NCBI RefSeq assembly: GCF_014905115.1
Contig: NZ_CP041235.1
Coordinates: 1,240,001 to 1,304,000, forward strand
From: Sulfurimonas sediminis
Lineage (GTDB): Bacteria; Campylobacterota; Campylobacteria; Campylobacterales; Sulfurimonadaceae
DNA: 64,000 bases
Direction: 5' to 3'
Below are positions 1 through 64,000 of this stretch, piece after piece. The position numbers and the translations under genes are program-made. Position 1 is the first letter of the stretch. Every line of letters starts with the position of its first letter. The notes under the pieces were generated by a model. That model did not search any database. It worked only from the letters and a program-made list of their open reading frames with translations, and had not been told where the DNA came from.

Positions 1-1331
1 TCTGGCAAAAATGCTACTGCAATACGCTTTGCAATAAGCTCATATGCCTCTTTAATCTTTGGAAGTTTTTGTTTTTCCCAAGTCTGAATATCTGTCTCTG
101 TTGGAATTTTTGCGGTAAGTGATAAGGGGGTGTGATTTTGTTTAGCAGCTTTTTTGTCGTTAAACAGATATGTTTTGTCGCTAAACTCTGTCTTAATTTG
201 AAAATATGCAGATGCTGTTTGAAGTGCATCGGCTACCTCTTCTTTATCTGCAAGTGCAAAGTATCTACCATTTGTACCTGGATAAGTTGTAAATCCTTCT
301 TGCCTAAGATAATCTAAAATTTCATTACACTCTCCGTAAGAGATTTTATATTTTCCCATCATCTCACTTGCAAAATCTGAACCACTAAGCGGTAAAGGTC
401 TGTTTTTTGTGGATGAAGTTGATGTTTGCATCTTCTCAACGATACAAGTTGTCTCTTTCATATCTTCAATAATTTTATCAACTTGCTCTTTTTTATAGTA
501 GTTTCTTTGCTTCTCCTGCTTCACGATAGGATTTCCATCTTTATCAAAATCATCCACATCTTGATAGTAAAAATGTGAAAGTTCAAGCTCTCCCTTAATA
601 CCCTTTACTTGCCAAAACTCTTTTGGTTGAAAGTTTTTTATCTCATTTTCTCTGTTTCCAATTAAAGAGATAATAACTGATTTGACTCTTCCAGTATAAA
701 ATGGCTTATTATAGTTATCTGTAAGCGTTTTTGTAATTTTCATCCCTGTAATATAATCAGCGATTGAACGGGCTTGTTGAGATGCATACAACCTTTGAAA
801 CTTATCATCATCGTATGCTTTTAACTCTCGCATAGCTTTTTGAATAGAGTCTTTTGCTTTAAAAGATCCTGTGTTCCATAACCTTTTTATGGATACTGAT
901 ATATCAGGATTGATTTTAAAAATCATATCCCTTCCGATTGCTTCCCCCTCGCCATCTGCATCAGTGGCGATAATAATCTCTTTGAGATCATCTCTACTAA
1001 GCTGCTCTTTAATTATCTCTCTTTGACGCTCTTTATAGCTGTCTGAAGTAGGGATAGATCTGATTTCATCTCTCATATTCTCCATTTTATACTCATCTGG
1101 AGTTTGAAGTTTTTGATAGAGTCCATAACTTGGATTGATCTCTTTTGGTTTTATTTGAGAAAAAAGATGTCCTGCCGCCCAGGTAAAGATATATTTGTCT
1201 CCCTCGATATATCCTTGTCTTTTCCCTAAATCTGCAAGCTTTTGTGCATCTGAACCTAAAGTTGCATCACCAAGTGTTGCTGCCATATCAGATGCAGCCT
1301 CTCTTTTTTCGGTTAATATTAAAGTTTTCAT
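1..1331 (-). CDS. Type IA DNA topoisomerase (TopB-like), 3' part off the window
   Basis: Reading from ATG 1331 leftwards gives about 443 residues with no stop before the window edge, so the C-terminus is missing. It starts MKTLILTEKREAASDMAATL, a TOPRIM first strand with its glutamate. The acidic TOPRIM motif is ATDADGEGEAIG near residues 120-135, and the active-site tyrosine is in TTYPGTNGRYFA (Tyr350, codon 282-284). Families of this type normally show DREGEA and YPRTDS-like sequences, so the arginine in each motif is replaced here. Enzymes of this kind relax or decatenate DNA and are common cargo of conjugative elements. A good ribosome site (AAAGGAG) precedes the ATG, 28 bp after the relaxase stop, so it lies at the end of the mobilization operon. 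The family call is solid; whether it is TopA-like or TopB-like is less sure. Confidence 0.85.
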   Translation of the reverse strand, partial: MKTLILTEKREAASDMAATLGDATLGSDAQKLADLGKRQGYIEGDKYIFTWAAGHLFSQIKPKEINPSYGLYQKLQTPDEYKMENMRDEIRSIPTSDSYKERQREIIKEQLSRDDLKEIIIATDADGEGEAIGRDMIFKINPDISVSIKRLWNTGSFKAKDSIQKAMRELKAYDDDKFQRLYASQQARSIADYITGMKITKTLTDNYNKPFYTGRVKSVIISLIGNRENEIKNFQPKEFWQVKGIKGELELSHFYYQDVDDFDKDGNPIVKQEKQRNYYKKEQVDKIIEDMKETTCIVEKMQTSTSSTKNRPLPLSGSDFASEMMGKYKISYGECNEILDYLRQEGFTTYPGTNGRYFALADKEEVADALQTASAYFQIKTEFSDKTYLFNDKKAAKQNHTPLSLTAKIPTETDIQTWEKQKLPKIKEAYELIAKRIAVAFLP

Positions 1332-1358
1332 AGCTGTTTCTCCTTTAAAGTTTGAGCC

Positions 1359-3091
1359 TTATTTTGATCTGTCATTTTCGACCTCCTTTGTTTTGTTTTG
1401 TGGCTTCATCTTATATTCATAATTTCTCTCAATTTTTTTCTCTTGAGCTTTTAGAATGTGTGCAGTTCTTCTAAGTGAAGCTGTTTTATTGAGTTGTCTA
1501 ATAACTCTTTGATTTTGGCGAATAGTTTTTAGATCTTTTTGAGTATTGTAGATTGCTTTAGAAGTTGTCTTTAGAGTTTTCCATGCGATTTGGGCTGATA
1601 ATTTGAGTGTAAATTTTGTGGTAGCAAATGCAAGTGATAAGCCAAATGCTATAAATTTCTCCTCTGTTGTTCGTGGACGAAATGCACGATATGTTTTTTT
1701 AATATCTTTTGCAAACCTTGATGCTATACTGTAGGGCTTTAAAAATTTCTCAGGAGTATAATCACTTATTTTTGCCCACTTATTCATCCATTTATCCACC
1801 TCTTTTGAGTATCCACTTATGCCTTTTATGGTTTTACTTGGCATAGACTGATCTACTAATTTGTCAAGATGTTTTGTACCCTCAAATGAGTCTTTATATT
1901 TTAAAAACTCTTCACGACTTACTACTAATTTATAACTGCTTCCCTCTTTTTTTACTAAGCCTTTAGATTTAAGTTGTTCAAGTCGTGCAACCTGTAAAGT
2001 AATATTTGCTTTAATAGCACTAAGAGGGATATACTCTTGCTTTAATGCTTTTGCCATCGCCTTATCTGGATCAAGCTCACCATGTTGCAAAAGTGTGGAG
2101 TCGATAATCTCAACTTTTGTTTTTTGTTCTATTCTTTTTAGTCTCTCCAGCTCTGTAAAATTTGATTGTATTTTTATCGTTTTTTGTAGCTTGTCATCAA
2201 ATATCGTTTTATTGTTAAAAATCTTTTTATTCTCCTGATAGAGTTTGTTTTTTTGCTCTCTAATCCCTTTGAGATCTTGGTAGAGTTCACTTTTTTTCTC
2301 TTGTAAATCTACAGACTTTGTTGCATTTTCTATAATGGAATTTCTAAGCTCCTCATATTTTTCTAAATCAATAATATAGTTGTTGTTGCCCAAAGGAGTT
2401 GCTATACCTTTTGCTGCAAGAGACTTTAATCTTCCCTCAACTCTTTTTCTCCAATAATCTTTATTTTTTTTACTCATTTTGCTTTTTCTGAGATCATGCT
2501 CAAAAACGCTTCCACCCAAAGTTACCTGTCTTTTTATTTACATGTTTTAAAATAAACTCATCTGCTTTTTGAGTACCTGTGTAGTTTCCTTTTTTGTATT
2601 TTTCATCTATTGACTTTGTGCGTTTTTTGTTTTGTTCAATGACTGCCTCTTTCTCTTTCTCATCTTTGGTATATTTGAGTTCAATGGCATCTAATGTATT
2701 CATCCATTTTTTACCTTTTGCACCTTTTTGAATTGCTTTTTTTGAACCCATATAAACTATGTGTATATGTTTGTTTGTTCCATCTTCGTTTTGATGGATT
2801 GCAACTAAATAGTCTAGTTTTTTCTCCTGCTTGTTTACTTCTGGCATCTACAATATCTTGTGCCATTTTATGCATCTCTTCTTCTGTTAAATTATCGGTT
2901 TGAGGATTATAAATTCTTACATCGTTTGCTTCAAACATCTTAGTCATTTTGTAAGCTGTTTTGTTGTCTATTTTTTTACCCTCTGCATTATATAAATGCC
3001 TGATTTGCATATCATCTGCTTTGCCATTTCCTTTTTCAAGATACTCCAAAGTTTTTGCGATATTAGTTGATCGCTGCGTTTTTTCAATCAT
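1359..3091 (-). pseudogene. Conjugative relaxase (HUH type) with two 1-nt frameshifts
   Basis: Three overlapping frames together form one relaxase. The first runs from 3091 to about 2823 and ends in QAGEK. The second resumes with LDYLVAIHQNEDG and holds the metal-binding histidine motif NKHIHIVYMG, then ends at GWKRF plus TGA (2500-2502). The third continues EHDLRKSKMSKK to the stop at 1359. The joins fall on homopolymers: a run of six (2818-2823) and a run of five (2502-2506). Removing one base from each leaves 1731 nt, exactly 577 codons, which supports one ancestral gene. Relaxases nick oriT and pilot the DNA strand. The start overlaps the upstream RHH gene by 8 nt. The C-terminal half is lysine-rich and helical. 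Alternatives are sequencing error, a genuine split into separate proteins (ATG 2477 could start the third piece), or frameshifted translation. Confidence 0.78.
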
Positions 3092-3500
3092 CCTTTCTCT
3101 CCTCTTTTTGAGGAGTAATATTTTGATCTATTTTTTCATCTGTGTAATGCTTTTGCAATAGTGCAACACTATTTCTCCAAGCAATATTTTTTGCTTTAAT
3201 AGCATCTTCTTTGTTTCCAATATTTACACCATGGAATATAGTAATCTGTTCTCGTGCCGCAATGGTATAGAGTGTATTTTTTGCCAATAGTGAGTTGTAT
3301 CTATGCAACTCTTTTGTAAGTAAGTTTTCTATATTTTCAAGCCGTTTATCCATAGCTGAGAGATGATCGCTAAACATCCCATTGATATACTTTGTAAGTG
3401 CATCTCGTATCACTTCACTTTTTGTTGTTTTGTTGATCCTTGCAAGCTCTTCTATTGCAAAATGGATACTATCATCCACTAAAATATTGATATGTGCCAT
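3084..3500 (-). CDS. Ribbon-helix-helix relaxosome accessory protein (MobC-like role)
   Basis: This 138-residue protein opens with MAHINILVDDSIHFAIEELA followed by RINKTTKSEVIRDALTKYI, a textbook ribbon-helix-helix fold: a short beta strand and two helices that bind DNA as a dimer. The rest is a predicted helical segment with a leucine-rich heptad pattern around residues 45-70. A strong ribosome site (AGGAGG) sits just before the ATG. The stop overlaps the relaxase start by 8 nt, so the two are probably translationally coupled. By position next to a relaxase and a noncoding region, the likely job is to bind oriT and help load the relaxase, and perhaps to repress its own promoter. Assignment to a named Mob family is not possible from sequence alone. 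Confidence 0.75.
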   Translation of the reverse strand: MAHINILVDDSIHFAIEELARINKTTKSEVIRDALTKYINGMFSDHLSAMDKRLENIENLLTKELHRYNSLLAKNTLYTIAAREQITIFHGVNIGNKEDAIKAKNIAWRNSVALLQKHYTDEKIDQNITPQKEERKDD

Positions 3501-3770
3501 CTATTACCTCCTAAACACCTATTTATCTATATTCATAAAAAGGTGTAATATAAAAAAAGAGAGGTGATAATATGCATCTATCCCCAAATCTGCAAGATTT
3601 GACCCGCCCCATACTATGTGGCTGACTTGCAAGATAAAAAAGTTCGCTTTTTTATCTGCTCTTCGTCGTGCTTCGCACTCCGCTCTTTGGTTCTTAGGAG
3701 AAAAGTCGTTCTGAGATTTTTTGGTGAAATTATGAATATATATGAAACCAAAATATAAGGAGTTATTGCT
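3501..3770. other. Divergent intergenic region, candidate oriT
   Basis: No gene of useful size is seen in these 270 bases. The region separates the leftward relaxase genes from the rightward RHH/coupling-protein genes, the usual place for an origin of transfer. It holds a perfect inverted repeat, gataaaaaag at 3633-3642 and cttttttatc at 3647-3656 with loop ttcg. A second small inverted repeat is aaatct at 3586-3591 and agattt at 3595-3600, and the palindrome cttgcaag lies at 3627-3634. A tiny reading frame (atg 3733) ends next to the ribosome site of the following gene. The nick site cannot be placed by eye. Promoters for both gene sets should also be here. Confidence 0.5.
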
Positions 3771-4022
3771 ATGGCAATTATAGATAATGTACTCAAGAAG
3801 TACATGACAAAGACATCTACAAAGAGATGTAATGTGAGTATTAAGTTGGATGCAAATTTGTGTGATAATTTAACCATAATTTGTACCACACTTGGTATTA
3901 CAAAAAGTAAGTTAATCGCAGATATTGTTGAGGCATCTGGAGTCTCTAAAAAAGCTCAAGATTTGAAATCAAAATCAGATACAAGAGAGAAAAGTATTAA
4001 GGAGAGTGATTATGTCTCGTAA
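3771..4022 (+). CDS. Small RHH-like protein of the mobile element
   Basis: An 83-residue basic protein with the segment STKRCNVSIKLDANLCDNL and then GITKSKLIADIVEASGVS, which fits a beta strand followed by helices as in ribbon-helix-helix DNA binders. The C-terminus is a charged lysine/serine tail. The ribosome site AAGGAG stands about 8 nt before the ATG. Its end overlaps the next gene's start at 4012. By position, first in the rightward operon beside the candidate oriT, it may regulate that promoter or act in the relaxosome. The fold call rests on pattern only and no named family is recognised. Confidence 0.6.
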   Translation: MAIIDNVLKKYMTKTSTKRCNVSIKLDANLCDNLTIICTTLGITKSKLIADIVEASGVSKKAQDLKSKSDTREKSIKESDYVS

Positions 4023-4467
4023 AGCTTTGCATGATGATTGGATATTTCGTGCATCAGAAAATATAACAACAAACCTTAAAATGGAGTACAAGGCATATCT
4101 ACTTTATGCTTTAATTATAGGCTCACCTTTAATCCTCTCAATGATAGCATATTTTACTCTAAAATATATGACATACAGAGAGTTGATTATGCAACGCATC
4201 GCAGTGCAAAATTTCAACTGGATTGATGGTTCTTTTTTAGTCTATTTCGCAGTTGGAATTGCACTTACTTATGTAATGCAACTTGTCTTTGGAAGAAAAA
4301 TCTATAACTATGCACTTGAGGAAAATAAACGCATCCTCAGTGATGAGTATGTAAGAGGTGCAAAGTTTGTATGTATTGATGAGTTTAATCATCAATTTGC
4401 AGATACAGCAGATGATGAGATGATAAAAATACAAATCGTTGAAGAAAAATGTGACAGAGAGTTCTAA
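4012..4467 (+). CDS. Membrane half of a split type IV coupling protein (TraD N-terminal-like)
   Basis: This protein has two clear membrane segments, about residues 25-50 (YLLYALIIGSPLILSMIAYF) and 75-95 (FLVYFAVGIALTYVMQLVF). A cytoplasmic part follows with RILSDEYVRGAKFV. That RGxxxV element is typical of the stretch between the membrane anchor and the ATPase domain of TraD/VirD4 coupling proteins. The adjacent gene starts exactly where such an ATPase domain would start. I chose ATG 4012 (MSRKALHDD) because AAGGAG lies 7 nt upstream; an ATG two codons earlier has no site. It should anchor the ATPase at the inner membrane. The TraD link is inferred from layout plus the RG element. Confidence 0.6.
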   Translation: MSRKALHDDWIFRASENITTNLKMEYKAYLLYALIIGSPLILSMIAYFTLKYMTYRELIMQRIAVQNFNWIDGSFLVYFAVGIALTYVMQLVFGRKIYNYALEENKRILSDEYVRGAKFVCIDEFNHQFADTADDEMIKIQIVEEKCDREF

Positions 4468-4474
4468 ACTCTCT
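4456..4474. promoter_or_regulatory. Perfect hairpin around the stop codon of the coupling-protein membrane gene
   Basis: The arms agagagtt (4456-4463) and aactctct (4467-4474) are fully complementary, with loop cta. The TAA stop (4465-4467) lies in the loop and the first base of the second arm. No T-tract follows, so it is unlikely to be a strong terminator. It could limit read-through or set the ratio of the two split coupling-protein subunits. Confidence 0.5.
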
Positions 4475-4500
4475 CCCTAAAAACCAAAAAAAGGATAACT

Positions 4501-5805
4501 ATGAAAACAACATTACAATTTCCAAAAAATGCTACAAAGCAACATATAGGATATATCGGCACTACAGGTGCAGGAAAAACACAAGGTTTGATGCAACTTT
4601 TTGATAACTTTGAGGACTCAAAAAAAATTCTCATTGATGTTAAAGGTGATTATACGGCAACACGCAAAAAAGAGGATGATCTCATCTTTTGTCCATATGA
4701 TAAGCGTACTATTGGATGGAATATCTTTAATGATATAAAGACATACTTAGATATTGACAATATTGTAGCTGCTCTTATACCAGATAATCCAAAGACAACG
4801 GACTCTTACTTTGATAATGCGGCACGAAGTGTACTCAAAGGTATTTTTATCTACCTCTCCAAAGAAGAGGGTGTAGATAATGCCAGCTTGTGGGATGTGG
4901 TTACTTCACCTGATTTGATTTTACATATCGTAAGAAATGATAAAGAGGCATGCTCATATATGGAGATGCACCTTGGCAAAGAGGAAGAGCTAGATAAACA
5001 AGCTAAAAGTGTACTTGGTACAATGCTTGCACATATAGGAGTTACACTTGAAGCACTTTCAAAAATTGATGGCGATTTTTCCTTTAAAGAGTGGACAAAA
5101 TCAGAGAAAGATAAAAGAAGTATCTTTTTACTTGGTGAAGAGAGTGTTTTAACTTCACTATTGCCACTTTATCGTGTTGCAGTAGAGATTGTTGCAAGTG
5201 AGCTATTGTCGATGCCAGATGATACTACAGGCAAGCGTGAACTCTTTTTTTGGCTTGATGAACTTCCAAAGCTTAAAAAAGTAAGCAAAGTTATAGATCT
5301 TATGACACTTGCTCGTTCAAAAGGTGGTCGTGTTATCTATTCTATTCAAACACTTAAACAACTTTCAGAAGTATATGGAAAAGAGGGAATGTACACTATT
5401 TTAGATACTTCAAACACGCTCTTTATTTTTAGAACGACCGATGCAAATGAGCTTGAAAATATTCTGGGAAAACAAGAAGTCCTGGAGTATTCAGAGTCAA
5501 GAACTTGGGGGCCACATGATATGCGTGATGGTGGTAGCCACTCTAAGCAGAAAAAGACAAAACCACTTGTACTGGCATCTGATATTCAAAGACTCGAAAA
5601 TCTTGAGTTTTATATCAAATCTATTGCTCCTGACATCACAAAAGCAAAATTACAATATATTGGGCGAGAAGAGAGAAATCCTAAGTTTGTACCAAATATT
5701 GAACAGATCCAAAAAAGAAGTGTTGATGATGAAGATAGTGAAGCTAATGAAAGTGAAAACAGAGTCTCAGCAGATGATTTTATGGATGATATAAGCTCCC
5801 TTTAG
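4501..5805 (+). CDS. Type IV coupling protein ATPase domain (TraD/VirD4-like)
   Basis: A 434-residue protein beginning almost directly with the P-loop, IGYIGTTGAGKTQG near residue 20, then the strand ILIDVKGDYT. Walker B is LFFWLDELPKL near residue 255, followed by LMTLARSKGGRVIYSIQTLKQL, the helix and sensor region of TraD-like ATPases. The C-terminus is acidic and low in complexity. It has no membrane segment of its own, unlike most coupling proteins, and the preceding gene supplies one. Such proteins deliver the relaxase-DNA complex to the type IV secretion channel. The ribosome site AAAGGA precedes the ATG. A secretion apparatus is not in the window and may lie to the left. Confidence 0.88.
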   Translation: MKTTLQFPKNATKQHIGYIGTTGAGKTQGLMQLFDNFEDSKKILIDVKGDYTATRKKEDDLIFCPYDKRTIGWNIFNDIKTYLDIDNIVAALIPDNPKTTDSYFDNAARSVLKGIFIYLSKEEGVDNASLWDVVTSPDLILHIVRNDKEACSYMEMHLGKEEELDKQAKSVLGTMLAHIGVTLEALSKIDGDFSFKEWTKSEKDKRSIFLLGEESVLTSLLPLYRVAVEIVASELLSMPDDTTGKRELFFWLDELPKLKKVSKVIDLMTLARSKGGRVIYSIQTLKQLSEVYGKEGMYTILDTSNTLFIFRTTDANELENILGKQEVLEYSESRTWGPHDMRDGGSHSKQKKTKPLVLASDIQRLENLEFYIKSIAPDITKAKLQYIGREERNPKFVPNIEQIQKRSVDDEDSEANESENRVSADDFMDDISSL

Positions 5806-5816
5806 TTTAAGGGGAG
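5796..5816 (+). terminator. Hairpin at the end of the coupling-protein operon
   Basis: The arms ctccctt and aaggggag pair with a one-base bulge around a loop that contains the TAG stop (5803-5805). Only a weak AT stretch follows, so this is a possible but not convincing terminator. It repeats the layout seen at the upstream gene, a stop codon inside a hairpin loop. Confidence 0.4.
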
Positions 5817-5924
5817 TAGTATAAAAGGACAAGTGGACTCCCTAAAATGAAATTCAATAAAGAGTTTCAAATATTAATTCCAAATCCAAAAAAAGAGTTC
5901 ATGGGAGCCCACATCTCCTTTTAA

Positions 5925-6035
5925 TTATCCAAGATGAGCTACATAAGCCACAAAACCCCAAACTAACATTACCTTCCAAAATAACTGATTTGTAAGTAAC
6001 ATTCCAAACATTTCGCCAAATAAAAAGTTTAACAT
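5925..6035 (-). CDS. 36-residue hydrophobic membrane protein
   Basis: Minus-strand ATG 6035 gives MLNFLFGEMFGMLLTNQLFW and continues KVMLVWGFVAYVAHLG before TAA at 5925. Nearly the whole peptide is hydrophobic with one likely membrane helix (KVMLVWGFVAYVAHL). A good ribosome site, taaggag, lies 6 nt before the ATG, which is the main reason to believe it. It is too short for usual gene callers. The function is unknown. Neighbours are the coupling-protein operon, convergent on its left, and a divergent small HTH gene on its right, so both may be controlled from 6036-6143. It might be a toxin-like peptide or an accessory transfer protein. Confidence 0.5.
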   Translation of the reverse strand: MLNFLFGEMFGMLLTNQLFWKVMLVWGFVAYVAHLG

Positions 6036-6143
6036 CTCGTACTCCTTAGTTTATATACATATATTATAACTATATCTATATAATAAAATGCTTAAATTAA
6101 ATATATTTATGCTATATTTATAAAAAGTTTTTTTGGAATAATA

Positions 6144-6350
6144 ATGAGAATATGGAATAAAATATTTAAAGATAGTGAATTAGCAGAACACTTAAAAGTT
6201 AGCCTACAGGCAGTACGCCAGTACCCTAAAGATAAACTGGAATTGATGAGACTTGGATTTGCATGTAAAAAACTGGAGATTGATTTTGAAGAGTTGTTGC
6301 AGATAGAAAAAGATAAAAACTCTCTCCCTAAACACCATAAAGATATATAA
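6144..6350 (+). CDS. Small helix-turn-helix protein
   Basis: This 68-residue protein has the segment DSELAEHLKVSLQAVRQYPK, which reads as a helix-turn-helix: LAEHLKVS as the first helix and turn, LQAVRQYPKDK as the recognition helix. It resembles small Cro/CI-like or phage regulators. The remainder (LELMRLGFACKKLEIDFEEL) is helical. It lies alone between two short membrane-protein genes on the opposite strand. It could regulate element genes or respond to host conditions. The start is the only ATG in frame; the upstream ribosome site is weak (ttttttggaataat). Confidence 0.6.
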   Translation: MRIWNKIFKDSELAEHLKVSLQAVRQYPKDKLELMRLGFACKKLEIDFEELLQIEKDKNSLPKHHKDI

Positions 6351-6440
6351 AAACTATCAGATAACACTGATAACCAAGATAACTCCTATTTTAGGGGTAC
6401 TTAGGGAATAGTGAATATTCAGATTACTCCAGACAACTAC

Positions 6441-6554
6441 CTATCTACCCTTATATGGACTATATTTTGAATAACCATTTTCATATCTATACTTGCCAAT
6501 AGCAATAATTGTGATAATGAGTGTAAATGTACCTAATATCAAATTAAATATCAT
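6441..6554 (-). CDS. 37-residue single-pass membrane protein
   Basis: Minus-strand ATG 6554 gives MIFNLILGTFTLIITIIAIG followed by the polar tail KYRYENGYSKYSPYKGR and TAG at 6441. The first half is a near-perfect membrane helix and the tail is basic and tyrosine-rich. The ribosome site GGAGGA lies 7 nt upstream. It begins 19 nt after the stop of the GNAT-like gene on the same strand, so the three genes integrase, GNAT-like protein and this peptide form one tight run. The function is unknown; small proteins of this shape include toxins and membrane-complex modulators. Confidence 0.5.
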   Translation of the reverse strand: MIFNLILGTFTLIITIIAIGKYRYENGYSKYSPYKGR

Positions 6555-6573
6555 TTTATAAATCCTCCAAATT

Positions 6574-7293
6574 TTATTTCATATACAAACTAAATATAAA
6601 AATTATCCAACTGCCAATTAAATACTTCCATAACTTATTTGTTTTATCCTCTAATTCAGTATTTATTTTCCAGCAGTTTTCTTTTGATTTTTCTAAACCT
6701 GTAATTGTATTTTTTAAATTATACTTCTCTTCAAACATATTGCTCAACTCGTGTGTAAAATCAACTTCTTCGATTCCATCAATGACATTTTTAATTTTCA
6801 AGCTATCAATTTTATCAATAAAAAAGCTATCATCGTTAATATTAAAACCAACATTTCTATACAGCTTGTCTCGTCTCTTAAAGTTCTCTTCATATGCATC
6901 TACTGGTGAAAGAAATCCACTTAACGAGTATTCAGGAATATATTGTTTAGCAATTAATAGTAGCTGATTAATAGCTATTGTTCCAACTCCATAAGATCTG
7001 TATTGAGGTTGAATCATAATACTATTTTCAAATGTGCAAGCATTATCGAAAGAAGATCTTATTTTCCAAGAATTTCCTTGTCTATTTAAGCTATTTCTTT
7101 CACACCTACCACTTGAGTTCACGACAAATAAGTATTTAATTATCATTGAAATATCTATATTTCGATGATTTTCATTCATACTTGCATAATCAACAACAGT
7201 ATATTCTATTTCTAATGAAAAATATAATCTTTCTCCCTCTTTCCTTTTAGAAGAATAATATTTTTTCTCTTTAAAACTTTTTACTTTTTCCAT
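6574..7293 (-). CDS. GNAT-like acetyltransferase with C-terminal membrane tail
   Basis: A 239-residue protein. Around residues 90-110, SIMIQPQYRSYGVGTIAINQ matches the GNAT acetyl-CoA-binding motif A (beta strand, then Q/R-x-x-G-x-G and a helix). KLYRNVGFN near residue 145 matches the family's closing tyrosine/GF strand. The last 15 residues (LIGSWIIFIFSLYMK) form a membrane helix preceded by a charged helical stretch, which is unusual for the family. The gene follows the integrase by 8 nt on the same strand and is probably co-transcribed. The substrate cannot be guessed. A toxin or modifying enzyme carried as cargo is possible. Assignment rests on two motifs only. Confidence 0.55.
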   Translation of the reverse strand: MEKVKSFKEKKYYSSKRKEGERLYFSLEIEYTVVDYASMNENHRNIDISMIIKYLFVVNSSGRCERNSLNRQGNSWKIRSSFDNACTFENSIMIQPQYRSYGVGTIAINQLLLIAKQYIPEYSLSGFLSPVDAYEENFKRRDKLYRNVGFNINDDSFFIDKIDSLKIKNVIDGIEEVDFTHELSNMFEEKYNLKNTITGLEKSKENCWKINTELEDKTNKLWKYLIGSWIIFIFSLYMK

Positions 7294-7301
7294 TATATAA
7301 T

Positions 7302-8609
7302 CTATCCAAGTATTTCTAATACTTTTTTCAACTCCTCTTTTGATTTGTTTGGAAATAATTTCTCTAATTCTTCTAATTTATCTTGCTCATTTTGCTTGGC
7401 AACTGGTTTTTCATCAAATATATCATCCAACATTTCATCTAAAGTATCACCAAAAACTTTATAGAATAATTGACCATAAACAGCATCCGTTATAGTTTTA
7501 TTTTGCTTGTGCCCTAAAATTGCTCCAGCAATTACATTATCAGTTATTCTCATCTTATTTTTTAAATAAACAACTATACAATTTCTAATTTGATGCTTAA
7601 CTATTGAAGTATTAAGTTTCTTCCAGTGATCATGTAGAGTACTTGCACTATAAGGTTTACTTTTGTCTTTTTCTTGAGTAAATACATATCCATTCTCCTT
7701 AATACCAATACTCTCAAGCATCTCTTTAAGTCTATGAGAAAGCTTATATGTCATGTCTTTATTTGCTTTGTTTTTTTCTTTTGGAATTAAGTATGTATTA
7801 TTTTTAAAATCAATCTCATGCCACTCAAGGGTTAAAACTTCATTTAATCTTCTGCCATGCATCAAAAACATAAAGATTTCTCTTGCAGGTGTAATCCTGT
7901 ACGATTTTAATTTTTTAAAAAGGAGTTTAATCTCTTCAAGCTCCAAATCTAAACCTCTCTGATTATTTAATGGAGACAGATCTCTTTGAAGAGCGGGAGA
8001 TGATATTTCATTACCAAACTTTTTAGCTTTCATATTAAAATACTTAAACACAGGATTAGTAAATTGATATACTTTTCTTGATGTTCTTTCTGATCTTCCT
8101 GCCTTCTTAATATTTATAACAGCATTTTGAATATCTTCCTCGTCAATCTCTCCTATGGGCTTATTTAAAATAGACTGTAGCCATTTATTATGAAAACTCT
8201 CTCTTTCTTTATAATCAAATTCCCCTTTATCGTCTCTATGTTTATATTGATCTATCTTATACTGGATATATTTTTCAAAAACATCTTTATATAACATTGT
8301 TTTTGAAAATTCTTCTTGATTTATTTTGTAAGAAGATAAATTATCCATCATCTGTTCATATTTTTTAGCTGCTTTTTTGACAGCATTGAGTAATGTTTCT
8401 GAGGGTGAAAAATCTAATGTTTTCTTTTTTGGTAAAATCTTACCATTAATCATTTTACTAGCTCTTACTTGTATTTTATAAGGCTTAGTAAAAGTTATAT
8501 TTGAATTAATTATTTTATTGTTTTTTATTTTACTTGATGGTATCTGCCCATCATTTTTATAGTATAATCCGCTTGTATTAACTTTTTTAAGATCAAACCT
8601 CAAGAACAT
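7302..8609 (-). CDS. Tyrosine recombinase (phage-type integrase)
   Basis: A 435-residue protein with all the core catalytic residues of tyrosine recombinases: Arg253 in MHGRRLNEVL, His339-x-x-Arg342 in KHQIRN, His367 in GHKQ and the nucleophile Tyr378 in DAVYGQ. Residues 1-90 look like an arm-binding domain and 90-210 like the SAM-like core-binding domain (LYKDVFEKYIQYKID...). It ends with a lysine-rich helical tail. The ribosome site GGAG stands 7 nt before the ATG. The gene lies next to a tRNA-Leu 3' fragment at 8761-8817, as expected for an enzyme that integrates the element to its left into a tRNA gene. No excisionase is recognised. Confidence 0.93.
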   Translation of the reverse strand: MFLRFDLKKVNTSGLYYKNDGQIPSSKIKNNKIINSNITFTKPYKIQVRASKMINGKILPKKKTLDFSPSETLLNAVKKAAKKYEQMMDNLSSYKINQEEFSKTMLYKDVFEKYIQYKIDQYKHRDDKGEFDYKERESFHNKWLQSILNKPIGEIDEEDIQNAVINIKKAGRSERTSRKVYQFTNPVFKYFNMKAKKFGNEISSPALQRDLSPLNNQRGLDLELEEIKLLFKKLKSYRITPAREIFMFLMHGRRLNEVLTLEWHEIDFKNNTYLIPKEKNKANKDMTYKLSHRLKEMLESIGIKENGYVFTQEKDKSKPYSASTLHDHWKKLNTSIVKHQIRNCIVVYLKNKMRITDNVIAGAILGHKQNKTITDAVYGQLFYKVFGDTLDEMLDDIFDEKPVAKQNEQDKLEELEKLFPNKSKEELKKVLEILG

Positions 8610-8760
8610 ATCGCAACTCCATAAAAGTACATAACTTGGTACACAACTAACTATATTTTGGTGTGTTTATTATATCTAACTATACCTAATATGCTTGTAT
8701 GACATGCCCTTGTTTACTTTAGTCATGTACAATTATGACCACAATAACTAAAATGGTATC

Positions 8761-8817
8761 TGGATTCAAAATCCGCCGCCTCACGGCTTAGGGGTTCAAA
8801 TCCCCTCTCTGGTACCA
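8761..8817 (+). repeat. tRNA-Leu(CAA) 3' fragment: element attachment site (att)
   Basis: The sequence contains the tRNA anticodon loop TTCAAAA (CAA at 8767-8769), a short leucine-type variable arm (ccg...cgg), the T arm (8790-8806, five base pairs around TTCAAAT) and the acceptor 3' strand CTCTGGT with discriminator A and CCA (8807-8817). No D arm and no matching 5' acceptor strand (ACCAGAG) is found upstream, so this is not a working tRNA. It is the duplicated 3' end left at the far end of an element inserted into tRNA-Leu. The intact tRNA should lie left of the window in the same orientation. Confidence 0.8.
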
Positions 8818-8855
8818 CTTTTTACAGTTGTTAGTTCTCAAAATGAGAGATACTT

Positions 8856-9731
8856 ATGTTATTTCTAAAAATCATTCTTCTACTCATCTCTTTTTCAACT
8901 ATTTTCGCTGCCAACACTCTTCAAAGCAATTATTTTATAAAAAATGACTTTATTATGCTTTCAGATATTGTATCTGTAAATAAAGAAAATGATAGAAAAC
9001 TTTTTGATATAGATAAAAACAGACATTCAAAACGCATACAAAAAAAAGAACTGTTAAAAATACTTCACAAAAACGGTTTTGACAATTTTACTTCAAAACA
9101 CAGTTACATACAGTTCACAAAAAGAAGCCCTATCGATACAACATTTATAAAAAACAGTATAAAAAAACACTATACAAAAAAATATAAAAATATAAAAATA
9201 TCTGAAATAACGCTCTTTCCCACACATTATATGGAAGAACTTCCAAAACGCTACACTGTTCATTTTAACACAAAAGCACACTTGTCCAACAAGGGCATTT
9301 TATATATAAAAACAGATAATAATAAAAAAATATTTTTTAAATATAAAATTTTAGCCACTGTTTCCATTTTGTTTGCCAGAAAAAACATCAAAAAAGATAA
9401 TGAACTCACCAATGTAAATACACAAAAAAAGAGTATAATACTAGATAAATTCAAAGCAATGCCCTTACAGGGTTTACATGTAAAGCACTACCAGAGTAAG
9501 CACAACATCAAAGCAGATGATGTTATAACAAAAAGAGATGTTGTTGGTTTGTTTTTAGTCAAACGCGGCTCGAGTGTCAGTGTTAATTTTAACAACAATG
9601 CAATACATATCTATTTTTCTGCAAAAGCACTTCAAAACGGAAGACTTGGAGACACTGTCAGTGTCATAAAGAGAAATGGGAAAAAAATAAGAGTTGTTAT
9701 AACCGGAAAGAACAAAGCAGAGGTACAATGA
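8856..9731 (+). CDS. flgA: Flagellar P-ring assembly chaperone FlgA
   Basis: A 291-residue protein with an N-terminal signal peptide (MLFLKIILLLISFSTIFAAN). The C-terminal third shows the SAF/FlgA pattern: DVVGLFLVKRGSSVSVNFNN, then ALQNGRLGDTVSVIKRNGKK and a final VVITGKNKAEVQ. FlgA is a periplasmic chaperone for FlgI during P-ring assembly. It is longer than the roughly 220 residues of enterobacterial FlgA and keeps extra N-terminal sequence, which is usual in Campylobacterota. It is the first chromosomal gene after the attachment site, and its stop overlaps the ubiX start (ATGA). Confidence 0.88.
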   Translation: MLFLKIILLLISFSTIFAANTLQSNYFIKNDFIMLSDIVSVNKENDRKLFDIDKNRHSKRIQKKELLKILHKNGFDNFTSKHSYIQFTKRSPIDTTFIKNSIKKHYTKKYKNIKISEITLFPTHYMEELPKRYTVHFNTKAHLSNKGILYIKTDNNKKIFFKYKILATVSILFARKNIKKDNELTNVNTQKKSIILDKFKAMPLQGLHVKHYQSKHNIKADDVITKRDVVGLFLVKRGSSVSVNFNNNAIHIYFSAKALQNGRLGDTVSVIKRNGKKIRVVITGKNKAEVQ

Positions 9732-10270
9732 AAAAAAGAAAAATAGTAGTTGCAAGCAGTGGGGCCAGTGGTGTGAATCTTGGTCTGAAAATCATTCAAC
9801 TTCTTCCTGAATCTGTTGAAAAACATTTTATCATGACAGAAAACTCAGAAAAAGTACTTGTACATGAAATGAGTAATGTGACTGCCCATAACAATAAAAA
9901 CATTGCAGCCTCTGTTGCATCCGGCTCTTTTGGGGTTGATGCTATGATTATCGCACCGTGTTCTATGAATACGCTGGCAAAAATAGCCTGTGGAATTTCG
10001 GACAACTTGATTACACGATGTGCTGCAGTTGTTATTAAGGAGCAAAAAAAGCTTATTTTAGCACCAAGAGAGATGCCTTTTTCGGCTATTAATTTAGAAA
10101 ATATGCATAAACTTGCGAGTCTGGGCATTATTATTGCACCGCCCGTCATGGCATATTATTCAAAGCAGCAGACACTTGATGAAATGGAGAATTTTCTCAT
10201 TGGCAAGTGGTTTGATTTGCTAAACATTGAAAACAGTTTATATAAAAGGTGGCAAATTGAAGAGTCGTAA
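9728..10270 (+). CDS. ubiX: Flavin prenyltransferase UbiX
   Basis: A 180-residue flavoprotein with the N-terminal phosphate-binding strand IVVASSGASGVNLG, IIAPCSMNTLAKIACGISDNL in the middle, and the conserved end LAPREMPFSAINLENM followed by GIIIAPPVMAYYS. UbiX attaches a dimethylallyl group to FMN to make the cofactor used by UbiD decarboxylases. Length is normal. It overlaps flgA by 4 nt and its end overlaps the start of coaD, so flgA-ubiX-coaD-tmk read as one operon. Confidence 0.93.
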   Translation: MKKRKIVVASSGASGVNLGLKIIQLLPESVEKHFIMTENSEKVLVHEMSNVTAHNNKNIAASVASGSFGVDAMIIAPCSMNTLAKIACGISDNLITRCAAVVIKEQKKLILAPREMPFSAINLENMHKLASLGIIIAPPVMAYYSKQQTLDEMENFLIGKWFDLLNIENSLYKRWQIEES

Positions 10271-10739
10271 CATCGCTTTATACCCAGGAACATTTGATCC
10301 CATAACAAATGGGCATTTTGATATTATCGAACGTGCAAAAAATTTATTTGATGAAGTTATTGTAGCTGTTGCAGAGTCAAAAGATAAAACCCCAATGTTT
10401 CCTCTAGAACAAAGAATAAAAATGGTTGAAATAGCTGTTAAAGATATCAAAGGTGTCCGTGTTGCAGGCTTTGACAATCTTACTATAGATCTGGCACATG
10501 AGCATGATGCAAGGGTGCTTATACGAGGGCTTCGTGCTGTAAGTGACTTTGAGTATGAGTTGCAACTCGGCTATCTCAATAACTCTCTTGATGAAAACAT
10601 AGAAACAGTCTATTTGATGCCAAAACTCAAGCATGCTTTTATTAGTTCTTCTATTGTTAGAAACCTTTTGAAGTTTAACGGAAAAACGGAGCACCTTTTA
10701 CCAAAAGAAGTACAGCAGATCATTGGGAGTCTGCGCTGA
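10257..10739 (+). CDS. coaD: Phosphopantetheine adenylyltransferase
   Basis: The nucleotidyltransferase signature IALYPGTFDPITNGH is followed by LIRGLRAVSDFEYELQL and FISSSIVRNL, all typical of CoaD, which makes dephospho-CoA in the fourth step of CoA synthesis. I place the start at TTG 10257 (MKSRNIALYPG...): aaaagg lies 8 nt upstream and the protein then has the usual N-terminus of about 160 residues. An ATG at 10227 would add ten residues and a longer overlap with ubiX. The chosen start overlaps ubiX by 14 nt, and the stop overlaps the tmk ATG (TGATG). Confidence 0.92.
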   Translation: MKSRNIALYPGTFDPITNGHFDIIERAKNLFDEVIVAVAESKDKTPMFPLEQRIKMVEIAVKDIKGVRVAGFDNLTIDLAHEHDARVLIRGLRAVSDFEYELQLGYLNNSLDENIETVYLMPKLKHAFISSSIVRNLLKFNGKTEHLLPKEVQQIIGSLR

Positions 10740-11332
10740 TGTATATTGCAATAGAGGGTATTGATACAGCTGGAAAAAGTACACAAATAGAAGCACTGAA
10801 AAAGCATTTTCCTGACGCAGTCATCACAAAAGAACCCGGTGGAACCACCATAGGGCAAGAAATTCGCAAACTTGTTTTAAGTGCAAAAACACAAAGCAAA
10901 AGAGCAGAGTTTCTTCTTTTTCTTGCAGACAGGGCTGAGCATATAAAAGAGGTGATAGAACCAAACCTACACAAAATGATTATTTCAGACAGAAGTGCTG
11001 TAAGTGGTGTCGCCTATGCGCTCACCCAGGGAAATATCAGTAAAAAAGATTTGATCAGTCTGAATGATTTCGCAACAAAAAAAATATATCCTCAGACAAT
11101 CTATTTGCTGCGTCTGACAAAGCAGGAACTCGAACATAGACTTTCGCAAAAAGAGCTTGATGGTATTGAGCTTAGAGGCAGTGAATACTTGTTAGAGATT
11201 CAAGAGAGTATCAAAGAAGCAAGTCTTCTTCTGGGTGTGCCATTGATTGAAATTGATGCCACAAAAAACAGAGATGAAATCACAAAAGAAATATTAAATA
11301 ATATTAAAAATGAAACAATGCTAAAAGGATAA
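10739..11332 (+). CDS. tmk: Thymidylate kinase
   Basis: A 197-residue P-loop kinase. It has IEGIDTAGKSTQIEAL at residues 4-19, the DR motif in ISDRSAVSGVAYAL, and the EPGGT substrate-binding segment near residue 32. Tmk phosphorylates dTMP to dTDP. The arginine that usually follows the P-loop glycine is replaced in GIDTAGKS by alanine-glycine, as seen in several Campylobacterota. It overlaps coaD by one base and is followed 6 nt later by hisS. Confidence 0.95.
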   Translation: MYIAIEGIDTAGKSTQIEALKKHFPDAVITKEPGGTTIGQEIRKLVLSAKTQSKRAEFLLFLADRAEHIKEVIEPNLHKMIISDRSAVSGVAYALTQGNISKKDLISLNDFATKKIYPQTIYLLRLTKQELEHRLSQKELDGIELRGSEYLLEIQESIKEASLLLGVPLIEIDATKNRDEITKEILNNIKNETMLKG

Positions 11333-11338
11333 AGAATT

Positions 11339-12553
11339 ATGATTAAATCACTAAGAGGTATGAATGATATACTTGATGAAAACGAATCAAAACGATTTAC
11401 TTATTTTTTGGATGTGGCACAAAACATTGCCAGAAGATATGGTTTTCACTATATAGAAACACCACTGTTAGAAGAGACGGCGCTTTTTAAACGCAGTGTC
11501 GGAGAGAGTAGTGACATTGTCGGTAAAGAGATGTACCAGTTTATTGATAAGGGAAACAATGATGTATGTTTGCGTCCTGAAGGAACAGCTGGTGTTGTGC
11601 GAGCTTTTATCCAAAAAAAATTAGACAAAGCAGGCGGAATCCACAGGTTTTTTTATCATGGTCCTATGTTTCGTTATGAAAGGCCACAAAAAGGACGCTT
11701 AAGAGAGTTCCATCAGTTTGGCGTTGAAAGTTTCGGTATTGAGAGTGTGTATGAAGATGCAAATATGATCATGATGGTCAGTGATATACTCAAAGAACTT
11801 GGTATCGGCTATAGGTTACAAATTAATTCACTTGGGGACAACAACTGCATGCCTCAGTACCGTGACACCCTTGTCTCTTATATAGAAAGTATTGAAGATG
11901 AAATTTGTGAAGACTGTAAACGAAGAAAAAGTACGAATCCCATCCGTGTTCTTGACTGTAAAAATGAAAAGTGTCAATCTTTATACGAAAATGCTCCAAA
12001 ACTTTTACATTCACTATGCGAAAGCTGTGATAATGACTTTGAAAAACTGAAAAAAATACTTGATGCAAATGACATCAGCTATGAAGTAGATACGAATCTT
12101 GTACGAGGACTTGACTACTACTCCAAAACCGCTTTTGAATTTGTCAGTGACAATATAGGCAGTCAGAGTGCTATTGCCGGTGGTGGAAGATATGACAGAC
12201 TTGTAGAATTTTTAGATGGTCGCCCTACTCCTGCTGTAGGTTTTGCGATGGGCATTGAAAGACTGTTGGAACTTATACAGATGCCACAGGAATCAAGAGA
12301 AGGATATTATCTCGGTGCTATGGATGAAGAAGCTGTAGATACAATAATCACACTAACGCATAAAAAAAGAGCGACAGACAAAGCCGTTTGTGAGTACAAA
12401 GCAAAAAACCTCAAAAACCATCTCAAAGGTGCCGATAAAATGAATGCAAAATACTGCTGCGTTATCGGTACAAACGAAATGAGTGAGGGAATAATTTGGG
12501 TTAAAGATTTGGAAAAGAAAACTGAAAAGACAATTTTTCTCAAAGATTTCTAG
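11339..12553 (+). CDS. hisS: Histidyl-tRNA synthetase
   Basis: A 404-residue class II synthetase. It shows motif 2 (VCLRPEGTAGVVRAFI, then FYHGPMFRYERPQKGRLREF), the histidine-binding loops (GRYDRLVEF preceded by GGG) and motif 3 (GFAMGIERLLELI). The C-terminal anticodon domain is present. A cluster of four cysteines between residues 185 and 235 (EDCKRRK, DCKNEKCQ, CESC) resembles a small zinc-binding insert and is worth noting. The ribosome site AAAGGA precedes the ATG. The next gene begins directly after its stop. Confidence 0.96.
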   Translation: MIKSLRGMNDILDENESKRFTYFLDVAQNIARRYGFHYIETPLLEETALFKRSVGESSDIVGKEMYQFIDKGNNDVCLRPEGTAGVVRAFIQKKLDKAGGIHRFFYHGPMFRYERPQKGRLREFHQFGVESFGIESVYEDANMIMMVSDILKELGIGYRLQINSLGDNNCMPQYRDTLVSYIESIEDEICEDCKRRKSTNPIRVLDCKNEKCQSLYENAPKLLHSLCESCDNDFEKLKKILDANDISYEVDTNLVRGLDYYSKTAFEFVSDNIGSQSAIAGGGRYDRLVEFLDGRPTPAVGFAMGIERLLELIQMPQESREGYYLGAMDEEAVDTIITLTHKKRATDKAVCEYKAKNLKNHLKGADKMNAKYCCVIGTNEMSEGIIWVKDLEKKTEKTIFLKDF

Positions 12554-14287
12554 ATGGAATGGGTTCATGGTTTATGGCACTTTTTAGATGAATTTGTAGA
12601 ATATTTTGCCGCACTCATTATAATAGCAATCATTGCTCTTTACATATACGACAGATATGTGCAAAGACAGCATGCTCTGCTTATAAACTACCCGATTATA
12701 GGAAGATTTCGTTATTTTTTTGAGGCTCTCCGTGAACCACTGCGTCAATATTTTGCAGAAGAATCTTTTTATGACTCCAAAGACAAGGTTGACTGGGTGT
12801 ATACAGCAGCCAAGAACAAACCAAACTACCAGTCATTTTCCGTAAGCCAGCCTTTTTCAGGATCAAGATTTATCTTAAAACATGCTACAAGTGTTTTAAA
12901 CGATGATGAAGTTGATCAAAACATGCAGGTGGTTTTTGGAAAGAACAGAAAACACCCTTTTGTATCGCAAACACCGATTATCCGTTCTGCTATGAGTGAT
13001 GGAGCCCTGTCTCCAGAAGCAGTAAGAGCCTTTAGTTTAGCGGGAAGAGATTCCAGCCTTACAATCAACACAGGAGAAGGCTCTCTTACTTCCAACCATC
13101 TGTTTACCCTTAAAGTAGATCCGAACAATTCAAAGTATCTTGAAGTTGTCAAAAGTACCCCTTTTGCAGAACTTGCTTTTAAAATCGGAGATTTTTTCTT
13201 TAATAAAAAAGTAGCGCTGAAATGGTACAGAGATATTTTACTGAATGAAAAAACCCAAAATACCTATATTTATGATACCTCCAGCCATCTTCTTTTTCGT
13301 GTGAACTGGGAAGCAGCCATAGAATATTTTCCGCAGGAAGTTCCCAAAGAACTGCCGGATATGATTTTTCAAATCAGTTCGGGTCTGTATGGTGTCAGAG
13401 ACAAAAACGGTAATTTTGATAAAGAAAAATATAAAAAAATAATGAAGTTTTGCAAAATGACTGAAATTAAAATAGCCCAGGGAGCAAAACAGACAGGCGG
13501 AAAACTTGCAGGTTCAAAAGTAACAGCGGACATAGCCTACTACCGTGGTGTCGAAGAGGGAAAAGACATCATTTCTCCCAACAGGTTCCCTTATGCAGAT
13601 ACGACAGAGGATCTTTTAAATTTTATTGAAAAACTGCAAAGACTCTCAGAAAAACCGGTTGGATTCAAAATAGTCATTTCAGACATAGCTTCTGTAGAAA
13701 CACTGGTACAGAAACTTGCCAAAAGAAAAAGCTATGGTGAGTTTATACCAGATTTCATCACAGTCGACAGCGGTGAGGGCGGCAGTGCTACTGCTCCGCT
13801 TGAGCTGATGGAATCAGTAGGTCTCACAACAAACAACTCACTCTATATCCTGGACATGCTTTTAAAAAAATACAACATAAGAGAAGATGTCAAAATAATT
13901 GCCAGTGGAAAAATTCTAACACCCGATGATGCTGTCATCACCTTGTGTATGGGTGCTGATGCCATAGGCATTGCACGCGCATTTATGATGAGTGGCGGGT
14001 GTATCCGGGCAAAAATGTGTTCTGGTTTTGGAACACATGTCTGCCCGGTCGGCATGGCAACACAGGATCCAAAAAAGAGAGCCTCCTACCTTGTAATAAA
14101 AAAAGGCAAGGAGATAGGACACTATCATAAAAATCTTCTTAAAAGCATGAAGACTGTCATGGCAGTAATGGGCATTAAAAACATTAAAGAGCTAAACAAA
14201 AGCTTACTTACCTATAAAAACAGAAGTGGTGAAATATATTTTGATATTGACAAATATTTTCAGCAAAAATTTAAAATACGAGGATAA
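12554..14287 (+). CDS. Membrane-anchored FMN-binding glutamate synthase-like protein
   Basis: A 577-residue protein. Residues 15-40 form one membrane helix (YFAALIIIAIIALYIYD). The rest is the FMN/3Fe-4S glutamate synthase alpha-subunit-like domain: PIIRSAMSDGALSPEAVRAF, then ITVDSGEGGSATAPLELMES, and CSGFGTHVCPVGMATQDP, whose cysteines could bind an iron-sulfur cluster. There is no glutamine amidotransferase domain, so it is not a full GOGAT. The family is widespread in Campylobacterota and its reaction is not established to my knowledge. The start codon follows the hisS stop with no gap, and speA starts right after it. Confidence 0.85.
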   Translation: MEWVHGLWHFLDEFVEYFAALIIIAIIALYIYDRYVQRQHALLINYPIIGRFRYFFEALREPLRQYFAEESFYDSKDKVDWVYTAAKNKPNYQSFSVSQPFSGSRFILKHATSVLNDDEVDQNMQVVFGKNRKHPFVSQTPIIRSAMSDGALSPEAVRAFSLAGRDSSLTINTGEGSLTSNHLFTLKVDPNNSKYLEVVKSTPFAELAFKIGDFFFNKKVALKWYRDILLNEKTQNTYIYDTSSHLLFRVNWEAAIEYFPQEVPKELPDMIFQISSGLYGVRDKNGNFDKEKYKKIMKFCKMTEIKIAQGAKQTGGKLAGSKVTADIAYYRGVEEGKDIISPNRFPYADTTEDLLNFIEKLQRLSEKPVGFKIVISDIASVETLVQKLAKRKSYGEFIPDFITVDSGEGGSATAPLELMESVGLTTNNSLYILDMLLKKYNIREDVKIIASGKILTPDDAVITLCMGADAIGIARAFMMSGGCIRAKMCSGFGTHVCPVGMATQDPKKRASYLVIKKGKEIGHYHKNLLKSMKTVMAVMGIKNIKELNKSLLTYKNRSGEIYFDIDKYFQQKFKIRG

Positions 14288-16120
14288 ATGATGAATAATT
14301 TCGGCCTTGATATCTGGGCAAACAAAAACTTTATTATAGAAGACGGTGAAATCAAACTTAATTACAAATCTATGCCTTCTTTGCTAGATATAGTAAACAA
14401 TATACGAGCAAACGATGTGAAAGGACCTCTGCTTTTACGATTTCCTCATCTAGTTAAAAGACAGATTAAAACACTCTATAATTATTTTGAAAAAGCTATT
14501 GAAGAAAATAACTATAAAGGCAAGTTTAAAGCTGTTTTTCCGCTCAAAGTAAACCAGTTTCCGGCAGCTGTTGAGGCAATTACATCCCAGGGTGCAAAGT
14601 ATAATTACGGACTCGAAGCCGGAAGCAAGGCTGAACTGATTTTAGCAATGAGCAAAGTGCTTGACGGGGCTAATATTACCGTAAACGGCTTCAAAGATGA
14701 AGAGATGCTGACACTGGGATTTATAGCAGCACACAGTGGTCAAAATATCACCATCACCATAGAAGGGCTTAATGAACTTGAAACTATTATTGATGTAGCT
14801 TCTAAATCCAATTTAAAAGTTCCAAATATCGGCATACGTGTCAGGCTACACAGTGCAGGCAGCGGAATATGGGCAAAAAGTGGTGGAATGGATGCGAAAT
14901 TCGGACTAACTTCAACGGAAATCATTGAAGCAATAAAACTTCTCAAAGATGCAAATCTACTTGAAAAACTGACAATGATTCATTTTCATATCGGCTCCCA
15001 GATCGCAGACATTGCTCCCCTGAAAAAAGCACTCCGTGAAGCAGGAAATATCTATGCGGAACTGAAAAAAATGGGTGCTGATGCACTTTCAAGTATCAAT
15101 ATCGGCGGTGGTTTGGCTGTAGAGTATGACCAACATGAAAAATCACATGCACGCAACTACTCAATAGACGAATTCTCAAGTTCTGTTGTTTTTTTACTTG
15201 GTGAAATTATGGACAGAAAAAATGTTACACACCCAGATATATTTACAGAATCAGGACGTTTTATAGTTGCTTCACATGCTGTATTAATCACACCTGTTTT
15301 AGAACTTTTTACTCAGGATTATCAGGAAAAACTTTTAAATTTTAAAGATACAAATCCGCCTTTGGTCGAAGAGCTTATAGAGTTGAATAGACTCCTTAAT
15401 AATGCCAACTGTATAGAATATCTTCATGATGCACTTGATCACATGGAATCACTTTTCACACTTTTTGATTTAGGCTATATTGACCTTCAAGACCGTTCAA
15501 ATGCAGAAATTCTAGTGCATAATATTATAAAAAAAGCACTCTATCTTAAATCAGCCAACCCGACTAATGAACTCGAACAACTCCAAATCAAACTCCAAGA
15601 ACGCTATCTCATTAATGCTTCTGTTTTTCAAAGCCTACCTGATTACTGGGGGTTGGGACAGCATTTTCCTGTGATGCCCATTCATCATTTAAATACAACC
15701 CCGCTCAGAGCAGCCTCTCTTTGGGATATAACCTGTGACAGTGACGGAGAAATAGGCTTTGATCCGGACAAACCTTTATATCTCCATGATGTCAATATTG
15801 ATGAAGAAGATTATTTTCTGGCTTTTTTCAATATTGGTGCCTACCAGGAGACACTGGGAATGAACCATAATCTTTTTACACACCCCAGTGAGTATACAAT
15901 TTCAATCAATGACTCCGGATACAATATAACAAATGCAGTAGAATCAAAAAGCATTTTGGAGATACTTGAATCAATAGGATACGACAAACATGAAATATTA
16001 AATCAAGTTAAAAACAAACTCGCAAATGCCAGCTTTATTACAGAAAAAGAAAAAAATGATACACTGCTACAGCTAGAAAGATTTTTATATCAAAATGGCT
16101 ATTTAAGAACAACAAATTAA
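14288..16120 (+). CDS. speA: Biosynthetic arginine decarboxylase
   Basis: A 610-residue PLP enzyme of the SpeA family. The PLP lysine sits in AVFPLKVNQFP near residue 88, followed by GLEAGSKAELILAMS. The glycine-rich phosphate loop is SSINIGGGLAVEYD, the C-terminal barrel residues include PVMPIHHLNTTP, and the closing segment is FFNIGAYQETLG. It makes agmatine from arginine, the first step of polyamine synthesis. Length matches the family. The ATG directly follows the preceding stop and cysE starts a few bases after its own stop. Confidence 0.95.
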   Translation: MMNNFGLDIWANKNFIIEDGEIKLNYKSMPSLLDIVNNIRANDVKGPLLLRFPHLVKRQIKTLYNYFEKAIEENNYKGKFKAVFPLKVNQFPAAVEAITSQGAKYNYGLEAGSKAELILAMSKVLDGANITVNGFKDEEMLTLGFIAAHSGQNITITIEGLNELETIIDVASKSNLKVPNIGIRVRLHSAGSGIWAKSGGMDAKFGLTSTEIIEAIKLLKDANLLEKLTMIHFHIGSQIADIAPLKKALREAGNIYAELKKMGADALSSINIGGGLAVEYDQHEKSHARNYSIDEFSSSVVFLLGEIMDRKNVTHPDIFTESGRFIVASHAVLITPVLELFTQDYQEKLLNFKDTNPPLVEELIELNRLLNNANCIEYLHDALDHMESLFTLFDLGYIDLQDRSNAEILVHNIIKKALYLKSANPTNELEQLQIKLQERYLINASVFQSLPDYWGLGQHFPVMPIHHLNTTPLRAASLWDITCDSDGEIGFDPDKPLYLHDVNIDEEDYFLAFFNIGAYQETLGMNHNLFTHPSEYTISINDSGYNITNAVESKSILEILESIGYDKHEILNQVKNKLANASFITEKEKNDTLLQLERFLYQNGYLRTTN

Positions 16121-16128
16121 GGATGAGC

Positions 16129-16830
16129 ATGGGAATATTTGCCGATATCAAGGAAGACTTTTCAAATGCGTACAGAAATGATCCTGCATTAAATTCAAAA
16201 ATTGATTTTTTATTCAACTATCCTGGTGTATGGGCAGTTGCATGGTACAGAATAGCACACAAACTTTATACAAAAAACTTTACCCGTACAGCAAGGGCAA
16301 TCATGGGAATAACCCAAATACTTACAAATATTGACATCCACCCTGCTGCGAGTATTGGTAAGCGTGTCTTTATTGACCACGGTTTCGGAGTTGTAATCGG
16401 TGAGACTGCCATCATCGAAGATGATGTACTCATATACCAGGGTGTAACACTCGGTGGTGTTTCTTTAACTCACGGTAAACGGCACCCGACTATCAAAAAG
16501 GGAGCGGTCATCGGAGCCGGCGCAAAGATACTGGGAAACATCACAATAGGTGAATATGCAAAAATCGGTGCAAATTCGGTTGTCGTCAAAGAAGTGCCTG
16601 ATTGTTCCACAGCAGTCGGCTTGCCTGCACATATCATTGAAAAAGGGAGATGTAAAGATCCTTTTATGCACAATATGCTCCCTGATATAAACAAAGAGAT
16701 GTTTGAATACCTTCTCAAGCGTGTTGCTATACTTGAACATATTTTAGTAAAAGAAAATAAAGATCTTCTAGATCAGGACCTTGAACTTGAACATATATAT
16801 GAATCTTTTATAAAATCAATGAAAAATTAA
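16129..16830 (+). CDS. cysE: Serine O-acetyltransferase
   Basis: A protein of about 233 residues with the left-handed beta-helix repeats of CysE: IDIHPAASIGKRVFIDHGFG, VVIGETAIIEDDVLIYQGVT and GAVIGAGAKILGNITIG. The catalytic histidine is in FIDHGFG and the substrate loop in GVSLTHGKRHPTI. It makes O-acetylserine, the precursor of cysteine. I favour ATG 16129 (MGIFADIKED) because taagg lies 6-7 nt upstream; ATG 16123 would add only two residues. The last 50 residues are helical and more variable. Confidence 0.93.
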   Translation: MGIFADIKEDFSNAYRNDPALNSKIDFLFNYPGVWAVAWYRIAHKLYTKNFTRTARAIMGITQILTNIDIHPAASIGKRVFIDHGFGVVIGETAIIEDDVLIYQGVTLGGVSLTHGKRHPTIKKGAVIGAGAKILGNITIGEYAKIGANSVVVKEVPDCSTAVGLPAHIIEKGRCKDPFMHNMLPDINKEMFEYLLKRVAILEHILVKENKDLLDQDLELEHIYESFIKSMKN

Positions 16831-16871
16831 TTTTTCGCTCTTTTCTCAACAAATATATATCTTTTTTTTAG

Positions 16872-16877
16872 TATAAT
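16872..16877 (+). promoter_or_regulatory. Promoter -10 box for the aspartate aminotransferase gene
   Basis: TATAAT preceded by a T-rich tract (ttttttttagtataat) lies 31 nt before the start codon. Strong -10 boxes with T-rich upstream DNA and no clear -35 are typical of sigma-70 promoters in Campylobacterota. Confidence 0.6.
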
Positions 16878-16907
16878 TTATCAAATATATTATAAAAAAG
16901 GGTTCAA

Positions 16908-18080
16908 ATGCTAGCAAAACGCATAGATAAACTATCTGAATCAATTACAATAGCAATTACAGCGCTTGCACAAGAGTTAAAAGCAGAGGGCAAAGACATT
17001 CTCAGTTTTTCAGCCGGAGAACCGGATTTTGATACACCCAGAGTTATCAAAGACGCGGCTATAGATGCAATCAACAACGGCTTTACCAAATATACCGCAG
17101 TAGATGGAATTCCGGCTATCAAAGAAGCAGTCGCTGCCAAACTCAAAAGAGATAACGGTTTAACATATGAGCCTAATCAGATTATCATTAACAATGGTGC
17201 AAAACATTCTTTGTTTAACCTTTTTTCTGTAACAATTGAAAAAGGTGATGAAGTTATTATTCCTGCGCCATACTGGGTAACCTACCCTGAACTTGTGAAA
17301 TATTTTGACGGGACTGTCGTAGAGATTCAGACAAGTGATGCAACTGCCTTTAAAATTACTCCCGAACAGCTCAAAAAAGCATTGACACCAAACACAAAAA
17401 TGCTGATTCTTACAACACCTTCAAATCCTACCGGTGCAGTGTATTCCAAAGAAGAACTCACTGCTTTGGCAAAAGTGCTTGAAGGCACAGATGTTCTTGT
17501 AGCCAGCGATGAAATGTATGAAAAACTGATATATGACGGGGATTTCACTTCAGCAGCAGCAGTCAGTGAAGATATGTTCAAAAGAACAATCACCATCAAT
17601 GGTTTAAGCAAGTCAGTTGCCATGACAGGCTGGCGTTTTGGATATATGGCATCACACCATACCGAAATTATCAAAGCAACAAAAAAACTGCAGTCACAAA
17701 GCACATCTAATATCAATACCATGACACAGTATGCTGCTATTGCAGGACTTGACGGCAGTGCCGATGAAGATATTGAAATGATGCGAAAAGAGTTTATCAA
17801 GCGTCGTGATGAAGCAGTAGAACTTTTTAATAAAATCGACGGACTCAGTGTTTTAAAACCGGATGGTGCTTTTTATCTTTTTGTCAATATTCAAGAAGTC
17901 AGTAATGATTCACTTGGCTTTGCGAAAGAACTTTTAGCATCAAAAGGTGTTGCTGTTGTTCCCGGTGTCGGTTTTGGAAGCGAAGGGTATTTCAGATTCA
18001 GTTTTGCTACAGGAATTGCAACTATACGAGAAGGGATTAAAAGAATCGATGAGTTTGTGCAGGAACTCAAAGCAAAGTAG
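16908..18080 (+). CDS. aspC: Aspartate aminotransferase family (class I)
   Basis: A 390-residue PLP aminotransferase. Motifs are FSAGEPDFDTP near residue 40, LTTPSNPTGAVYS, the PLP lysine in NGLSKSVAMTGWRFGYMA near residue 235, and the arginine in RFSFATG near the C-terminus. It interconverts aspartate and oxaloacetate with glutamate. The ribosome site AAAAAGGG precedes the ATG. It is transcribed alone from its own promoter and ends in a hairpin shared with the convergent gene. Class I enzymes overlap in specificity, so other amino acids are possible. Confidence 0.9.
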   Translation: MLAKRIDKLSESITIAITALAQELKAEGKDILSFSAGEPDFDTPRVIKDAAIDAINNGFTKYTAVDGIPAIKEAVAAKLKRDNGLTYEPNQIIINNGAKHSLFNLFSVTIEKGDEVIIPAPYWVTYPELVKYFDGTVVEIQTSDATAFKITPEQLKKALTPNTKMLILTTPSNPTGAVYSKEELTALAKVLEGTDVLVASDEMYEKLIYDGDFTSAAAVSEDMFKRTITINGLSKSVAMTGWRFGYMASHHTEIIKATKKLQSQSTSNINTMTQYAAIAGLDGSADEDIEMMRKEFIKRRDEAVELFNKIDGLSVLKPDGAFYLFVNIQEVSNDSLGFAKELLASKGVAVVPGVGFGSEGYFRFSFATGIATIREGIKRIDEFVQELKAK

Positions 18081-18094
18081 GATAAACCTACTTT
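18074..18094. terminator. Bidirectional hairpin between convergent genes
   Basis: The arms aaagtagg (18074-18081) and cctacttt (18087-18094) pair perfectly around ataaa. Both stop codons, that of aspC (18078-18080) and that of the small minus-strand gene (18088-18090), lie within the arms. A symmetrical hairpin here should end transcripts from both sides. Confidence 0.7.
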
Positions 18095-18291
18095 AGCTCG
18101 GACAAAGCCTTTATGACTTCTTCTAAATTATCCAGTGGAATATGCACTTTCCATTCCGGATTTTGAGCATCACCTGAGAGTGAAATGCCTATACTCGCTA
18201 CAGTACCGCTTCCCTCACCATATGGCTCCTCAAGTTTTGTTACAGATATAACACCGTTTTTTGTTCCGCTTAACGGGATTGTTTTTGACAT
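18088..18291 (-). CDS. Small conserved-looking protein of unknown function
   Basis: A 67-residue acidic protein, MSKTIPLSGTKNGVISVTKL followed by a glycine-rich turn, a strand (VASIGISLSG) and NPEWKVHIPLDNLEEVIKAL. The pattern suggests a small beta sheet closed by one helix. No signal peptide or cysteines. The ribosome site (aaggagt) is clear. It is the last gene of the leftward lpxD-ilvH-ilvB group or a separate unit, and I do not recognise the family. Confidence 0.75.
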   Translation of the reverse strand: MSKTIPLSGTKNGVISVTKLEEPYGEGSGTVASIGISLSGDAQNPEWKVHIPLDNLEEVIKALSELK

Positions 18292-18311
18292 ACTAACTCC
18301 TTGTTTTGTTT

Positions 18312-19262
18312 TTACTTGATAAGTCTAGCAAGTTTTGCCTGAAGTTTAAGCCATTGTCTGTGCCCCATCAAAGGAAAACCTGCATAAGTCTTGCCTGGTT
18401 CTTTGATAGAGTTTGTGATTCCGCTTCGTGCGGCAAATGTTGAAAAAGGAGCAACTTCCAAATGACCGGCTGCGGCAGCCTGCCCTCCCATAACAACATT
18501 TCTGCCAAGTTTTGTAGAGCCTGCAAGACCCGACTGCGAAACCATAACAGAATACTCACCGATTTCGCAGTTATGTCCAATCTGAACAAGATTGTCAATG
18601 CGTGTCCCTTTTTTTATCAGAGTCGATCCAAAAACAGCTCTGTCAATACTTGTATTGCTGCCTATCTCAACATCATCTTCTACAACTACATTTCCATTCT
18701 GATAAATCTTCTTATGCTCACCTTTTTCATTGGTCGCAAATCCGAATCCGTCAGAACCAATAACTGTATTTGCATGGATTATACACTCATTGCCAATTTG
18801 ACAGTCTCTGTATATCGTCACACTTGGATATACAACTGTATTATTTCCGACAACACTTTTTGCACCTATGTAAACATGTGCCAAAATTATACAGTTATCA
18901 CCGATTACCGCACCATTTGCTATTTCAGCTTTGGGAGAAATTTTTGAATTTGTCCCAATTTGAGGGAGAGGAAGTGTCTCTTCTTCTATAGGCGGTGCAA
19001 AATATTTTGAAAGTATGGCCATGGACCAATAAGGGTTTTTTGTTACCAAAGGAATACAGTTTGCAGGGAGTTTTGAAGCTAAATTTTCGGAAATGATAAC
19101 TGCTGCAGCTTTTGTATTTTCGAGATCTTTTACATATTTTGAGTTGGACACAAAAGAGATTTCATTCTCTTTTGCATCTTTAAGAGTATTTATTCCTACA
19201 ATATCAATATCATTGTCGGCAATACTACACTCTAAAATTGAAGCTATTTCACTCAGCTTCAT
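18312..19262 (-). CDS. lpxD: UDP-3-O-acylglucosamine N-acyltransferase
   Basis: A 316-residue protein with the N-terminal uridine-binding domain (LSEIASILECSI...) and then hexapeptide repeats: GAVIGDNCIILAHVYIGAKS, GTRIDNLVQIGHNCEIGEYS and GGQAAAAGHLEVAPF. The catalytic histidine region is GQAAAAGHLE, and GFGFATNEKGEHKKI is also conserved. LpxD adds the second 3-hydroxyacyl chain to lipid A precursor. It lies 4 nt after ilvH on the same strand. The C-terminus is a short helix. Confidence 0.95.
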   Translation of the reverse strand: MKLSEIASILECSIADNDIDIVGINTLKDAKENEISFVSNSKYVKDLENTKAAAVIISENLASKLPANCIPLVTKNPYWSMAILSKYFAPPIEEETLPLPQIGTNSKISPKAEIANGAVIGDNCIILAHVYIGAKSVVGNNTVVYPSVTIYRDCQIGNECIIHANTVIGSDGFGFATNEKGEHKKIYQNGNVVVEDDVEIGSNTSIDRAVFGSTLIKKGTRIDNLVQIGHNCEIGEYSVMVSQSGLAGSTKLGRNVVMGGQAAAAGHLEVAPFSTFAARSGITNSIKEPGKTYAGFPLMGHRQWLKLQAKLARLIK

Positions 19263-19266
19263 CTTT

Positions 19267-19743
19267 TTATCTCTCTAAAGCAACAGCGCCGCTTCTGACT
19301 ATCTCTTTTGGATTATATTTTTTAATCGCCTGAAGATAGTGATCGACTCTTTTAGGCTCGTCAGCAACCATGGTTATAATGACATCATTGCCTACATTGA
19401 CTATTTTTCCGTTGTAAGCATTACAGATAGCGCTGATATCGCTTATGTTTTCTGTAATAGGAAATTTGACCAGTGCCATCTCTTTTTCAACCAAGTCAGC
19501 ATGTTCATAAACCCGTAAAACAGGAATGAGTTTGTGTAACTGTTTTGTTATCTGTTCAATCACACGCACTGAACCTGATGTGACAATTGTCAGACGGGAA
19601 TATTTACTCTCAGGAATCGGGGCAACAGTCAAGGATGTAATATTGTAGCCGCGTCCGGAAAAAAGATCGGTAATTCGAGATAATACACTCGCTTCATTGA
19701 CAACGATAACGGAGACTACTCTTCTTTCTGTATTGTCAGTCAT
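19267..19743 (-). CDS. ilvH: Acetolactate synthase small subunit
   Basis: A 158-residue regulatory subunit with an N-terminal ACT domain, VSVIVVNEASVLSRITDLFS and then GYNITSLTVAPIPES, and the second domain IVRSGAVALER at the end. It binds valine for feedback control of acetolactate synthase. The start overlaps the ilvB stop by one base. Length is normal for IlvH/IlvN. Confidence 0.95.
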   Translation of the reverse strand: MTDNTERRVVSVIVVNEASVLSRITDLFSGRGYNITSLTVAPIPESKYSRLTIVTSGSVRVIEQITKQLHKLIPVLRVYEHADLVEKEMALVKFPITENISDISAICNAYNGKIVNVGNDVIITMVADEPKRVDHYLQAIKKYNPKEIVRSGAVALER

Positions 19744-21440
19744 TATTTACTCTCCTTTTTCTCTAATAACATCATATTAAACAGACTTCCTCCCGATGGA
19801 ACCATCGGCATAACATTTTCAAACCGTTCTACTTTTACATCTATAAATGCAACGATATTTCTCTCTACAGCCTCTTTTAAAGCGGCATCAAATTCCTCTT
19901 TTGTGGAGACTCTGTACCCTATTCCACCGAAAGCTTCCGCAAGTTTCACAAAATCAGGCTGTACAGAAAGGTCTGTCTCACTGTGACGTTTGTCATAAAA
20001 AAGTGTCTGCCATTGACGAACCATTCCGAGAAAATTATTATTCAAAATGATGTTAATAACCGGCAGTTTTTTCTCAACAGCTGTCATCAATTCCTGACAA
20101 TTCATCAAAATAGAGCCGTCTCCGGTAAAGTTGATACTTGTTTTTTCAGGAACAGCCGCTTTGACACCCATAGCTGCCGGAAAACCAAAGCCCATAGTTC
20201 CGAGTCCTCCGGAACTTATAAACTGGCGGGGTCTCGTAAACGGATAAAACTGTGCCGCCCACATTTGATGCTGCCCGACATCTGTTGAAATATTTGCATC
20301 ATCCCCTAGAAGTTCACCTACTCGTTTTACAACCCACTGTGGCTTGATATTTTCTGTATCTTCATGAAATGTCAGCGGATGCAACTCTGCAAAGTTTTCT
20401 ATCGTTTCTCTCCACTGTTCATAGTTGTCACTGTTTACCATGGAAGTGAGTTTAAGCATCTCATTGACAACATTTTTCACATCACCCACTATAGGATAGT
20501 TGGCATTGACGAGCTTTGAAATACTTGCAGGGTCTATATCTACATGTATAACCGCAGCATTTTTTGCAAATTCACTTAACTTTCCGGTAACACGGTCATC
20601 AAATCTGGCACCGAGGGCAATGACCAGATCTGTTTCGCTCATCGCCATGTTTGCCGCATAGGAACCATGCATGCCAAGCATGCCTATAAGCAAATCATCA
20701 TCATACGAAAGTGTTCCTCTGGCCATAAATGTCTCAACCGCTGGAATACCGGTCGCATGTACCAAATCTCTTACCTCATAGGCTGCATTTGAGTTAATGA
20801 TACCGCCGCCGAGATAAAACAAAGGACGTTTTGCATTTGCTATCGCCTCCATAGCTTTTTTGATTTGACGGGGATTGCCTTTGACATGTGGTTTGTATGT
20901 TTCTAAATCCAGCTCCACATCATAATCAAATTCTGCGATCTGTGCCGTTACATCTTTTGGTATGTCTACATGTACCGGACCGGGACGACCTGTTCTGGCT
21001 ATGTAAAAAGCCTCTTTGAGAATACGTGGCAAATCTTTTGCATCAGTAACAAGGTAGTTATGCTTTGTACAAGAACGACTAATACCCACCGCATCGATTT
21101 CCTGAAATGCATCAGTTCCTATAAGGCTCATTGGAACCTGCCCCGATATAACAACTAAAGGAATAGAATCCATATAAGCATCTGCCAAACCTGTTACTGC
21201 GTTTGTAAATCCGGGACCACTTGTTATCATAGATACACCGACTTTTCCGCTGGCTTTAGAATAACCTTCTGCAGCATGGACTGCTGCCTGCTCGTGACGA
21301 GTCAATATATGTTGAAATTTATCTTGTTTGTAGATTTCGTCATAGACATTCATAATTGCACCACCGGGGTAGCCAAAAACTCTCTCTACACCTTCTGCAA
21401 TTAAAGCTTCAATGACCATCTGTGCGCCACTAATTTGCAT
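19743..21440 (-). CDS. ilvB: Acetolactate synthase large subunit
   Basis: A 565-residue ThDP enzyme. The catalytic glutamate is in TRHEQAAVHAAEGY, the FAD-binding centre around LGARFDDRVTG, and the ThDP/Mg motif is GDGSILMNCQELMTA followed by NNNFLGMVRQWQ. It condenses pyruvate, or pyruvate with 2-oxobutyrate, in branched-chain amino acid synthesis. It forms an operon with ilvH. A ribosome site (ggagact) precedes the ATG. The gene for threonine ammonia-lyase, which supplies 2-oxobutyrate, lies nearby at 23650. Confidence 0.96.
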   Translation of the reverse strand: MQISGAQMVIEALIAEGVERVFGYPGGAIMNVYDEIYKQDKFQHILTRHEQAAVHAAEGYSKASGKVGVSMITSGPGFTNAVTGLADAYMDSIPLVVISGQVPMSLIGTDAFQEIDAVGISRSCTKHNYLVTDAKDLPRILKEAFYIARTGRPGPVHVDIPKDVTAQIAEFDYDVELDLETYKPHVKGNPRQIKKAMEAIANAKRPLFYLGGGIINSNAAYEVRDLVHATGIPAVETFMARGTLSYDDDLLIGMLGMHGSYAANMAMSETDLVIALGARFDDRVTGKLSEFAKNAAVIHVDIDPASISKLVNANYPIVGDVKNVVNEMLKLTSMVNSDNYEQWRETIENFAELHPLTFHEDTENIKPQWVVKRVGELLGDDANISTDVGQHQMWAAQFYPFTRPRQFISSGGLGTMGFGFPAAMGVKAAVPEKTSINFTGDGSILMNCQELMTAVEKKLPVINIILNNNFLGMVRQWQTLFYDKRHSETDLSVQPDFVKLAEAFGGIGYRVSTKEEFDAALKEAVERNIVAFIDVKVERFENVMPMVPSGGSLFNMMLLEKKESK

Positions 21441-21520
21441 GAAAAGTCTCCTCTATATAATATATAATTTTAAAAATTCGCTAATTATACTTTAGGAGAG
21501 CTATAATTGAGGTTAAAGCA

Positions 21521-23647
21521 TTAATCTAAAATTGATTTCACAATCATTGAAGGCCGCCACATAGAGAGCGAACCTTTTTTTAACTGTTCTATATCCAATT
21601 TTGTATCTTTGTATCTTTTTTTAAATATTTCAAATAATATTTCTATTTGGTCGTCAACTCCAAAATTTAAAATATAATTTTTAATACCGTTTTCTATCTC
21701 TTTACGATCTCTTTTTTCTCTTATGGCTGTTTCAAGTTGATTTATATAAGTCCAGGCAAATATCGTTGCCAGGGCTGTAATTTTTGAACTGATATCAAAA
21801 TATTTATGTAAAATATTTTTTACCCCGTTTACATCACCGACAGCCGCAAAATTGTTTGCTTTGATCAGATCAGCATCCCACTCATTTTGAAGTTTTTCTC
21901 CTGCTTTTGTTTCCTGCAGTTCTTCATATTCTGCCATCATATTATATGCCGTTTGATAATCACCACGCTCTACAGCATCATAAAATTTCTGCTTGTTCTG
22001 TATCTCTTTTAACATAAGCTCCACTTCATCTTTAAAATCTGTAAATGTACTGAGCAGATGCATCAGTTTCATAGCAGCTATGTTTTCACCCTCATATATT
22101 AATTTTTGGATTTTCATATAGAGAGTATCGGCATATTTTATCATCGAGTCATACTCCGGAAACTCCTTCAAAAAAGGGTTCTGTTGAACAAGAGCAGATG
22201 CCAGTTTAAAATCTTTTTTGCCAAGAGCCGTTCTGAATCTTTTATAAATGGCACCCTTGGTTAAAACATCCTGAATAAAAGTTGTTTTATTGCTGATACC
22301 TCTGTACGGGGCCAAAACTTCTTTGGCACGTTCCATCTGATTTGGCTGCAAAGCATATTTCAGTGCCTGAAACAAATCTTTTTTCCATCTGTCTTCTAAA
22401 AGTTTATATATTTTTGATTCTTTGTAAACCGGATATTGGTTTGCCAGGCTGTATGCCAGTGCCAGTTTTCCGTTTTTTGCGAGTTGTACAAATTTATCAT
22501 ACTCAGCATAATCACTGACTAGTTTTTGTATCACTCTGTTTTTGCTGGGTATTTTCATAAAATTCTTCAACATTAAGAGTGCCTGTTCTTTTTTGCCGTT
22601 TTGAAAAGCTTTTTTTGCCTTTTGTAATGTGTTTTCCCATAAGTTTGAAACTAAACTATATATATCCGTATAGCGCAAAATAGGATTCTTTTTTACTTCT
22701 TCTTCAATTGCGTCTATATCCTGTTTCATTAAAAGGTTTTTTAATGTATCAACTTTTTCAAATATGTCATAATACATCAAAAAGCCGTCTTGTGTTCCAA
22801 TGATAAGATGATTATGCTCATCATCAAAAGCCAAACTGGTAATGGGTGAAGTAATCTTTATAAATCTCGGTGCTATCAACTCATATGTATTTAAATCATA
22901 TACTAAAATATATCCTAACTTTGTACTTAAAAACAGAAATTTATCATCACTGCTGATTGCAAGCTGTGTAACATCATCATGAATACCTTCTAATCTTTGA
23001 ATGACCTTACTACTGTATATATTCCAGATAATCGCTTTTGAATTTTTATCAATACTGACCAGTTTGTTTCTGCCAAAAAATTTTAGTTTCATAACTGGTG
23101 CAGAATGAGCTTTTAACTTTTCTTTCGGCGTCATTGTTACAAGATTGAACAGTGTGATTTTTCTGTCATAACTCGCTATGGCTACCCAGTTTCCATTTTT
23201 TGAGCAAGAAACATCATTAATAGTATCGGCATGATGAGGAAGTGTAAATACAATCTTTCCGCTTTTGACATCCAATGCAAAAGTTTTACCGTCTTCTCCG
23301 CATGAGAACATATATCTGGAGAGCGGGTCTATCCCGACACAGGAAACTTCCCCCTGGTGTCTGGTAACTCTGGCAATAGCTTTTTTGGTTTGGGCATTGT
23401 AAAGTCTTGACTCTTTTGCATCTGCTGACATTGTTGCAAAATAATTGCCGTCATAGCTGTAATCTACAACATTGTTTTTATAATATTTGTGTTCGATATT
23501 AACTTTAAATCCGCTTTGTACTTTCAGGCTGTCTTTGTCATAAAACCTTACAGTAGTTTTAGAATCTATAACAACAAGACGCTTGTCTTTTAAAATTTTT
23601 ATAAAGATTACAGGGTGTACAATACTTTGACTTTTAACAGTTTTCAT
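21521..23647 (-). CDS. WD40-repeat protein with helical C-terminal half
   Basis: A 708-residue protein. Residues 1-320 hold repeated beta-propeller blades (for example GEVSCVGIDPLSRYMFSCGE, HADTINDVSCSKNGNWVAIA and HDDVTQLAISSDDKFLFLST). Residues 330-700 are helical pairs rich in leucine, lysine and aromatic residues, resembling tetratricopeptide-like solenoids (KKAFQNGKKEQALLMLKNFM). No signal peptide. Its start lies 2 nt from the end of ilvA on the same strand. The function is unknown; such a build suits a scaffold for a complex. Distant relatives in Campylobacterota carry the same two-part layout as far as I recall. Confidence 0.8.
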   Translation of the reverse strand: MKTVKSQSIVHPVIFIKILKDKRLVVIDSKTTVRFYDKDSLKVQSGFKVNIEHKYYKNNVVDYSYDGNYFATMSADAKESRLYNAQTKKAIARVTRHQGEVSCVGIDPLSRYMFSCGEDGKTFALDVKSGKIVFTLPHHADTINDVSCSKNGNWVAIASYDRKITLFNLVTMTPKEKLKAHSAPVMKLKFFGRNKLVSIDKNSKAIIWNIYSSKVIQRLEGIHDDVTQLAISSDDKFLFLSTKLGYILVYDLNTYELIAPRFIKITSPITSLAFDDEHNHLIIGTQDGFLMYYDIFEKVDTLKNLLMKQDIDAIEEEVKKNPILRYTDIYSLVSNLWENTLQKAKKAFQNGKKEQALLMLKNFMKIPSKNRVIQKLVSDYAEYDKFVQLAKNGKLALAYSLANQYPVYKESKIYKLLEDRWKKDLFQALKYALQPNQMERAKEVLAPYRGISNKTTFIQDVLTKGAIYKRFRTALGKKDFKLASALVQQNPFLKEFPEYDSMIKYADTLYMKIQKLIYEGENIAAMKLMHLLSTFTDFKDEVELMLKEIQNKQKFYDAVERGDYQTAYNMMAEYEELQETKAGEKLQNEWDADLIKANNFAAVGDVNGVKNILHKYFDISSKITALATIFAWTYINQLETAIREKRDRKEIENGIKNYILNFGVDDQIEILFEIFKKRYKDTKLDIEQLKKGSLSMWRPSMIVKSILD

Positions 23648-23649
23648 TT

Positions 23650-24852
23650 TCAGTCTCTCAAATAACCCTCTTTTGCAAGAGCCTCTTTAATTTCTTTCTG
23701 GTGTTGCTTTCCTTTTGTCTCCATATGCACAGTCACATTAGCATCTCCATAATCCAGCGATACGGACGTTCTGTCATAAGAGATATGCACAATATTTGCA
23801 TTTAACTCTTGGAGTATCTGCGTAAAACGCATCAAAGAACCCGGCTTGTCAACCAATGTTACGGTAAGTTTCATTTTGCGATGAGATTTCAGCAGACCCT
23901 TTTCTATAATGACAGAAAGGAGCGTAACATCCATATTGCCCCCGCTGAGAACAACTGCAACATTTTTGTTTTTTAGATAATCCAGTTTATGATGCAGTAG
24001 TGCCGCAACACCGACAGCTCCGGCTCCTTCTACAACAAGTTTTTGTTTTTCAAGTAAAAACAAAATGGCACTTGCTATCTCTTCATCATCTACACTGATT
24101 ATTTCATCTACACATTCCAGAGTATGTTCAAGTGTAACAGATGAAGTATCTCGCACTGCTATACCGTCGGCTATGGTTCTGACACTTGTAGAGTCAACAG
24201 CTCTTTTTAAATCAAAAGAATTCTTAAATGCAGGAGCCCCTTTGGCACTTACACCAATTACTTTTACAGCAGGGTTGACAGCTTTGAGAGCACTTGCCAT
24301 ACCGGCTATAAGCCCACCGCCACCGACAGGAATGAGTACAGCGTCAAGTTCTTGGCATTTTTCAAGAATTTCCAAGGCTACAGTACCCTGTCCTGCCATC
24401 ACCTCTTCATCTTCAAAAGGATGTACAAATGTCAAATGATGTTTTTGGCCATACTCTTTTGCATAGGCATAGGCTTCATCATAGTTTGCACCGGCAAGAA
24501 TCACCTCTGCACCGAAATGTTTTACTCCGTCTATTTTTGTAAGCGGTGTCGATTCCGGCATTACTATCACTGCTTTTGTATCAAAAGCGGCAGCGGAGTA
24601 GGCCACCCCCTGGGCATGATTGCCGGCACTTGCTGCGACAACACCGCATTCTCTTTGCTGTGGTGTCAAAGTGGCTATTTTATTATATGCACCGCGAAGT
24701 TTGAATGCTCCTGTTATTTGCAGGTTCTCTTTTTTCAAATATACCTTGCATCCGGAAATTTCACTCAGATAGGGAGCATATGAAAAAGGAGTGTTGACAA
24801 CAACTTCTTCTATACGTTTATGCGCATCTTTTATTTTTTGTAAAGGAATCAA
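23650..24852 (-). CDS. ilvA: Threonine ammonia-lyase
   Basis: A 400-residue PLP enzyme: the PLP lysine is in ITGAFKLRGAYNKI near residue 50, the serine loop in VAASAGNHAQGVAYSA, and the glycine-rich loop is VLIPVGGGGLIAGM. A C-terminal ACT-like domain (KLTVTLVDKPGSLMRFTQIL) starts near residue 325. It deaminates threonine to 2-oxobutyrate for isoleucine synthesis. The single ACT domain suggests the shorter, often allosterically different class. It lies between a CoA-binding protein gene and the WD40 gene, all on the minus strand with gaps of 2-3 nt. Confidence 0.93.
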   Translation of the reverse strand: MIPLQKIKDAHKRIEEVVVNTPFSYAPYLSEISGCKVYLKKENLQITGAFKLRGAYNKIATLTPQQRECGVVAASAGNHAQGVAYSAAAFDTKAVIVMPESTPLTKIDGVKHFGAEVILAGANYDEAYAYAKEYGQKHHLTFVHPFEDEEVMAGQGTVALEILEKCQELDAVLIPVGGGGLIAGMASALKAVNPAVKVIGVSAKGAPAFKNSFDLKRAVDSTSVRTIADGIAVRDTSSVTLEHTLECVDEIISVDDEEIASAILFLLEKQKLVVEGAGAVGVAALLHHKLDYLKNKNVAVVLSGGNMDVTLLSVIIEKGLLKSHRKMKLTVTLVDKPGSLMRFTQILQELNANIVHISYDRTSVSLDYGDANVTVHMETKGKQHQKEIKEALAKEGYLRD

Positions 24853-24854
24853 AA

Positions 24855-25286
24855 TCAGCCCTGTAGATTTCGATGATCAACCATAGTGCACTGGTTTTGT
24901 ACAACTTTCATTCCTGCATCCTGTGCTTTTTTAGCGGCTTCATTGTTTACTATACCTTTTTGTGCCCAAAAAACTTTTACATCACCACGTTTTATACAGG
25001 CATCTGCAATGGCATCAAGTGCTGCGGGTTTTCTGAAGATGTCAACCATGTCAACTTCAAAAGGAATTTCAGCCAAAGAGTTATAAACTTTTTCTCCAAG
25101 AATCGTCTCCCCTTTTGGATAAACAGGAATTATTTTATACCCCTGACCCTGAAGATATTTGGCAACCCTGTGACTGTCTTTGCTCTCATCAGGAGAAAGC
25201 CCCAAAACTGCAATCGTTTTAACATTCTCAAAAATCTCTTTTATTTCATTCATATTTGAATTAACTGTAGGAAATTCACACTCCAT
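24855..25286 (-). CDS. CoA-binding domain protein (YccU-like)
   Basis: This protein of about 143 residues starts MECEFPTVNSNMNEIKEIFE and holds a Rossmann-like nucleotide fold: KTIAVLGLSPDESKDSHRVA, then YKIIPVYPKG and VDMVDIFRKPAAL, ending in KVVQNQCTMVDHRN. It matches the CoA_binding family of small proteins, which bind CoA or NAD-type ligands with no settled reaction. I chose ATG 25286, since a purine-rich site (aaaaagg) lies before it, over an ORF extension of 20 residues. It heads a tight group with ilvA and the WD40 gene. Confidence 0.82.
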   Translation of the reverse strand: MECEFPTVNSNMNEIKEIFENVKTIAVLGLSPDESKDSHRVAKYLQGQGYKIIPVYPKGETILGEKVYNSLAEIPFEVDMVDIFRKPAALDAIADACIKRGDVKVFWAQKGIVNNEAAKKAQDAGMKVVQNQCTMVDHRNLQG

Positions 25287-25441
25287 AATCAAACCTTTTT
25301 TATATTTTGTCAAAAAAAATACTGCACAACACATTCTCATTAACATAGCAAATGCTTTTTGTAAAAAGATTATATCGAAAAACTATAAAGTTGTGAATTA
25401 AGTTTACACTCCGAATTATTGAAGTTTTACTTCATCACACA

Positions 25442-26158
25442 CTATTTCAAAATTTCATGCATACTAAAAACTGTCCCAAAAAGAACAGGTTGGTGAAGCA
25501 TATAAATCAGCAGGGAATGCTTTCCCAGAAAAGATACTTTTTTCGTAAAATAATTTTGTACTGTATTAAAAATAAAAAGTTTTTTGTAGCCAATAAAAAT
25601 GCCAACAAGAACAACACCAAACCACGGAGTAAAAGGAACTAAATCCTCCGGATGCTTTGGCAGATATAGTGGCATTTGCAGGATATTATAGAGCCAATGC
25701 ATATGAAGAGTGTTATTATAACTTAACACTATAATTGTGATCCCTGCAAGCAAAGCAGTTTTTGGAAGCTTTACAAATGCAAGCGCAAAAAGAGAAGCAA
25801 ATGCAATAAAATGCAAGACACCAAAATAGATAAAACTGTGAGGGAATGTAAAATAACTAGCTGCAGAGACAAGCATAGCATTCGCAAGAATAAGAAAAAA
25901 TCTTTTCAAGTCTTTTGTAAAGTTGTAGCCGCTTTCATTGACCAGATAAAGTGATACTCCGACACATAACAGAAACAGACTTACTATGATATAACGGAAA
26001 TAGTGCCAAAAAGTTCCATGATAGATATTTATATCTATGAAATGAAAATTATTCAAATCGAAACAAAAATGAAAAACAACCATGAACACAATAGCAATTC
26101 CGCGAATAAAATCCAAATCAAAATAGCGTGTTTGCAGCTTATACATTTCAGTATTCAT
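25442..26158 (-). CDS. Multi-pass membrane acyltransferase-like protein (DUF1624/HGSNAT-like)
   Basis: A 238-residue membrane protein with about seven hydrophobic segments. It has RYFDLDFIRGIAIVFMVVFH at residues 11-30, the arginine and histidine pattern typical of heparan-alpha-glucosaminide N-acetyltransferase-like/DUF1624 proteins. The end, KHSLLIYMLHQPVLFGTVFS, keeps the conserved H-x-L-x-Y-x-x-H-x-P element. It probably moves acyl groups across the inner membrane onto a glycan or envelope target. Its start overlaps the gspJ end by 11 nt, so it is expressed with the secretion operon, perhaps by chance of position. Confidence 0.8.
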   Translation of the reverse strand: MNTEMYKLQTRYFDLDFIRGIAIVFMVVFHFCFDLNNFHFIDINIYHGTFWHYFRYIIVSLFLLCVGVSLYLVNESGYNFTKDLKRFFLILANAMLVSAASYFTFPHSFIYFGVLHFIAFASLFALAFVKLPKTALLAGITIIVLSYNNTLHMHWLYNILQMPLYLPKHPEDLVPFTPWFGVVLVGIFIGYKKLFIFNTVQNYFTKKVSFLGKHSLLIYMLHQPVLFGTVFSMHEILK

Positions 26159-26651
26159 TTAAAACCCTTGCCTTCATCAGTATACGGTCAGAATTCTCAA
26201 ACTTCAAATTTACTAAAAAAACTGCTTTATCCTTTTGTTTATAGACTCTGAAGACATCAACACTGCCAAGAGAGTCTACATCAAATTTATTGGCCTCTGA
26301 CAACGGATAAACAGGTTTTTGCAATGATTCGAGTCTGTAAAGTTTTTTATTTTTGACTATATAGGTTACATAAGGGTTTACTCTTCTGTGAAGGGAGTGT
26401 GTTGTTTGCAAAAAGAGGACATCTTCATTTTTGTCATTATGCACAATACTGTTTTGCTGATAAAGCATTAAAGAGAAGTCCAGAAAAAGTACTCTCTTTT
26501 TTAGACTCAGGGAATTAAATCCATTGACCTGTTTTTCATAAAATGTATTACTTTTGTTTACAGAAGCATTGACTCTGTATAAATAAACCATCATAATAGA
26601 TAAAATAGTTATAGATATCATCATCTCTATCAGTGTAAAAGCTTTTCTCAT
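26148..26651 (-). CDS. gspJ: Type II secretion minor pseudopilin GspJ-like
   Basis: A 167-residue protein with the prepilin signal MRKAFTLIEMMISITILSIM: a short basic leader, cleavage before FTLIE and the conserved Glu5, then a hydrophobic helix. It follows gspI by a 4-nt overlap. The globular part is short for GspJ. Assignment as J rests on operon position (last of E-I-J) rather than on family-specific residues. GspJ joins the pseudopilus tip complex with I and K. Confidence 0.7.
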   Translation of the reverse strand: MRKAFTLIEMMISITILSIMMVYLYRVNASVNKSNTFYEKQVNGFNSLSLKKRVLFLDFSLMLYQQNSIVHNDKNEDVLFLQTTHSLHRRVNPYVTYIVKNKKLYRLESLQKPVYPLSEANKFDVDSLGSVDVFRVYKQKDKAVFLVNLKFENSDRILMKARVLNEY

Positions 26652-27115
26652 CGTATTCTTAACCGTAACAGTGATGAGGAATAGCGCTTGGTTTTCAATG
26701 TACTTCTTCCTGTTTCGTAGACAGTTCCTGAACTGTTTTTCTTATTTGGATCGTTATCTTCTTCCTCGTTTGCAGATTCATCAAACATGGCTGTATCAAT
26801 ACTCTGCAGTGTTTGATACACTATTTCTATATCTGTATGTTTGAGTTCTCTTCTAAAATCATCATCCAAATCAAAGTCTGAAACCAACTCCTCCAAAGAT
26901 ATTTTTTCATTTTCAAAGCCATACTTTGTTCCTACAAGCAATGAAAGATATTGCGTGGCCGTTTCCTGATTTTTCACCTGAGAAAATATATGTGTGTTGT
27001 TGGCATTTATTTGCAGTAAAGCCATAATTACCACTGAAATAATCATCACAGCCACCATCACTTCTATAAGCGTAAAGGCTTTCCTGCGAAGATTACATGT
27101 AGCGGTACAGAACAT
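26648..27115 (-). CDS. gspI: Type II secretion minor pseudopilin GspI-like
   Basis: This protein of about 155 residues has the prepilin signal LRRKAFTLIEVMVAVMIISV with Glu5 present. I favour ATG 27115, placed 1 nt after the gspE stop (taaaatg). An upstream in-frame start inside gspE would only add residues. The globular part is acidic and short. The stop overlaps the gspJ start. GspI is the adaptor that starts the tip complex of J and K. Confidence 0.72.
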   Translation of the reverse strand: MFCTATCNLRRKAFTLIEVMVAVMIISVVIMALLQINANNTHIFSQVKNQETATQYLSLLVGTKYGFENEKISLEELVSDFDLDDDFRRELKHTDIEIVYQTLQSIDTAMFDESANEEEDNDPNKKNSSGTVYETGRSTLKTKRYSSSLLRLRIR

Positions 27116-27116
27116 T

Positions 27117-28625
27117 TTATAATCCGATACGGATTGCTTCATCCAGTGAAGTTTCTCCATTTAAAACCATATTGGAGAGTTGAAAAGAGATACTTTGCAA
27201 ACCGTCAGCTTCCAGTGCTTCTTTGATGCTGTGCTCATCCGCTGTAGTTTTTAAAAGATCTTTCACCTTGTCATTCATAATCAAAAGTTCGCCTATGGAT
27301 CTTCTGCCTGTGTAGCCACTGTAGTTACATGCGGGGCATCCTTTTGCTTTAAAAATTTTGCTCTCCTTTGGGATATTGTAATCATCGGCAAAATTCTCGG
27401 CTATGACATCTTCTTCTTTACACTCAGGGCACAATACACGAACCAGCCTTTGTGCCAAAATACCTAAAATAGAAGATGATATTAAAAACGGTGCGATTCC
27501 CATATCGACCAGTCTTGATATCGTAGCAGATGCTGAATTTGTGTGAATTGTAGAAAAAACCAGGTGCCCTGTCAGTGCTGCACGCACCGCAATAGATGCG
27601 GTCTCTTCATCTCTGATTTCTCCTATCATTATGACATCAGGGTCCTGGCGTAAAATTGAACGCAGAGCACTAGCAAAAGTGAGTCCTACTTTTTCATTCA
27701 CTTGAATCTGCGATATGCTTTCTGATTTGTACTCCACAGGGTCTTCAACTGTTATAAGATTTTTTTCAGGAGATTCCACTTCCCGCAAGAAAGAGTGCAA
27801 AGATGTTGTTTTACCACTTCCTGTCGGTCCGGTCACTAAAATAATTCCGTGTGAAAGGCGCAACAGACCTTTGATCTTCTCAATCATCTCCTGATGAAAT
27901 CCAAGCTCTGTTATCTGCGGTATCTGTGAACTTTGCATCAAAATACGCATAACAACTCTTTCACCGTAAAACGTAGGCAGTACCGAAACCCTGATATCCA
28001 GTATCTCACCTGCAATTTTTATCTGTGTTCTTCCGTCTTGGGGAATACGTTTTTCCGAAATATCTAAATTTGAAATAACTTTAATACGACTGATGATAAG
28101 ACTGACAACTTTTTTGTCCAAATCTGCATTTTTACTCAGCATTCCGTCTATACGAAATCGGACTTCACCGCTTTTTTCTTTGACCTCTATATGAATATCC
28201 GAAGCTCTTTTTTTGACAGCCTGATAAAAAAGTGCATTTACAAACTTGATAATTGGCGCTGATTCTTCACTCGTTAAAATATCACTCGATGTTCTTAAAA
28301 AATCGGTCAGAGAGATGTCTTCTTGTTCACTTTCTTGTGAAGAGTCTTCTTGCATTGTCTCTATTGCTTTGTCTGTGCGAAGTTCCAAAAAACGGTTGTA
28401 AAGTCTGTCATACGAGTCTTCATCAAGCATCTTGAGAGGATATTTGATTTCTAATTTTGTATAATAATTACTCGCTTCAACCAAATATCTTTCACAAACA
28501 CATGCAATGACTTCTTCTTCTGTTTTGCTAAAAAGAAGATAGTTTTTAACACTGATCTCCGTTGGTATACCCTCAGGTTCACATACCTGTAAATGTAAGT
28601 CATGAAGCACTTCTGTATTGAGCAT
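27117..28625 (-). CDS. gspE: Type II secretion ATPase GspE
   Basis: A 502-residue ATPase. Walker A is ILVTGPTGSGKTTSLHSF near residue 265, the Asp and His boxes are NLITVEDPVEYKSESISQIQ, and Walker B is DVIMIGEIRDEETASIAVRA. The four-cysteine zinc motif is VLCPECKE and CPACNYSGYTGR near residues 405-440. The N-terminal domain (residues 1-120) docks on GspL. It powers pseudopilus assembly at the inner membrane. Its stop and the gspD stop lie at either end of a tight run. Confidence 0.95.
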   Translation of the reverse strand: MLNTEVLHDLHLQVCEPEGIPTEISVKNYLLFSKTEEEVIACVCERYLVEASNYYTKLEIKYPLKMLDEDSYDRLYNRFLELRTDKAIETMQEDSSQESEQEDISLTDFLRTSSDILTSEESAPIIKFVNALFYQAVKKRASDIHIEVKEKSGEVRFRIDGMLSKNADLDKKVVSLIISRIKVISNLDISEKRIPQDGRTQIKIAGEILDIRVSVLPTFYGERVVMRILMQSSQIPQITELGFHQEMIEKIKGLLRLSHGIILVTGPTGSGKTTSLHSFLREVESPEKNLITVEDPVEYKSESISQIQVNEKVGLTFASALRSILRQDPDVIMIGEIRDEETASIAVRAALTGHLVFSTIHTNSASATISRLVDMGIAPFLISSSILGILAQRLVRVLCPECKEEDVIAENFADDYNIPKESKIFKAKGCPACNYSGYTGRRSIGELLIMNDKVKDLLKTTADEHSIKEALEADGLQSISFQLSNMVLNGETSLDEAIRIGL

Positions 28626-30481
28626 TAATAGACACCTTTGACATGCACTGCAGGTTCTGTACTCTTTTGTGTCTTTTCATTTTTTTTACTTGTTATCTTT
28701 TTAAAGATTTTTTCATTATACTCTTTTTGCACACTTGAAAGGACACCCAAGTCTCTTTGCAGTTTTGAAAGTTCTTCACTTTTATCTATGACATAAGGAG
28801 TCAGAATGACTACTAAGTTATCCTGCTCTTTAATTGTTTCAGTAGATGCAAAAAGATAGTCTCCTATCAATGGAATATCTCCCAACAAAGGAACTTTTGT
28901 CTTTGTTTTTCTGTCAAGGGATTTTACAAGACCGCCTATAATAATACTTTCACCGCTTCTTAAAATCGCCTGTGTCTTCACCTCTTGTTTGGACGTAACA
29001 GGCTGTCCCGCTGCATCAGCGCTTAAAATATTTTCCAAAGACGCTTCAACATCCAAAGTCACCTTGTCGTTCGAGGATACTCTGGGTTTGATTCGCAATG
29101 TCAGACCGATATTTTCTCTTTTATAGTTGTTTGTCACTCCTGAAACAGCATTTGTTGTTGCACCGGATATGATAGAGATGGTTTTACCGACATAGATGGA
29201 AGACTGTTTATTATTGACACAGAGAATTGAAGGATTTGATATTGTTTTTGATGCACCGTGACTTTGTAAAAAATCAAGTGTTGCCCCAAGAGCCAATGCA
29301 CTTTTGGCTCCAGAACCGATAGCCCCCAGATAATTAATAATCTGTGTTGATGCCAGATTTTGCAAATTAGCATCACCAAAGTTTGCACTCATTGCATAAA
29401 GACCAGATGCAGAAACATCTCCTGCAGCAAAGCCATACTTTATTCCTAAACTTTCAGCATTGTTTTTATTGATATTAATAATTCTCGCCTGGACATATAC
29501 CTGGTATTTTTCCTTGTCCAGTGCATCAATAATAACCTTGATTCCTTTTAACATCTCAGGATCAGCAACTGCGATGATGGCATTTATCTCTTCATTTGAA
29601 GAGATATTCGGTTTTGTGGTGAGACCTTTATAGGTTTTATCAGAAATAATCTCCTTCAAGGTCTTGATTACATTTTTCACATCAGAGTTTTTAAGACTGT
29701 AAACTTCAACTGTTCGGCTAACATTCGATTCCACATCAAGTTTTTTTGCCAAATCTTCAATTTTTGCTACATTCTTTTTATTTCCGATAACAATCAAACC
29801 GTTTATATTTTCATCAAAGATAATATTTACTTTATCCGAAGCGATCTTAGGATTAAATATTGACTTGCTTATGTCCAATAAACGGGCCTGAATTTTTCCG
29901 GCATCTGCATGTTTTATATATATCAGTTTTACAATAGAGTTGTTTGTTCTTTGAATATCTTTGATGATTTTTTTAATAGTTTCTATATTTTTTGGATAAT
30001 CAGTTATCAAAATCGTATTGCTCTCTTTTAATGTCATCAGTTTTGCAGTTTTTGAAATAAGATAACGAATCTTTGCCGCTATAATATCTACATTTTCACC
30101 CTCTACTTTAATAGCCTGGGTTACCATCAAAGATCCGGATACTTTTTGGTTTGGTTTGATAACATCCGCATTAGACCTTGCAACCTCAGAAGAACGGACA
30201 ACTTCATAATAAGACCCATTACGTACCAAAGAGTAGCCTTTTGACTGTAAAACGGAAACCAGCATCCCCATTAATTCATCATCATAGATAGGTACGGAAC
30301 TCACAAGATTGACACTTCCGTTTATTTTATAATTCATTAAAATATTTTTATGTGTAATTTTTGCTACCAGTTTTACAAAATCATCAATGGCCAAATTTGA
30401 AAAATTAACATTCACCTGCTCTCTTGCCTGAAGAGAGAATGTTAATAGTAGTATCAACGCTATGTGCTTAATGAATTTCAT
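28625..30481 (-). CDS. gspD: Type II secretion secretin GspD
   Basis: A 618-residue secretin with a signal peptide (MKFIKHIALILLLTFSLQAR), N0 (VNVNFSNLAIDDFVKLVAKI), repeated N domains with the KH-like pattern (VKLIYIKHADAGKIQARLLD, VEVYSLKNSDVKNVIKTLKE), and a secretin barrel (ARIININKNNAESLGIKYGF; SGESIIIGGLVKSLDRKTKT; VPLLGDIPLIGDYLF). It forms the outer-membrane ring of type II secretion. The S domain is short, so pilotin dependence is uncertain. It overlaps gspC by 14 nt. Confidence 0.95.
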   Translation of the reverse strand: MKFIKHIALILLLTFSLQAREQVNVNFSNLAIDDFVKLVAKITHKNILMNYKINGSVNLVSSVPIYDDELMGMLVSVLQSKGYSLVRNGSYYEVVRSSEVARSNADVIKPNQKVSGSLMVTQAIKVEGENVDIIAAKIRYLISKTAKLMTLKESNTILITDYPKNIETIKKIIKDIQRTNNSIVKLIYIKHADAGKIQARLLDISKSIFNPKIASDKVNIIFDENINGLIVIGNKKNVAKIEDLAKKLDVESNVSRTVEVYSLKNSDVKNVIKTLKEIISDKTYKGLTTKPNISSNEEINAIIAVADPEMLKGIKVIIDALDKEKYQVYVQARIININKNNAESLGIKYGFAAGDVSASGLYAMSANFGDANLQNLASTQIINYLGAIGSGAKSALALGATLDFLQSHGASKTISNPSILCVNNKQSSIYVGKTISIISGATTNAVSGVTNNYKRENIGLTLRIKPRVSSNDKVTLDVEASLENILSADAAGQPVTSKQEVKTQAILRSGESIIIGGLVKSLDRKTKTKVPLLGDIPLIGDYLFASTETIKEQDNLVVILTPYVIDKSEELSKLQRDLGVLSSVQKEYNEKIFKKITSKKNEKTQKSTEPAVHVKGVY

Positions 30482-31280
30482 ATATCAATTCCTTTTCTGT
30501 GTTATTTCTTAAAACAACCAAGCTTATTTCACTTAATTCGTTTATATTTTTATATATATTCATCACTGCTTTATATGATGTCAAATCAATATTATTTGCT
30601 TTAATGATAATATCACCTTTTTGCAATCCGAGTGCTGCAAATTTTGAATTTTTATCTATTTTCATTATTTTAAAACCTTTAATTTTTCCATCTTCCATGA
30701 CTTCCTTTATGGCAATTTGTTTCCAAATCTTTTGAGGATTTTTTTCGAAAAACTTTATATCCTGTCTTGATATATTTGTCACACCATTGTCTGTTTCATC
30801 ATGCGTAACCTTGTTTATATTTACATTTTTAATTTTTTGTTTCACAAAATGCAGTATATAGTTTTTGCCGTTTTTTGTAAAAACAACATTATCGTTATTG
30901 ATTTCTTTCAAAATATAGCCATTATATGTTTCACCCACTCCGATAATAGAAGTTTTTTTCAAATTTGATTTCATTGCCACTATGGCATATCCATAATTTT
31001 TAGAACCGTAAAGACCGATCAGAGTCATATCAGTAATGCTTCTGTGCGCACCCGTTTCATCTGTTTTTTTATACCCCTTGGTATTTGTGTGTAAAGGAGT
31101 AAGCATATTTGTAAAATTTACTCTTTGATATGCCGGACGATAATTCTTTTTTATCTTTACATCTATGCCATTGCTTGGTAAATACCATAACAGCACGAGC
31201 GCAAGCAGTTTGGAAAGAGCTATTAAAATCAACAATTTTGTAATGATTTGCAACATCTTGGAATTAGAAACTTTGTTCAT
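30468..31280 (-). CDS. gspC: Type II secretion inner-membrane clamp protein GspC-like (PDZ)
   Basis: A protein of about 270 residues with one membrane helix near the N-terminus (ITKLLILIALSKLLALVLLWYL), a homology region (MTLIGLYGSKNYGYAIVAMK, then IIGVGETYNGYILKEI), and a C-terminal PDZ domain (GFKIMKIDKNSKFAALGLQK, then GDIIIKANNIDLTSY). GspC links inner-membrane proteins to the secretin. I chose ATG 31280 because ggagg lies 7 nt upstream; the overlap with the preceding gene is 17 nt. Confidence 0.85.
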   Translation of the reverse strand: MNKVSNSKMLQIITKLLILIALSKLLALVLLWYLPSNGIDVKIKKNYRPAYQRVNFTNMLTPLHTNTKGYKKTDETGAHRSITDMTLIGLYGSKNYGYAIVAMKSNLKKTSIIGVGETYNGYILKEINNDNVVFTKNGKNYILHFVKQKIKNVNINKVTHDETDNGVTNISRQDIKFFEKNPQKIWKQIAIKEVMEDGKIKGFKIMKIDKNSKFAALGLQKGDIIIKANNIDLTSYKAVMNIYKNINELSEISLVVLRNNTEKELIYEIH

Positions 31281-31797
31281 AAACGAAGCCTCCATTTTTA
31301 TCTTTTTTCAAATTTCGCAGTGTTGTACGATAATGAGTCAACATTTTTTTGGAAGGTTTTATCAAAACCTGCAAAGTTCTCTTGACAAGGTCAATATTTA
31401 TATCAGCCTCTCCAAACTCACCACTGCATTTGCCCTTTACATGTAAAGGATCAAATACAGTATGGACAAGATACAAACTCTTTACATGTAAAGGTATAAA
31501 TCCTGATGCCATATCTGATAAGACCAAACCTTCAACTTCTACACTGTTATACAAAAGAAAAAGATTCAGTTTTATCTTTTGTATTTTTGCAGTTTCGAGT
31601 GATTTCACATATAAAACAGCATTTTTTATTTCAAGCGTAAAACCTTCATCACTGAGAGTTTCATCATTCAAAACAATACCTTTTTTTTGCAGTTGCTGTT
31701 CAGCAAAATAGTATATATTTACTTTTGGAGAAAAATAGATAAATGCCATCATAAAAAACAGGACATACAACAGGAATAAAACCAGTTTTTTTACCAT
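31264..31797 (-). CDS. Type II secretion GspN-like protein
   Basis: A 177-residue protein with an N-terminal membrane helix (KLVLFLLYVLFFMMAFIYF) and a soluble remainder with strands and repeated LHVK segments (IPLHVKSLYLVHTVFDPLHV). It sits between the GspM-like and GspC genes, where gspN is found in some systems, and its architecture fits GspN. No diagnostic motif is seen. Two copies of the palindrome CTTTACATGTAAAG fall inside it. Confidence 0.6.
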   Translation of the reverse strand: MVKKLVLFLLYVLFFMMAFIYFSPKVNIYYFAEQQLQKKGIVLNDETLSDEGFTLEIKNAVLYVKSLETAKIQKIKLNLFLLYNSVEVEGLVLSDMASGFIPLHVKSLYLVHTVFDPLHVKGKCSGEFGEADINIDLVKRTLQVLIKPSKKMLTHYRTTLRNLKKDKNGGFVYEQSF

Positions 31798-32198
31798 TTT
31801 ATCTTCACCTCCAGCGTTGATTTGTTCTCGCTGATTCTTTTTATTTTCAGCATTGTTATGTTAAATGTTGTATTGAGAATTTTACCCATTAAAAAATTCA
31901 AAGCTTTTATATCCATATTTTGAGAACTGATATGTATCCCTGAATTTGTTATCTCTTTTTTTATGTTGGAACTCTTTAAAACAGGATTTGACAATATATG
32001 TAAAATCTCTTTTTTTTCTTTTTCTTTGTTGGCAAATGCTTTTTTTAAAGCACTCGTATCTAAAGCAACTTTCAGCGTTTTTTCATAGAGAATTTTTTCC
32101 TGCTGAAGCTCTTTTTTTGCATCTATTAGCTTCAGAGCAAAAAACAATAAAAGCAAAAGTAAAAAGATGCCAACGTAAAGAGGATTTAATCGGTTCAT
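31791..32198 (-). CDS. Type II secretion GspM-like protein
   Basis: A 135-residue protein. Residues 5-25 form a membrane helix (NPLYVGIFLLLLLLFFALKL), followed by a coiled-coil stretch of lysine and glutamate (KELQQEKILYEKTLKVALD) and a small C-terminal domain with alternating strands. This is the layout of GspM, which pairs with GspL on the inner membrane. It overlaps gspL by 4 nt and the GspN-like gene by 7 nt. Assignment is by position and shape. Confidence 0.7.
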   Translation of the reverse strand: MNRLNPLYVGIFLLLLLLFFALKLIDAKKELQQEKILYEKTLKVALDTSALKKAFANKEKEKKEILHILSNPVLKSSNIKKEITNSGIHISSQNMDIKALNFLMGKILNTTFNITMLKIKRISENKSTLEVKIKW

Positions 32199-33118
32199 AA
32201 AGTTATCTCCAAAGTCAGTACTGAATTTTTCAGTTGGGTTTTAGCCTGAATACCTTTGCGTTTCAATGCTTCTGTAATTTTTTTGCTCTGTGTAACACCT
32301 TTTATAATCACTGTTAACACTTTGGAGTCAAATCCTATGTAGGAAATTTTTTCATTTTTTGCAAGATGCATTTTGAGAAAATATCCTATATATTTTCTCA
32401 GTTTCGTCTGTTTTTCGTATATTTTACTCAGTTCTGCATGAATTGCCTGATTTTGCATCATGGTAGGCTTTAAATTATACTTTGCAAATACAGCACTCCT
32501 TTGATCCGCAAGTGTGGCTGCTTTGTCCATAGTAATAAGCCATTCCCCGAAAATTATCCCTGTGATAAACAATAAAACAAAACCAATCTTATAAAAACTG
32601 GACTTTTTGAGAATATGATTAAACTGCTGTAAGACTATAGCATGACCGGATGGTTTAAAGTCATCCAGTTTAAGAGTACCTGCTTCTTTTATCCAAACAT
32701 CGGGTACAAGAATCACTATACCGTTTTTCACTACAAGTGCCTGTTTCTCATTGACTCTACAGGCCCCTTCCATGGAAGAAAATTCACTCTGCGCAAAATA
32801 GATATTGACAACATTTGAAGGAGATATCCCTTTTTGTGCCATCAGTTTCAAAATCATTTTATCTTCATAGGCAAAAACTATATACTCGTCATTTTCTTTA
32901 TAGGCATAGTAGCTGTAGTGACCCTCAGGCAGAATGTCTTCAAAAATGGAAGGAAGCAGTTTTTTTACTTCCCTTATATATTTCACAGGTAAAGAAATTT
33001 TCTTTACCCAGTATAAAGACGGAGATAAAATAACATTTGTTTTTTCTTCCATCTGCACTGGTTCCATGAAAGGATCCAACAAAATTGTTTTGTAATTATT
33101 CTTAAATTTTGTAAACAA
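32195..33118 (-). CDS. Type II secretion GspL-like protein
   Basis: A 307-residue protein with a cytoplasmic N-terminal half (actin-like fold in GspL), one membrane helix near residue 180 (KIGFVLLFITGIIFGEWLIT), a coiled-coil and a ferredoxin-like periplasmic end (KISYIGFDSKVLTVIIKGVT). GspL binds the ATPase GspE and GspM. The N-terminal half is shorter than in well-studied GspL, so the ATPase-binding part may be reduced. It overlaps the gspK gene by 17 nt. Confidence 0.7.
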   Translation of the reverse strand: MFTKFKNNYKTILLDPFMEPVQMEEKTNVILSPSLYWVKKISLPVKYIREVKKLLPSIFEDILPEGHYSYYAYKENDEYIVFAYEDKMILKLMAQKGISPSNVVNIYFAQSEFSSMEGACRVNEKQALVVKNGIVILVPDVWIKEAGTLKLDDFKPSGHAIVLQQFNHILKKSSFYKIGFVLLFITGIIFGEWLITMDKAATLADQRSAVFAKYNLKPTMMQNQAIHAELSKIYEKQTKLRKYIGYFLKMHLAKNEKISYIGFDSKVLTVIIKGVTQSKKITEALKRKGIQAKTQLKNSVLTLEITL

Positions 33119-34013
33119 AGTTTGATCCTTTTTTGGTTTTTATGTTGTATTCAAATTTTATTTCAGCGTTTTGCTTGCCCTGTGTAACCAGAAGCGTCAC
33201 TGTTATAATTTTTTGCAAATCACAACTTGCATTAAATTTTCTTTTCAAATTTTCTTTTTCTTCTGCCGTCAATTTCTCACAGTCCACAAAAAAATTATCA
33301 TCTTCAGCATCAGTGTTTTCCTGCTCATAATAATTCCCTGACATTATATTAAAAACATCCCTGTTTACAAAGTTTAAATCAATTACATAAGCAGAATTTT
33401 TATAATTTCCAAAATTAAAGATATTATGCAGATTTATATATTCAACGCTGTTGTCATGATAGATTTTTTTATAATACTCATTTAACTCTTTTATCTGTTC
33501 GTCAGAACTTATATAATCTCTAAAGAGATAAGGATTGTCATCAAACAGAGCGCTGTTATACATTCCGTCTTCTTTTATGCCGCCTGTTAAATCTTCAAGG
33601 AGATAAAGATACTCACTGTTTATCATTTTTGCATTAAAATAACCGATAAGTGCATTTTTTAGAGCATTCTCTCCTTGAGCTGTGTTCTTTTTGAGTGCAT
33701 TAAAATTAAATTTAGATCGGGCACTCTCGAGCTTTACTTCTACCATTATATCTGTACTTAAGGGGACAACTGTGCTGTATTGTAATAAAAATGCACGAAA
33801 GGTCTGTGTGTCATTTATATCATCAAGTTCGGGAGTTTCTTTTAAAATTTTCATCATATCATCCAAAACAGCAGTAGTCTGCAATAAAAATTTCTCAGAT
33901 GAAAGATTCTCTTTTGCACTGTTGATATGCCCGAGTGAGACCCCTATTGTAATTGTAATTGCCATAATGAAAAACATCGTTATGAGTAGGGCTATCGCAT
34001 TTTTTTTAAACAT
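33102..34013 (-). CDS. gspK: Type II secretion minor pseudopilin GspK
   Basis: A 303-residue protein with an N-terminal helix NAIALLITMFFIMAITITIG after a short basic leader. It lacks Glu5 and the FTLIE pattern, which is typical of GspK, the tip pseudopilin. It is far longer than the other pseudopilins, also typical. A calcium-binding loop is not identified. The start is 1 nt from the gspF stop. Confidence 0.8.
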   Translation of the reverse strand: MFKKNAIALLITMFFIMAITITIGVSLGHINSAKENLSSEKFLLQTTAVLDDMMKILKETPELDDINDTQTFRAFLLQYSTVVPLSTDIMVEVKLESARSKFNFNALKKNTAQGENALKNALIGYFNAKMINSEYLYLLEDLTGGIKEDGMYNSALFDDNPYLFRDYISSDEQIKELNEYYKKIYHDNSVEYINLHNIFNFGNYKNSAYVIDLNFVNRDVFNIMSGNYYEQENTDAEDDNFFVDCEKLTAEEKENLKRKFNASCDLQKIITVTLLVTQGKQNAEIKFEYNIKTKKGSNFVYKI

Positions 34014-35228
34014 TTACTGAATACTCATAGAAAAAATTGGCAACAACATAGCTGAAACGATAAATCCGATAGATCCACCCACAAAGAGCATAAGAGCGGG
34101 TTCAAGCAAAGTTAAAAGCAGAGAAATCTTGTCACGGTTCTCTTCAAAATAGAGTTCTGAAACATTATGCAAAATTGTTTCAAGTTCTGACGTCTCTTCT
34201 CCCAAAGCTATAGACTGGATAAAAGCATAATCAATCTTTATATCTGATTCATTGAGTGCATTTGAGAGCAGTTTTCCTTCTACCACTTTCTTTGAGGCGG
34301 TTGTAAACAGCTCTTTGAGCACAAGATTGTTTAAAATATTTGTTCCGAGGTTGATAGTACGCACAAAAGGAACACCCGATCGGACCAGCAAAGATGCCAT
34401 ATAAGAGAAGCGTGCCAACTCACTTTTTTGTATAATCTCTCCAAAATACGGCAGTTTTAAGAGCAGTTTATCGACCCAGTAAGCAAAAGAGTGGCTCTTC
34501 TTGCGTGCGAATATAAACATGACAATACCGCCAAATAATGATGCCAAAATGATTTTAAAATTATTTTGAAAAAATGTTCCCGCTGCAATGACTACTTTTG
34601 TAGGTGTAGGCAGTTCCTGATGCATATTGACAAATATTCCTGTAATCTGCGGCACCACAAAGGTCAGCATAAAAGCAATCATAAGCAAAGAGACAATTAT
34701 CATAAAAGAGGGGTACGCAAAAGCACTTTTTATCTCTTTTTTAATGCGTTCCTGTTCTTTTAAAAATTTTGAAAGTTCCAAGAGCACTTCATCCAAAACG
34801 CCTCCGTTTTCACTGACTTTGATTGAGTACTTGAAAAACTCCGGAAGCACCACTACTTTTTGCGCTTCAAGTGCTGAGTAAAAATCTTTTCCCTCATTCA
34901 GATGTGTACTCACTGTAGATAAAAAGAGTTTCATCTTTTTGTTGTTTTCATAATGTGTCTGTACGATTTTCAGTGCAGAGACTATACTGATACCCGAACG
35001 GATATACATGGCAAGTTCACGGGAAAGTCCGGACAACTCTTTTGTACTTATCCGGTATTTTCTTGAAAAATGTATAGAGTCAAAAAACGACGGGGCTTCT
35101 TCACTGATTTTTTGATAAATAATCTTTTTGGCTTTAATCTTGCTCTTTGCCTCTGCCAAATCAGAAGCTTCAATCTTGTCAGATACTTTTTTGCCAAACT
35201 CGTCAATTCCGCTGTACTTAAATATCAT
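34014..35228 (-). CDS. gspF: Type II secretion inner-membrane platform protein GspF
   Basis: A 404-residue protein with two GspF domains: LSRELAMYIRSGISIVSALK at residues 70-90 and FSYMASLLVRSGVPFVRTIN near residue 275, each followed by a membrane hairpin. The last helix pair is LLTLLEPALMLFVGGSIGFI. GspF is the platform under the pseudopilus. It overlaps the gspH gene by 4 nt and abuts gspK. Confidence 0.93.
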   Translation of the reverse strand: MIFKYSGIDEFGKKVSDKIEASDLAEAKSKIKAKKIIYQKISEEAPSFFDSIHFSRKYRISTKELSGLSRELAMYIRSGISIVSALKIVQTHYENNKKMKLFLSTVSTHLNEGKDFYSALEAQKVVVLPEFFKYSIKVSENGGVLDEVLLELSKFLKEQERIKKEIKSAFAYPSFMIIVSLLMIAFMLTFVVPQITGIFVNMHQELPTPTKVVIAAGTFFQNNFKIILASLFGGIVMFIFARKKSHSFAYWVDKLLLKLPYFGEIIQKSELARFSYMASLLVRSGVPFVRTINLGTNILNNLVLKELFTTASKKVVEGKLLSNALNESDIKIDYAFIQSIALGEETSELETILHNVSELYFEENRDKISLLLTLLEPALMLFVGGSIGFIVSAMLLPIFSMSIQ

Positions 35229-35743
35229 TGTATTATCTTTGTCATTAAATCTTGTTTTGCATTTACTGCTTCTTCTACACTGCTGTACACTTGCGGAGGT
35301 TCAAAATAGGGTGTAAAATCATATACACTGTTTTTATACTCTACCAGTACCTGATCACCGACTCCCTCACCATCCACTTCATATGAAAAGCAGACATCTT
35401 CTTCAATGTTGTCCTGGTTAAAATAGCCTGTATTCTCTTTTTGCATTGCACCAAGATCAAAGTCATAGCGATAGACTTTTACACTTTTATCAAGGAAATT
35501 TTTTATCTTTATATCCTGCTTCTTTCCGTCTATAAGTACAAAACAATTCTTACAGTTATCCAAACAAACAAATTTTACACTCTCTTTATGCGGATAAGAT
35601 TGTAAAAACTCTTTTAAATTTTTAAGTGACAAATTTGTACTTTTTTCGCTCAGCTTTTTAAAATTGCCTATGACCAAAGTATAGACAACTCCCATTATCA
35701 CTATGACTATCATAAGTTCAATGAGAGTAAAAGCTTTTTTCAA
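35225..35743 (-). CDS. Type II secretion minor pseudopilin GspH-like
   Basis: A 172-residue protein with the prepilin signal MKKAFTLIELMIVIVIMGVV and Glu5, then a globular domain with cysteines (FVCLDNCKNCF) that could form a disulfide or bind metal, a feature not typical of GspH. It follows gspG by 12 nt. The position after G fits H. Confidence 0.75.
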   Translation of the reverse strand: MKKAFTLIELMIVIVIMGVVYTLVIGNFKKLSEKSTNLSLKNLKEFLQSYPHKESVKFVCLDNCKNCFVLIDGKKQDIKIKNFLDKSVKVYRYDFDLGAMQKENTGYFNQDNIEEDVCFSYEVDGEGVGDQVLVEYKNSVYDFTPYFEPPQVYSSVEEAVNAKQDLMTKIIQ

Positions 35744-35755
35744 AAACAGTATCTC

Positions 35756-36187
35756 TTATTTACACTGACTGAGTTTTATGTCTGCAGCTTCTTTTGTTCC
35801 GCCCTCTTTTGCATCTGCACCAAGAGAGACCAGTTCCACTTTGCCGTCATTATTCATATAGATAAAATTTCTTCCCCATGAGTCTTTTGGAATCTCATTG
35901 TCTTTAAAATACCCACTCGGTGAGTAGTTGGGATATTTTTGCGGATCCGGGTTTTTTACAAGGGCTTCAAGCCCTTCATCTGTAGTAGGATATCTGCTGT
36001 TGTCAATTTTAAACATATCAAGGGCACCATTGTAAATACTCTTCATTTGCACACACACCAGTTTTCTTTTTGCCTCTTCACCTTTTCCCGTAAGACTTGG
36101 CATTATCATGGCTGCCAAAAGCCCCAAAATGACGATAACTATCATTAATTCTATGAGCGTAAAACCACTCTTTGATCTGTTTTTCAT
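35756..36187 (-). CDS. gspG: Type II secretion major pseudopilin GspG
   Basis: A 143-residue protein with the signal GFTLIELMIVIVILGLLAAM and the GspG calcium-loop region (YPTTDEGLEALVKNP, then PKDSWGRNFIYMNN). Start MKNRSKSGFTL. It is the first gene of the operon, behind a TATAAT promoter. The major pseudopilin forms the periplasmic pseudopilus shaft. Confidence 0.95.
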   Translation of the reverse strand: MKNRSKSGFTLIELMIVIVILGLLAAMIMPSLTGKGEEAKRKLVCVQMKSIYNGALDMFKIDNSRYPTTDEGLEALVKNPDPQKYPNYSPSGYFKDNEIPKDSWGRNFIYMNNDGKVELVSLGADAKEGGTKEAADIKLSQCK

Positions 36188-36217
36188 GCTTTATTACCTT
36201 GTTCTTTTTAATTATTT

Positions 36218-36223
36218 ATTATA
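36218..36223 (-). promoter_or_regulatory. Promoter -10 box of the type II secretion operon
   Basis: On the minus strand TATAAT lies about 31 nt before the gspG ATG, in an AT-rich stretch. It is the only clear promoter in front of the twelve gsp genes, which otherwise overlap or nearly touch. Confidence 0.6.
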
Positions 36224-36270
36224 GCAAAAAAATGTGTTAACTTTTTGCCCTCTTTGCAACTGTTTCTCTT

Positions 36271-36822
36271 TTATCGTAAAAATACTTCCGTTTTGTCAAA
36301 ATAGCGTTCAATGTTATCAAAACTATGGCTTCCACCCTCTTCTATAATGAGCTCAGCTTTTGAAAATTTATCTGCCGCTTCTTTATAGTTCAGTGTTTCA
36401 TCTCCCTTTTGGAGTAAAAGCAGAAAGTTCTCCTGTTTTGGTTCTTGTACTTCATACTTTTTGAGCATTTGCAGATGAGACTCTCTCCATTGGAAACTGC
36501 TGCCGTCATAAAAACTCTGCATAAACCCGAGCGTTTTTTGCAGTGTAAAATACGGATAGGCTGAAGGATTTATCAGTACTGCTTTAAGATTATATTTGTG
36601 TGCAAGATATGTTGCATAGTACCCGCCCAAAGACGAACCCATCAAACTGACTTTTTCTTGTGAATTTTTTATAATTTCTTCCAGTGTCTGTATCGCCAAT
36701 TCGGGGATATAGGACAATGAGGGTGCCATAAATTTTTCATTTTTGTTTATAAAATATTCTCTAAAAAGTTTTGCTTTATGCCCTTCTCCACTGCTTGCAA
36801 AACCATGTATATAGATTATCAT
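36271..36822 (-). CDS. YqiA-like alpha/beta-hydrolase
   Basis: A 183-residue hydrolase: MIIYIHGFASSGEGHKAKLF at the start, nucleophile serine in LMGSSLGGYYATYLA near residue 64, and the catalytic His in GGSHSFDNIE near the end with an aspartate or glutamate before it. This is the YqiA/UPF0227 family of small esterases. It overlaps the patatin gene by 4 nt, so the two lipolytic genes are likely co-expressed. The substrate is not known. Confidence 0.85.
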   Translation of the reverse strand: MIIYIHGFASSGEGHKAKLFREYFINKNEKFMAPSLSYIPELAIQTLEEIIKNSQEKVSLMGSSLGGYYATYLAHKYNLKAVLINPSAYPYFTLQKTLGFMQSFYDGSSFQWRESHLQMLKKYEVQEPKQENFLLLLQKGDETLNYKEAADKFSKAELIIEEGGSHSFDNIERYFDKTEVFLR

Positions 36823-37592
36823 CTTTTCTCACTCCTTTGTATGATTTTTTGCATCTCTTCTCTTCCCAGTGCATAAGCTTTGTCAATATCTCTAAATGAA
36901 AAAACTTTGATGTCTAGCAACTTTTCATTGCATAAGTATATACTGCACAACTCTTTTTTTGGAATATATTTTGACTGCCATGCTGTGTGTATGTTTTTTT
37001 TAAACCAACCGAGTATAGTTGTCGGTATCTTTTTGTATTTGGGAAAAAGATTGATACCGACAATAGGATAACCGTACTGTTGCAGCTGTTCAACCGGAAA
37101 ATTGTCTACAAGCCCGCCGTCTACAACCATTCTCCCCTTTACATGTACAGGGGCAAAGAGCGGGGCTACAGAGCAGGATGCCAAAACCGCTTCTTTGAAA
37201 ATGGCACCCCTGTTATAATAAACCGGACTTTCATCTTCCACATCACATGCCGTTACATGTAAAGGTATTTCAAGTGCTTCAAAACTCTCTTTGTCTATGA
37301 GTTTTTTTATCACTTTGGCATTGTGATTGAGTTTAAACAGATAGCCATGTCCCAAAGAGAGTTGAAAAACTGAGCGAAACTCTTTTGATTGTATCACTTT
37401 AAAAATATATGCAGCACTTCTCCCACAGGCAAGAGATGCTCCGATCAAAGCACCTACACTTGTCCCACTGATAGCTTTAATCTTGATACCGTTTTCTTCA
37501 AGCACAGAAACTACACCCAGTTGATAGGCTCCGCGGGCTGCCCCTCCGGACAGACAGAGTGTTATTTCTCGCGGAAATTGATAATTTTCCAT
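36819..37592 (-). CDS. Patatin-like phospholipase
   Basis: A 257-residue enzyme with the patatin motifs: oxyanion loop LSGGAARGAYQLGV near residue 13-26, nucleophile in SGTSVGALIGAS near residue 43-54, and the catalytic aspartate in VDGGLVDNFPVE near residue 150. It hydrolyses membrane lipids or acyl esters. No signal peptide. The start overlaps the end of the LpxH-like remnant (37562-37592) by 31 nt. Two TTACATGTA palindromes lie in the gene. Confidence 0.92.
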   Translation of the reverse strand: MENYQFPREITLCLSGGAARGAYQLGVVSVLEENGIKIKAISGTSVGALIGASLACGRSAAYIFKVIQSKEFRSVFQLSLGHGYLFKLNHNAKVIKKLIDKESFEALEIPLHVTACDVEDESPVYYNRGAIFKEAVLASCSVAPLFAPVHVKGRMVVDGGLVDNFPVEQLQQYGYPIVGINLFPKYKKIPTTILGWFKKNIHTAWQSKYIPKKELCSIYLCNEKLLDIKVFSFRDIDKAYALGREEMQKIIQRSEKR

Positions 37593-37822
37593 TCACCCTC
37601 CAGTGTTTCCACAATTGCAGTGCAACTCTCAACCCAGTCACCGCAGTTTAAATGTAAAAGTAAATCATATCCATAATCACCTAAAACTGCCAACCATTTT
37701 TTTGTCATAGTGATAGAATCAAAAAAATCTCCGTGAGTCACTAAAAATTTATTGCCGCTTAAATCTTCATATTCCATTTCATTTTCAATTTTCAGCTTCT
37801 CTCCAAACAACCTTTGAATAAT
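37562..37822 (-). pseudogene. Remnant of an LpxH-like UDP-diacylglucosamine diphosphatase family gene
   Basis: An 82-residue frame joins two segments of this calcineurin-like phosphoesterase family: FLVTHGDFFDSITMTKKWLA and GDYGYDLLLHLN from the middle, then CGDWVESCTAIVETLEGEWK from the C-terminus. In family members a stretch of more than 70 residues with metal-binding histidines lies between these, and about 120 residues with the N-terminal metal motif (D-x-H, GDxxD, GNHD) precede the first. Both are missing; a stop codon is met about five codons upstream of the first segment. The frame begins near TTG 37810. It is a decayed gene, kept open by chance or by its overlap with the patatin gene. 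Confidence 0.75.
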
Positions 37823-37936
37823 TTATGGAAGTATAGTCACTTCATATTACAAAACGGTCACAATTGCGTTTTGTAGACAAATTCGAATTTATTTAGGTAT
37901 AATTTTTCCATCTAACAAAAAGCGAGGCGTAACAAC

Positions 37937-38167
37937 ATGCAAATACGAATATACTTTTGTGCGGTTTTATACAATGAGGATTCTGAAATAATTCAGATAT
38001 CAGACATCAAAAAACAGGCAAACAAAGAAAACAATCCGGATGTGATTTCACAGATTCAAAACTCAAAGACTACCCTGTCTGCTCTGTATAAAGACGGATG
38101 GAGACTCATAGAGGTTGTTCCTTCCCATGAAACAAACGGGTACAGACTTTTCTTAGAAAAAGAGTAA
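37937..38167 (+). CDS. Small protein of unknown function
   Basis: A 76-residue protein, MQIRIYFCAVLYNEDSEIIQ and then a central helix and SALYKDGWRLIEVVPSHETN, ending in YRLFLEKE. The ending resembles small proteins that carry a DGWRLI strand pattern, such as DUF4177, but this is weak. The upstream TATAAT at 37900 gives a promoter. No clear function. Confidence 0.7.
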   Translation: MQIRIYFCAVLYNEDSEIIQISDIKKQANKENNPDVISQIQNSKTTLSALYKDGWRLIEVVPSHETNGYRLFLEKE

Positions 38168-38169
38168 TA

Positions 38170-38190
38170 ATATCTCTTTTTTTGAGATAT
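38170..38190. terminator. Hairpin between convergent genes
   Basis: The arms atatctc (38170-38176) and gagatat (38184-38190) pair around a T7 loop. It lies directly between the small plus-strand gene and the rpoN stop. Strength as a terminator is uncertain because the T-tract is in the loop. Confidence 0.5.
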
Positions 38191-38191
38191 A

Positions 38192-39463
38192 TTAAACACC
38201 CAGTTTGTAGAGTTTCTTTCTTTCACTTGAACCTGCGATATTAAGCTGTTTTCTGTATTTTGCTATGGTACGTCTGACCATTTTTACTTTGAATTTTTCT
38301 TCTATCAGGGCTAAAAGTTTCATGTCACTCAGAGGTTTTTCATGGCTTTCATTCTTAATAAGTCCAATGAGAAACTCTTTGATGGCAGCATTACTGACAT
38401 CTTCATCAATGGCGGTTGTAAAAAACTCTTTCATAGCCAAAACACCTCTGTCACATGCTATATATTTGTTTGCAATGGCTCGTGAAATGGTTGAAGGGTT
38501 ATGCCCAAACTCATCGGCAAGTGTTTTGAGGGTCAAAGGCATAATTTGCCCGCCTGTAAAAAATTCATACTGATACTCAACGATCATCAGCCCTACTTTG
38601 TACAGCGTTGCTTTTCTCATATCAAGGGCATCTACAAGACTTTTTGCCTCTTTGATTTTTTGCCTTACAAATTCATGTTCAACTCCATAAGAGGTGTCTA
38701 TGTTTATCACAGGGTAATAGGCATCATTGAGTTTGACTTCTATCTGCTGTTCATCATTAAAATATATCATCAAATCAGGAATGATCTGCGCAGAATCTTC
38801 CTGATATTCGATATTTGGCGGATTTTTGAATGTTGAGAGTACATGCATAACCTCGTTAAAACACTCTTCTTTGGAGTAGGCATGAATATTTTGCATGTCA
38901 TTAATGATTTTTACCGCCAAACTATATGCCTGATCACTGATTTCACTGTTGTCGAGTTGAAACAAAAATGACTCAGCCAAATTTTTAGCACCTATGCCTA
39001 CAGGTTCTACATGTAAAAAGCGCAGACGAATCTTTTCAAAAGTTTCTCTGTCTATACTGTTTTTTTGGCAAAATTCTTCTGTATTACCGTCGTAGTAGCC
39101 ATATTCGTCCAAATTTTCGATGACATACAAAGCTACTCTTTGTGAAACGGGTGTAGGAAAAAGCGGCGCACCTATCTGCTCATCTAAAACATCATAAAGT
39201 GTTCGACTTTGAATAGTCAAGGCTTCTATCTGCTCTGTTCTGGAGTTGCTCACTCCGCGAGAAATTATTTTTCTTGGAATCTTTTTTTCAAAATCCTCTT
39301 CAAAGCCTGATTTCACTTCTATCACAGGGTTGGCTTCGACAAAAGGAGTCATAGCTTCCCCCAAATCAGAAAGACTCGAATGCAAAATAGGAAGCCAGTT
39401 ACGCAGGGTATTTGAGAGTTTATGTTTTGTTTCAACGCCCTGTGTCTGTCTTAATGCTCCCAT
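38192..39463 (-). CDS. rpoN: RNA polymerase sigma-54 factor
   Basis: A 423-residue sigma-54. The N-terminal region I is short and the gene begins MGALRQTQGVETKHKLSNTL. The core-binding part follows; the C-terminal HTH is TLADEFGHNPSTISRAIANK, and the RpoN box is VRRTIAKYRKQLNIAGSSER. In Campylobacterota sigma-54 drives mid-class flagellar genes. It lies 14 nt after lptB on the same strand, the order also found in many proteobacteria. Region I deserves a check because the start could be further upstream or downstream. Confidence 0.94.
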   Translation of the reverse strand: MGALRQTQGVETKHKLSNTLRNWLPILHSSLSDLGEAMTPFVEANPVIEVKSGFEEDFEKKIPRKIISRGVSNSRTEQIEALTIQSRTLYDVLDEQIGAPLFPTPVSQRVALYVIENLDEYGYYDGNTEEFCQKNSIDRETFEKIRLRFLHVEPVGIGAKNLAESFLFQLDNSEISDQAYSLAVKIINDMQNIHAYSKEECFNEVMHVLSTFKNPPNIEYQEDSAQIIPDLMIYFNDEQQIEVKLNDAYYPVINIDTSYGVEHEFVRQKIKEAKSLVDALDMRKATLYKVGLMIVEYQYEFFTGGQIMPLTLKTLADEFGHNPSTISRAIANKYIACDRGVLAMKEFFTTAIDEDVSNAAIKEFLIGLIKNESHEKPLSDMKLLALIEEKFKVKMVRRTIAKYRKQLNIAGSSERKKLYKLGV

Positions 39464-39477
39464 ATTTTCATGAATTC

Positions 39478-40200
39478 CTAAAGCTTGAAGCTTTCACCGA
39501 GGTAATGTGTACGGACATCTTCATTTTGTCCGATTTCATCACTGGTTCCCTGCGCAAGCAGTTCGCCTGACTTTATGACATAAACTCTGTCACATACATC
39601 AAGTGTTTCGCGTACATTATGGTCTGTTATAAGTACACCAATATCATAAGAAACCAGTTGATGTATGACTTTTTGTATATCCATAACAGCAATTGGGTCA
39701 ACACCTGCAAAAGGTTCATCAAGCAGTAAAAATTTCGGTTTATTCACAAGTGCCCGCGCAATTTCTACACGACGACGCTCTCCACCGCTGAGGCTGATTC
39801 CTTTTCTGTAGCGTATCGGCTCAATGTTAAACATATCAAGCAGTTCTACAATGCGCGCTTCTTGTGCTTCTTTACCTTTTATGCCCACTTCAGCGGCTAT
39901 CATTAGGTTGTCTTCAACACTCAAATCTTTAAAAATCGAAGCTTCCTGCGGTAAATAGCCTATACCTTTGAGCGCTCTTTCATGTAAGGGCATCCCGATA
40001 AGATCTTCTCCGTCAAAATAAACTTTTCCCTCTGTTGCTTCTACCAAACCGCAAATCATATAAAAAGTAGTCGTCTTTCCTGCTCCGTTTGGTCCAAGCA
40101 GTCCTACAACCTCGCCACTGTTGACTTCAAGACTTATACTTTTTACTATTTCCAAATCTTTAATTTTCTTTTTTAAGTCTGTTGCTTTTAATGTGTGCAT
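39478..40200 (-). CDS. lptB: LPS export ABC transporter ATPase LptB
   Basis: A 240-residue ATPase: Walker A VGLLGPNGAGKTTTFYM, signature ISLSGGERRRVEIARALVNK, Walker B FLLLDEPFAGVDPIAV and switch histidine TDHNVRETLD. The sequence matches LptB closely. It drives extraction of LPS from the inner membrane. It overlaps the tsaE end by 13 nt and precedes rpoN. Confidence 0.95.
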   Translation of the reverse strand: MHTLKATDLKKKIKDLEIVKSISLEVNSGEVVGLLGPNGAGKTTTFYMICGLVEATEGKVYFDGEDLIGMPLHERALKGIGYLPQEASIFKDLSVEDNLMIAAEVGIKGKEAQEARIVELLDMFNIEPIRYRKGISLSGGERRRVEIARALVNKPKFLLLDEPFAGVDPIAVMDIQKVIHQLVSYDIGVLITDHNVRETLDVCDRVYVIKSGELLAQGTSDEIGQNEDVRTHYLGESFKL

Positions 40201-40604
40201 ATTGTATACTCTCTTGCATCATCTGAAATTTTTTCTATCTCTATCGTCACTGTTTCAATGCCGGCAGAGACTAAAATATCCACCAATTCATCACTTCCCC
40301 ACTCTATAAAATGCAGACCCGGTTTTTCCAACTCTTCAAGCATTCCCAAAGAGACAAAATGATCAAGCCCGTGATTGTATATATCATAATGAAATAATTT
40401 TTCTCCATAACATTGCTGCAATGAAAAAGTAGGCGATGTCACATCTTCACTCCATCCGAGTTTTTTTGCTATATTTTTTACCAAAGTCGTTTTGCCTGCA
40501 GCCAAATCACCCTTTAAAATAACAACACCTTCTTGTAGTTGACTTATAACCCTCTCTGCCAAAGAGTCTAACTCTTCCAATCTATATGTATATGTTTTTT
40601 TCAT
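40188..40604 (-). CDS. tsaE: tRNA threonylcarbamoyladenosine synthesis ATPase TsaE
   Basis: A 138-residue ATPase with the Walker A segment VILKGDLAAGKTTLVKNIAK, the switch region VTSPTFSLQQCYG, and the FHYDIYNHG strand; later FIEWGSDEL. TsaE works with TsaB/TsaD on A37 of tRNAs that read ANN codons. It overlaps trpD by 4 nt and lptB by 13 nt. Confidence 0.93.
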   Translation of the reverse strand: MKKTYTYRLEELDSLAERVISQLQEGVVILKGDLAAGKTTLVKNIAKKLGWSEDVTSPTFSLQQCYGEKLFHYDIYNHGLDHFVSLGMLEELEKPGLHFIEWGSDELVDILVSAGIETVTIEIEKISDDAREYTICTH

Positions 40605-41587
40605 AACTTGTTTGATGTTTCTATGATTTGTTTTAATTTTATTTTCGGTCTTGCTTTTGCAAGGGCTTCTCTTGCCATTTCCAGCCCATCTTGTATATCT
40701 CGAGCCAAGCCTCCTACCATCAATGATGCTGCAGTGTTTATAAGCACTATATCTCGTTGGGCATCTGTTGCTTTTTCATCAAATACAGCTCGTAAAATAT
40801 TTGCATTTTTGAGTGCATCTCCACCCATTATGGCTTCTAGTGGCGCTCTTTTAATACCATACTCCTGCGGGTCAATAATAAACTCTCGTGTCTTGCCATC
40901 TTGCAGTAAAGCCGCATAGGTCACATCACTGATGCTGATTTCGTCCATCCCTTCGTTGGAGCTCACAACCAAAGCCGATGTAGCTCCGTTTATCTGCAGT
41001 GCTTCTGCCATTTTTGGTACAAAAGCTTTGTCAAATACGCCCAGCATTGACTTTTTCACACCGGCAGGATTTGTCAAAGGTCCGAGTATATTAAATATAG
41101 TTTTGTCAGGGATGCTTTTACGCACCGGTACGATGAATTTCATAGCCGGATGATGGTTTTGTGCAAACATAAAAGTAAAACCTGTCTCTTCAAGAAGTCT
41201 TGCACTCTGTTCAATACTCAAGTCAAGCCGAACACCCAGTGCTTCAAACATATCGGCACTGCCGCTTTTAGAAGTGATAGAACGACTTCCGTGTTTTGCA
41301 ACGGTTGCCCCACAAGAAGCAGCAAGCAGCGCTACTGTTGAAGAGATGTTGAAACTGCCTATTTTATCACCGCCTGTTCCGACAATATCAAGCGCATTTT
41401 CTCTGAGTTCATCAGAAACAGGCAAAGCAATGGCAAAACTGCGCATAACCTGTGCAGCAGCGGCAATTACTTCCACAGGAGTACTTGCATCAAGTCGTAT
41501 ACTGAGTAAAAACTCACGCATCTGTGCATCACTCATTTCATGCTCAAAAAGTGAAGTAAATTTTACTAAAGCTTCCTCATATGTCAT
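40601..41587 (-). CDS. trpD: Anthranilate phosphoribosyltransferase
   Basis: A 328-residue enzyme with DIVGTGGDKIGSFNISSTVA (the PRPP-binding GTGGD motif), KHGSRSITSKSGSADMFEAL and the Mg-binding region SNEGMDEISI. It transfers PRPP to anthranilate in tryptophan synthesis. It is outside any trp operon here, with an S4 gene upstream (4-nt overlap) and tsaE downstream. Confidence 0.94.
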   Translation of the reverse strand: MTYEEALVKFTSLFEHEMSDAQMREFLLSIRLDASTPVEVIAAAAQVMRSFAIALPVSDELRENALDIVGTGGDKIGSFNISSTVALLAASCGATVAKHGSRSITSKSGSADMFEALGVRLDLSIEQSARLLEETGFTFMFAQNHHPAMKFIVPVRKSIPDKTIFNILGPLTNPAGVKKSMLGVFDKAFVPKMAEALQINGATSALVVSSNEGMDEISISDVTYAALLQDGKTREFIIDPQEYGIKRAPLEAIMGGDALKNANILRAVFDEKATDAQRDIVLINTAASLMVGGLARDIQDGLEMAREALAKARPKIKLKQIIETSNKL

Positions 41588-41832
41588 GAAATCTCCTTTA
41601 TATACTGATCTTGCAAAGATTTTGGTGTTGATTTTGTTGTAGGAATTTGCAGCACTTCATACTTTTTTGATTCATTAAGATAGTTTATAGTAATAATGCT
41701 GCCGACTTCCACATTTTTACTCGCCTTTGCAACCACGCCGTTTATTTCCACAACGCCGTTACTTATCATATCCTGTGCAACGGAACGCCTTTTTGTAATA
41801 TTTACCGAATTTAAAAATTTGTCTATTCTCAT
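41584..41832 (-). CDS. S4-domain RNA-binding protein
   Basis: An 82-residue protein that is one S4 domain: MRIDKFLNSVNITKRRSVAQ, DMISNGVVEINGVVAKASKN and VEVGSIITINYLNESKK. Such stand-alone proteins (Hsp15/YlmH-like) bind structured RNA or ribosomes. It overlaps trpD by 4 nt. The upstream spacer to 41942 contains an AT-rich region but no confident promoter. Confidence 0.9.
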   Translation of the reverse strand: MRIDKFLNSVNITKRRSVAQDMISNGVVEINGVVAKASKNVEVGSIITINYLNESKKYEVLQIPTTKSTPKSLQDQYIKEIS

Positions 41833-41941
41833 TTTTTATCTTTCATCTTTGTATATTTTAAATATAATTTGTTTATTGTAGACAAATCAAACTGAAAAGA
41901 ATGTAAGAAAAGAAAAAAGTTGGAACATTTTTTGCATTAGA

Positions 41942-43792
41942 TTAATTACTTTGCATCAGTTTTTCAAAATCTTCGCTTAAAAGCGGTTTGGAAAAAAGAT
42001 ACCCCTGATACAGGTCACACTCTATTTTTTCTAAAAAGTCTCTTTGTTCCTGTGTTTCAACACCTTCTGCTACTGTTGTGAGATGCAGATTTTTTGAAAT
42101 ATCAACAATACTCTTCACTAAAGATGCCTGTTGTTTGTTGTCAAGTTCCGCTATAAAAGACTGATCTATTTTTAGCTCTGTTACGGGAATATCACGAATG
42201 TAGCTTAATGATGAGTAACCCGTACCAAAATCATCTATAGAAAAATGAATATTGTATTTTTTGAGCGCATTGATTGTGACAATTAATCTTTTTAAATCCT
42301 GAGATGTACTCGTTTCAGTAATTTCAAAAATCAGTTTTGTATGAAAGCTGGCTACATTGTACTGACGAATAAGACGTTCAACTACAGGGATGAAATCTTT
42401 GTTCAAAAGCTGTCTTACACTAATGTTAATCGACATTTGATGCAGATGCATTCCTGTGCTTTCCCATCTTTGCAGCGTTTTTACAGCTTCTTCCAAAATA
42501 TATTCGCCTAACTCTATAATATAGCCCGTACTCTCAGCTACGCCGATAAACACTTCAGGACTTACCTGCCCGAGTGTGGCACTCTTCCATCTTGCAAGCA
42601 CTTCACAGCCGATAATTTTATTTTTACAGTTTATTTGCGGTTGGTATTGCAGATATATTTCATTTTTTTCTATGGCAAAATGCAACAGTCGTTCTACATG
42701 TAATTTATTTTCTATGATTTTACACAGTGCATCATTAAATATGACGACATCATCCCTGCCGGCACTTTTAACTTCATACATCGCAATATCTGCTTCTTTT
42801 AAAAAATCATGGGCATTGAGTTTTGGGTTGTTTATGATACTCACCCCTATACTTGCACTAATATGAAGAGTGCTGTCTTCTATAAAATAGGTCTCTTTGA
42901 TTGTGTGTAAAATTTTATTTGAAAATTCTTTTGCCTGCGCAAGGCATCTCTCTTTCGTCTCAAGTGCATCACTTAAAATACAAAATTCATCTCCACCCAA
43001 TCTGGCAACGATGTTACTGCACCTGTCAGCCAATTGTGTCAAACGTTGTGAAACTTCAACAAGAAGTTTATCTCCGACATCATGTCCAAGGGTATCATTG
43101 ATTGTTTTAAAATAATCCAAATCTATTAAAAGCAAATAGGTATATCTGTTTTTGTTTTCTCTTACAGAACTGTCCAGGTACTCTATAAAATAGCGTCTGT
43201 TTCCAAGTCCTGTCAAATAATCATGATATGCCTGAAACCTGCTTTTTAACAAATATGCATGTGTATTTTTTGCAGCATATAAAAGAACCATACTTAAAAC
43301 AACAGTGAAAAATGCAAGAATATACGAATAAAGTTCTCCAATTGCTATGAAATAGACAACAAGCGGAAGCATTAAAAACGAAACTGTTGCTACAACAAGT
43401 TTTTTCTGTGAAGCTAAAATAGTTGCCGCAACTACCGCACTGCCGAGTTGTGTTGCAATAGCTATATAATGCGCACTGATAGCATCTTTTGAGATATAGT
43501 ATAAAAACATTATTGTCCATAAGGAAAAGTATATAAACATAAAATATTTTACTTTTTCAAGCCATCTGTCTTTTTGTGATATAGTCATCTTTCTCGAATA
43601 GTTTCTATACAACTTCCATCCCCAGACTGAAAGCAGTAAAAAAAGGACAAACCAAAGTATTTCAACAATAATTGAAGAGTAAAGATATCCCATGACTATA
43701 TATCCGGGACCTGTTCCTAAAAACAATAAAATAACAACAAGTATCTGCTTATGCATAAAGTTATAAAAACTAATATTATCATTCGTTATCAA
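41942..43792 (-). CDS. GGDEF and EAL domain protein with N-terminal membrane region
   Basis: A 616-residue protein with about six membrane segments in residues 15-180, a GGDEF domain with ARLGGDEFCILSDA near residue 265, and an EAL domain with a variant signature GCEVLARW (EVL) near residue 395, then FSIDDFGTGYSSLSYI and ELKIDQSFI and the closing QGYLFSKPL. It makes or degrades c-di-GMP; both catalytic centres look intact apart from the EAL/EVL change, which is common in active enzymes. The gene starts close to the divergent methyltransferase gene. The start may be ATG 43792 or 43756. Confidence 0.92.
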   Translation of the reverse strand: MITNDNISFYNFMHKQILVVILLFLGTGPGYIVMGYLYSSIIVEILWFVLFLLLSVWGWKLYRNYSRKMTISQKDRWLEKVKYFMFIYFSLWTIMFLYYISKDAISAHYIAIATQLGSAVVAATILASQKKLVVATVSFLMLPLVVYFIAIGELYSYILAFFTVVLSMVLLYAAKNTHAYLLKSRFQAYHDYLTGLGNRRYFIEYLDSSVRENKNRYTYLLLIDLDYFKTINDTLGHDVGDKLLVEVSQRLTQLADRCSNIVARLGGDEFCILSDALETKERCLAQAKEFSNKILHTIKETYFIEDSTLHISASIGVSIINNPKLNAHDFLKEADIAMYEVKSAGRDDVVIFNDALCKIIENKLHVERLLHFAIEKNEIYLQYQPQINCKNKIIGCEVLARWKSATLGQVSPEVFIGVAESTGYIIELGEYILEEAVKTLQRWESTGMHLHQMSINISVRQLLNKDFIPVVERLIRQYNVASFHTKLIFEITETSTSQDLKRLIVTINALKKYNIHFSIDDFGTGYSSLSYIRDIPVTELKIDQSFIAELDNKQQASLVKSIVDISKNLHLTTVAEGVETQEQRDFLEKIECDLYQGYLFSKPLLSEDFEKLMQSN

Positions 43793-43852
43793 AACATATC
43801 TCTCTTTGCAGGTTTCTTATCATTTTATCTAATAAAAGTGTATAATTCAAGA

Positions 43853-44794
43853 ATGTTAACCTTTACACATCAAACTATGACACAAATCACAAAAGTATTA
43901 CAAAATCACATCAACACAATGCAAGCAAAAGAGATAATTTCATTTCAAATACTCAATCCTGACATTGCAACTTCTTTGTATAACGGCACACGCATTACAT
44001 GTAATGATCAAGAGTATATTTACCGTGGCTATAAAAGTTGGATGGATTTGGCACATTTACTTAGGTGCAGAATGCTGACACCGAAAATTGCTGATGAACA
44101 CACCGTAATTATGCGCTATGAAAAACTTGATGAAGACAGCAGCTTTCATAAAAACATCACAGACAAAGAAGAAAAATACGGAGAAAACTCCATTTTCGGA
44201 AAAATTCACAAAAATGAAGAGGCTTCTTTTATTTACAGTTACTCACAGGCATTAAAAAATGTACATCTGAACAAAAGAGTACGTATTTTGAATCTCGGGG
44301 TAAACAGTGGAGACGAATTTGAAGTCATAACCTCTTTGGTAGACAACTTTGAAGCGCTTGAACTTGTCGGCATTGACTACTGTGAGTCTGCCATAGACGC
44401 GGCAAAAAAGAAGTTTAAAGACTTTGCCAACATCTCTTTACATGTAGCCGATATAAACAGTCTCAATGCGCTTGATTTGGGAAAATTTGACCTCATCATA
44501 AGCATAGGAACACTCCAAAGCTCAAACCTTGCATTTAACAAAGTTTTGATGTCCATAGTCCAAAACCAGCTTAAAAAAGAGGGAGCCATCATACTCGGCT
44601 TTCCAAATTGTCGCTGGGTAGATGGAGAGATGCTATACGGAGCACGCGTAAAGAATTATGCTTTTTCAGAAATGGGATTGCTCTACAAGGATGTCATCTT
44701 TGCAAAAAAATACCTGCAACAAAAAAAGTTTCGCGTCACTGTTACGGGAAAAGATTATATATTTGTAACGGCTACATCTATTCGTAAAGATTAA
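43853..44794 (+). CDS. SAM-dependent methyltransferase
   Basis: A protein of about 313 residues with a class I methyltransferase fold: VRILNLGVNSGDEFEVITSL (motif I, variant with NSGD), LELVGIDYCESAIDAAKKKF, LHVADINSLNAL and FDLIISIGTLQSS. The N-terminal 110 residues are a separate domain. I favour ATG 43853 (MLTFTHQTMTQI) although a longer frame begins at 43751, since TATAAT lies at 43841-43846 and the upstream part would overlap the GGDEF gene start. The substrate is unknown. The stop overlaps the ygiQ stop by 4 nt. Confidence 0.8.
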   Translation: MLTFTHQTMTQITKVLQNHINTMQAKEIISFQILNPDIATSLYNGTRITCNDQEYIYRGYKSWMDLAHLLRCRMLTPKIADEHTVIMRYEKLDEDSSFHKNITDKEEKYGENSIFGKIHKNEEASFIYSYSQALKNVHLNKRVRILNLGVNSGDEFEVITSLVDNFEALELVGIDYCESAIDAAKKKFKDFANISLHVADINSLNALDLGKFDLIISIGTLQSSNLAFNKVLMSIVQNQLKKEGAIILGFPNCRWVDGEMLYGARVKNYAFSEMGLLYKDVIFAKKYLQQKKFRVTVTGKDYIFVTATSIRKD

Positions 44795-46572
44795 GAAGCA
44801 AATCCTGATGCAAAAGTATCTTTTGCAACCACTATCTGTTTTTGCCGCTCTTTGCGTTTTGTATCTTTTTCTACAAAAATCTTCTTGCGTGTTTTAGGGT
44901 CGAGTTCAGTATAATACATAACAGCAGAATAGGTACCGGGAGTCGGCGTAAAGACCTGCGCCTGCTCAGGATTCATTTGTAACTCTTCTGTGGTAAAACG
45001 CTTCAACTCGTGCATGTCTTTCTCCTCACATCCCGGATGGGCTGCGATGAGATAATAGGTCAAAAACTGTCTCTTTCCAGACTCTTTGTTGAGTTTGTCA
45101 TAGAGTTTTTTAAAATCTATCAGAGTCTGTTTGCCCGGTTTTCCCATAAGCTCAAGTACATGCTGTTGTGTATGTTCGGGAGCTACTTTCATCTGCCCTG
45201 ATATATGATGCTCTACCATCTCTTTGAGATAGCTATATCCATGCTTTTTATCGGCTGTTATCAAATCATACCGAACACCCGAAGCCACAAACGCTTTTCG
45301 CACACCCTCCACCTGACGAACCTGGCGTAAAAGATTTATGTTACGGGAGTGATCAACCTTCATTGACTTACACAAATGGCTGGCATCGACACAACGCTGA
45401 TGGTCACAGGTGCCGAGTTTGAGCTTTTTGTTACACTCATAGCCGTACATATTTGCCGTAGGTCCACCGACATCAGAGATGATGCCCTTATAGTCTTTGT
45501 ATTTATTGAACTCTTTGGCTTCTGATAAAATATTATTTTCAGAGCGTGTTCTAATAGTTCTTCCCTGATGCACCCCTATGGCACAAAAGTTACACTCTCC
45601 CCAACAACCGTGATGTGTCATGATAGAAAACTTAATCGTTTCCAGACATTTTACCTTCCCCTCTTTGGCATAGTAAGGATGCAGCTCTCTTGTAAAAGGC
45701 AGATTGGAGTTTGCATCCATCTCATCTTCATTCAGATAGTCACAGGGAGGATTTTGGATGAGGTATCGGCTATCTACTGGCTGACAAAGTCCCTTTGCTG
45801 ATATTGGGTCATTATTATCATAAAAAAAATCAAAAAGATCTATATATTTCTCTTTATCATCTAAACACTCTTGATGCGAAGGAAGTTGAATATACTCATA
45901 TACAGGCTCTTTTGATATATAACATATTCCCCGTATATCTCTGTAATCTCTCTTTTCATCTATAGCACGGGTTAACTGTTCTAGTGCAATTTCTCCCATA
46001 CCGTAAATCATCACATCTGCCTTAGAGTCAAACAAAATAGGCTTTTTGAGTTTATTGGACCAGTAATCATAATGGCTCACCCGTCGCAAAGAGGCTTCAA
46101 TACCTCCTAAAACGATAGGCACGGTATTTTTAAAATAACGCCGTATAAGATTAGTATAGACTAAAACTGCTCTATCAGGTCTTTTGTTGTTTTTTCCACC
46201 CGGAGTATAATCATCGGAATTTCGAAACTTTTTGGTGGCTGTATAGTTTGAAACCATACTGTCAACGCTTCCACCACTGACACCCCAGTACAAACGAGGC
46301 TCACCCAAACGCATAATATCATCAGGAGTGTCAATGTCTGGTTGTCCTATCATTCCTACTTTATAGCCCATTCTCTCAAGCATACGACCAACCATAGCAA
46401 CCCCGATAAATGGCGAATCTATATAAGCATCTCCACTCACTAAGATAACATCACAATAATCCCAACCCCTAGCATCCATCTCTGAGCGTGTTGTTGGAAG
46501 AAAATCTTTTGCACTGAATGTAACTGTATCTTTTTTGGGATTGTTATTTCTTTTTTTGTGTCGTCTGCTCAA
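44791..46572 (-). CDS. YgiQ-family radical SAM protein
   Basis: A 593-residue protein with the radical SAM cluster HHGCWGECNFCAIGVHQGRT near residues 320-340, the family N-terminus FLPTTRSEMDARGWDYCDVI, and PEHTQQHVLELMGKPGK later on. It has an extra set of cysteines (ECNKKLKLGTCDHQRCVD) that may hold a second cluster. The reaction is not known to me. The last 25 residues are basic and variable. Confidence 0.9.
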   Translation of the reverse strand: MSRRHKKRNNNPKKDTVTFSAKDFLPTTRSEMDARGWDYCDVILVSGDAYIDSPFIGVAMVGRMLERMGYKVGMIGQPDIDTPDDIMRLGEPRLYWGVSGGSVDSMVSNYTATKKFRNSDDYTPGGKNNKRPDRAVLVYTNLIRRYFKNTVPIVLGGIEASLRRVSHYDYWSNKLKKPILFDSKADVMIYGMGEIALEQLTRAIDEKRDYRDIRGICYISKEPVYEYIQLPSHQECLDDKEKYIDLFDFFYDNNDPISAKGLCQPVDSRYLIQNPPCDYLNEDEMDANSNLPFTRELHPYYAKEGKVKCLETIKFSIMTHHGCWGECNFCAIGVHQGRTIRTRSENNILSEAKEFNKYKDYKGIISDVGGPTANMYGYECNKKLKLGTCDHQRCVDASHLCKSMKVDHSRNINLLRQVRQVEGVRKAFVASGVRYDLITADKKHGYSYLKEMVEHHISGQMKVAPEHTQQHVLELMGKPGKQTLIDFKKLYDKLNKESGKRQFLTYYLIAAHPGCEEKDMHELKRFTTEELQMNPEQAQVFTPTPGTYSAVMYYTELDPKTRKKIFVEKDTKRKERQKQIVVAKDTFASGFAS

Positions 46573-46615
46573 GCTGTGGCCTTTTAAAATAAATATTGTT
46601 CCGAATTATACATCT

Positions 46616-46885
46616 TTATTCTCCACAATGTGACCACATTCTAGAAATTCTTATTTTCTTTTCATCTTCTTTTACTTCATAAACAAGTCTATGTTGTATA
46701 TTTATTCTTCTTGAGTACGAACCACTTAAGTTCCCTACTAATTTTTCATAAGGAGGCGGGTTTTGAAAAGGATTTTTTCTGATGATTTCAATAAGTTCTT
46801 TAGCTTTGTTATCTAAGTTAGCACTTGATAATTTTTTAGCATCTTTTAATGCCCATTTACTATAAAGTATTTTATACTCTACCAT
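46616..46885 (-). CDS. yoeB: YoeB-like toxin (Txe/YoeB family)
   Basis: An 89-residue RelE-superfamily toxin: ILYSKWALKDAKKLSSANLD, PFQNPPPYEKLVGNLSGSYS and RRINIQHRLVYEVKEDEKKI, ending in ISRMWSHCGE. E. coli YoeB has the catalytic His and a final aromatic (SHY); here it is SHCGE. It cleaves mRNA at the ribosome when free. It overlaps its antitoxin by 7 nt. The gene lies at the far end of the cassette-like array, with no attC-like site seen downstream. Confidence 0.88.
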   Translation of the reverse strand: MVEYKILYSKWALKDAKKLSSANLDNKAKELIEIIRKNPFQNPPPYEKLVGNLSGSYSRRINIQHRLVYEVKEDEKKIRISRMWSHCGE

Positions 46886-47124
46886 TCAACATTTTCACTA
46901 AATTCTTCATCAGGTGCATTCATTGATTCTTGAATTGAAGAAGCCATATTTGGTATAGTATTTAAATACAATGTTTCTTCTATCGCATTCCAGTCTTCTT
47001 GAGAAAGCATAACTACATTATTTCTCTTCCCGGTAATAAGCACTGGTTCATGAGTTTTTGCTGTTTCGTCCATAACATTGTAAATATCTGCTCTAACTTG
47101 GCTTACCGACATAACTTTTGTCAT
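46879..47124 (-). CDS. yefM: YefM/Phd-family antitoxin
   Basis: An 81-residue antitoxin, MTKVMSVSQVRADIYNVMDE with the Phd/YefM N-terminal DNA-binding fold (EPVLITGKRNNVVMLSQEDW), and an acidic C-terminus that binds the toxin. It precedes and overlaps yoeB, the standard order. It should repress the pair together with the toxin. Confidence 0.9.
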   Translation of the reverse strand: MTKVMSVSQVRADIYNVMDETAKTHEPVLITGKRNNVVMLSQEDWNAIEETLYLNTIPNMASSIQESMNAPDEEFSENVEW

Positions 47125-47195
47125 AGTTAACCCTTTAATTCATTTTCTGCATTGTACTAAATATCGTACGCTTTGTCAAGCTGTAATATTTTTTA

Positions 47196-47261
47196 AGATA
47201 ACGGTCGAAGATATCCGATAAATTACCGCTAGGTAATTTATTGGCTACTGTTTTGTTAGCG
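47196..47261 (-). repeat. attC-like site 4
   Basis: Read on the minus strand it begins cgctaac (47255-47261) and ends gttatct (47196-47202). A perfect 10-bp stem ATAAATTACC (47218-47227) pairs with GGTAATTTAT (47232-47241) around the loop gcta. Outer parts are imperfect, with unpaired bases as in attC. It overlaps the last codons of the relE-like gene, as cassettes often do. Confidence 0.6.
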
Positions 47262-47592
47262 TTGAGCTTCTTATCAGTTTTTGGAGGAGTAGCTCTTCTA
47301 CATTTTGTCTTGAATCAAAGATAGCCATTACATAGACACTGTCACTATCAACTTTATACATGATTCTCCAAGGAGAACTTATAAGCTCTCGATACATTGT
47401 GATACCTTCTTTCTGAAGTTCAGGTACAACTCTACCTCTTAATGGTAAAAAATTACTAGAGTTAGCTTTATTTTTTATCTTTTGATAAATCTCTCTTGCA
47501 ATACTCGGAGAATCTTCTTTAATATAAGCAACAATATTTAAAAGGTCTTCTTTCGCATTTGAAGTCCATTGAACTTTATATGTTTTACTCAT
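47245..47592 (-). CDS. RelE/ParE-family toxin
   Basis: A 115-residue toxin: MSKTYKVQWTSNAKEDLLNI, VAYIKEDSPSIAREIYQKIK and the conserved YRELISSPWRIMYKVDSDSV, followed by VYVMAIFDSRQNVEELL. It belongs to the RelE/ParE superfamily; whether it is a gyrase poison or an mRNA nuclease cannot be told. The last residues (STLTKQ) are encoded by the attC-like site. It overlaps the antitoxin by 4 nt. Confidence 0.88.
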   Translation of the reverse strand: MSKTYKVQWTSNAKEDLLNIVAYIKEDSPSIAREIYQKIKNKANSSNFLPLRGRVVPELQKEGITMYRELISSPWRIMYKVDSDSVYVMAIFDSRQNVEELLLQKLIRSSTLTKQ

Positions 47593-47861
47593 CTGTTAAG
47601 AAGTTCCTCAACAGATTTAAACACATCTTCTTCTGAATGAAGGTTCCCCTCTCTTATATCTTCTTCAGCAAATGAAAGAAGTTTAAGTATCGAGATAGCA
47701 TTTCGCATATCTTCATAACTTTTTGGGTCTTGAATAACAGCTTTCGCTTCGCCATTTTGAGTAATAATCATCGGTCGGTGTGTTTCGTTAATATGTTTGA
47801 GAACATCAGCTGCTCTGCTTTTTAAATATGTAATAGGTTTTATATCTTCAACTATTTGCAT
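47589..47861 (-). CDS. Phd/YefM-family antitoxin
   Basis: A 90-residue antitoxin, MQIVEDIKPITYLKSRAADV, with HRPMIITQNGEAKAVIQDPK as the Phd-type fold and an acidic helical end (LLSFAEEDIREGNLHSEEDV). It precedes the toxin with a 4-nt overlap. The ribosome site (aaggaga) is clear. It is the cassette that follows attC-like site 3. Confidence 0.88.
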   Translation of the reverse strand: MQIVEDIKPITYLKSRAADVLKHINETHRPMIITQNGEAKAVIQDPKSYEDMRNAISILKLLSFAEEDIREGNLHSEEDVFKSVEELLNR

Positions 47862-47917
47862 AAAATCTCCTTCAGTCCTTTTATTGTACCAAATTAAGAC
47901 TTAATGTGCAAATGTGA

Positions 47918-47987
47918 TGCTAACGACTCACTTGAGAAATAGTTTTTCCGCTAGGGTAAACTATTTCTCTCCAAGTTTTTGTTAGAT
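47918..47987 (-). repeat. attC-like site 3
   Basis: Read on the minus strand it begins atctaac (47981-47987), which fits RYYYAAC, and ends gttagca (47918-47924). A long stem ACTTG..AAATAGTTT (47930-47945) pairs with AAACTATTTCT..CAAGT (47958-47976), leaving a three-base bulge on one arm, the extrahelical bases typical of attC. The loop contains ccgctagg, also found in site 4. Confidence 0.7.
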
Positions 47988-48195
47988 AATTTAAAACTAT
48001 CTGATAGCTTCATGTGATATTATTTCTATTTTTCCAGAAATTTTTTGAGTAAGCGGTTCTAAGAGTTTATTACCTTTTACAGCTGATTTAGTACTTTTTC
48101 CTAATTCTAGGAGCCTGTCGGATTAACCCACTCAAAACCAATAATCAGGTATAATAAATATAAATAAGAGAATATTCTAATAAGGCTTTGACGAT

Positions 48196-48411
48196 ATGAA
48201 ACCCTTCATAGCAGCTAACCGAAATCAGCCATTCCTGATGCCTCCGAGTATAGAAGAGTGGCTTCCAAAGAGGCATTTGGCACGCTTCATTGTAGAGATA
48301 GTCGAAACACTCGATCTCAATGATATCTACAAACACTACAAAGAAGGTGGCAAAGATGCCTATGATCCCAAAGCAATGCTTTCGCTTCTCTTTTACGGAT
48401 ATGTGCGGTGA
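48196..48411 (+). CDS. IS1182-like transposase, N-terminal part
   Basis: A 71-residue piece, MKPFIAANRNQPFLMPPSIE to AMLSLLFYGYVR, with the N-terminal domain of IS1182-type transposases. It ends at TGA 48409-48411. In family members the conserved YGY is followed at once by ATGVFSSRKIE, but here a 35-nt stretch (48403-48437) intervenes, shifting frame by two. The second frame starts GTG 48408, a 4-nt overlap (GTGA). Confidence 0.7.
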   Translation: MKPFIAANRNQPFLMPPSIEEWLPKRHLARFIVEIVETLDLNDIYKHYKEGGKDAYDPKAMLSLLFYGYVR

Positions 48412-49583
48412 GCGAAGCGAGGAAATACTCTTGGGGTGCAACAGGAGTCTTTTCAAGCAGAAAGATAGAACAGGCTACCTACGATTCTGTACCATTTAGA
48501 TATATTGCTGTCAATACTCATCCCGATCACGATACCATTGCCAACTTCCGCAAACGTTTTCTTTCCCAGATATCCGATCTCTTTGTGCAGATACTTGAGG
48601 TAGCACAGAAGTCGGGCGTACTTAAAGTAGGCAAAGTAAGTCTTGACGGTACCAAAGTCAAAGCCAACGCTTCCAAGCATAAGGCACTGAGCTACGGACA
48701 TATAAAAAAACTGCAATCCCAACTCGAAGCAGAAGTGCAGGCCTTGCTTGAAAAAGCACAAGAGGCAGACAACAGTAAAAGCGATGAAGGAGTGAATATC
48801 CCTGAGGAGCTGGAACGAAGAGAAGAGCGTCTTGAAGTCATTAAGGAAGCCAAAGCAAAAATAGAGCAACGCGCCAAAGAGCGCTATGCAAAAGAGAAAG
48901 CACTCTATGATGAGAAGATGAAGAGACGCAAGGAGAAAGAGAAGCTCACAGACAAGAAGACAAAAGGCAAAGTGCCAAAAGAGCCTGTCGAAGAAGTATT
49001 GGATAAAGACCAGGTCAACCTGACCGATGAAGAGTCTCGTATTATGAAAACATCAGGCGGAGGGTTTGAGCAGTGCTACAATGCCCAAGCCTCAGCAGAG
49101 CATGATTCCCGTCTGATACTCCATACCCATGTTACACAAAACACCAATGACAAACAGGAGGTTAAGCCTACACTGCAATGGTATGAGGTACATCCAAAAC
49201 TCAAACCTTCCGCTGCATTCAATGCGGATGCAGGCTATTTCAGCGAAGAGAATATCAAGCTATGTGTAAAAAGCAAAATGACACCCTATATCTCATTTGG
49301 AAAAGAGCAACACAATCAGCCACTTGAAGAGAGATTCAAAGAGGCAGACCCTTTGCCTGATAATCCTACTGAAGTAGAAAAAATGAAACACCGTCTTCAG
49401 ACCAAAGAGGGTAAAGCTATTTATGCCCAACGCAAATGTGTCATAGAACCCATCTTCGGTATCATCAAACAGGTAATTGGATTTAGGCAATTTATGCTCA
49501 GAGGGCTTCAAAAGGCACAAGGTGAGTGGCGTTTGGTATGCATGGCATACAATCTGAAGAGATTGCATACGATAATGGGATAA
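48408..49583 (+). CDS. IS1182-like transposase, main part with DDE residues
   Basis: A 391-residue frame from GTG 48408. It carries YSWGATGVFSSRKIEQATYD, the first aspartate in KVSLDGTKVKANASK, the second in FNADAGYFSEENI and the glutamate in EPIFGIIKQVIGFRQF. A charged helical insert (residues 100-195) is typical of the family. All catalytic residues are present, so if this part is translated it could act, though the DNA-binding N-terminus is on the other frame. Translational coupling at the GTGA overlap is possible. Confidence 0.8.
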   Translation: MSEARKYSWGATGVFSSRKIEQATYDSVPFRYIAVNTHPDHDTIANFRKRFLSQISDLFVQILEVAQKSGVLKVGKVSLDGTKVKANASKHKALSYGHIKKLQSQLEAEVQALLEKAQEADNSKSDEGVNIPEELERREERLEVIKEAKAKIEQRAKERYAKEKALYDEKMKRRKEKEKLTDKKTKGKVPKEPVEEVLDKDQVNLTDEESRIMKTSGGGFEQCYNAQASAEHDSRLILHTHVTQNTNDKQEVKPTLQWYEVHPKLKPSAAFNADAGYFSEENIKLCVKSKMTPYISFGKEQHNQPLEERFKEADPLPDNPTEVEKMKHRLQTKEGKAIYAQRKCVIEPIFGIIKQVIGFRQFMLRGLQKAQGEWRLVCMAYNLKRLHTIMG

Positions 49584-49873
49584 CAGGAGACAGGGATGGC
49601 ATATATCGAGCAATATATGAAGGATTTTAGAGAATATTTTCTACATTATCGCTCTAAAAATGGTTTTTTAAAAATATGAGAGATTATAGGGAGTATTTTT
49701 GGATGGGTATCCGACAGACTCCTAGAAGTTTATTGAATGCTGCTATATTATACAATGCTTCTTTTAACTGAGGTGTTGTAATTGATATAACACCTTCTGG
49801 TGAATCCACTTTTATAATACCTTTTATATTGAAATCATATTCATCATAATCCATTTAATGTTCCTTATTATTT

Positions 49874-49911
49874 ATCTAACGGGTGTTCAACTCTCCAAGT
49901 ACTTGTTAGCT
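49874..49911 (-). repeat. attC-like site 2 (short)
   Basis: Read on the minus strand it begins agctaac (49905-49911) and ends gttagat (49874-49880), a good GTTRRRY box. The central part is only about 24 nt and pairs imperfectly, so it is shorter than normal attC. It shares acttggagag with site 3. It is the weakest by stem, but its position, just after an ORF stop, is right. Confidence 0.5.
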
Positions 49912-49914
49912 TTT

Positions 49915-50462
49915 TTAATCAAGTATGTTCTTTCTTAGCTTATCGGCTAATACGTCTGCTTTTTCCATTAAGTCAAAAATTTCTTTTTTTACTTGTAAAA
50001 ATTCTTTGTACTCATCAGGTGTTTTTTCTTTTAAAAGGTTTAAATTAATTTCTTTTGCAAATTTCTTTTGATACATCGAAAGTAACTCAATCAATTCATC
50101 CTTATCACAATATATTTCATCAAATTGATTAATAAATTTGTCAAACTCTTTACTGCCTTTTTTAGAATTACATTTTTACAACATGGCACTAAATTACCAA
50201 TTTGATGTCCAAACCCTCTTAGTTCCCCATTCTTTATTAACCCAACAAGATGATCCCATGTTTCTGCTTCATCGTTGCAAAATACGCATGTTAAATCTTG
50301 ATTTGGGTTTTGTCCTAAAAATTCCAATGCTTCATTTATTTTTGTTTCGTCATAATCATCACTTGGTGCGATTGCTGATGCAAAAGCATGATTTATGGTT
50401 GTACGTCTTTTTCCATAAACTGAATATGTATGTAAATGGCGTTTAATATCTTCTTTTTTCAT
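49915..50462 (-). pseudogene. HNH endonuclease cassette gene with a 1-nt frameshift
   Basis: The first frame reads to HQIGNLVPCCKNVILKKAVK; restoring one base in the A-run at 50173-50177 gives PCCKNCNSKKGSKEFDKFIN and an open frame to TAA 49915. The whole is 182 codons. CVFCNDEAETWDHLVGL near residue 60 and the CCKxCNSKKGSK end form an HNH motif (D-H..N..CxxC-like). HNH nucleases in cassettes may be toxins, defence or mobility factors. The frameshift may be a real loss or a sequencing slip. Confidence 0.72.
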
Positions 50463-50477
50463 AATGTTCCAATGTTA

Positions 50478-50525
50478 AGCTAACGGCGAAGCTGACCCGT
50501 TTAGGGCTCAGCTTCGCCGTTGGAT
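50478..50525 (-). repeat. attC-like site 1
   Basis: Read on the minus strand it begins atccaac (50519-50525), fitting RYYYAAC, and ends gttagct (50478-50484). A perfect 11-bp stem GGCGAAGCTGA (50485-50495) pairs with TCAGCTTCGCC (50508-50518), loop 12 nt. It is the cleanest of the four and follows the stop of the zinc-ribbon gene by 18 nt. Confidence 0.7.
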
Positions 50526-50543
50526 AGTTTTGTTTCTCCGCAT

Positions 50544-50825
50544 TTACTCTTTTTGCATCTTATCCCACTTATGGCTGCAGTAAGAACACATTCCATTGTC
50601 TATACTAATCTCCATATCTTCATAACTAATTTCTTCACCACAGTTTGGACATTCATACATAAGATAATCTGATATACCTTCTTCTAGTACATATTTCTGC
50701 TTTTCACTTAAAGTATTAATTCCTTTATCTATAGCAAATTTTGCTATATCCTTTGCAAGACTAGCATCTAAATTTTCAATAATCTTTTCTAAGTGTTCAA
50801 TTAATCCATCTTGTTCTTTTATCAT
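50544..50825 (-). CDS. Zinc-ribbon protein of unknown function
   Basis: A 93-residue protein: a helical N-terminal half (HLEKIIENLDASLAKDIAKF) and a C-terminal zinc-ribbon, YECPNCGEEISYEDMEISID and MCSYCSHKWDKMQKE, with four cysteines. I favour ATG 50825 (MIKEQDGLIEH) because ggag lies 6 nt before it; four residues upstream is another ATG. It is the last gene on the promoter side of the array. The function is unknown. Confidence 0.75.
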   Translation of the reverse strand: MIKEQDGLIEHLEKIIENLDASLAKDIAKFAIDKGINTLSEKQKYVLEEGISDYLMYECPNCGEEISYEDMEISIDNGMCSYCSHKWDKMQKE

Positions 50826-50835
50826 ACTTTGCTCC

Positions 50836-51009
50836 ATTAACTATTTATTAACATACATTATAGACAGAATAACATTAAATCACATAATTAACTATTATTG
50901 GCAGTATATGTTAATTATTGAAAAGTGTGTGTTAATTGTTTTTAAGCAGTATCAATACTTAATGAAACCATTAACATTACGCTAATGCACTTTTGTATAT
51001 ACTTTTCAT
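50836..51009 (+). promoter_or_regulatory. AT-rich control region with direct repeats before the response regulator
   Basis: The sequence contains GTTAATT at 50910-50916 and 50931-50937, spaced 21 bp, about two helical turns, and several more TTAAC/GTTAA elements (attaacta at 50836 and 50887). Such spaced repeats are what OmpR-type regulators bind. A promoter for the two-component operon and for the zinc-ribbon gene should lie here. No gene is seen. Confidence 0.45.
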
Positions 51010-51663
51010 ATGTCAAAAATATTATTACTCGAAGATGATGAAATACTCTCAGAAACCTTGATTGAACTGTTAGAAAGTGAATCGTTTGAAGTGTTACATG
51101 TAAAGGATGGGGAGGCGGCGCTTGATGCTACTTTTGAAGAGAAATTTACTCTGTTGCTTTTGGATGTGAATGTTCCTTTGTTAAATGGTTTTGAACTCCT
51201 TCACAGTTTACGCCAAAGCGGAGACACTACCCCTGCTATTTTTCTCACCTCTTTAAGCGATGTTGCCTCCTTGGCAAACGGCTTTGATGTCGGTGCGGAT
51301 GACTACATTAAAAAGCCTTTTGATTTTGATGAACTCCTCATACGCATACACGCACTTTTAAAAAAAGCCTATCACACCTACCAAAACGAGTTACATATAG
51401 ATGATTTTCGCTTTGTTATTGACAAAGATGAGCTTTATAACAAGTCTGATTTTATACCGCTTTCTCCATATGAGTTGCAAATTACAAAGCTTTTTTTTCA
51501 AAACCTCAACAAAACAGTCCAAAAAGAGCTTATACTCGAAACCCTCAACGGAAACAAAGAGATGAGTGAGGGAGCCTTGCGGGTTCATATCAACAAACTT
51601 CGTAAAATCGGACTTCCCATAACAACCATCAAAGGCATAGGATACCGTCTTGCATCATCATGA
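51010..51663 (+). CDS. OmpR-type response regulator
   Basis: A 217-residue protein with a receiver domain, KILLLEDDEILSETLIELLE, the phosphoacceptor aspartate in LLLLDVNVPLLNGFELL near residue 52, TSLSDVASLANGF and DDYIKKPFDFDELLIRI (the conserved Lys). The C-terminal winged helix is PLSPYELQITKLFFQNLNKT to LRVHINKLRKIGLPITTIKG and YRLASS. It overlaps the kinase gene by 14 nt. The signal is unknown. It likely binds the repeats upstream. Confidence 0.93.
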   Translation: MSKILLLEDDEILSETLIELLESESFEVLHVKDGEAALDATFEEKFTLLLLDVNVPLLNGFELLHSLRQSGDTTPAIFLTSLSDVASLANGFDVGADDYIKKPFDFDELLIRIHALLKKAYHTYQNELHIDDFRFVIDKDELYNKSDFIPLSPYELQITKLFFQNLNKTVQKELILETLNGNKEMSEGALRVHINKLRKIGLPITTIKGIGYRLASS

Positions 51664-52720
51664 AAAACTGGCATTTTTAAAATTTTTTCTTGTCTATTTT
51701 GTCAGTATCGCCTTACTGATTTTAGCTGCGGGATATTTTTATTTTCAACAGATACAAAATCATCTTCTCAAAGAAGAAGAGTTTTCACTCATCGAATATG
51801 CCAGACATATAAAGATGGGAAGACCATTGGATAAGTACAGTCGGGAGTATCATTATACTTTTAAAAACATACCAAAATATATTGACATCAAAAACTTCTC
51901 TATTGGAGAAACAGAATTTTCAAAACTTCTGCCAATACATTTACATGGAAAATATTTACAGGTATTTAAATCAAAAAAAAGTTTTAATGAAAAACGTTTC
52001 AGTTTACAGCAAAAAATAATAGCCATTCAGATTTTGCTCCTGCTTGTTTTTGCATATATCAGCTATATACTTGCAAAAAATGCTTTACAACCTCTACGGG
52101 AGAGTATTTTGACACTTGACAAGTTTGCAAAAGATCTCATTCATGACCTAAACACACCTGTCACTTCCATGCAGTTAAATATGAAACTCATAGAAAAAAT
52201 TCCACAACTGCACAATACTAAGGCCCTGATACGATTAAAAAAGAGTATCAACAATATTTCAGAGCTTCATGAAAATCTGACAATACTTCTGCAGGAGGAG
52301 ACTTTTCAGATACACAGCCAAAATATCTGTCCTCTCATTCAAGAGGTTGTTGAGATACAAAAAACGCTTTACCCAGACATAACTTTTCAGATCAAATGCA
52401 CTGCATTCAAAGCAAAAATAAACAAACATGCCATGAAACAGATCCTACAAAACATCCTCTCAAATGCCTGCAAGTACAACAAAAAAGACGGCAAAGACGG
52501 CTACGTAAAAATCTACCATAAAAACAATGCCTTATACATAGAAGATAACGGCAAAGGCATCAAAGAACCGGAAAAGATATTTGAACGCTCCTACAGTGAT
52601 GAAAACAGCAGTGGTCTTGGGCTTGACATTGTAAAAAGACTGGCATATGCTATGGATATAAAAATAGTTGTGCAAAAAAACGAGCCTGCAGGCACACGCT
52701 TTGTTTTAACTCTGCCTTAG
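51650..52720 (+). CDS. Sensor histidine kinase
   Basis: A 356-residue kinase: membrane helix FLKFFLVYFVSIALLILAAG, a short periplasmic region, and a second membrane helix QIQLLLLVFAYIS-like at 125-145. The H box is LIHDLNTPVTSMQLNMKLIE, the N box ILQNILSNACKYNKKDGKDG, and the G boxes IEDNGKGIKEPEKIFERSYS and SSGLGLDIVKRLAYAMD. There is no HAMP domain of normal length. It pairs with the upstream response regulator (14-nt overlap). The stop overlaps the convergent K+ channel gene by 4 nt. Confidence 0.93.
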   Translation: MHHHEKLAFLKFFLVYFVSIALLILAAGYFYFQQIQNHLLKEEEFSLIEYARHIKMGRPLDKYSREYHYTFKNIPKYIDIKNFSIGETEFSKLLPIHLHGKYLQVFKSKKSFNEKRFSLQQKIIAIQILLLLVFAYISYILAKNALQPLRESILTLDKFAKDLIHDLNTPVTSMQLNMKLIEKIPQLHNTKALIRLKKSINNISELHENLTILLQEETFQIHSQNICPLIQEVVEIQKTLYPDITFQIKCTAFKAKINKHAMKQILQNILSNACKYNKKDGKDGYVKIYHKNNALYIEDNGKGIKEPEKIFERSYSDENSSGLGLDIVKRLAYAMDIKIVVQKNEPAGTRFVLTLP

Positions 52721-54369
52721 GAAGTTGTATACCCTAAAACATACTCAAGTTCATATATGTTATTGACAATATACTCAAAATCACTGTAATTCTCCTCATC
52801 TGAGACTATCAGCAGTTCATCACCGATTTGCAGGTTCATTCTTGCATCAGGCATCAAGTATATTTCATTCCCTCTTTTAAGCAGTAAAAAGACTACATGC
52901 AACATCTCATTTCTGTCAGCACGGGATCTTCTTAAATCTGCAAGGCTTATATTTTCACCTTTTTCAAGTCTTAATGTCAGTGCATACGCATTTGCGTCAT
53001 TGAGCACAGTTTCAAAGTACATTGGATTCATCCCTGTGATGTTGTTAAGCATATGCACAATAATTCTGGCCCATTCATCATCTTTTTTGCGTGCTTCTTG
53101 TATAAACAGGTCAGCCAGAGGTCTTGCTATATAACTGTATGTCGCATCAGCCAGTATCTTCTCCACGATATATATTTTGTTAATTTTAGATGCCTGAAAT
53201 ATGTTTAAATCATCCAATGTATTTTCACGTGCCATTGTAAATATTTTTGGATTGAGCTGTTTTGCCTTGTTTAAAATAGTAAGATTCAACAAATCATTTT
53301 GTGTTGCGGCTATAATGCAGGCACTCTCTTTAACACCGAGTTCAAGCAGTCTCTGTATATCATCATCATCCCCGAAAATAGTTGTATTTTTCTCTTCTAT
53401 ATAGCGCTGTGAATCAAAATCTTCAATCACATACTCTATACCGGCTTTTTGCAGTCCTTCCTGAATCGCTTTACCCATTCTCCCTTTACCGTATATAATA
53501 TATTTTCCCAAAGGGAACTGGTCTCTTTTTTTCAGTTTGAGTATGTGTCCGTACATCCACATCTCCAAAAGCCAGATATAGGGTGCCGTTATACCATAGT
53601 AGATGCGTTTTGAAATAATATCAAAAGGATTTTTTACATGTTTTAAATCCATACTTTTAAAGTGTTCAAGCTGAGCCTTTGAAGTCGCCTTGACAATAAT
53701 ATCAATTTTTTTATTAAGCAGTTTGGAGATGGTGGCTATTTTTGAATTCACCATATCATCTTCAAAAAGAGAGATAACACCTGCACAGTTTTTTTGATGA
53801 ATTCCGGCGATTTTAAGCATTTTTTGATTTGTTGCATCGCCTACAAACCCAGGAACATTTGGATAAAAATTTTCCAATATCAACTCGTCTATCTTCTCCT
53901 CGTCTTTATCCAAAACAACCAGCCTGTAGTTATGTCCGTTGAGTCTGTCAATAATACTTTTTGTTATCCCGTTATATCCAAGAATAATATAAAAGGGTTT
54001 GTTAATGTTTCTTACATGATTTCTGAACGAGTTTCTGTTTAGTGCTTTTTTGAGTGCCTCATCCTGTATCAGAGAGACAATCGCCCCTATCCCGTAAAAC
54101 CATCCTATCACTGTAAAATAGATAGAAAAGCTCACCCACATCCGCTGTTCATAATTAAAAGTATACGGCGCCTCTCCAAAACCGATAGTACTTGCCATAT
54201 AGGTCACAAAATAAAAGGCATCAAAAAAAGTCATCTGATAAGGGTTCCCGTTGTTGTCAGTTCCTTGAATCAACACTAACCCGAGTATGGATATGGCAAA
54301 AGTAATGATAATGACTAAAAAAGGTGTCCTTAGCCTTTTAAGAACAATCCATACAATCTGTTCATTCAT
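52717..54369 (-). CDS. Potassium channel with tandem RCK/TrkA domains
   Basis: A 550-residue protein. Two membrane helices (FLVIIITFAISILGLVLIQG and SFSIYFTVIGWFYGIGAIV) flank a pore loop with filter STIGFGEAPYTF, not the usual TVGYGD. Two Rossmann RCK domains follow (FYIILGYNGITKSIIDRLNG near 115 and YIIYGKGRMGKAIQEGLQKA near 290), with a TrkA-C domain (LRLEKGENISLADLRRSRAD) at the end. It is a MthK/Kch-like channel gated by ligands or NAD. The F replacing Y in the filter may change selectivity. Confidence 0.88.
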   Translation of the reverse strand: MNEQIVWIVLKRLRTPFLVIIITFAISILGLVLIQGTDNNGNPYQMTFFDAFYFVTYMASTIGFGEAPYTFNYEQRMWVSFSIYFTVIGWFYGIGAIVSLIQDEALKKALNRNSFRNHVRNINKPFYIILGYNGITKSIIDRLNGHNYRLVVLDKDEEKIDELILENFYPNVPGFVGDATNQKMLKIAGIHQKNCAGVISLFEDDMVNSKIATISKLLNKKIDIIVKATSKAQLEHFKSMDLKHVKNPFDIISKRIYYGITAPYIWLLEMWMYGHILKLKKRDQFPLGKYIIYGKGRMGKAIQEGLQKAGIEYVIEDFDSQRYIEEKNTTIFGDDDDIQRLLELGVKESACIIAATQNDLLNLTILNKAKQLNPKIFTMARENTLDDLNIFQASKINKIYIVEKILADATYSYIARPLADLFIQEARKKDDEWARIIVHMLNNITGMNPMYFETVLNDANAYALTLRLEKGENISLADLRRSRADRNEMLHVVFLLLKRGNEIYLMPDARMNLQIGDELLIVSDEENYSDFEYIVNNIYELEYVLGYTTS

Positions 54370-54375
54370 CTTTTG

Positions 54376-54756
54376 CTATCTTTTTGATTTGAGTGTATCG
54401 CCAACAAAGAGTATAACCGAGACTATATTTGCCAGGAGCGCTCCGCCTGAGAGTGAGACAATCGCTGTTGCGGCCTCTATATTTACATCACCAATGACAT
54501 ACATGGCAAAAGCCCAGACGGTTGCGGACGCGATAAGCTGAATATCTGCTACAATACTTGTTGCCAGTAAAACCGCTCCAAGCTGTGTTCTGTCTCCCAG
54601 CTTGAGAACTGTGGCTATGAGGTTGACAATAATCGCGGCAAAAAGCTCATAAGAACTGTGCTGTTCAAGTACCGTAGGCTCTCCGTAAAAAAAACCGAAA
54701 TTGACCGTCATGGCCAAGATAAAAAATGACCCGGATATAATTTTATGCATATTCAT
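54376..54756 (-). CDS. Four-helix membrane protein of unknown function
   Basis: A 126-residue protein with about four membrane segments (KIISGSFFILAMTVNFGFF; YELFAAIIVNLIATVLKLG; IQLIASATVWAFAMYVIGD; GGALLANIVSVILFVGDTL). It lies 6 nt upstream of the K+ channel gene on the same strand, so the two may be co-expressed and work together. I do not recognise the family. The start is M1 or M3. Confidence 0.75.
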   Translation of the reverse strand: MNMHKIISGSFFILAMTVNFGFFYGEPTVLEQHSSYELFAAIIVNLIATVLKLGDRTQLGAVLLATSIVADIQLIASATVWAFAMYVIGDVNIEAATAIVSLSGGALLANIVSVILFVGDTLKSKR

Positions 54757-54868
54757 TTCTTAATTCTCCAAAATAAAAAAACACCTAAGCGTGCTTCTAA
54801 AATTCTACTCTTATTAAAATTAATTGTATATTTAATCACTCTACATTTTACATTAAAGAAATACTTTG

Positions 54869-54874
54869 TATAAT
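54869..54874 (+). promoter_or_regulatory. Promoter -10 box of the acyl-CoA synthetase gene
   Basis: TATAAT preceded by ctttg lies about 42 nt before the ATG at 54917. The upstream bases are AT-rich. It is the only strong promoter-like box between the divergent genes. Confidence 0.55.
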
Positions 54875-54916
54875 AAGTAACAGAGTATATAAACCAATCA
54901 ATATAAAAGATGAGCT

Positions 54917-56590
54917 ATGACAGATATTACATACCCTTATGAAAATATGCAGGACTATACACTTCCAAGTTTGCTAAAACGTTCAGTAGAGCTGTACGGA
55001 CCGAAAAAAGTTTTATCAAAGGTTGATCAGGAACCTATGAGCTATGAAGAGTTACATGAAAATGTACATGCCATGATCAAACTTTTAAAGAAAAACGGTG
55101 TCAGAAAAGGCGATAAAGTTGCCCTGCTGAGTGAAAATATGCCTAACTGGGCTGTTGCCTATTTTTCAGTTACCTATTTTGGCGGTGTCATCGTTCCCAT
55201 ACTTCCTGATTTTCACCCCTCTGATGTTCAGCACATCATCAGACACTCTGAGGCAAAAGCTGTTTTTGTGTCACAAAAGCATCTGCAAACCATAGAAGAG
55301 CTGGATAATTCCAATATGAAGTTTGTTATAAAACTTGATGATTTAACACTCATAAATGAATTGACAAACCACAGTTACATTGCAAAACTGACACAGAGAA
55401 TGGCTTCCAAAGAACTTCCAAGACCAAAAGAAGATGATATGGCGGCGCTTTTGTATACCTCAGGAACGACAGGACACTCAAAAGGGGTCATGCTCTCACA
55501 TAAAAACCTTGTTACCAATGCAATGAGTGCTTACAAAAATGTGACTGTCTTACCGGAAGATACTTTTCTTTCCATTTTGCCTTTAGCACACACTTTTGAA
55601 TGTACTGTCGGTATGATACTGCCGATTTTACATGGTGCGGACATTGTGTATCTCGACAAAACACCTACTCCCAATGTCCTTATAAAAGCCTTTGCCAGCG
55701 TCAGACCGACTATGATGCTCAGCGTGCCTCTCATCATAGAAAAGATATATAAAAATAAAATACTGCCGAAATTTACCGGTTCATTTATTATGAAAACGCT
55801 CTACTCCATCCCTTTTATACGCAAACTGCTCAATAAAGTTGCCGGAAAAAAATTAATCGAAACATTCGGAGGTCGGATCAAGTTTTTCGGTATAGGCGGT
55901 GCAGCACTCTCTCCTTATGTGGAAAAATTTTTGGCAGAAGCCAATTTTCCATACATTGTAGGCTATGGTCTCACCGAAACATCTCCACTCATAGCAGGAG
56001 GAAGAATCGGCTACCCAATCAAAATAGGCTCTACCGGCTTGCCGATGGTTGGCGTTGAGGTGCAAATAAAAGATCCCAACCCGCAAAACGGTGAGGGAGA
56101 AATCATCACAAGATCACCAAGTATAATGATAGGCTATTACAAAGATGAAGAGCAGACAAAAGAGGTCATCAGAGATGGTTGGTTTTATACCGGAGATTTG
56201 GGTTATATAGATGAAGACGGATATCTTTTTATCAGCGGAAGAAGCAAAAATGTCATTATCGGTCCCGGTGGAGAAAACATATATCCAGAACAGATAGAGG
56301 CTATCATCAACCAACATGAGGCGGTTCTTGATTCCCTTGTGATGGAAAAAGACGGAAAACTCGTTGCAAGAGTGCACCTGGACTATGAACTTATAGATAA
56401 AATGTTTAATGCCCACAATATGCCCGAAAATGAAGTCAGAGAAAAAATTGCTGAGTATCTGGAAAACATGCGCATAGAGGTCAATACACAGTTGGCTTCA
56501 TTTTCAAAAATTCAAAAATTCATAGAGCAGATTGAGCCTTTTGTAAAAACGCCGACCAAGAAGATAAAAAGATACCTTTATACAGAATAG
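54917..56590 (+). CDS. AMP-binding long-chain acyl-CoA synthetase
   Basis: A 557-residue adenylate-forming enzyme: MAALLYTSGTTGHSKGVMLS (P-loop) near residue 180, YGLTETSPLIAGG, the hinge motif GWFYTGDLGYIDEDGYLFIS and the C-terminal lysine in PTKKIKRYL. It activates fatty acids to acyl-CoA through acyl-AMP. The family also includes related ligases, so chain length is a guess. It is followed by the PH-domain gene. Confidence 0.9.
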   Translation: MTDITYPYENMQDYTLPSLLKRSVELYGPKKVLSKVDQEPMSYEELHENVHAMIKLLKKNGVRKGDKVALLSENMPNWAVAYFSVTYFGGVIVPILPDFHPSDVQHIIRHSEAKAVFVSQKHLQTIEELDNSNMKFVIKLDDLTLINELTNHSYIAKLTQRMASKELPRPKEDDMAALLYTSGTTGHSKGVMLSHKNLVTNAMSAYKNVTVLPEDTFLSILPLAHTFECTVGMILPILHGADIVYLDKTPTPNVLIKAFASVRPTMMLSVPLIIEKIYKNKILPKFTGSFIMKTLYSIPFIRKLLNKVAGKKLIETFGGRIKFFGIGGAALSPYVEKFLAEANFPYIVGYGLTETSPLIAGGRIGYPIKIGSTGLPMVGVEVQIKDPNPQNGEGEIITRSPSIMIGYYKDEEQTKEVIRDGWFYTGDLGYIDEDGYLFISGRSKNVIIGPGGENIYPEQIEAIINQHEAVLDSLVMEKDGKLVARVHLDYELIDKMFNAHNMPENEVREKIAEYLENMRIEVNTQLASFSKIQKFIEQIEPFVKTPTKKIKRYLYTE

Positions 56591-56614
56591 ACAATAACGC
56601 AAAAGGAAAATATC

Positions 56615-57106
56615 ATAGAAAATTTTAAAAAGGTTCTCCATAAAGACGAATCGGTTTTGGTACGGGCGGAAATATCAAAAACATTTTATTTGCCTATGAT
56701 AAAACTCTATGCACTGGGGTCTTTACTGTTATTTATAGGATATGAGTATGAAATAGGTGTGATTGGCATTGTTTTGATGATTCGCACTTTTTTTGTCCAT
56801 CTTGATGAAATAAAAGAGAAAAAATCCTACAACTGTCTACTCACACAAAAAAGGCTTATTATTTTAAAAGGACGGGTGCAAAAAGAGATTTTTCCGATTA
56901 ACCTTGAAGAGATCAGAACGATTTATATCAAGCCTTTCAGTAAAAGCTTTGGCAAGATCATTGATGTTGGAACACTCGAAGTGATTACGACATCCGGAGG
57001 CAGGTATGTTATCAGCAATATAAAACAACCCTACCTCTACCACCGTGCAATCATCGGTAATATTGTCAGTGCAACGCACTACTCAAGCAAGTCTAAAAAG
57101 AGTTAA
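56615..57106 (+). CDS. PH-domain membrane protein, possible ATA start
   Basis: Counting from ATA 56615 the protein has 163 residues: IENFKKVLHKDESVLVRAEI, two membrane helices (MIKLYALGSLLLFIGYEYEI; GVIGIVLMIRTFFVHLDEI) and a bacterial PH domain (NCLLTQKRLIILKGRVQKEI; RTIYIKPFSKSFGKIIDVGT; LEVITTSGGRYVISNIKQP). aaaagga lies 7 nt before ATA 56615, while the first standard start, TTG 56657, has no such site. The ATG may have mutated, or ATA is used. The stop overlaps the convergent gene by 4 nt. Confidence 0.75.
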   Translation: MENFKKVLHKDESVLVRAEISKTFYLPMIKLYALGSLLLFIGYEYEIGVIGIVLMIRTFFVHLDEIKEKKSYNCLLTQKRLIILKGRVQKEIFPINLEEIRTIYIKPFSKSFGKIIDVGTLEVITTSGGRYVISNIKQPYLYHRAIIGNIVSATHYSSKSKKS

Positions 57107-58023
57107 AACTGAGGCTGCACAAAAGGTACTACCTGCTTTTTACGGCTCAGTACGCCATCTAACCATGCTTTATGGTCTTGGAGTTTAATGTCAAATGCTT
57201 TTTCTATTTTTGACTCATCATCACTGACAACCAAAAGTTTTGAACCCTCTTTCATAATGTCTGTTAAAAGAATCAAAACAGTATGCAGACCGCCCTCTTC
57301 TTTCATCTTTTTCATATCTTCAAGCAGTTCTTCTTCACGAGGCTCGAGTACAGAAATATCTACCATTTCAAGTTGACCGATACCGACTTTTGTGCCGTTC
57401 ATGTTAAACTCTTTATAATCACGTGTATTTAAATCACGGGCACTGGCACCATCAACAGCGGATTTTACTATAAACATCTCCATCGCCAGTTTTTTATAGT
57501 CTGTTACTCCGGCAATCGCTGCGAGTTCTTTGACCGCTTTTGTATCGACTTTGGTACATGTAGGCGATTTAAATATAACCGTATCACTCAAAATTGCCAT
57601 CATCATCAGTCCTGCAATCTCTTTTGGTACTTCCACACCGTAACATCTGTACATTTCATATATGACCGTGTTTGAACACCCTATAGGGCGAATCCACGCT
57701 TCAAGAGGCGTATCTGTTGTCAAATCACCAAGTTTATGATGATCGGCTATACCGATAATCGTCGCTTCATCAATATCATCTTGAAAATGTGCCTTGTCCG
57801 TAGAGTCCACTATGAAAACTCTCTCACCTGCGACAGAAGTTTTAAGCTCCGGCAACTTACCGCCAAATGTATCTAAAATAAACTGTGTTTCTGCAGTAAT
57901 CTCACCCTGGCGGGCAGGAATATACTCTTCTTTTTCAATTTGATTTTTTAAATAAGATAAGGAGATAGCACCAACAATAGAGTCACTATCAGGATTTTTG
58001 TGTCCAAAAACATATACTGACAT
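57103..58023 (-). CDS. ppaC: Manganese-dependent inorganic pyrophosphatase
   Basis: A 306-residue DHH-family enzyme: YVFGHKNPDSDSIVGAISL, IVDSTDKAHFQDDI, IGIADHHKLGDLTT (the DHH motif) and the C-terminal DHHA2 domain with RKKQ near the end (GVLSRKKQVVPFV). It hydrolyses pyrophosphate with Mn or Co. Length is standard. It faces the PH-domain gene. Confidence 0.95.
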   Translation of the reverse strand: MSVYVFGHKNPDSDSIVGAISLSYLKNQIEKEEYIPARQGEITAETQFILDTFGGKLPELKTSVAGERVFIVDSTDKAHFQDDIDEATIIGIADHHKLGDLTTDTPLEAWIRPIGCSNTVIYEMYRCYGVEVPKEIAGLMMMAILSDTVIFKSPTCTKVDTKAVKELAAIAGVTDYKKLAMEMFIVKSAVDGASARDLNTRDYKEFNMNGTKVGIGQLEMVDISVLEPREEELLEDMKKMKEEGGLHTVLILLTDIMKEGSKLLVVSDDESKIEKAFDIKLQDHKAWLDGVLSRKKQVVPFVQPQF

Positions 58024-58118
58024 TTTAAGCCTTTATTTTTTTTCGAATTATACTATACTTTTATAAAAACTTCACCAGTTTATCAGTCATTTCAAGTGCA
58101 ACATAAAGAGACTGGTTT

Positions 58119-60950
58119 CTACGTTTTTTGATGCAGTTGCAACTCTTTTTCAAGATATTCACCGGTATAAGAACCTGTTTTTTTATGGTTTTTTGCCAAT
58201 ACTTCAGGAGAGCCTTCTGCTATGATGAGTCCGCCGCCGCTTCCGCCTTCAGGACCCATATCTATGATATAGTCGGCATTTTTTATCATGTCAAGATTAT
58301 GTTCTATGATAAGCATCGAGTTTCCGAGTTCGACAAACTTGTGCAGTACATTTGTCAGTCTGTCAACATCTGCAAAATGCAGGCCTGTTGTCGGTTCATC
58401 CAAAATATAAAGTGTTTTTCCTGTATCTTTACGGCTCAACTCTTTGCTTAGTTTGATTCTTTGCGCTTCACCGCCTGAAAGTGTTACGGCATTTTGTCCC
58501 AGTGTAATGTATCCGAGTCCCACATCCACAAGTGTTTTCATTTTTTGATGTATCTTAGGAATAGGTTTGAAAAACTCAAAAGCTTCATCCACACTCATAG
58601 CAAGTACATCCGCAATTGTTTTGCCTTTGTAAAAAACTTCCAAAGTCTGCTGGTTATACCGTTTGCCGCCACAGGCATCACATTTGACCATAATGTCAGG
58701 CAAAAAGTGCATCTCTATCTTGTTTTCACCCTCTCCCTGACACTTCTCACAACGCCCGCCTTTGACATTAAAAGAAAATCTTGACGCAGTATAGCCACGA
58801 ATCTGGCTCTCTTTTGTCTGCGCAAAGAGGTTACGAATCTCATCCATAACACCCGTATAGGTTGCCGGATTACTTCTTGGTGTCCGTCCGATCGGACTCT
58901 GATCAAGGTATATTACTTTATCGACATGTTCCAACCCTGTGATTTCCACACCGGCAACTTTGTTCACTTTTCTTGCATGATTGAGCAGCTCTCTTGCTGT
59001 CGGCAAAAGGGTCTGCAGCATCAGCGAACTTTTTCCGCTCCCGCTTACCCCTGTAATACAGACAAAATTGTTCAAAGGAATCTTCGCACTCAGCTTTTCA
59101 ATATTGTTAATCGTAACATTTTTAATTTCTATCCACTTTTCCTGCGGACGTCTGTAAAAATACTCAATTTTTTTACGCCCGTAAAGATAATCCGCTGTCA
59201 GCGTTTTGGCCTTTTTCAGTTTCTCTAACGTGCCGCTAAAAACAACTTCCCCGCCAAATTTTCCAGCACCGCTTCCTATATCTACGATAAAGTCTGCGTT
59301 TTCTATTGTCTCTTTGTCATGCTCCACAACGATAACCGTATTTCCTTTTTCCTGTAGACTTCTTAGTGTTCTGATAAGCTTCAAAGTATCTCTTTCATGC
59401 AGTCCAATGCTTGGCTCATCCAACACATACATGACACCTGTCAATCCTGAGCCGATTTGTGAAGCGATGCGTATGCGTTGTGCTTCTCCTCCGCTTATGG
59501 TTCTGGCATCACGCCCCAAAGTAATGTAGCCAAGTCCTACATCATACAAAAAGAAAAGTCGTTCTTTGATTTCGTTTAAAATAGGCTCTGCTATCATTCT
59601 TGACTGTGTATCGAAATAGGAAAAATTCTCATCATTAGCAAAAAATTCATAGGTTTTTGCTATGGGCATTTCAAGGAGCTGTGCGATTTTCGTATCTGCT
59701 ACTTTTACCGCCAAAGATTCGCGTTTTAGCCTGTGTCCGCCACAGACATCACAAACCTTTTCACTCATATAGTCTGAGAGTTCTTTTTCATCTTTTAACA
59801 TATCGTACGCTATACGGATGATACCCGGGAAAATTCTTTTTACTTTATGGTTTTTCCACAAAAATTCCACTTCGTCTATATTTCCGTGTAAAATCGCTTT
59901 TTGCTGGTGCAAAGGCAATTCAGAATACGGTACGGTAACGTCAATGTCATTATGCGCACAAAAGCCCTTTAAAAAAGTAAAATAGTAGCCTTTGTTAAAA
60001 CCGTAAACAATTTTTACGGCTCCCTTTTCTATACTCAGGTCACTGTCTATAATTTTCTCTGTATCAAGCGTATACCGTATGCCAAGTCCGTCACATTCGC
60101 TACAGGCACCTTTTGGCGAGTTAAAAGAAAAGCTCAACGGTTCAAGCGGTTCAAAACTTATTTTACAGTCAAAACAGGCATTGTGCTCCGAATAATGAAT
60201 ATGCTGCGGGCAACCGAGTTCTTCATAGTTGAGCACCTCCACTTCGAGTTCACCATAACTCTCTTTGAGGGCTTTTTCAACATCAGAGGCAATTCTCTCT
60301 TTGTTTTCTTCTTTTACTATGACTCTGTCAATAACGACCTTAATGGTATGTTTTTTTGTTTTTGAAAGTTCTATCTCTTCATCCAGGCGCACCATCACAC
60401 CGTCAATCTGTGCACGTACATAGCCTTTATGCACAAGTGACTCAATCAGGTCCGCATACGCCCCTTTATTTTCTCTGACAAGCGGTGCCATCAGGACAAG
60501 TTTTGCACTCTCGGGGAGCTTTGCCACTTCGCCGATAATGTCCGAAGCTGACATCTGAGAAATCTTTTTACCGCATTTATGACAGTATTGAATGCCGACA
60601 CGGGCATACAGCAGTCGAAAATAATCATATATTTCCGTAATCGTTCCGACAGTTGAACGCGGATTTTTTGACGTTGTTTTTTGATCTATGGCTATAGCAG
60701 GTGTGAGTCCTTCTATCTTATCGACATCAGGCTTGCCCACGCGGTCTAAAAACTGTCTTGCATACGAAGAGAGTGATTCCATGTAGCGGCGCTGACCCTC
60801 TGCATAGAGCGTATCAAAAGCCAGAGTAGACTTTCCGCTTCCACTGAGTCCGGTCATCACAATCAATTCATTTTTAGGAATTGTCAAATTGATATTTTTT
60901 AAATTGTTTTCTCGCGCGCCGGTGATTTTAATTACATCTTTTTTTTTCAT
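58119..60950 (-). CDS. uvrA: Excinuclease ABC subunit A
   Basis: A 943-residue UvrA. First Walker A GLSGSGKSTLAFDTLYAEG, second GVSGSGKSSLMLQTLLP; two signature motifs ISGGEAQRIRIASQIG and LSGGEAQRIKLSKELS; zinc modules YCHKCGKKIS..., CKISFEPL, CEKCQGEGENKIEMHF and VKCDACGGKRYN. It finds DNA lesions in nucleotide excision repair. I chose ATG 60950 (MKKKDVIKITGARENNLKNI) since gaggt lies a few bases upstream; an upstream TTG gives four more residues. Confidence 0.97.
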   Translation of the reverse strand: MKKKDVIKITGARENNLKNINLTIPKNELIVMTGLSGSGKSTLAFDTLYAEGQRRYMESLSSYARQFLDRVGKPDVDKIEGLTPAIAIDQKTTSKNPRSTVGTITEIYDYFRLLYARVGIQYCHKCGKKISQMSASDIIGEVAKLPESAKLVLMAPLVRENKGAYADLIESLVHKGYVRAQIDGVMVRLDEEIELSKTKKHTIKVVIDRVIVKEENKERIASDVEKALKESYGELEVEVLNYEELGCPQHIHYSEHNACFDCKISFEPLEPLSFSFNSPKGACSECDGLGIRYTLDTEKIIDSDLSIEKGAVKIVYGFNKGYYFTFLKGFCAHNDIDVTVPYSELPLHQQKAILHGNIDEVEFLWKNHKVKRIFPGIIRIAYDMLKDEKELSDYMSEKVCDVCGGHRLKRESLAVKVADTKIAQLLEMPIAKTYEFFANDENFSYFDTQSRMIAEPILNEIKERLFFLYDVGLGYITLGRDARTISGGEAQRIRIASQIGSGLTGVMYVLDEPSIGLHERDTLKLIRTLRSLQEKGNTVIVVEHDKETIENADFIVDIGSGAGKFGGEVVFSGTLEKLKKAKTLTADYLYGRKKIEYFYRRPQEKWIEIKNVTINNIEKLSAKIPLNNFVCITGVSGSGKSSLMLQTLLPTARELLNHARKVNKVAGVEITGLEHVDKVIYLDQSPIGRTPRSNPATYTGVMDEIRNLFAQTKESQIRGYTASRFSFNVKGGRCEKCQGEGENKIEMHFLPDIMVKCDACGGKRYNQQTLEVFYKGKTIADVLAMSVDEAFEFFKPIPKIHQKMKTLVDVGLGYITLGQNAVTLSGGEAQRIKLSKELSRKDTGKTLYILDEPTTGLHFADVDRLTNVLHKFVELGNSMLIIEHNLDMIKNADYIIDMGPEGGSGGGLIIAEGSPEVLAKNHKKTGSYTGEYLEKELQLHQKT

Positions 60951-60958
60951 TACATACC

Positions 60959-61690
60959 TCAAAAAATTCTATAGAGTAAATATATTACTATAATCAGATA
61001 AAGAACAGTTAAGAGTTTTTTTTGCAGAGATACATTTAAGATATGATGCTTTAAATGTATACCTGCATACACACCTGCCAATGATGCCAACCCTATAATG
61101 ATTCCACTTGTATAATCAACATGACCGTGCAGTGTATGTGATATCAACCCAGAAACAGATGAAAACACAACAAAAAAGAGCCCTGCTGATGTAGCCTTTT
61201 TCAAAGGTACATGTAAAAATCCCACAAGGATAGGGACAAGAATCAGACTCCCGCCTACCCCTATGGACATGCTTATTGCCCCTATGACAAAACCTGTGAC
61301 AAATAGCACTGCCTTGTTTACTTTTTTTTCATGCTTATAGTCATGTGTTTTCATAAAAAGGCGAATAAGTGCAAATACGGCAAATGCCAAAAAGACCATT
61401 TCCAATGTCTCATCACTGAAACTTGCCGTAATATTGCCGCTTAAAAGGGCACCGGTAAAACCGCCAAGTCCAATAATAACAACCATCAGGACATCAAGTG
61501 TGCCTTTTTTATTATTCAGATAACTGCCGTAAACAGAGCTGAAAACCATCTGAATAACCGAAATGCCTATGGCAATTTTTGTTTCATATCCAAGCAGCAG
61601 CAACAGTGGCACAAGAATTGTTCCACCGCCTATTCCGAAAAGCCCGGACAGCAAACCGACAAAAGTACCAAGCAAGATTAATTCAATCAT
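60959..61690 (-). CDS. TSUP-family (TauE/SafE) membrane permease
   Basis: A 243-residue protein with about eight membrane helices: MIELILLGTFVGLLSGLFGI and GGGTILVPLLLLLGYETKIA at the start (the family's first repeat), and a second repeat GAISMSIGVGGSLILVPILV. Members move sulfite, sulfonates or similar anions. I chose ATG 61690 (MIELILLG) because ggat precedes it; a longer frame adds 23 residues. It lies upstream of uvrA, with a 9-nt gap. Confidence 0.88.
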   Translation of the reverse strand: MIELILLGTFVGLLSGLFGIGGGTILVPLLLLLGYETKIAIGISVIQMVFSSVYGSYLNNKKGTLDVLMVVIIGLGGFTGALLSGNITASFSDETLEMVFLAFAVFALIRLFMKTHDYKHEKKVNKAVLFVTGFVIGAISMSIGVGGSLILVPILVGFLHVPLKKATSAGLFFVVFSSVSGLISHTLHGHVDYTSGIIIGLASLAGVYAGIHLKHHILNVSLQKKLLTVLYLIIVIYLLYRIF

Positions 61691-61764
61691 TATTATCCAT
61701 AACTTTTTTGGAATTATACCCCAATATAAATAATAGTTTAATTTTACTTTGTGTTTCATTCAAG

Positions 61765-61770
61765 TATAAT
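61765..61770 (+). promoter_or_regulatory. Promoter -10 box of the fliN group
   Basis: TATAAT lies 25 nt before the ATG at 61796. The ribosome site gaaaggt is 6-11 nt before the ATG. It would start the three-gene flagellar transcript. Confidence 0.6.
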
Positions 61771-61795
61771 CTATGAATTATAAGAAAGGTAGATA

Positions 61796-62221
61796 ATGCT
61801 AGAGAGCTTAAAAGAAGCAGCAGAAAACTTTTGCGTACATCAAATCGGAGCTTCATGCGAAATAAAAGATGTCCCGACGAACAAGAGAACACTTATTGCT
61901 TACATAGATGTGCAGGCTCAAGACCAGAAGCACTACAGAGTGTATATAGCTTCTGACAATGATTTTATGCAGAAAGTTTCAAAACTGTTTTTAGAAGAAG
62001 AAAAAAGTGATGAAGAGACGCTCAAAGAGATGACACTTGAAACTGCGAATCTTATTATAGGAAGTGCCAAAGTCATTGCTGAAAAACTTGGAATTTCATA
62101 TACAATGGGAACGCCTCATTTTGCAAAAGTCGGAGAATTTGACTTTAGCTTTGATGAGCGCAAAGTCGTTCATATAGACAATGCCGAACTCATTATTGCC
62201 ATTAAGGAATTAGATGCCTGA
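61796..62221 (+). CDS. CheX-like flagellar switch-associated protein
   Basis: A 141-residue protein with the CheX/CheC-like fold: LKEAAENFCVHQIGASCEIK, RVYIASDNDFMQKVSKLFLE and the helix DEETLKEMTLETANLIIGSA (E-x-x-N pattern of CheX/CheC/FliY phosphatases), ending HIDNAELIIAIKEL. Its stop overlaps the fliN start by 8 nt. In many Campylobacterota the neighbour of fliN is the larger FliY; this short protein may do part of its task. It may dephosphorylate CheY-P or be structural. Confidence 0.7.
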   Translation: MLESLKEAAENFCVHQIGASCEIKDVPTNKRTLIAYIDVQAQDQKHYRVYIASDNDFMQKVSKLFLEEEKSDEETLKEMTLETANLIIGSAKVIAEKLGISYTMGTPHFAKVGEFDFSFDERKVVHIDNAELIIAIKELDA

Positions 62222-62528
62222 TACAAAAAAATTTGACCTGCAAGAAGAACTTTCATGGATGGACTACTCCGGTATACTCGATATGGAAGTTGAATTTATT
62301 GCTGATTTGGGAGAAACCGAATTGAGTGTTGCAGAAGTTTTAAAGCTTGAAAAAGGATCTATTATCGATTTAAAAAAACCGGCAGGAGAGAGTGTTGAGT
62401 CTTATGTCAACGGACGTATTATAGGAAAAGGAGAAGTGATGGTTTATGAAAAAAACCTTGCTATCCGTATCAATGAAGTGCTGGATTCAAGTGCTGTACT
62501 TTACTACCTGTCAAAAGAGAGATTATGA
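62214..62528 (+). CDS. fliN: Flagellar motor switch protein FliN
   Basis: A 104-residue protein with the SpoA/FliN domain: DYSGILDMEVEFIADLGETE, LSVAEVLKLEKGSIIDLKKP and ESVESYVNGRIIGKGEVMVY. FliN forms the lower C-ring with FliG and FliM. Length is typical. The start overlaps the CheX-like gene and the stop overlaps the next gene by 4 nt. Confidence 0.92.
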   Translation: MPDTKKFDLQEELSWMDYSGILDMEVEFIADLGETELSVAEVLKLEKGSIIDLKKPAGESVESYVNGRIIGKGEVMVYEKNLAIRINEVLDSSAVLYYLSKERL

Positions 62529-63427
62529 TTAAAATTTTATTACTTTTCGTCCTGCCCTTTTCCCTGTATGCTTCAAAAATTTTAAGCTATAATATTTATG
62601 AAAGAACTGACAGAGCCGATGTCATGATTACTTTTGACACACCTTACACAGGGCAGATAAAGCAGAGTATCAGTAAATCAAAAATCATCATAAAACTTGA
62701 AGATGCCACGATAGAATCACCAAAAATAAAAAAAGTTTCTTCTGAGTATTTGCACTCATTGACTATTACACCGCTTAACAATGAAACTCTGATTGTTGCT
62801 TCGATCTCTCCATCAACAAAACTTATTGCCTCAAAAACATCTGACGGCTATGGATTGAGATTGCGCTTTGCAGACAAAACAGCTGTAAAATCATCAACTT
62901 TAAAAAAAGCACCATCCTCTTCTGTAAATTCACTCAGTGCACTGCCGACAAAAAAAGATGATACAATGTCTTCAAGTTATTATATTGTAGTTGCTATTTT
63001 AATCCTTGGAATTCTTATACTTTTATATATCAAGAAAAAAATGAAACCTCTGCCTGCAAATACGAAAACATCAAATAACAACTGGCTCTTTAAAGACACA
63101 AAGCAATCCCCTTTACAAAATGACAACACTGATATGACAGAACAAAATGTCAGTATACGGTTTCAAAAAGCCATAGATGAGAAGAACAGTGTTGTCATGC
63201 TTGACTTTGGTAATCAAAGCTACCTGGTTCTTATGGGCAACGGCAATATACTTCTGGACAAATTTACAGATAACAAGCCGGCGTCCCAACAGGAGTTTGA
63301 CGAGATTTTACAAAGCAGGCATGAAGATTTAGAAAAATTTTTAGGTAAATCGCAAACATCACAAAAGCAGGAACCTCTTCAGGCATACAAAGAAAGAGCC
63401 GCAAACATAGCCTATGAAATGCAGTAA
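62525..63427 (+). CDS. fliO: FliO-like flagellar export protein with periplasmic domain
   Basis: A 300-residue protein: signal peptide (MIKILLLFVLPFSLYASKI), a periplasmic AMIN-like beta domain (residues 20-120), a membrane helix near residue 155 (YYIVVAILILGILILLYIKK) and a cytoplasmic part with NSVVMLDFGNQSYLVLMGNG, like the FliO end. FliO helps assemble the FliPQR export gate. The large N-terminal domain is not found in enterobacterial FliO but is common in this phylum as I recall. The operon position after fliN supports this. Confidence 0.72.
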   Translation: MIKILLLFVLPFSLYASKILSYNIYERTDRADVMITFDTPYTGQIKQSISKSKIIIKLEDATIESPKIKKVSSEYLHSLTITPLNNETLIVASISPSTKLIASKTSDGYGLRLRFADKTAVKSSTLKKAPSSSVNSLSALPTKKDDTMSSSYYIVVAILILGILILLYIKKKMKPLPANTKTSNNNWLFKDTKQSPLQNDNTDMTEQNVSIRFQKAIDEKNSVVMLDFGNQSYLVLMGNGNILLDKFTDNKPASQQEFDEILQSRHEDLEKFLGKSQTSQKQEPLQAYKERAANIAYEMQ

Positions 63428-63431
63428 AAAA

Positions 63432-64000
63432 CTACTTTTCGTTTGGTTTTTGACTCTCTCTTTTGAAACGTTCTTTAAGGAGTTTTTTAATTGTATTGAC
63501 CTGGGATATACTTAACAAATAGCTCTCATTCATCAATTTGTTGATATGAAATACTTCTGTTACAGTAATTCCGTAAGGATCTTTTTTCTCTTTCACAACT
63601 TTTGCGTCATTAAAACTGTACAGATAAAGGTTCTTACGGGTTGTCTGTATGTAATACGTCACTACAATCTCATCAGAATGTTTCTTTTCCAATGCAACAA
63701 CCACCCGTTGTTCCTCTGAATATTCACCCTCTTTTAAATGCAGTATGTTTTTCATCTCTTTTACAGTCAAAAAACCGACATAAAATTTATTGTATAAATC
63801 ATGATATCTTTGCACTTTTTCAGTCATCAAAAAATTCATATCTATGACATATTTTTTATTTGCCCGTATTGTTTTGGTAATCCAGCTCATGGTATTGTAA
63901 TACCTGAACGGATGAAGTTTCAGCATATGTGCTTCTATCATTTTCTTGGAATTTATTTTATCTTTTGGCAAAAGTTTTTGTTTGTCGAGTTTTGTAATAT
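63432..64000 (-). CDS. Unknown protein, 5' end off the window
   Basis: The open frame continues to the window edge (ITKLDKQKLLPKDKINSKKM reading in), so the start is outside. About 189 residues are visible. It is basic, with aromatic-rich strands (VVVALEKKHSDEIVVTYYIQ and TTRKNLYLYSFNDAKVVKEK) and a helical end rich in lysine and arginine (TIKKLLKERFKRESQKPNEK). No membrane part or signal in the visible portion. Not recognised. It converges on the fliO gene with a 4-nt gap. Confidence 0.65.
   Translation of the reverse strand, partial: ITKLDKQKLLPKDKINSKKMIEAHMLKLHPFRYYNTMSWITKTIRANKKYVIDMNFLMTEKVQRYHDLYNKFYVGFLTVKEMKNILHLKEGEYSEEQRVVVALEKKHSDEIVVTYYIQTTRKNLYLYSFNDAKVVKEKKDPYGITVTEVFHINKLMNESYLLSISQVNTIKKLLKERFKRESQKPNEK

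Follow-up and report, generated by a model that had tools for sequence, protein, structure and literature searches.

A TrwB/TraD-type coupling protein in Sulfurimonas sediminis, probably divided between a membrane gene and a motor gene

Gene organization of the locus

The DNA analyzed here, referred to as the window, is a stretch of 64,000 nucleotides from Sulfurimonas sediminis (NZ_CP041235.1, positions 1,240,001 to 1,304,000 of the forward strand). Close to its start, a gene for a small membrane protein is followed by a gene for an ATPase (Table 1). A sequence-only reading of this region had proposed that the two genes together make one TraD-like coupling protein that has been stably split. 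Consistent with that description, both genes were found as open reading frames. A hydropathy scan predicts two helices in the membrane gene and none in the ATPase, and the P-loop is at residue 20 of the ATPase. The ATPase gene also has a ribosome site and a start of its own. The end of the membrane gene had been placed just past the motif RGAKFV, but the protein continues for another 31 residues, from V120 to F151.

The membrane and ATPase genes are in the same reading frame and are separated by one TAA and 11 sense codons. Because the frame is shared, readthrough of the stop and a nonsense mutation are rival explanations that need a test.

Table 1. Features at the left end of the window. Positions are those of the window.
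Feature	Position	Strand	Remarks
Relaxase-like gene, in three reading frames	1359-3091	-	identified by tblastn against L031
Ribbon-helix-helix protein (CopG type)	3084-3500	-	RHH_1 E 1.7e-4, 21.9 bits against a cut-off of 20.5
Small gene, RepB / ribbon-helix-helix-like	3771-4022	+	83 aa; overlaps the start of the membrane gene by 11 nt
Membrane gene (putative membrane subunit)	4012-4467	+	151 aa from ATG; two predicted membrane helices
Perfect 8-bp hairpin around the first stop	4456-4474	+	no function claimed
Junction, 33 nt	4468-4500	+	ribosome site AAGGA at 4491-4495; in frame with both genes
ATPase gene (putative motor subunit)	4501-5805	+	434 aa from ATG; TrwB/TraD-type coupling ATPase without membrane part
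Walker A, GTTGAGKT	4558-4581	+	residues 20-27 of the ATPase
Tyrosine recombinase (integrase)	7302-8609	-	PF00589 E 3.4e-10

Family assignment of the ATPase

Residues 4-381 of the ATPase match PF10412 (E 2.2e-73), and TraG-D_C is matched with an E of 3.1e-20. It also matches the F-type TraD equivalog (TraD_Ftype, NCBIfam TIGR02759; E 2.2e-60), at 205 bits, which does not reach the cut-off of 521. Residues 6-397 align with the TrwB structure 1e9r (E 6e-30). We also used profile A3, built from an 11-row alignment that includes the window pair. Its positions 165-572 match residues 39-434 of 1e9r (E 3.1e-54), which is all of the cytosolic portion of a coupling protein (T4CP) of known structure. Its nucleotide-binding domain, the Walker A motif, PF10412 and the cytosolic alignment place the ATPase among the coupling proteins of TrwB/TraD type. 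An N-terminal membrane domain (TMD) is not part of the same polypeptide. The ATPase is helix-free, and a stop, a ribosome site and an ATG intervene between it and the membrane gene, with two stops in the Sulfurimonas relative described below.

The split is shared with two other loci

Two further loci carry this particular split, which makes three in total, two of them near-identical. One is in the Sulfurimonas MAG S012_93 (G624; locus L031) and is the one relative found in a scan of genome contigs. Its ATPase and membrane gene are 99% and 92% identical to those of the window. The other is on pHRV44, an F-type plasmid of Nitrosophilus labii (L032), where the identities are 55% and 33%, respectively. 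In the N. labii genome, the split ATPase is the sole match at E <= 0.001. The pHRV44 membrane gene and ATPase gene (NIL_RS10430 and NIL_RS10425) encode 149 and 427 aa, and the published transcriptome of N. labii HRV44 does not cover plasmid genes (available part of PMC11539149). The window, L031 and pHRV44 have in common the order of a small regulator-like gene, the membrane gene and the ATPase gene. Viral contigs scanned with profiles A2 and A3 gave no relatives. Genes annotated as TraC, TraV, TraH and TraN are present on pHRV44. The plasmid has F-type transfer genes, yet is typed as non-mobilizable in PLSDB.

Comparison of the window with L031 gave a dN/dS of 0.195 for the membrane gene (13 nonsynonymous and 15 synonymous changes) and 0.023 for the ATPase over 359 codons (6 nonsynonymous, 59 synonymous). 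These values indicate that both genes are under purifying selection. As the split recurs in L031 and pHRV44 and both parts appear to be under such selection, the comparison indicates that it is old. This agrees with the proposal of a stable split rather than a fresh mutation.

Leaky or programmed readthrough of the TAA would yield a full-length protein and make the split only apparent, with the shared frame and the hairpin serving that purpose. The two genes are in one frame in all three loci, and a hairpin encloses the stop in two of them. However, readthrough is very unlikely because L031 has two in-frame stops between the genes, the second being a TAA in the spacer at a place matching the window's junction. 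The spacers are also unequal in length, 33 nt in the window and L031 and 12 nt (4 codons) in pHRV44. In pHRV44, AAGGAG lies right behind the stop and is followed by the ATG. Together with the AAGGA or AAGGAG ahead of each ATPase ATG, these features disfavor readthrough.

The sequence-only reading had given weight to the hairpin around the first stop. Its perfect stem, 8 bp with a 3-nt loop, is present as described, but it is unremarkable in the window and no matching hairpin is found at the pHRV44 junction. The window holds 27 perfect 8-bp stems with loops of 3-8 nt, this one among them, compared to 7-17 in ten first-order Markov simulations. The window overall is thus somewhat rich in such stems. 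Folding of the 76-nt junction gave a z of -1.84, and 10 of 200 shuffles folded as well. Seven of the eight stem pairs are kept in L031. A functional role of the hairpin is unsupported, given the common stem type, the modest fold z and the pHRV44 junction. Part of the hairpin's second arm is included in a 16-base exact repeat, AAACTCTCTCCCTAAA, at 4466-4481 and 6317-6332. The second copy is close to where a small ORF (6144-6350) ends.

The neighborhood and the state of this copy

The small gene upstream of the membrane gene is 44.6% identical to its pHRV44 homologue and has a dN/dS of 0.48 against L031. The pHRV44 homologue passes the RepB-RCR_reg cut-off (22.2 against 21 bits), whereas the window protein is below it (14.5). 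Its position suggests that this small gene may belong to the relaxosome. The ribbon-helix-helix gene adjoins the relaxase-like gene and has a homologue in L031 (dN/dS 0.167).

The relaxase-like gene of the window is broken. Its pieces at 3091-2819, 2820-2503 and 2534-1845 are in frames -3, -1 and -2, and are 61-67% identical to the L031 protein (tblastn). In L031, the gene is a single open frame, 430 aa long up to the contig edge, where it is cut off. No curated cut-off was passed by the window pieces, or by the L031 protein in Pfam, and the best PDB match had an E of 0.55. The L031 protein has no match in PLSDB, pHRV44 included. We presume from the motif HxxxDGxNKHxH that these are relaxases, and the name 'relaxase-like' rests on that motif.

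PF11130, PF03135 and the pHRV44 TraC all lack a match in the genome (2.32 Mb, single contig). The PF11130 model does see TraC of this type, since it confirms the pHRV44 TraC with 124 bits against a cut-off of 28.1. With the relaxase-like gene broken and TraC/VirB4 not found, function in this strain is doubtful, and this copy is probably not self-sufficient.

The same two observations, and the single stop between genes in one frame, would fit a recent nonsense mutation that broke a single traD and left the pair as a pseudogene on a decaying element. We consider this highly improbable. The identical break is present in L031 and also in pHRV44, where the ATPase is 55% identical. The dN/dS is far under 1 in both parts, and a ribosome site precedes the ATPase start in all three loci.

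To the left of the window (L071 9639-19331) are genes for a topoisomerase (PF01131, 1.2e-64), an ArdC-like protein (PF08401, 2.1e-10) and a C5 cytosine methylase (PF00145, 1.3e-48), and the element may extend leftward beyond the window. Its ends were not found. A comparison of window positions 5806-9000 with the 18 kb to the left and with window positions 1-12000 gave no att repeats at plausible ends; exact repeats of at least 14 bases amounted to three pairs (16, 14 and 14 bases). No tRNA is present in window positions 1-12000. The most plausible reading of the locus is an integrated mobilizable element, or what remains of one.

The membrane gene corresponds to the N-terminus of fused proteins

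The membrane gene passed no family cut-off, and its best match in the PDB had an E of only about 1. We made a profile, A1, of the three stand-alone membrane proteins (window, L031, pHRV44). In 397 genomes of the phylum, A1 gave eight matches, which are two stand-alone genes, four fused N-termini and two others. Both stand-alone genes (window and N. labii) directly precede an ATPase gene. The two others (E 3e-4 and 9e-4) are proteins of unrelated appearance.

Across all loci gathered, A1 matches the N-termini of 10 fused TraD-like ORFs with iE from 7e-18 to 2e-6. The match covers about residues 13-145, and the ATPase match then begins at 164-181. These 10 ORFs, and no others, make up the fused part of the 13-row tree clade that contains the window protein (support 100/98). 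Outside this clade, A1 matches only weakly (L058, 0.0019; L033, 0.079). In alignment A3, the fused forms have DDxxFE opposite CDREF and IPRI opposite FPKNA. The split point is in a linker of variable length. AlphaFold2 prediction of the read-through pair from a two-row alignment (window and L031) gave a mean pLDDT of 30.1 and a pTM of 0.21, too low for the model to be of use.

These matches indicate homology between the membrane gene and the TMD plus the start of the linker in fused TraD-like coupling proteins. Full-length TraD-like proteins are covered from one end to the other by the two genes, which are colinear with them in the order TMD, linker, motor. This bears out the proposal that the pair corresponds to one such protein. 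A fused homologue with only a frameshift-type difference would have spoken against a stable split. No such form was found; L062, which among fused proteins is closest in the tree, is only 32% identical.

Alternatively, the membrane protein could do a separate job, with the ATPase functioning without a membrane anchor. Certain T4CPs lacking a TMD do transfer their plasmids (PMC7434980, in the part available). For the membrane protein TraI of pIP501, the role as an anchor is likewise called proposed or likely and is still putative in the available portions of PMC12857230 and PMC13037476. However, fused T4CPs have an N-terminus homologous to the membrane gene, and wherever this sequence was found, it is either joined to the ATPase or immediately ahead of it. 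As a stand-alone gene it occurs only beside its ATPase in the 397 genomes, and we regard a separate function as improbable.

A degraded remnant of the same ATPase is found in G090, which belongs to the same family as N. labii (L012 1474-1863, minus strand; 55% identity over residues 267-373). No A1 match is present in this 3.3-kb locus.

Coupling proteins have been split more than once

As the sequence-only reading had suggested, related elements were searched for fused and split forms. Both were found, on one tree. The sample consists of the loci of the best matches listed and comprises 38 different T4CP-like ORFs that match the ATPase profile at E <= 1e-12. Twenty-nine of these are fused: within its first 170 residues, each has one or more predicted helices ahead of or close to the P-loop. 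This number includes L033, one of five plasmid proteins that come from other phyla and are each encoded by a single CDS (597-700 aa). Of the remaining ORFs, L021 is cut by a contig end and L012 is a fragment. In five ORFs the P-loop is at most 60 residues from an intact start: those of the window, L031 and N. labii, L005 (G190), and L042 7905-9158, which is a second coupling-protein copy in G096.

In L005 the membrane and ATPase genes overlap (ATGCTAAGTAA). Its membrane gene matches fused N-termini with an E of 0.0012 (two-sequence profile, no filters) and an hhalign probability of 24%. The L042 copy is a weaker case because no homology to fused N-termini was detected in the genes upstream of it. 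The row at L042 7232-9158 comprises a 130-aa hydrophobic gene, a 95-aa gene and the ATPase, and neighbors overlap by 4 nt.

The last two of the 38, L024 and L026, are VirD4-type ATPases. Each comes after a separate gene of 177 or 185 aa with four predicted helices, and the first part of this gene is matched by the N-terminal end of L020, a fused protein (6e-15). These matches indicate that a VirD4-type split also exists in Campylobacterota. At L073 1732-4010 and L074 1275-3557 (minus strand), VirD4-type ATPases without N-terminal helices come after a separate four-helix gene homologous to the L020 N-terminus. In L025 and L029, the four-helix membrane gene is present too and the ATPase ORF is in two pieces.

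The tree has 30 rows. L012, L014, L015, L016, L017, L021, L024, L026, L028, L045, L046 and L058 were omitted as fragments or too distant, and the plasmid proteins L067-L070 were added. Three changes are forced by its starred branches. The clade of the window, L031 and pHRV44 without the fused L062 has a support of 96/78 in this tree and 92/76.6 in a 29-row tree, and is not starred. AU tests were performed on 29 rows, omitting L013, the longest branch. A single origin of all five split TraD-type ORFs was rejected (p 0.0001), as were groupings of the window clade with L005 (0.0038) and with the L042 copy (2.6e-5), while a grouping of L005 with the L042 copy was not (0.096); these p-values are weakened because the groups were chosen after viewing the 30-row tree. 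Since the last grouping is not rejected, we count at least two TraD-type fissions among the Campylobacterota proteins examined. There were probably three.

Two TraD-type coupling proteins of different tree clades, about 4-11 kb apart, are present in five genomes: G044:C181 (L004, L043), G219:C106 (L044), G096:C1 (L042), G702:C255 (L054, L060) and G630:C216 (L055, L061).

Comparison with known systems

The window pair resembles TrwB of R388 and TraD of F (PF10412) in the order TMD, linker, motor. Unlike them, it consists of two polypeptides, its TMD is a separate 151-aa gene, and it is under the F-type TraD cut-off. T4CPs lacking a TMD are a recognized subfamily, and some pair with a small membrane protein (PMC7434980; available part of PMC7431656). 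The window ATPase, helix-free and beside a small membrane protein gene, shows this arrangement. In TraJ/TraI of pIP501, an ATPase without TMD is likewise found beside a small membrane protein that is its proposed anchor (same sources). Compared by description, the window pair differs in that it is from Campylobacterota, is of TraD type, and has a partner traceable to the N-terminus of a fused T4CP. The TraG-J pairs (PMC7434980) also combine a T4CP with a neighboring membrane protein, but there the T4CP itself is a membrane protein, while the window ATPase has no predicted helix. MobB of CloDF13 is also a T4CP on a mobilizable element; in the part of PMC7431656 available, it is described as a single protein whose TMD is required for mobilization, unlike the window pair.

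Among the matches listed in our literature search, which mostly covered literature outside subscription, none describes a split TraD-type T4CP or a partner derived from the T4CP itself. The available parts of PMC3864950 and PMC2653234 report no split T4CP; in the Rickettsia paper, one of these two, the split gene is virB6d. The pairing of TMD-less T4CPs with a small membrane protein is thus already known from pIP501 TraJ/TraI. What is new is the evidence from sequence comparison suggesting that the coupling protein's own N-terminus gave rise to the membrane partner.

A model for the split coupling protein

We propose that the pair encodes two subunits, membrane and motor, of a single TrwB/TraD-type T4CP and that both genes derive from one ancestral gene by fission (probability about 0.86). 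The proposal draws on sequence comparisons, which support the homology of both halves, their colinearity, the conserved split, purifying selection, and separate ribosome sites and starts. The break would have occurred in the linker that joins the second membrane helix to the nucleotide-binding domain. The two genes follow each other in an operon-like row, have separate start signals and are likely to be co-transcribed. The 151-aa protein would anchor the ATPase in trans at the type IV secretion channel and bring it into contact with the channel; in fused T4CPs, the TMD plays this part (PMC7434980, in the part available). Together the two subunits would form a VirD4-like complex, with the ATPase moving relaxase-bound DNA. 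The window pair would need a helper, or else is part of a remnant.

More tentatively, and with considerable doubt, the linker may be a recurrent fission point of T4CPs and the membrane domain a separable adaptor that is exchangeable between elements. A working TraJ-TMD/TrwB chimera favors exchange (available part of PMC7431656), whereas pED208 TraD with the NTD of pKM101 TraJ lost transfer (available part of PMC10939261), which disfavors it. If the idea is correct, exchange could adapt a motor, along with its relaxosome, to various secretion channels. The fused and split forms on one tree constitute a natural experiment on the role of the membrane domain, and pHRV44 provides a ready pair for probing anchoring in trans.
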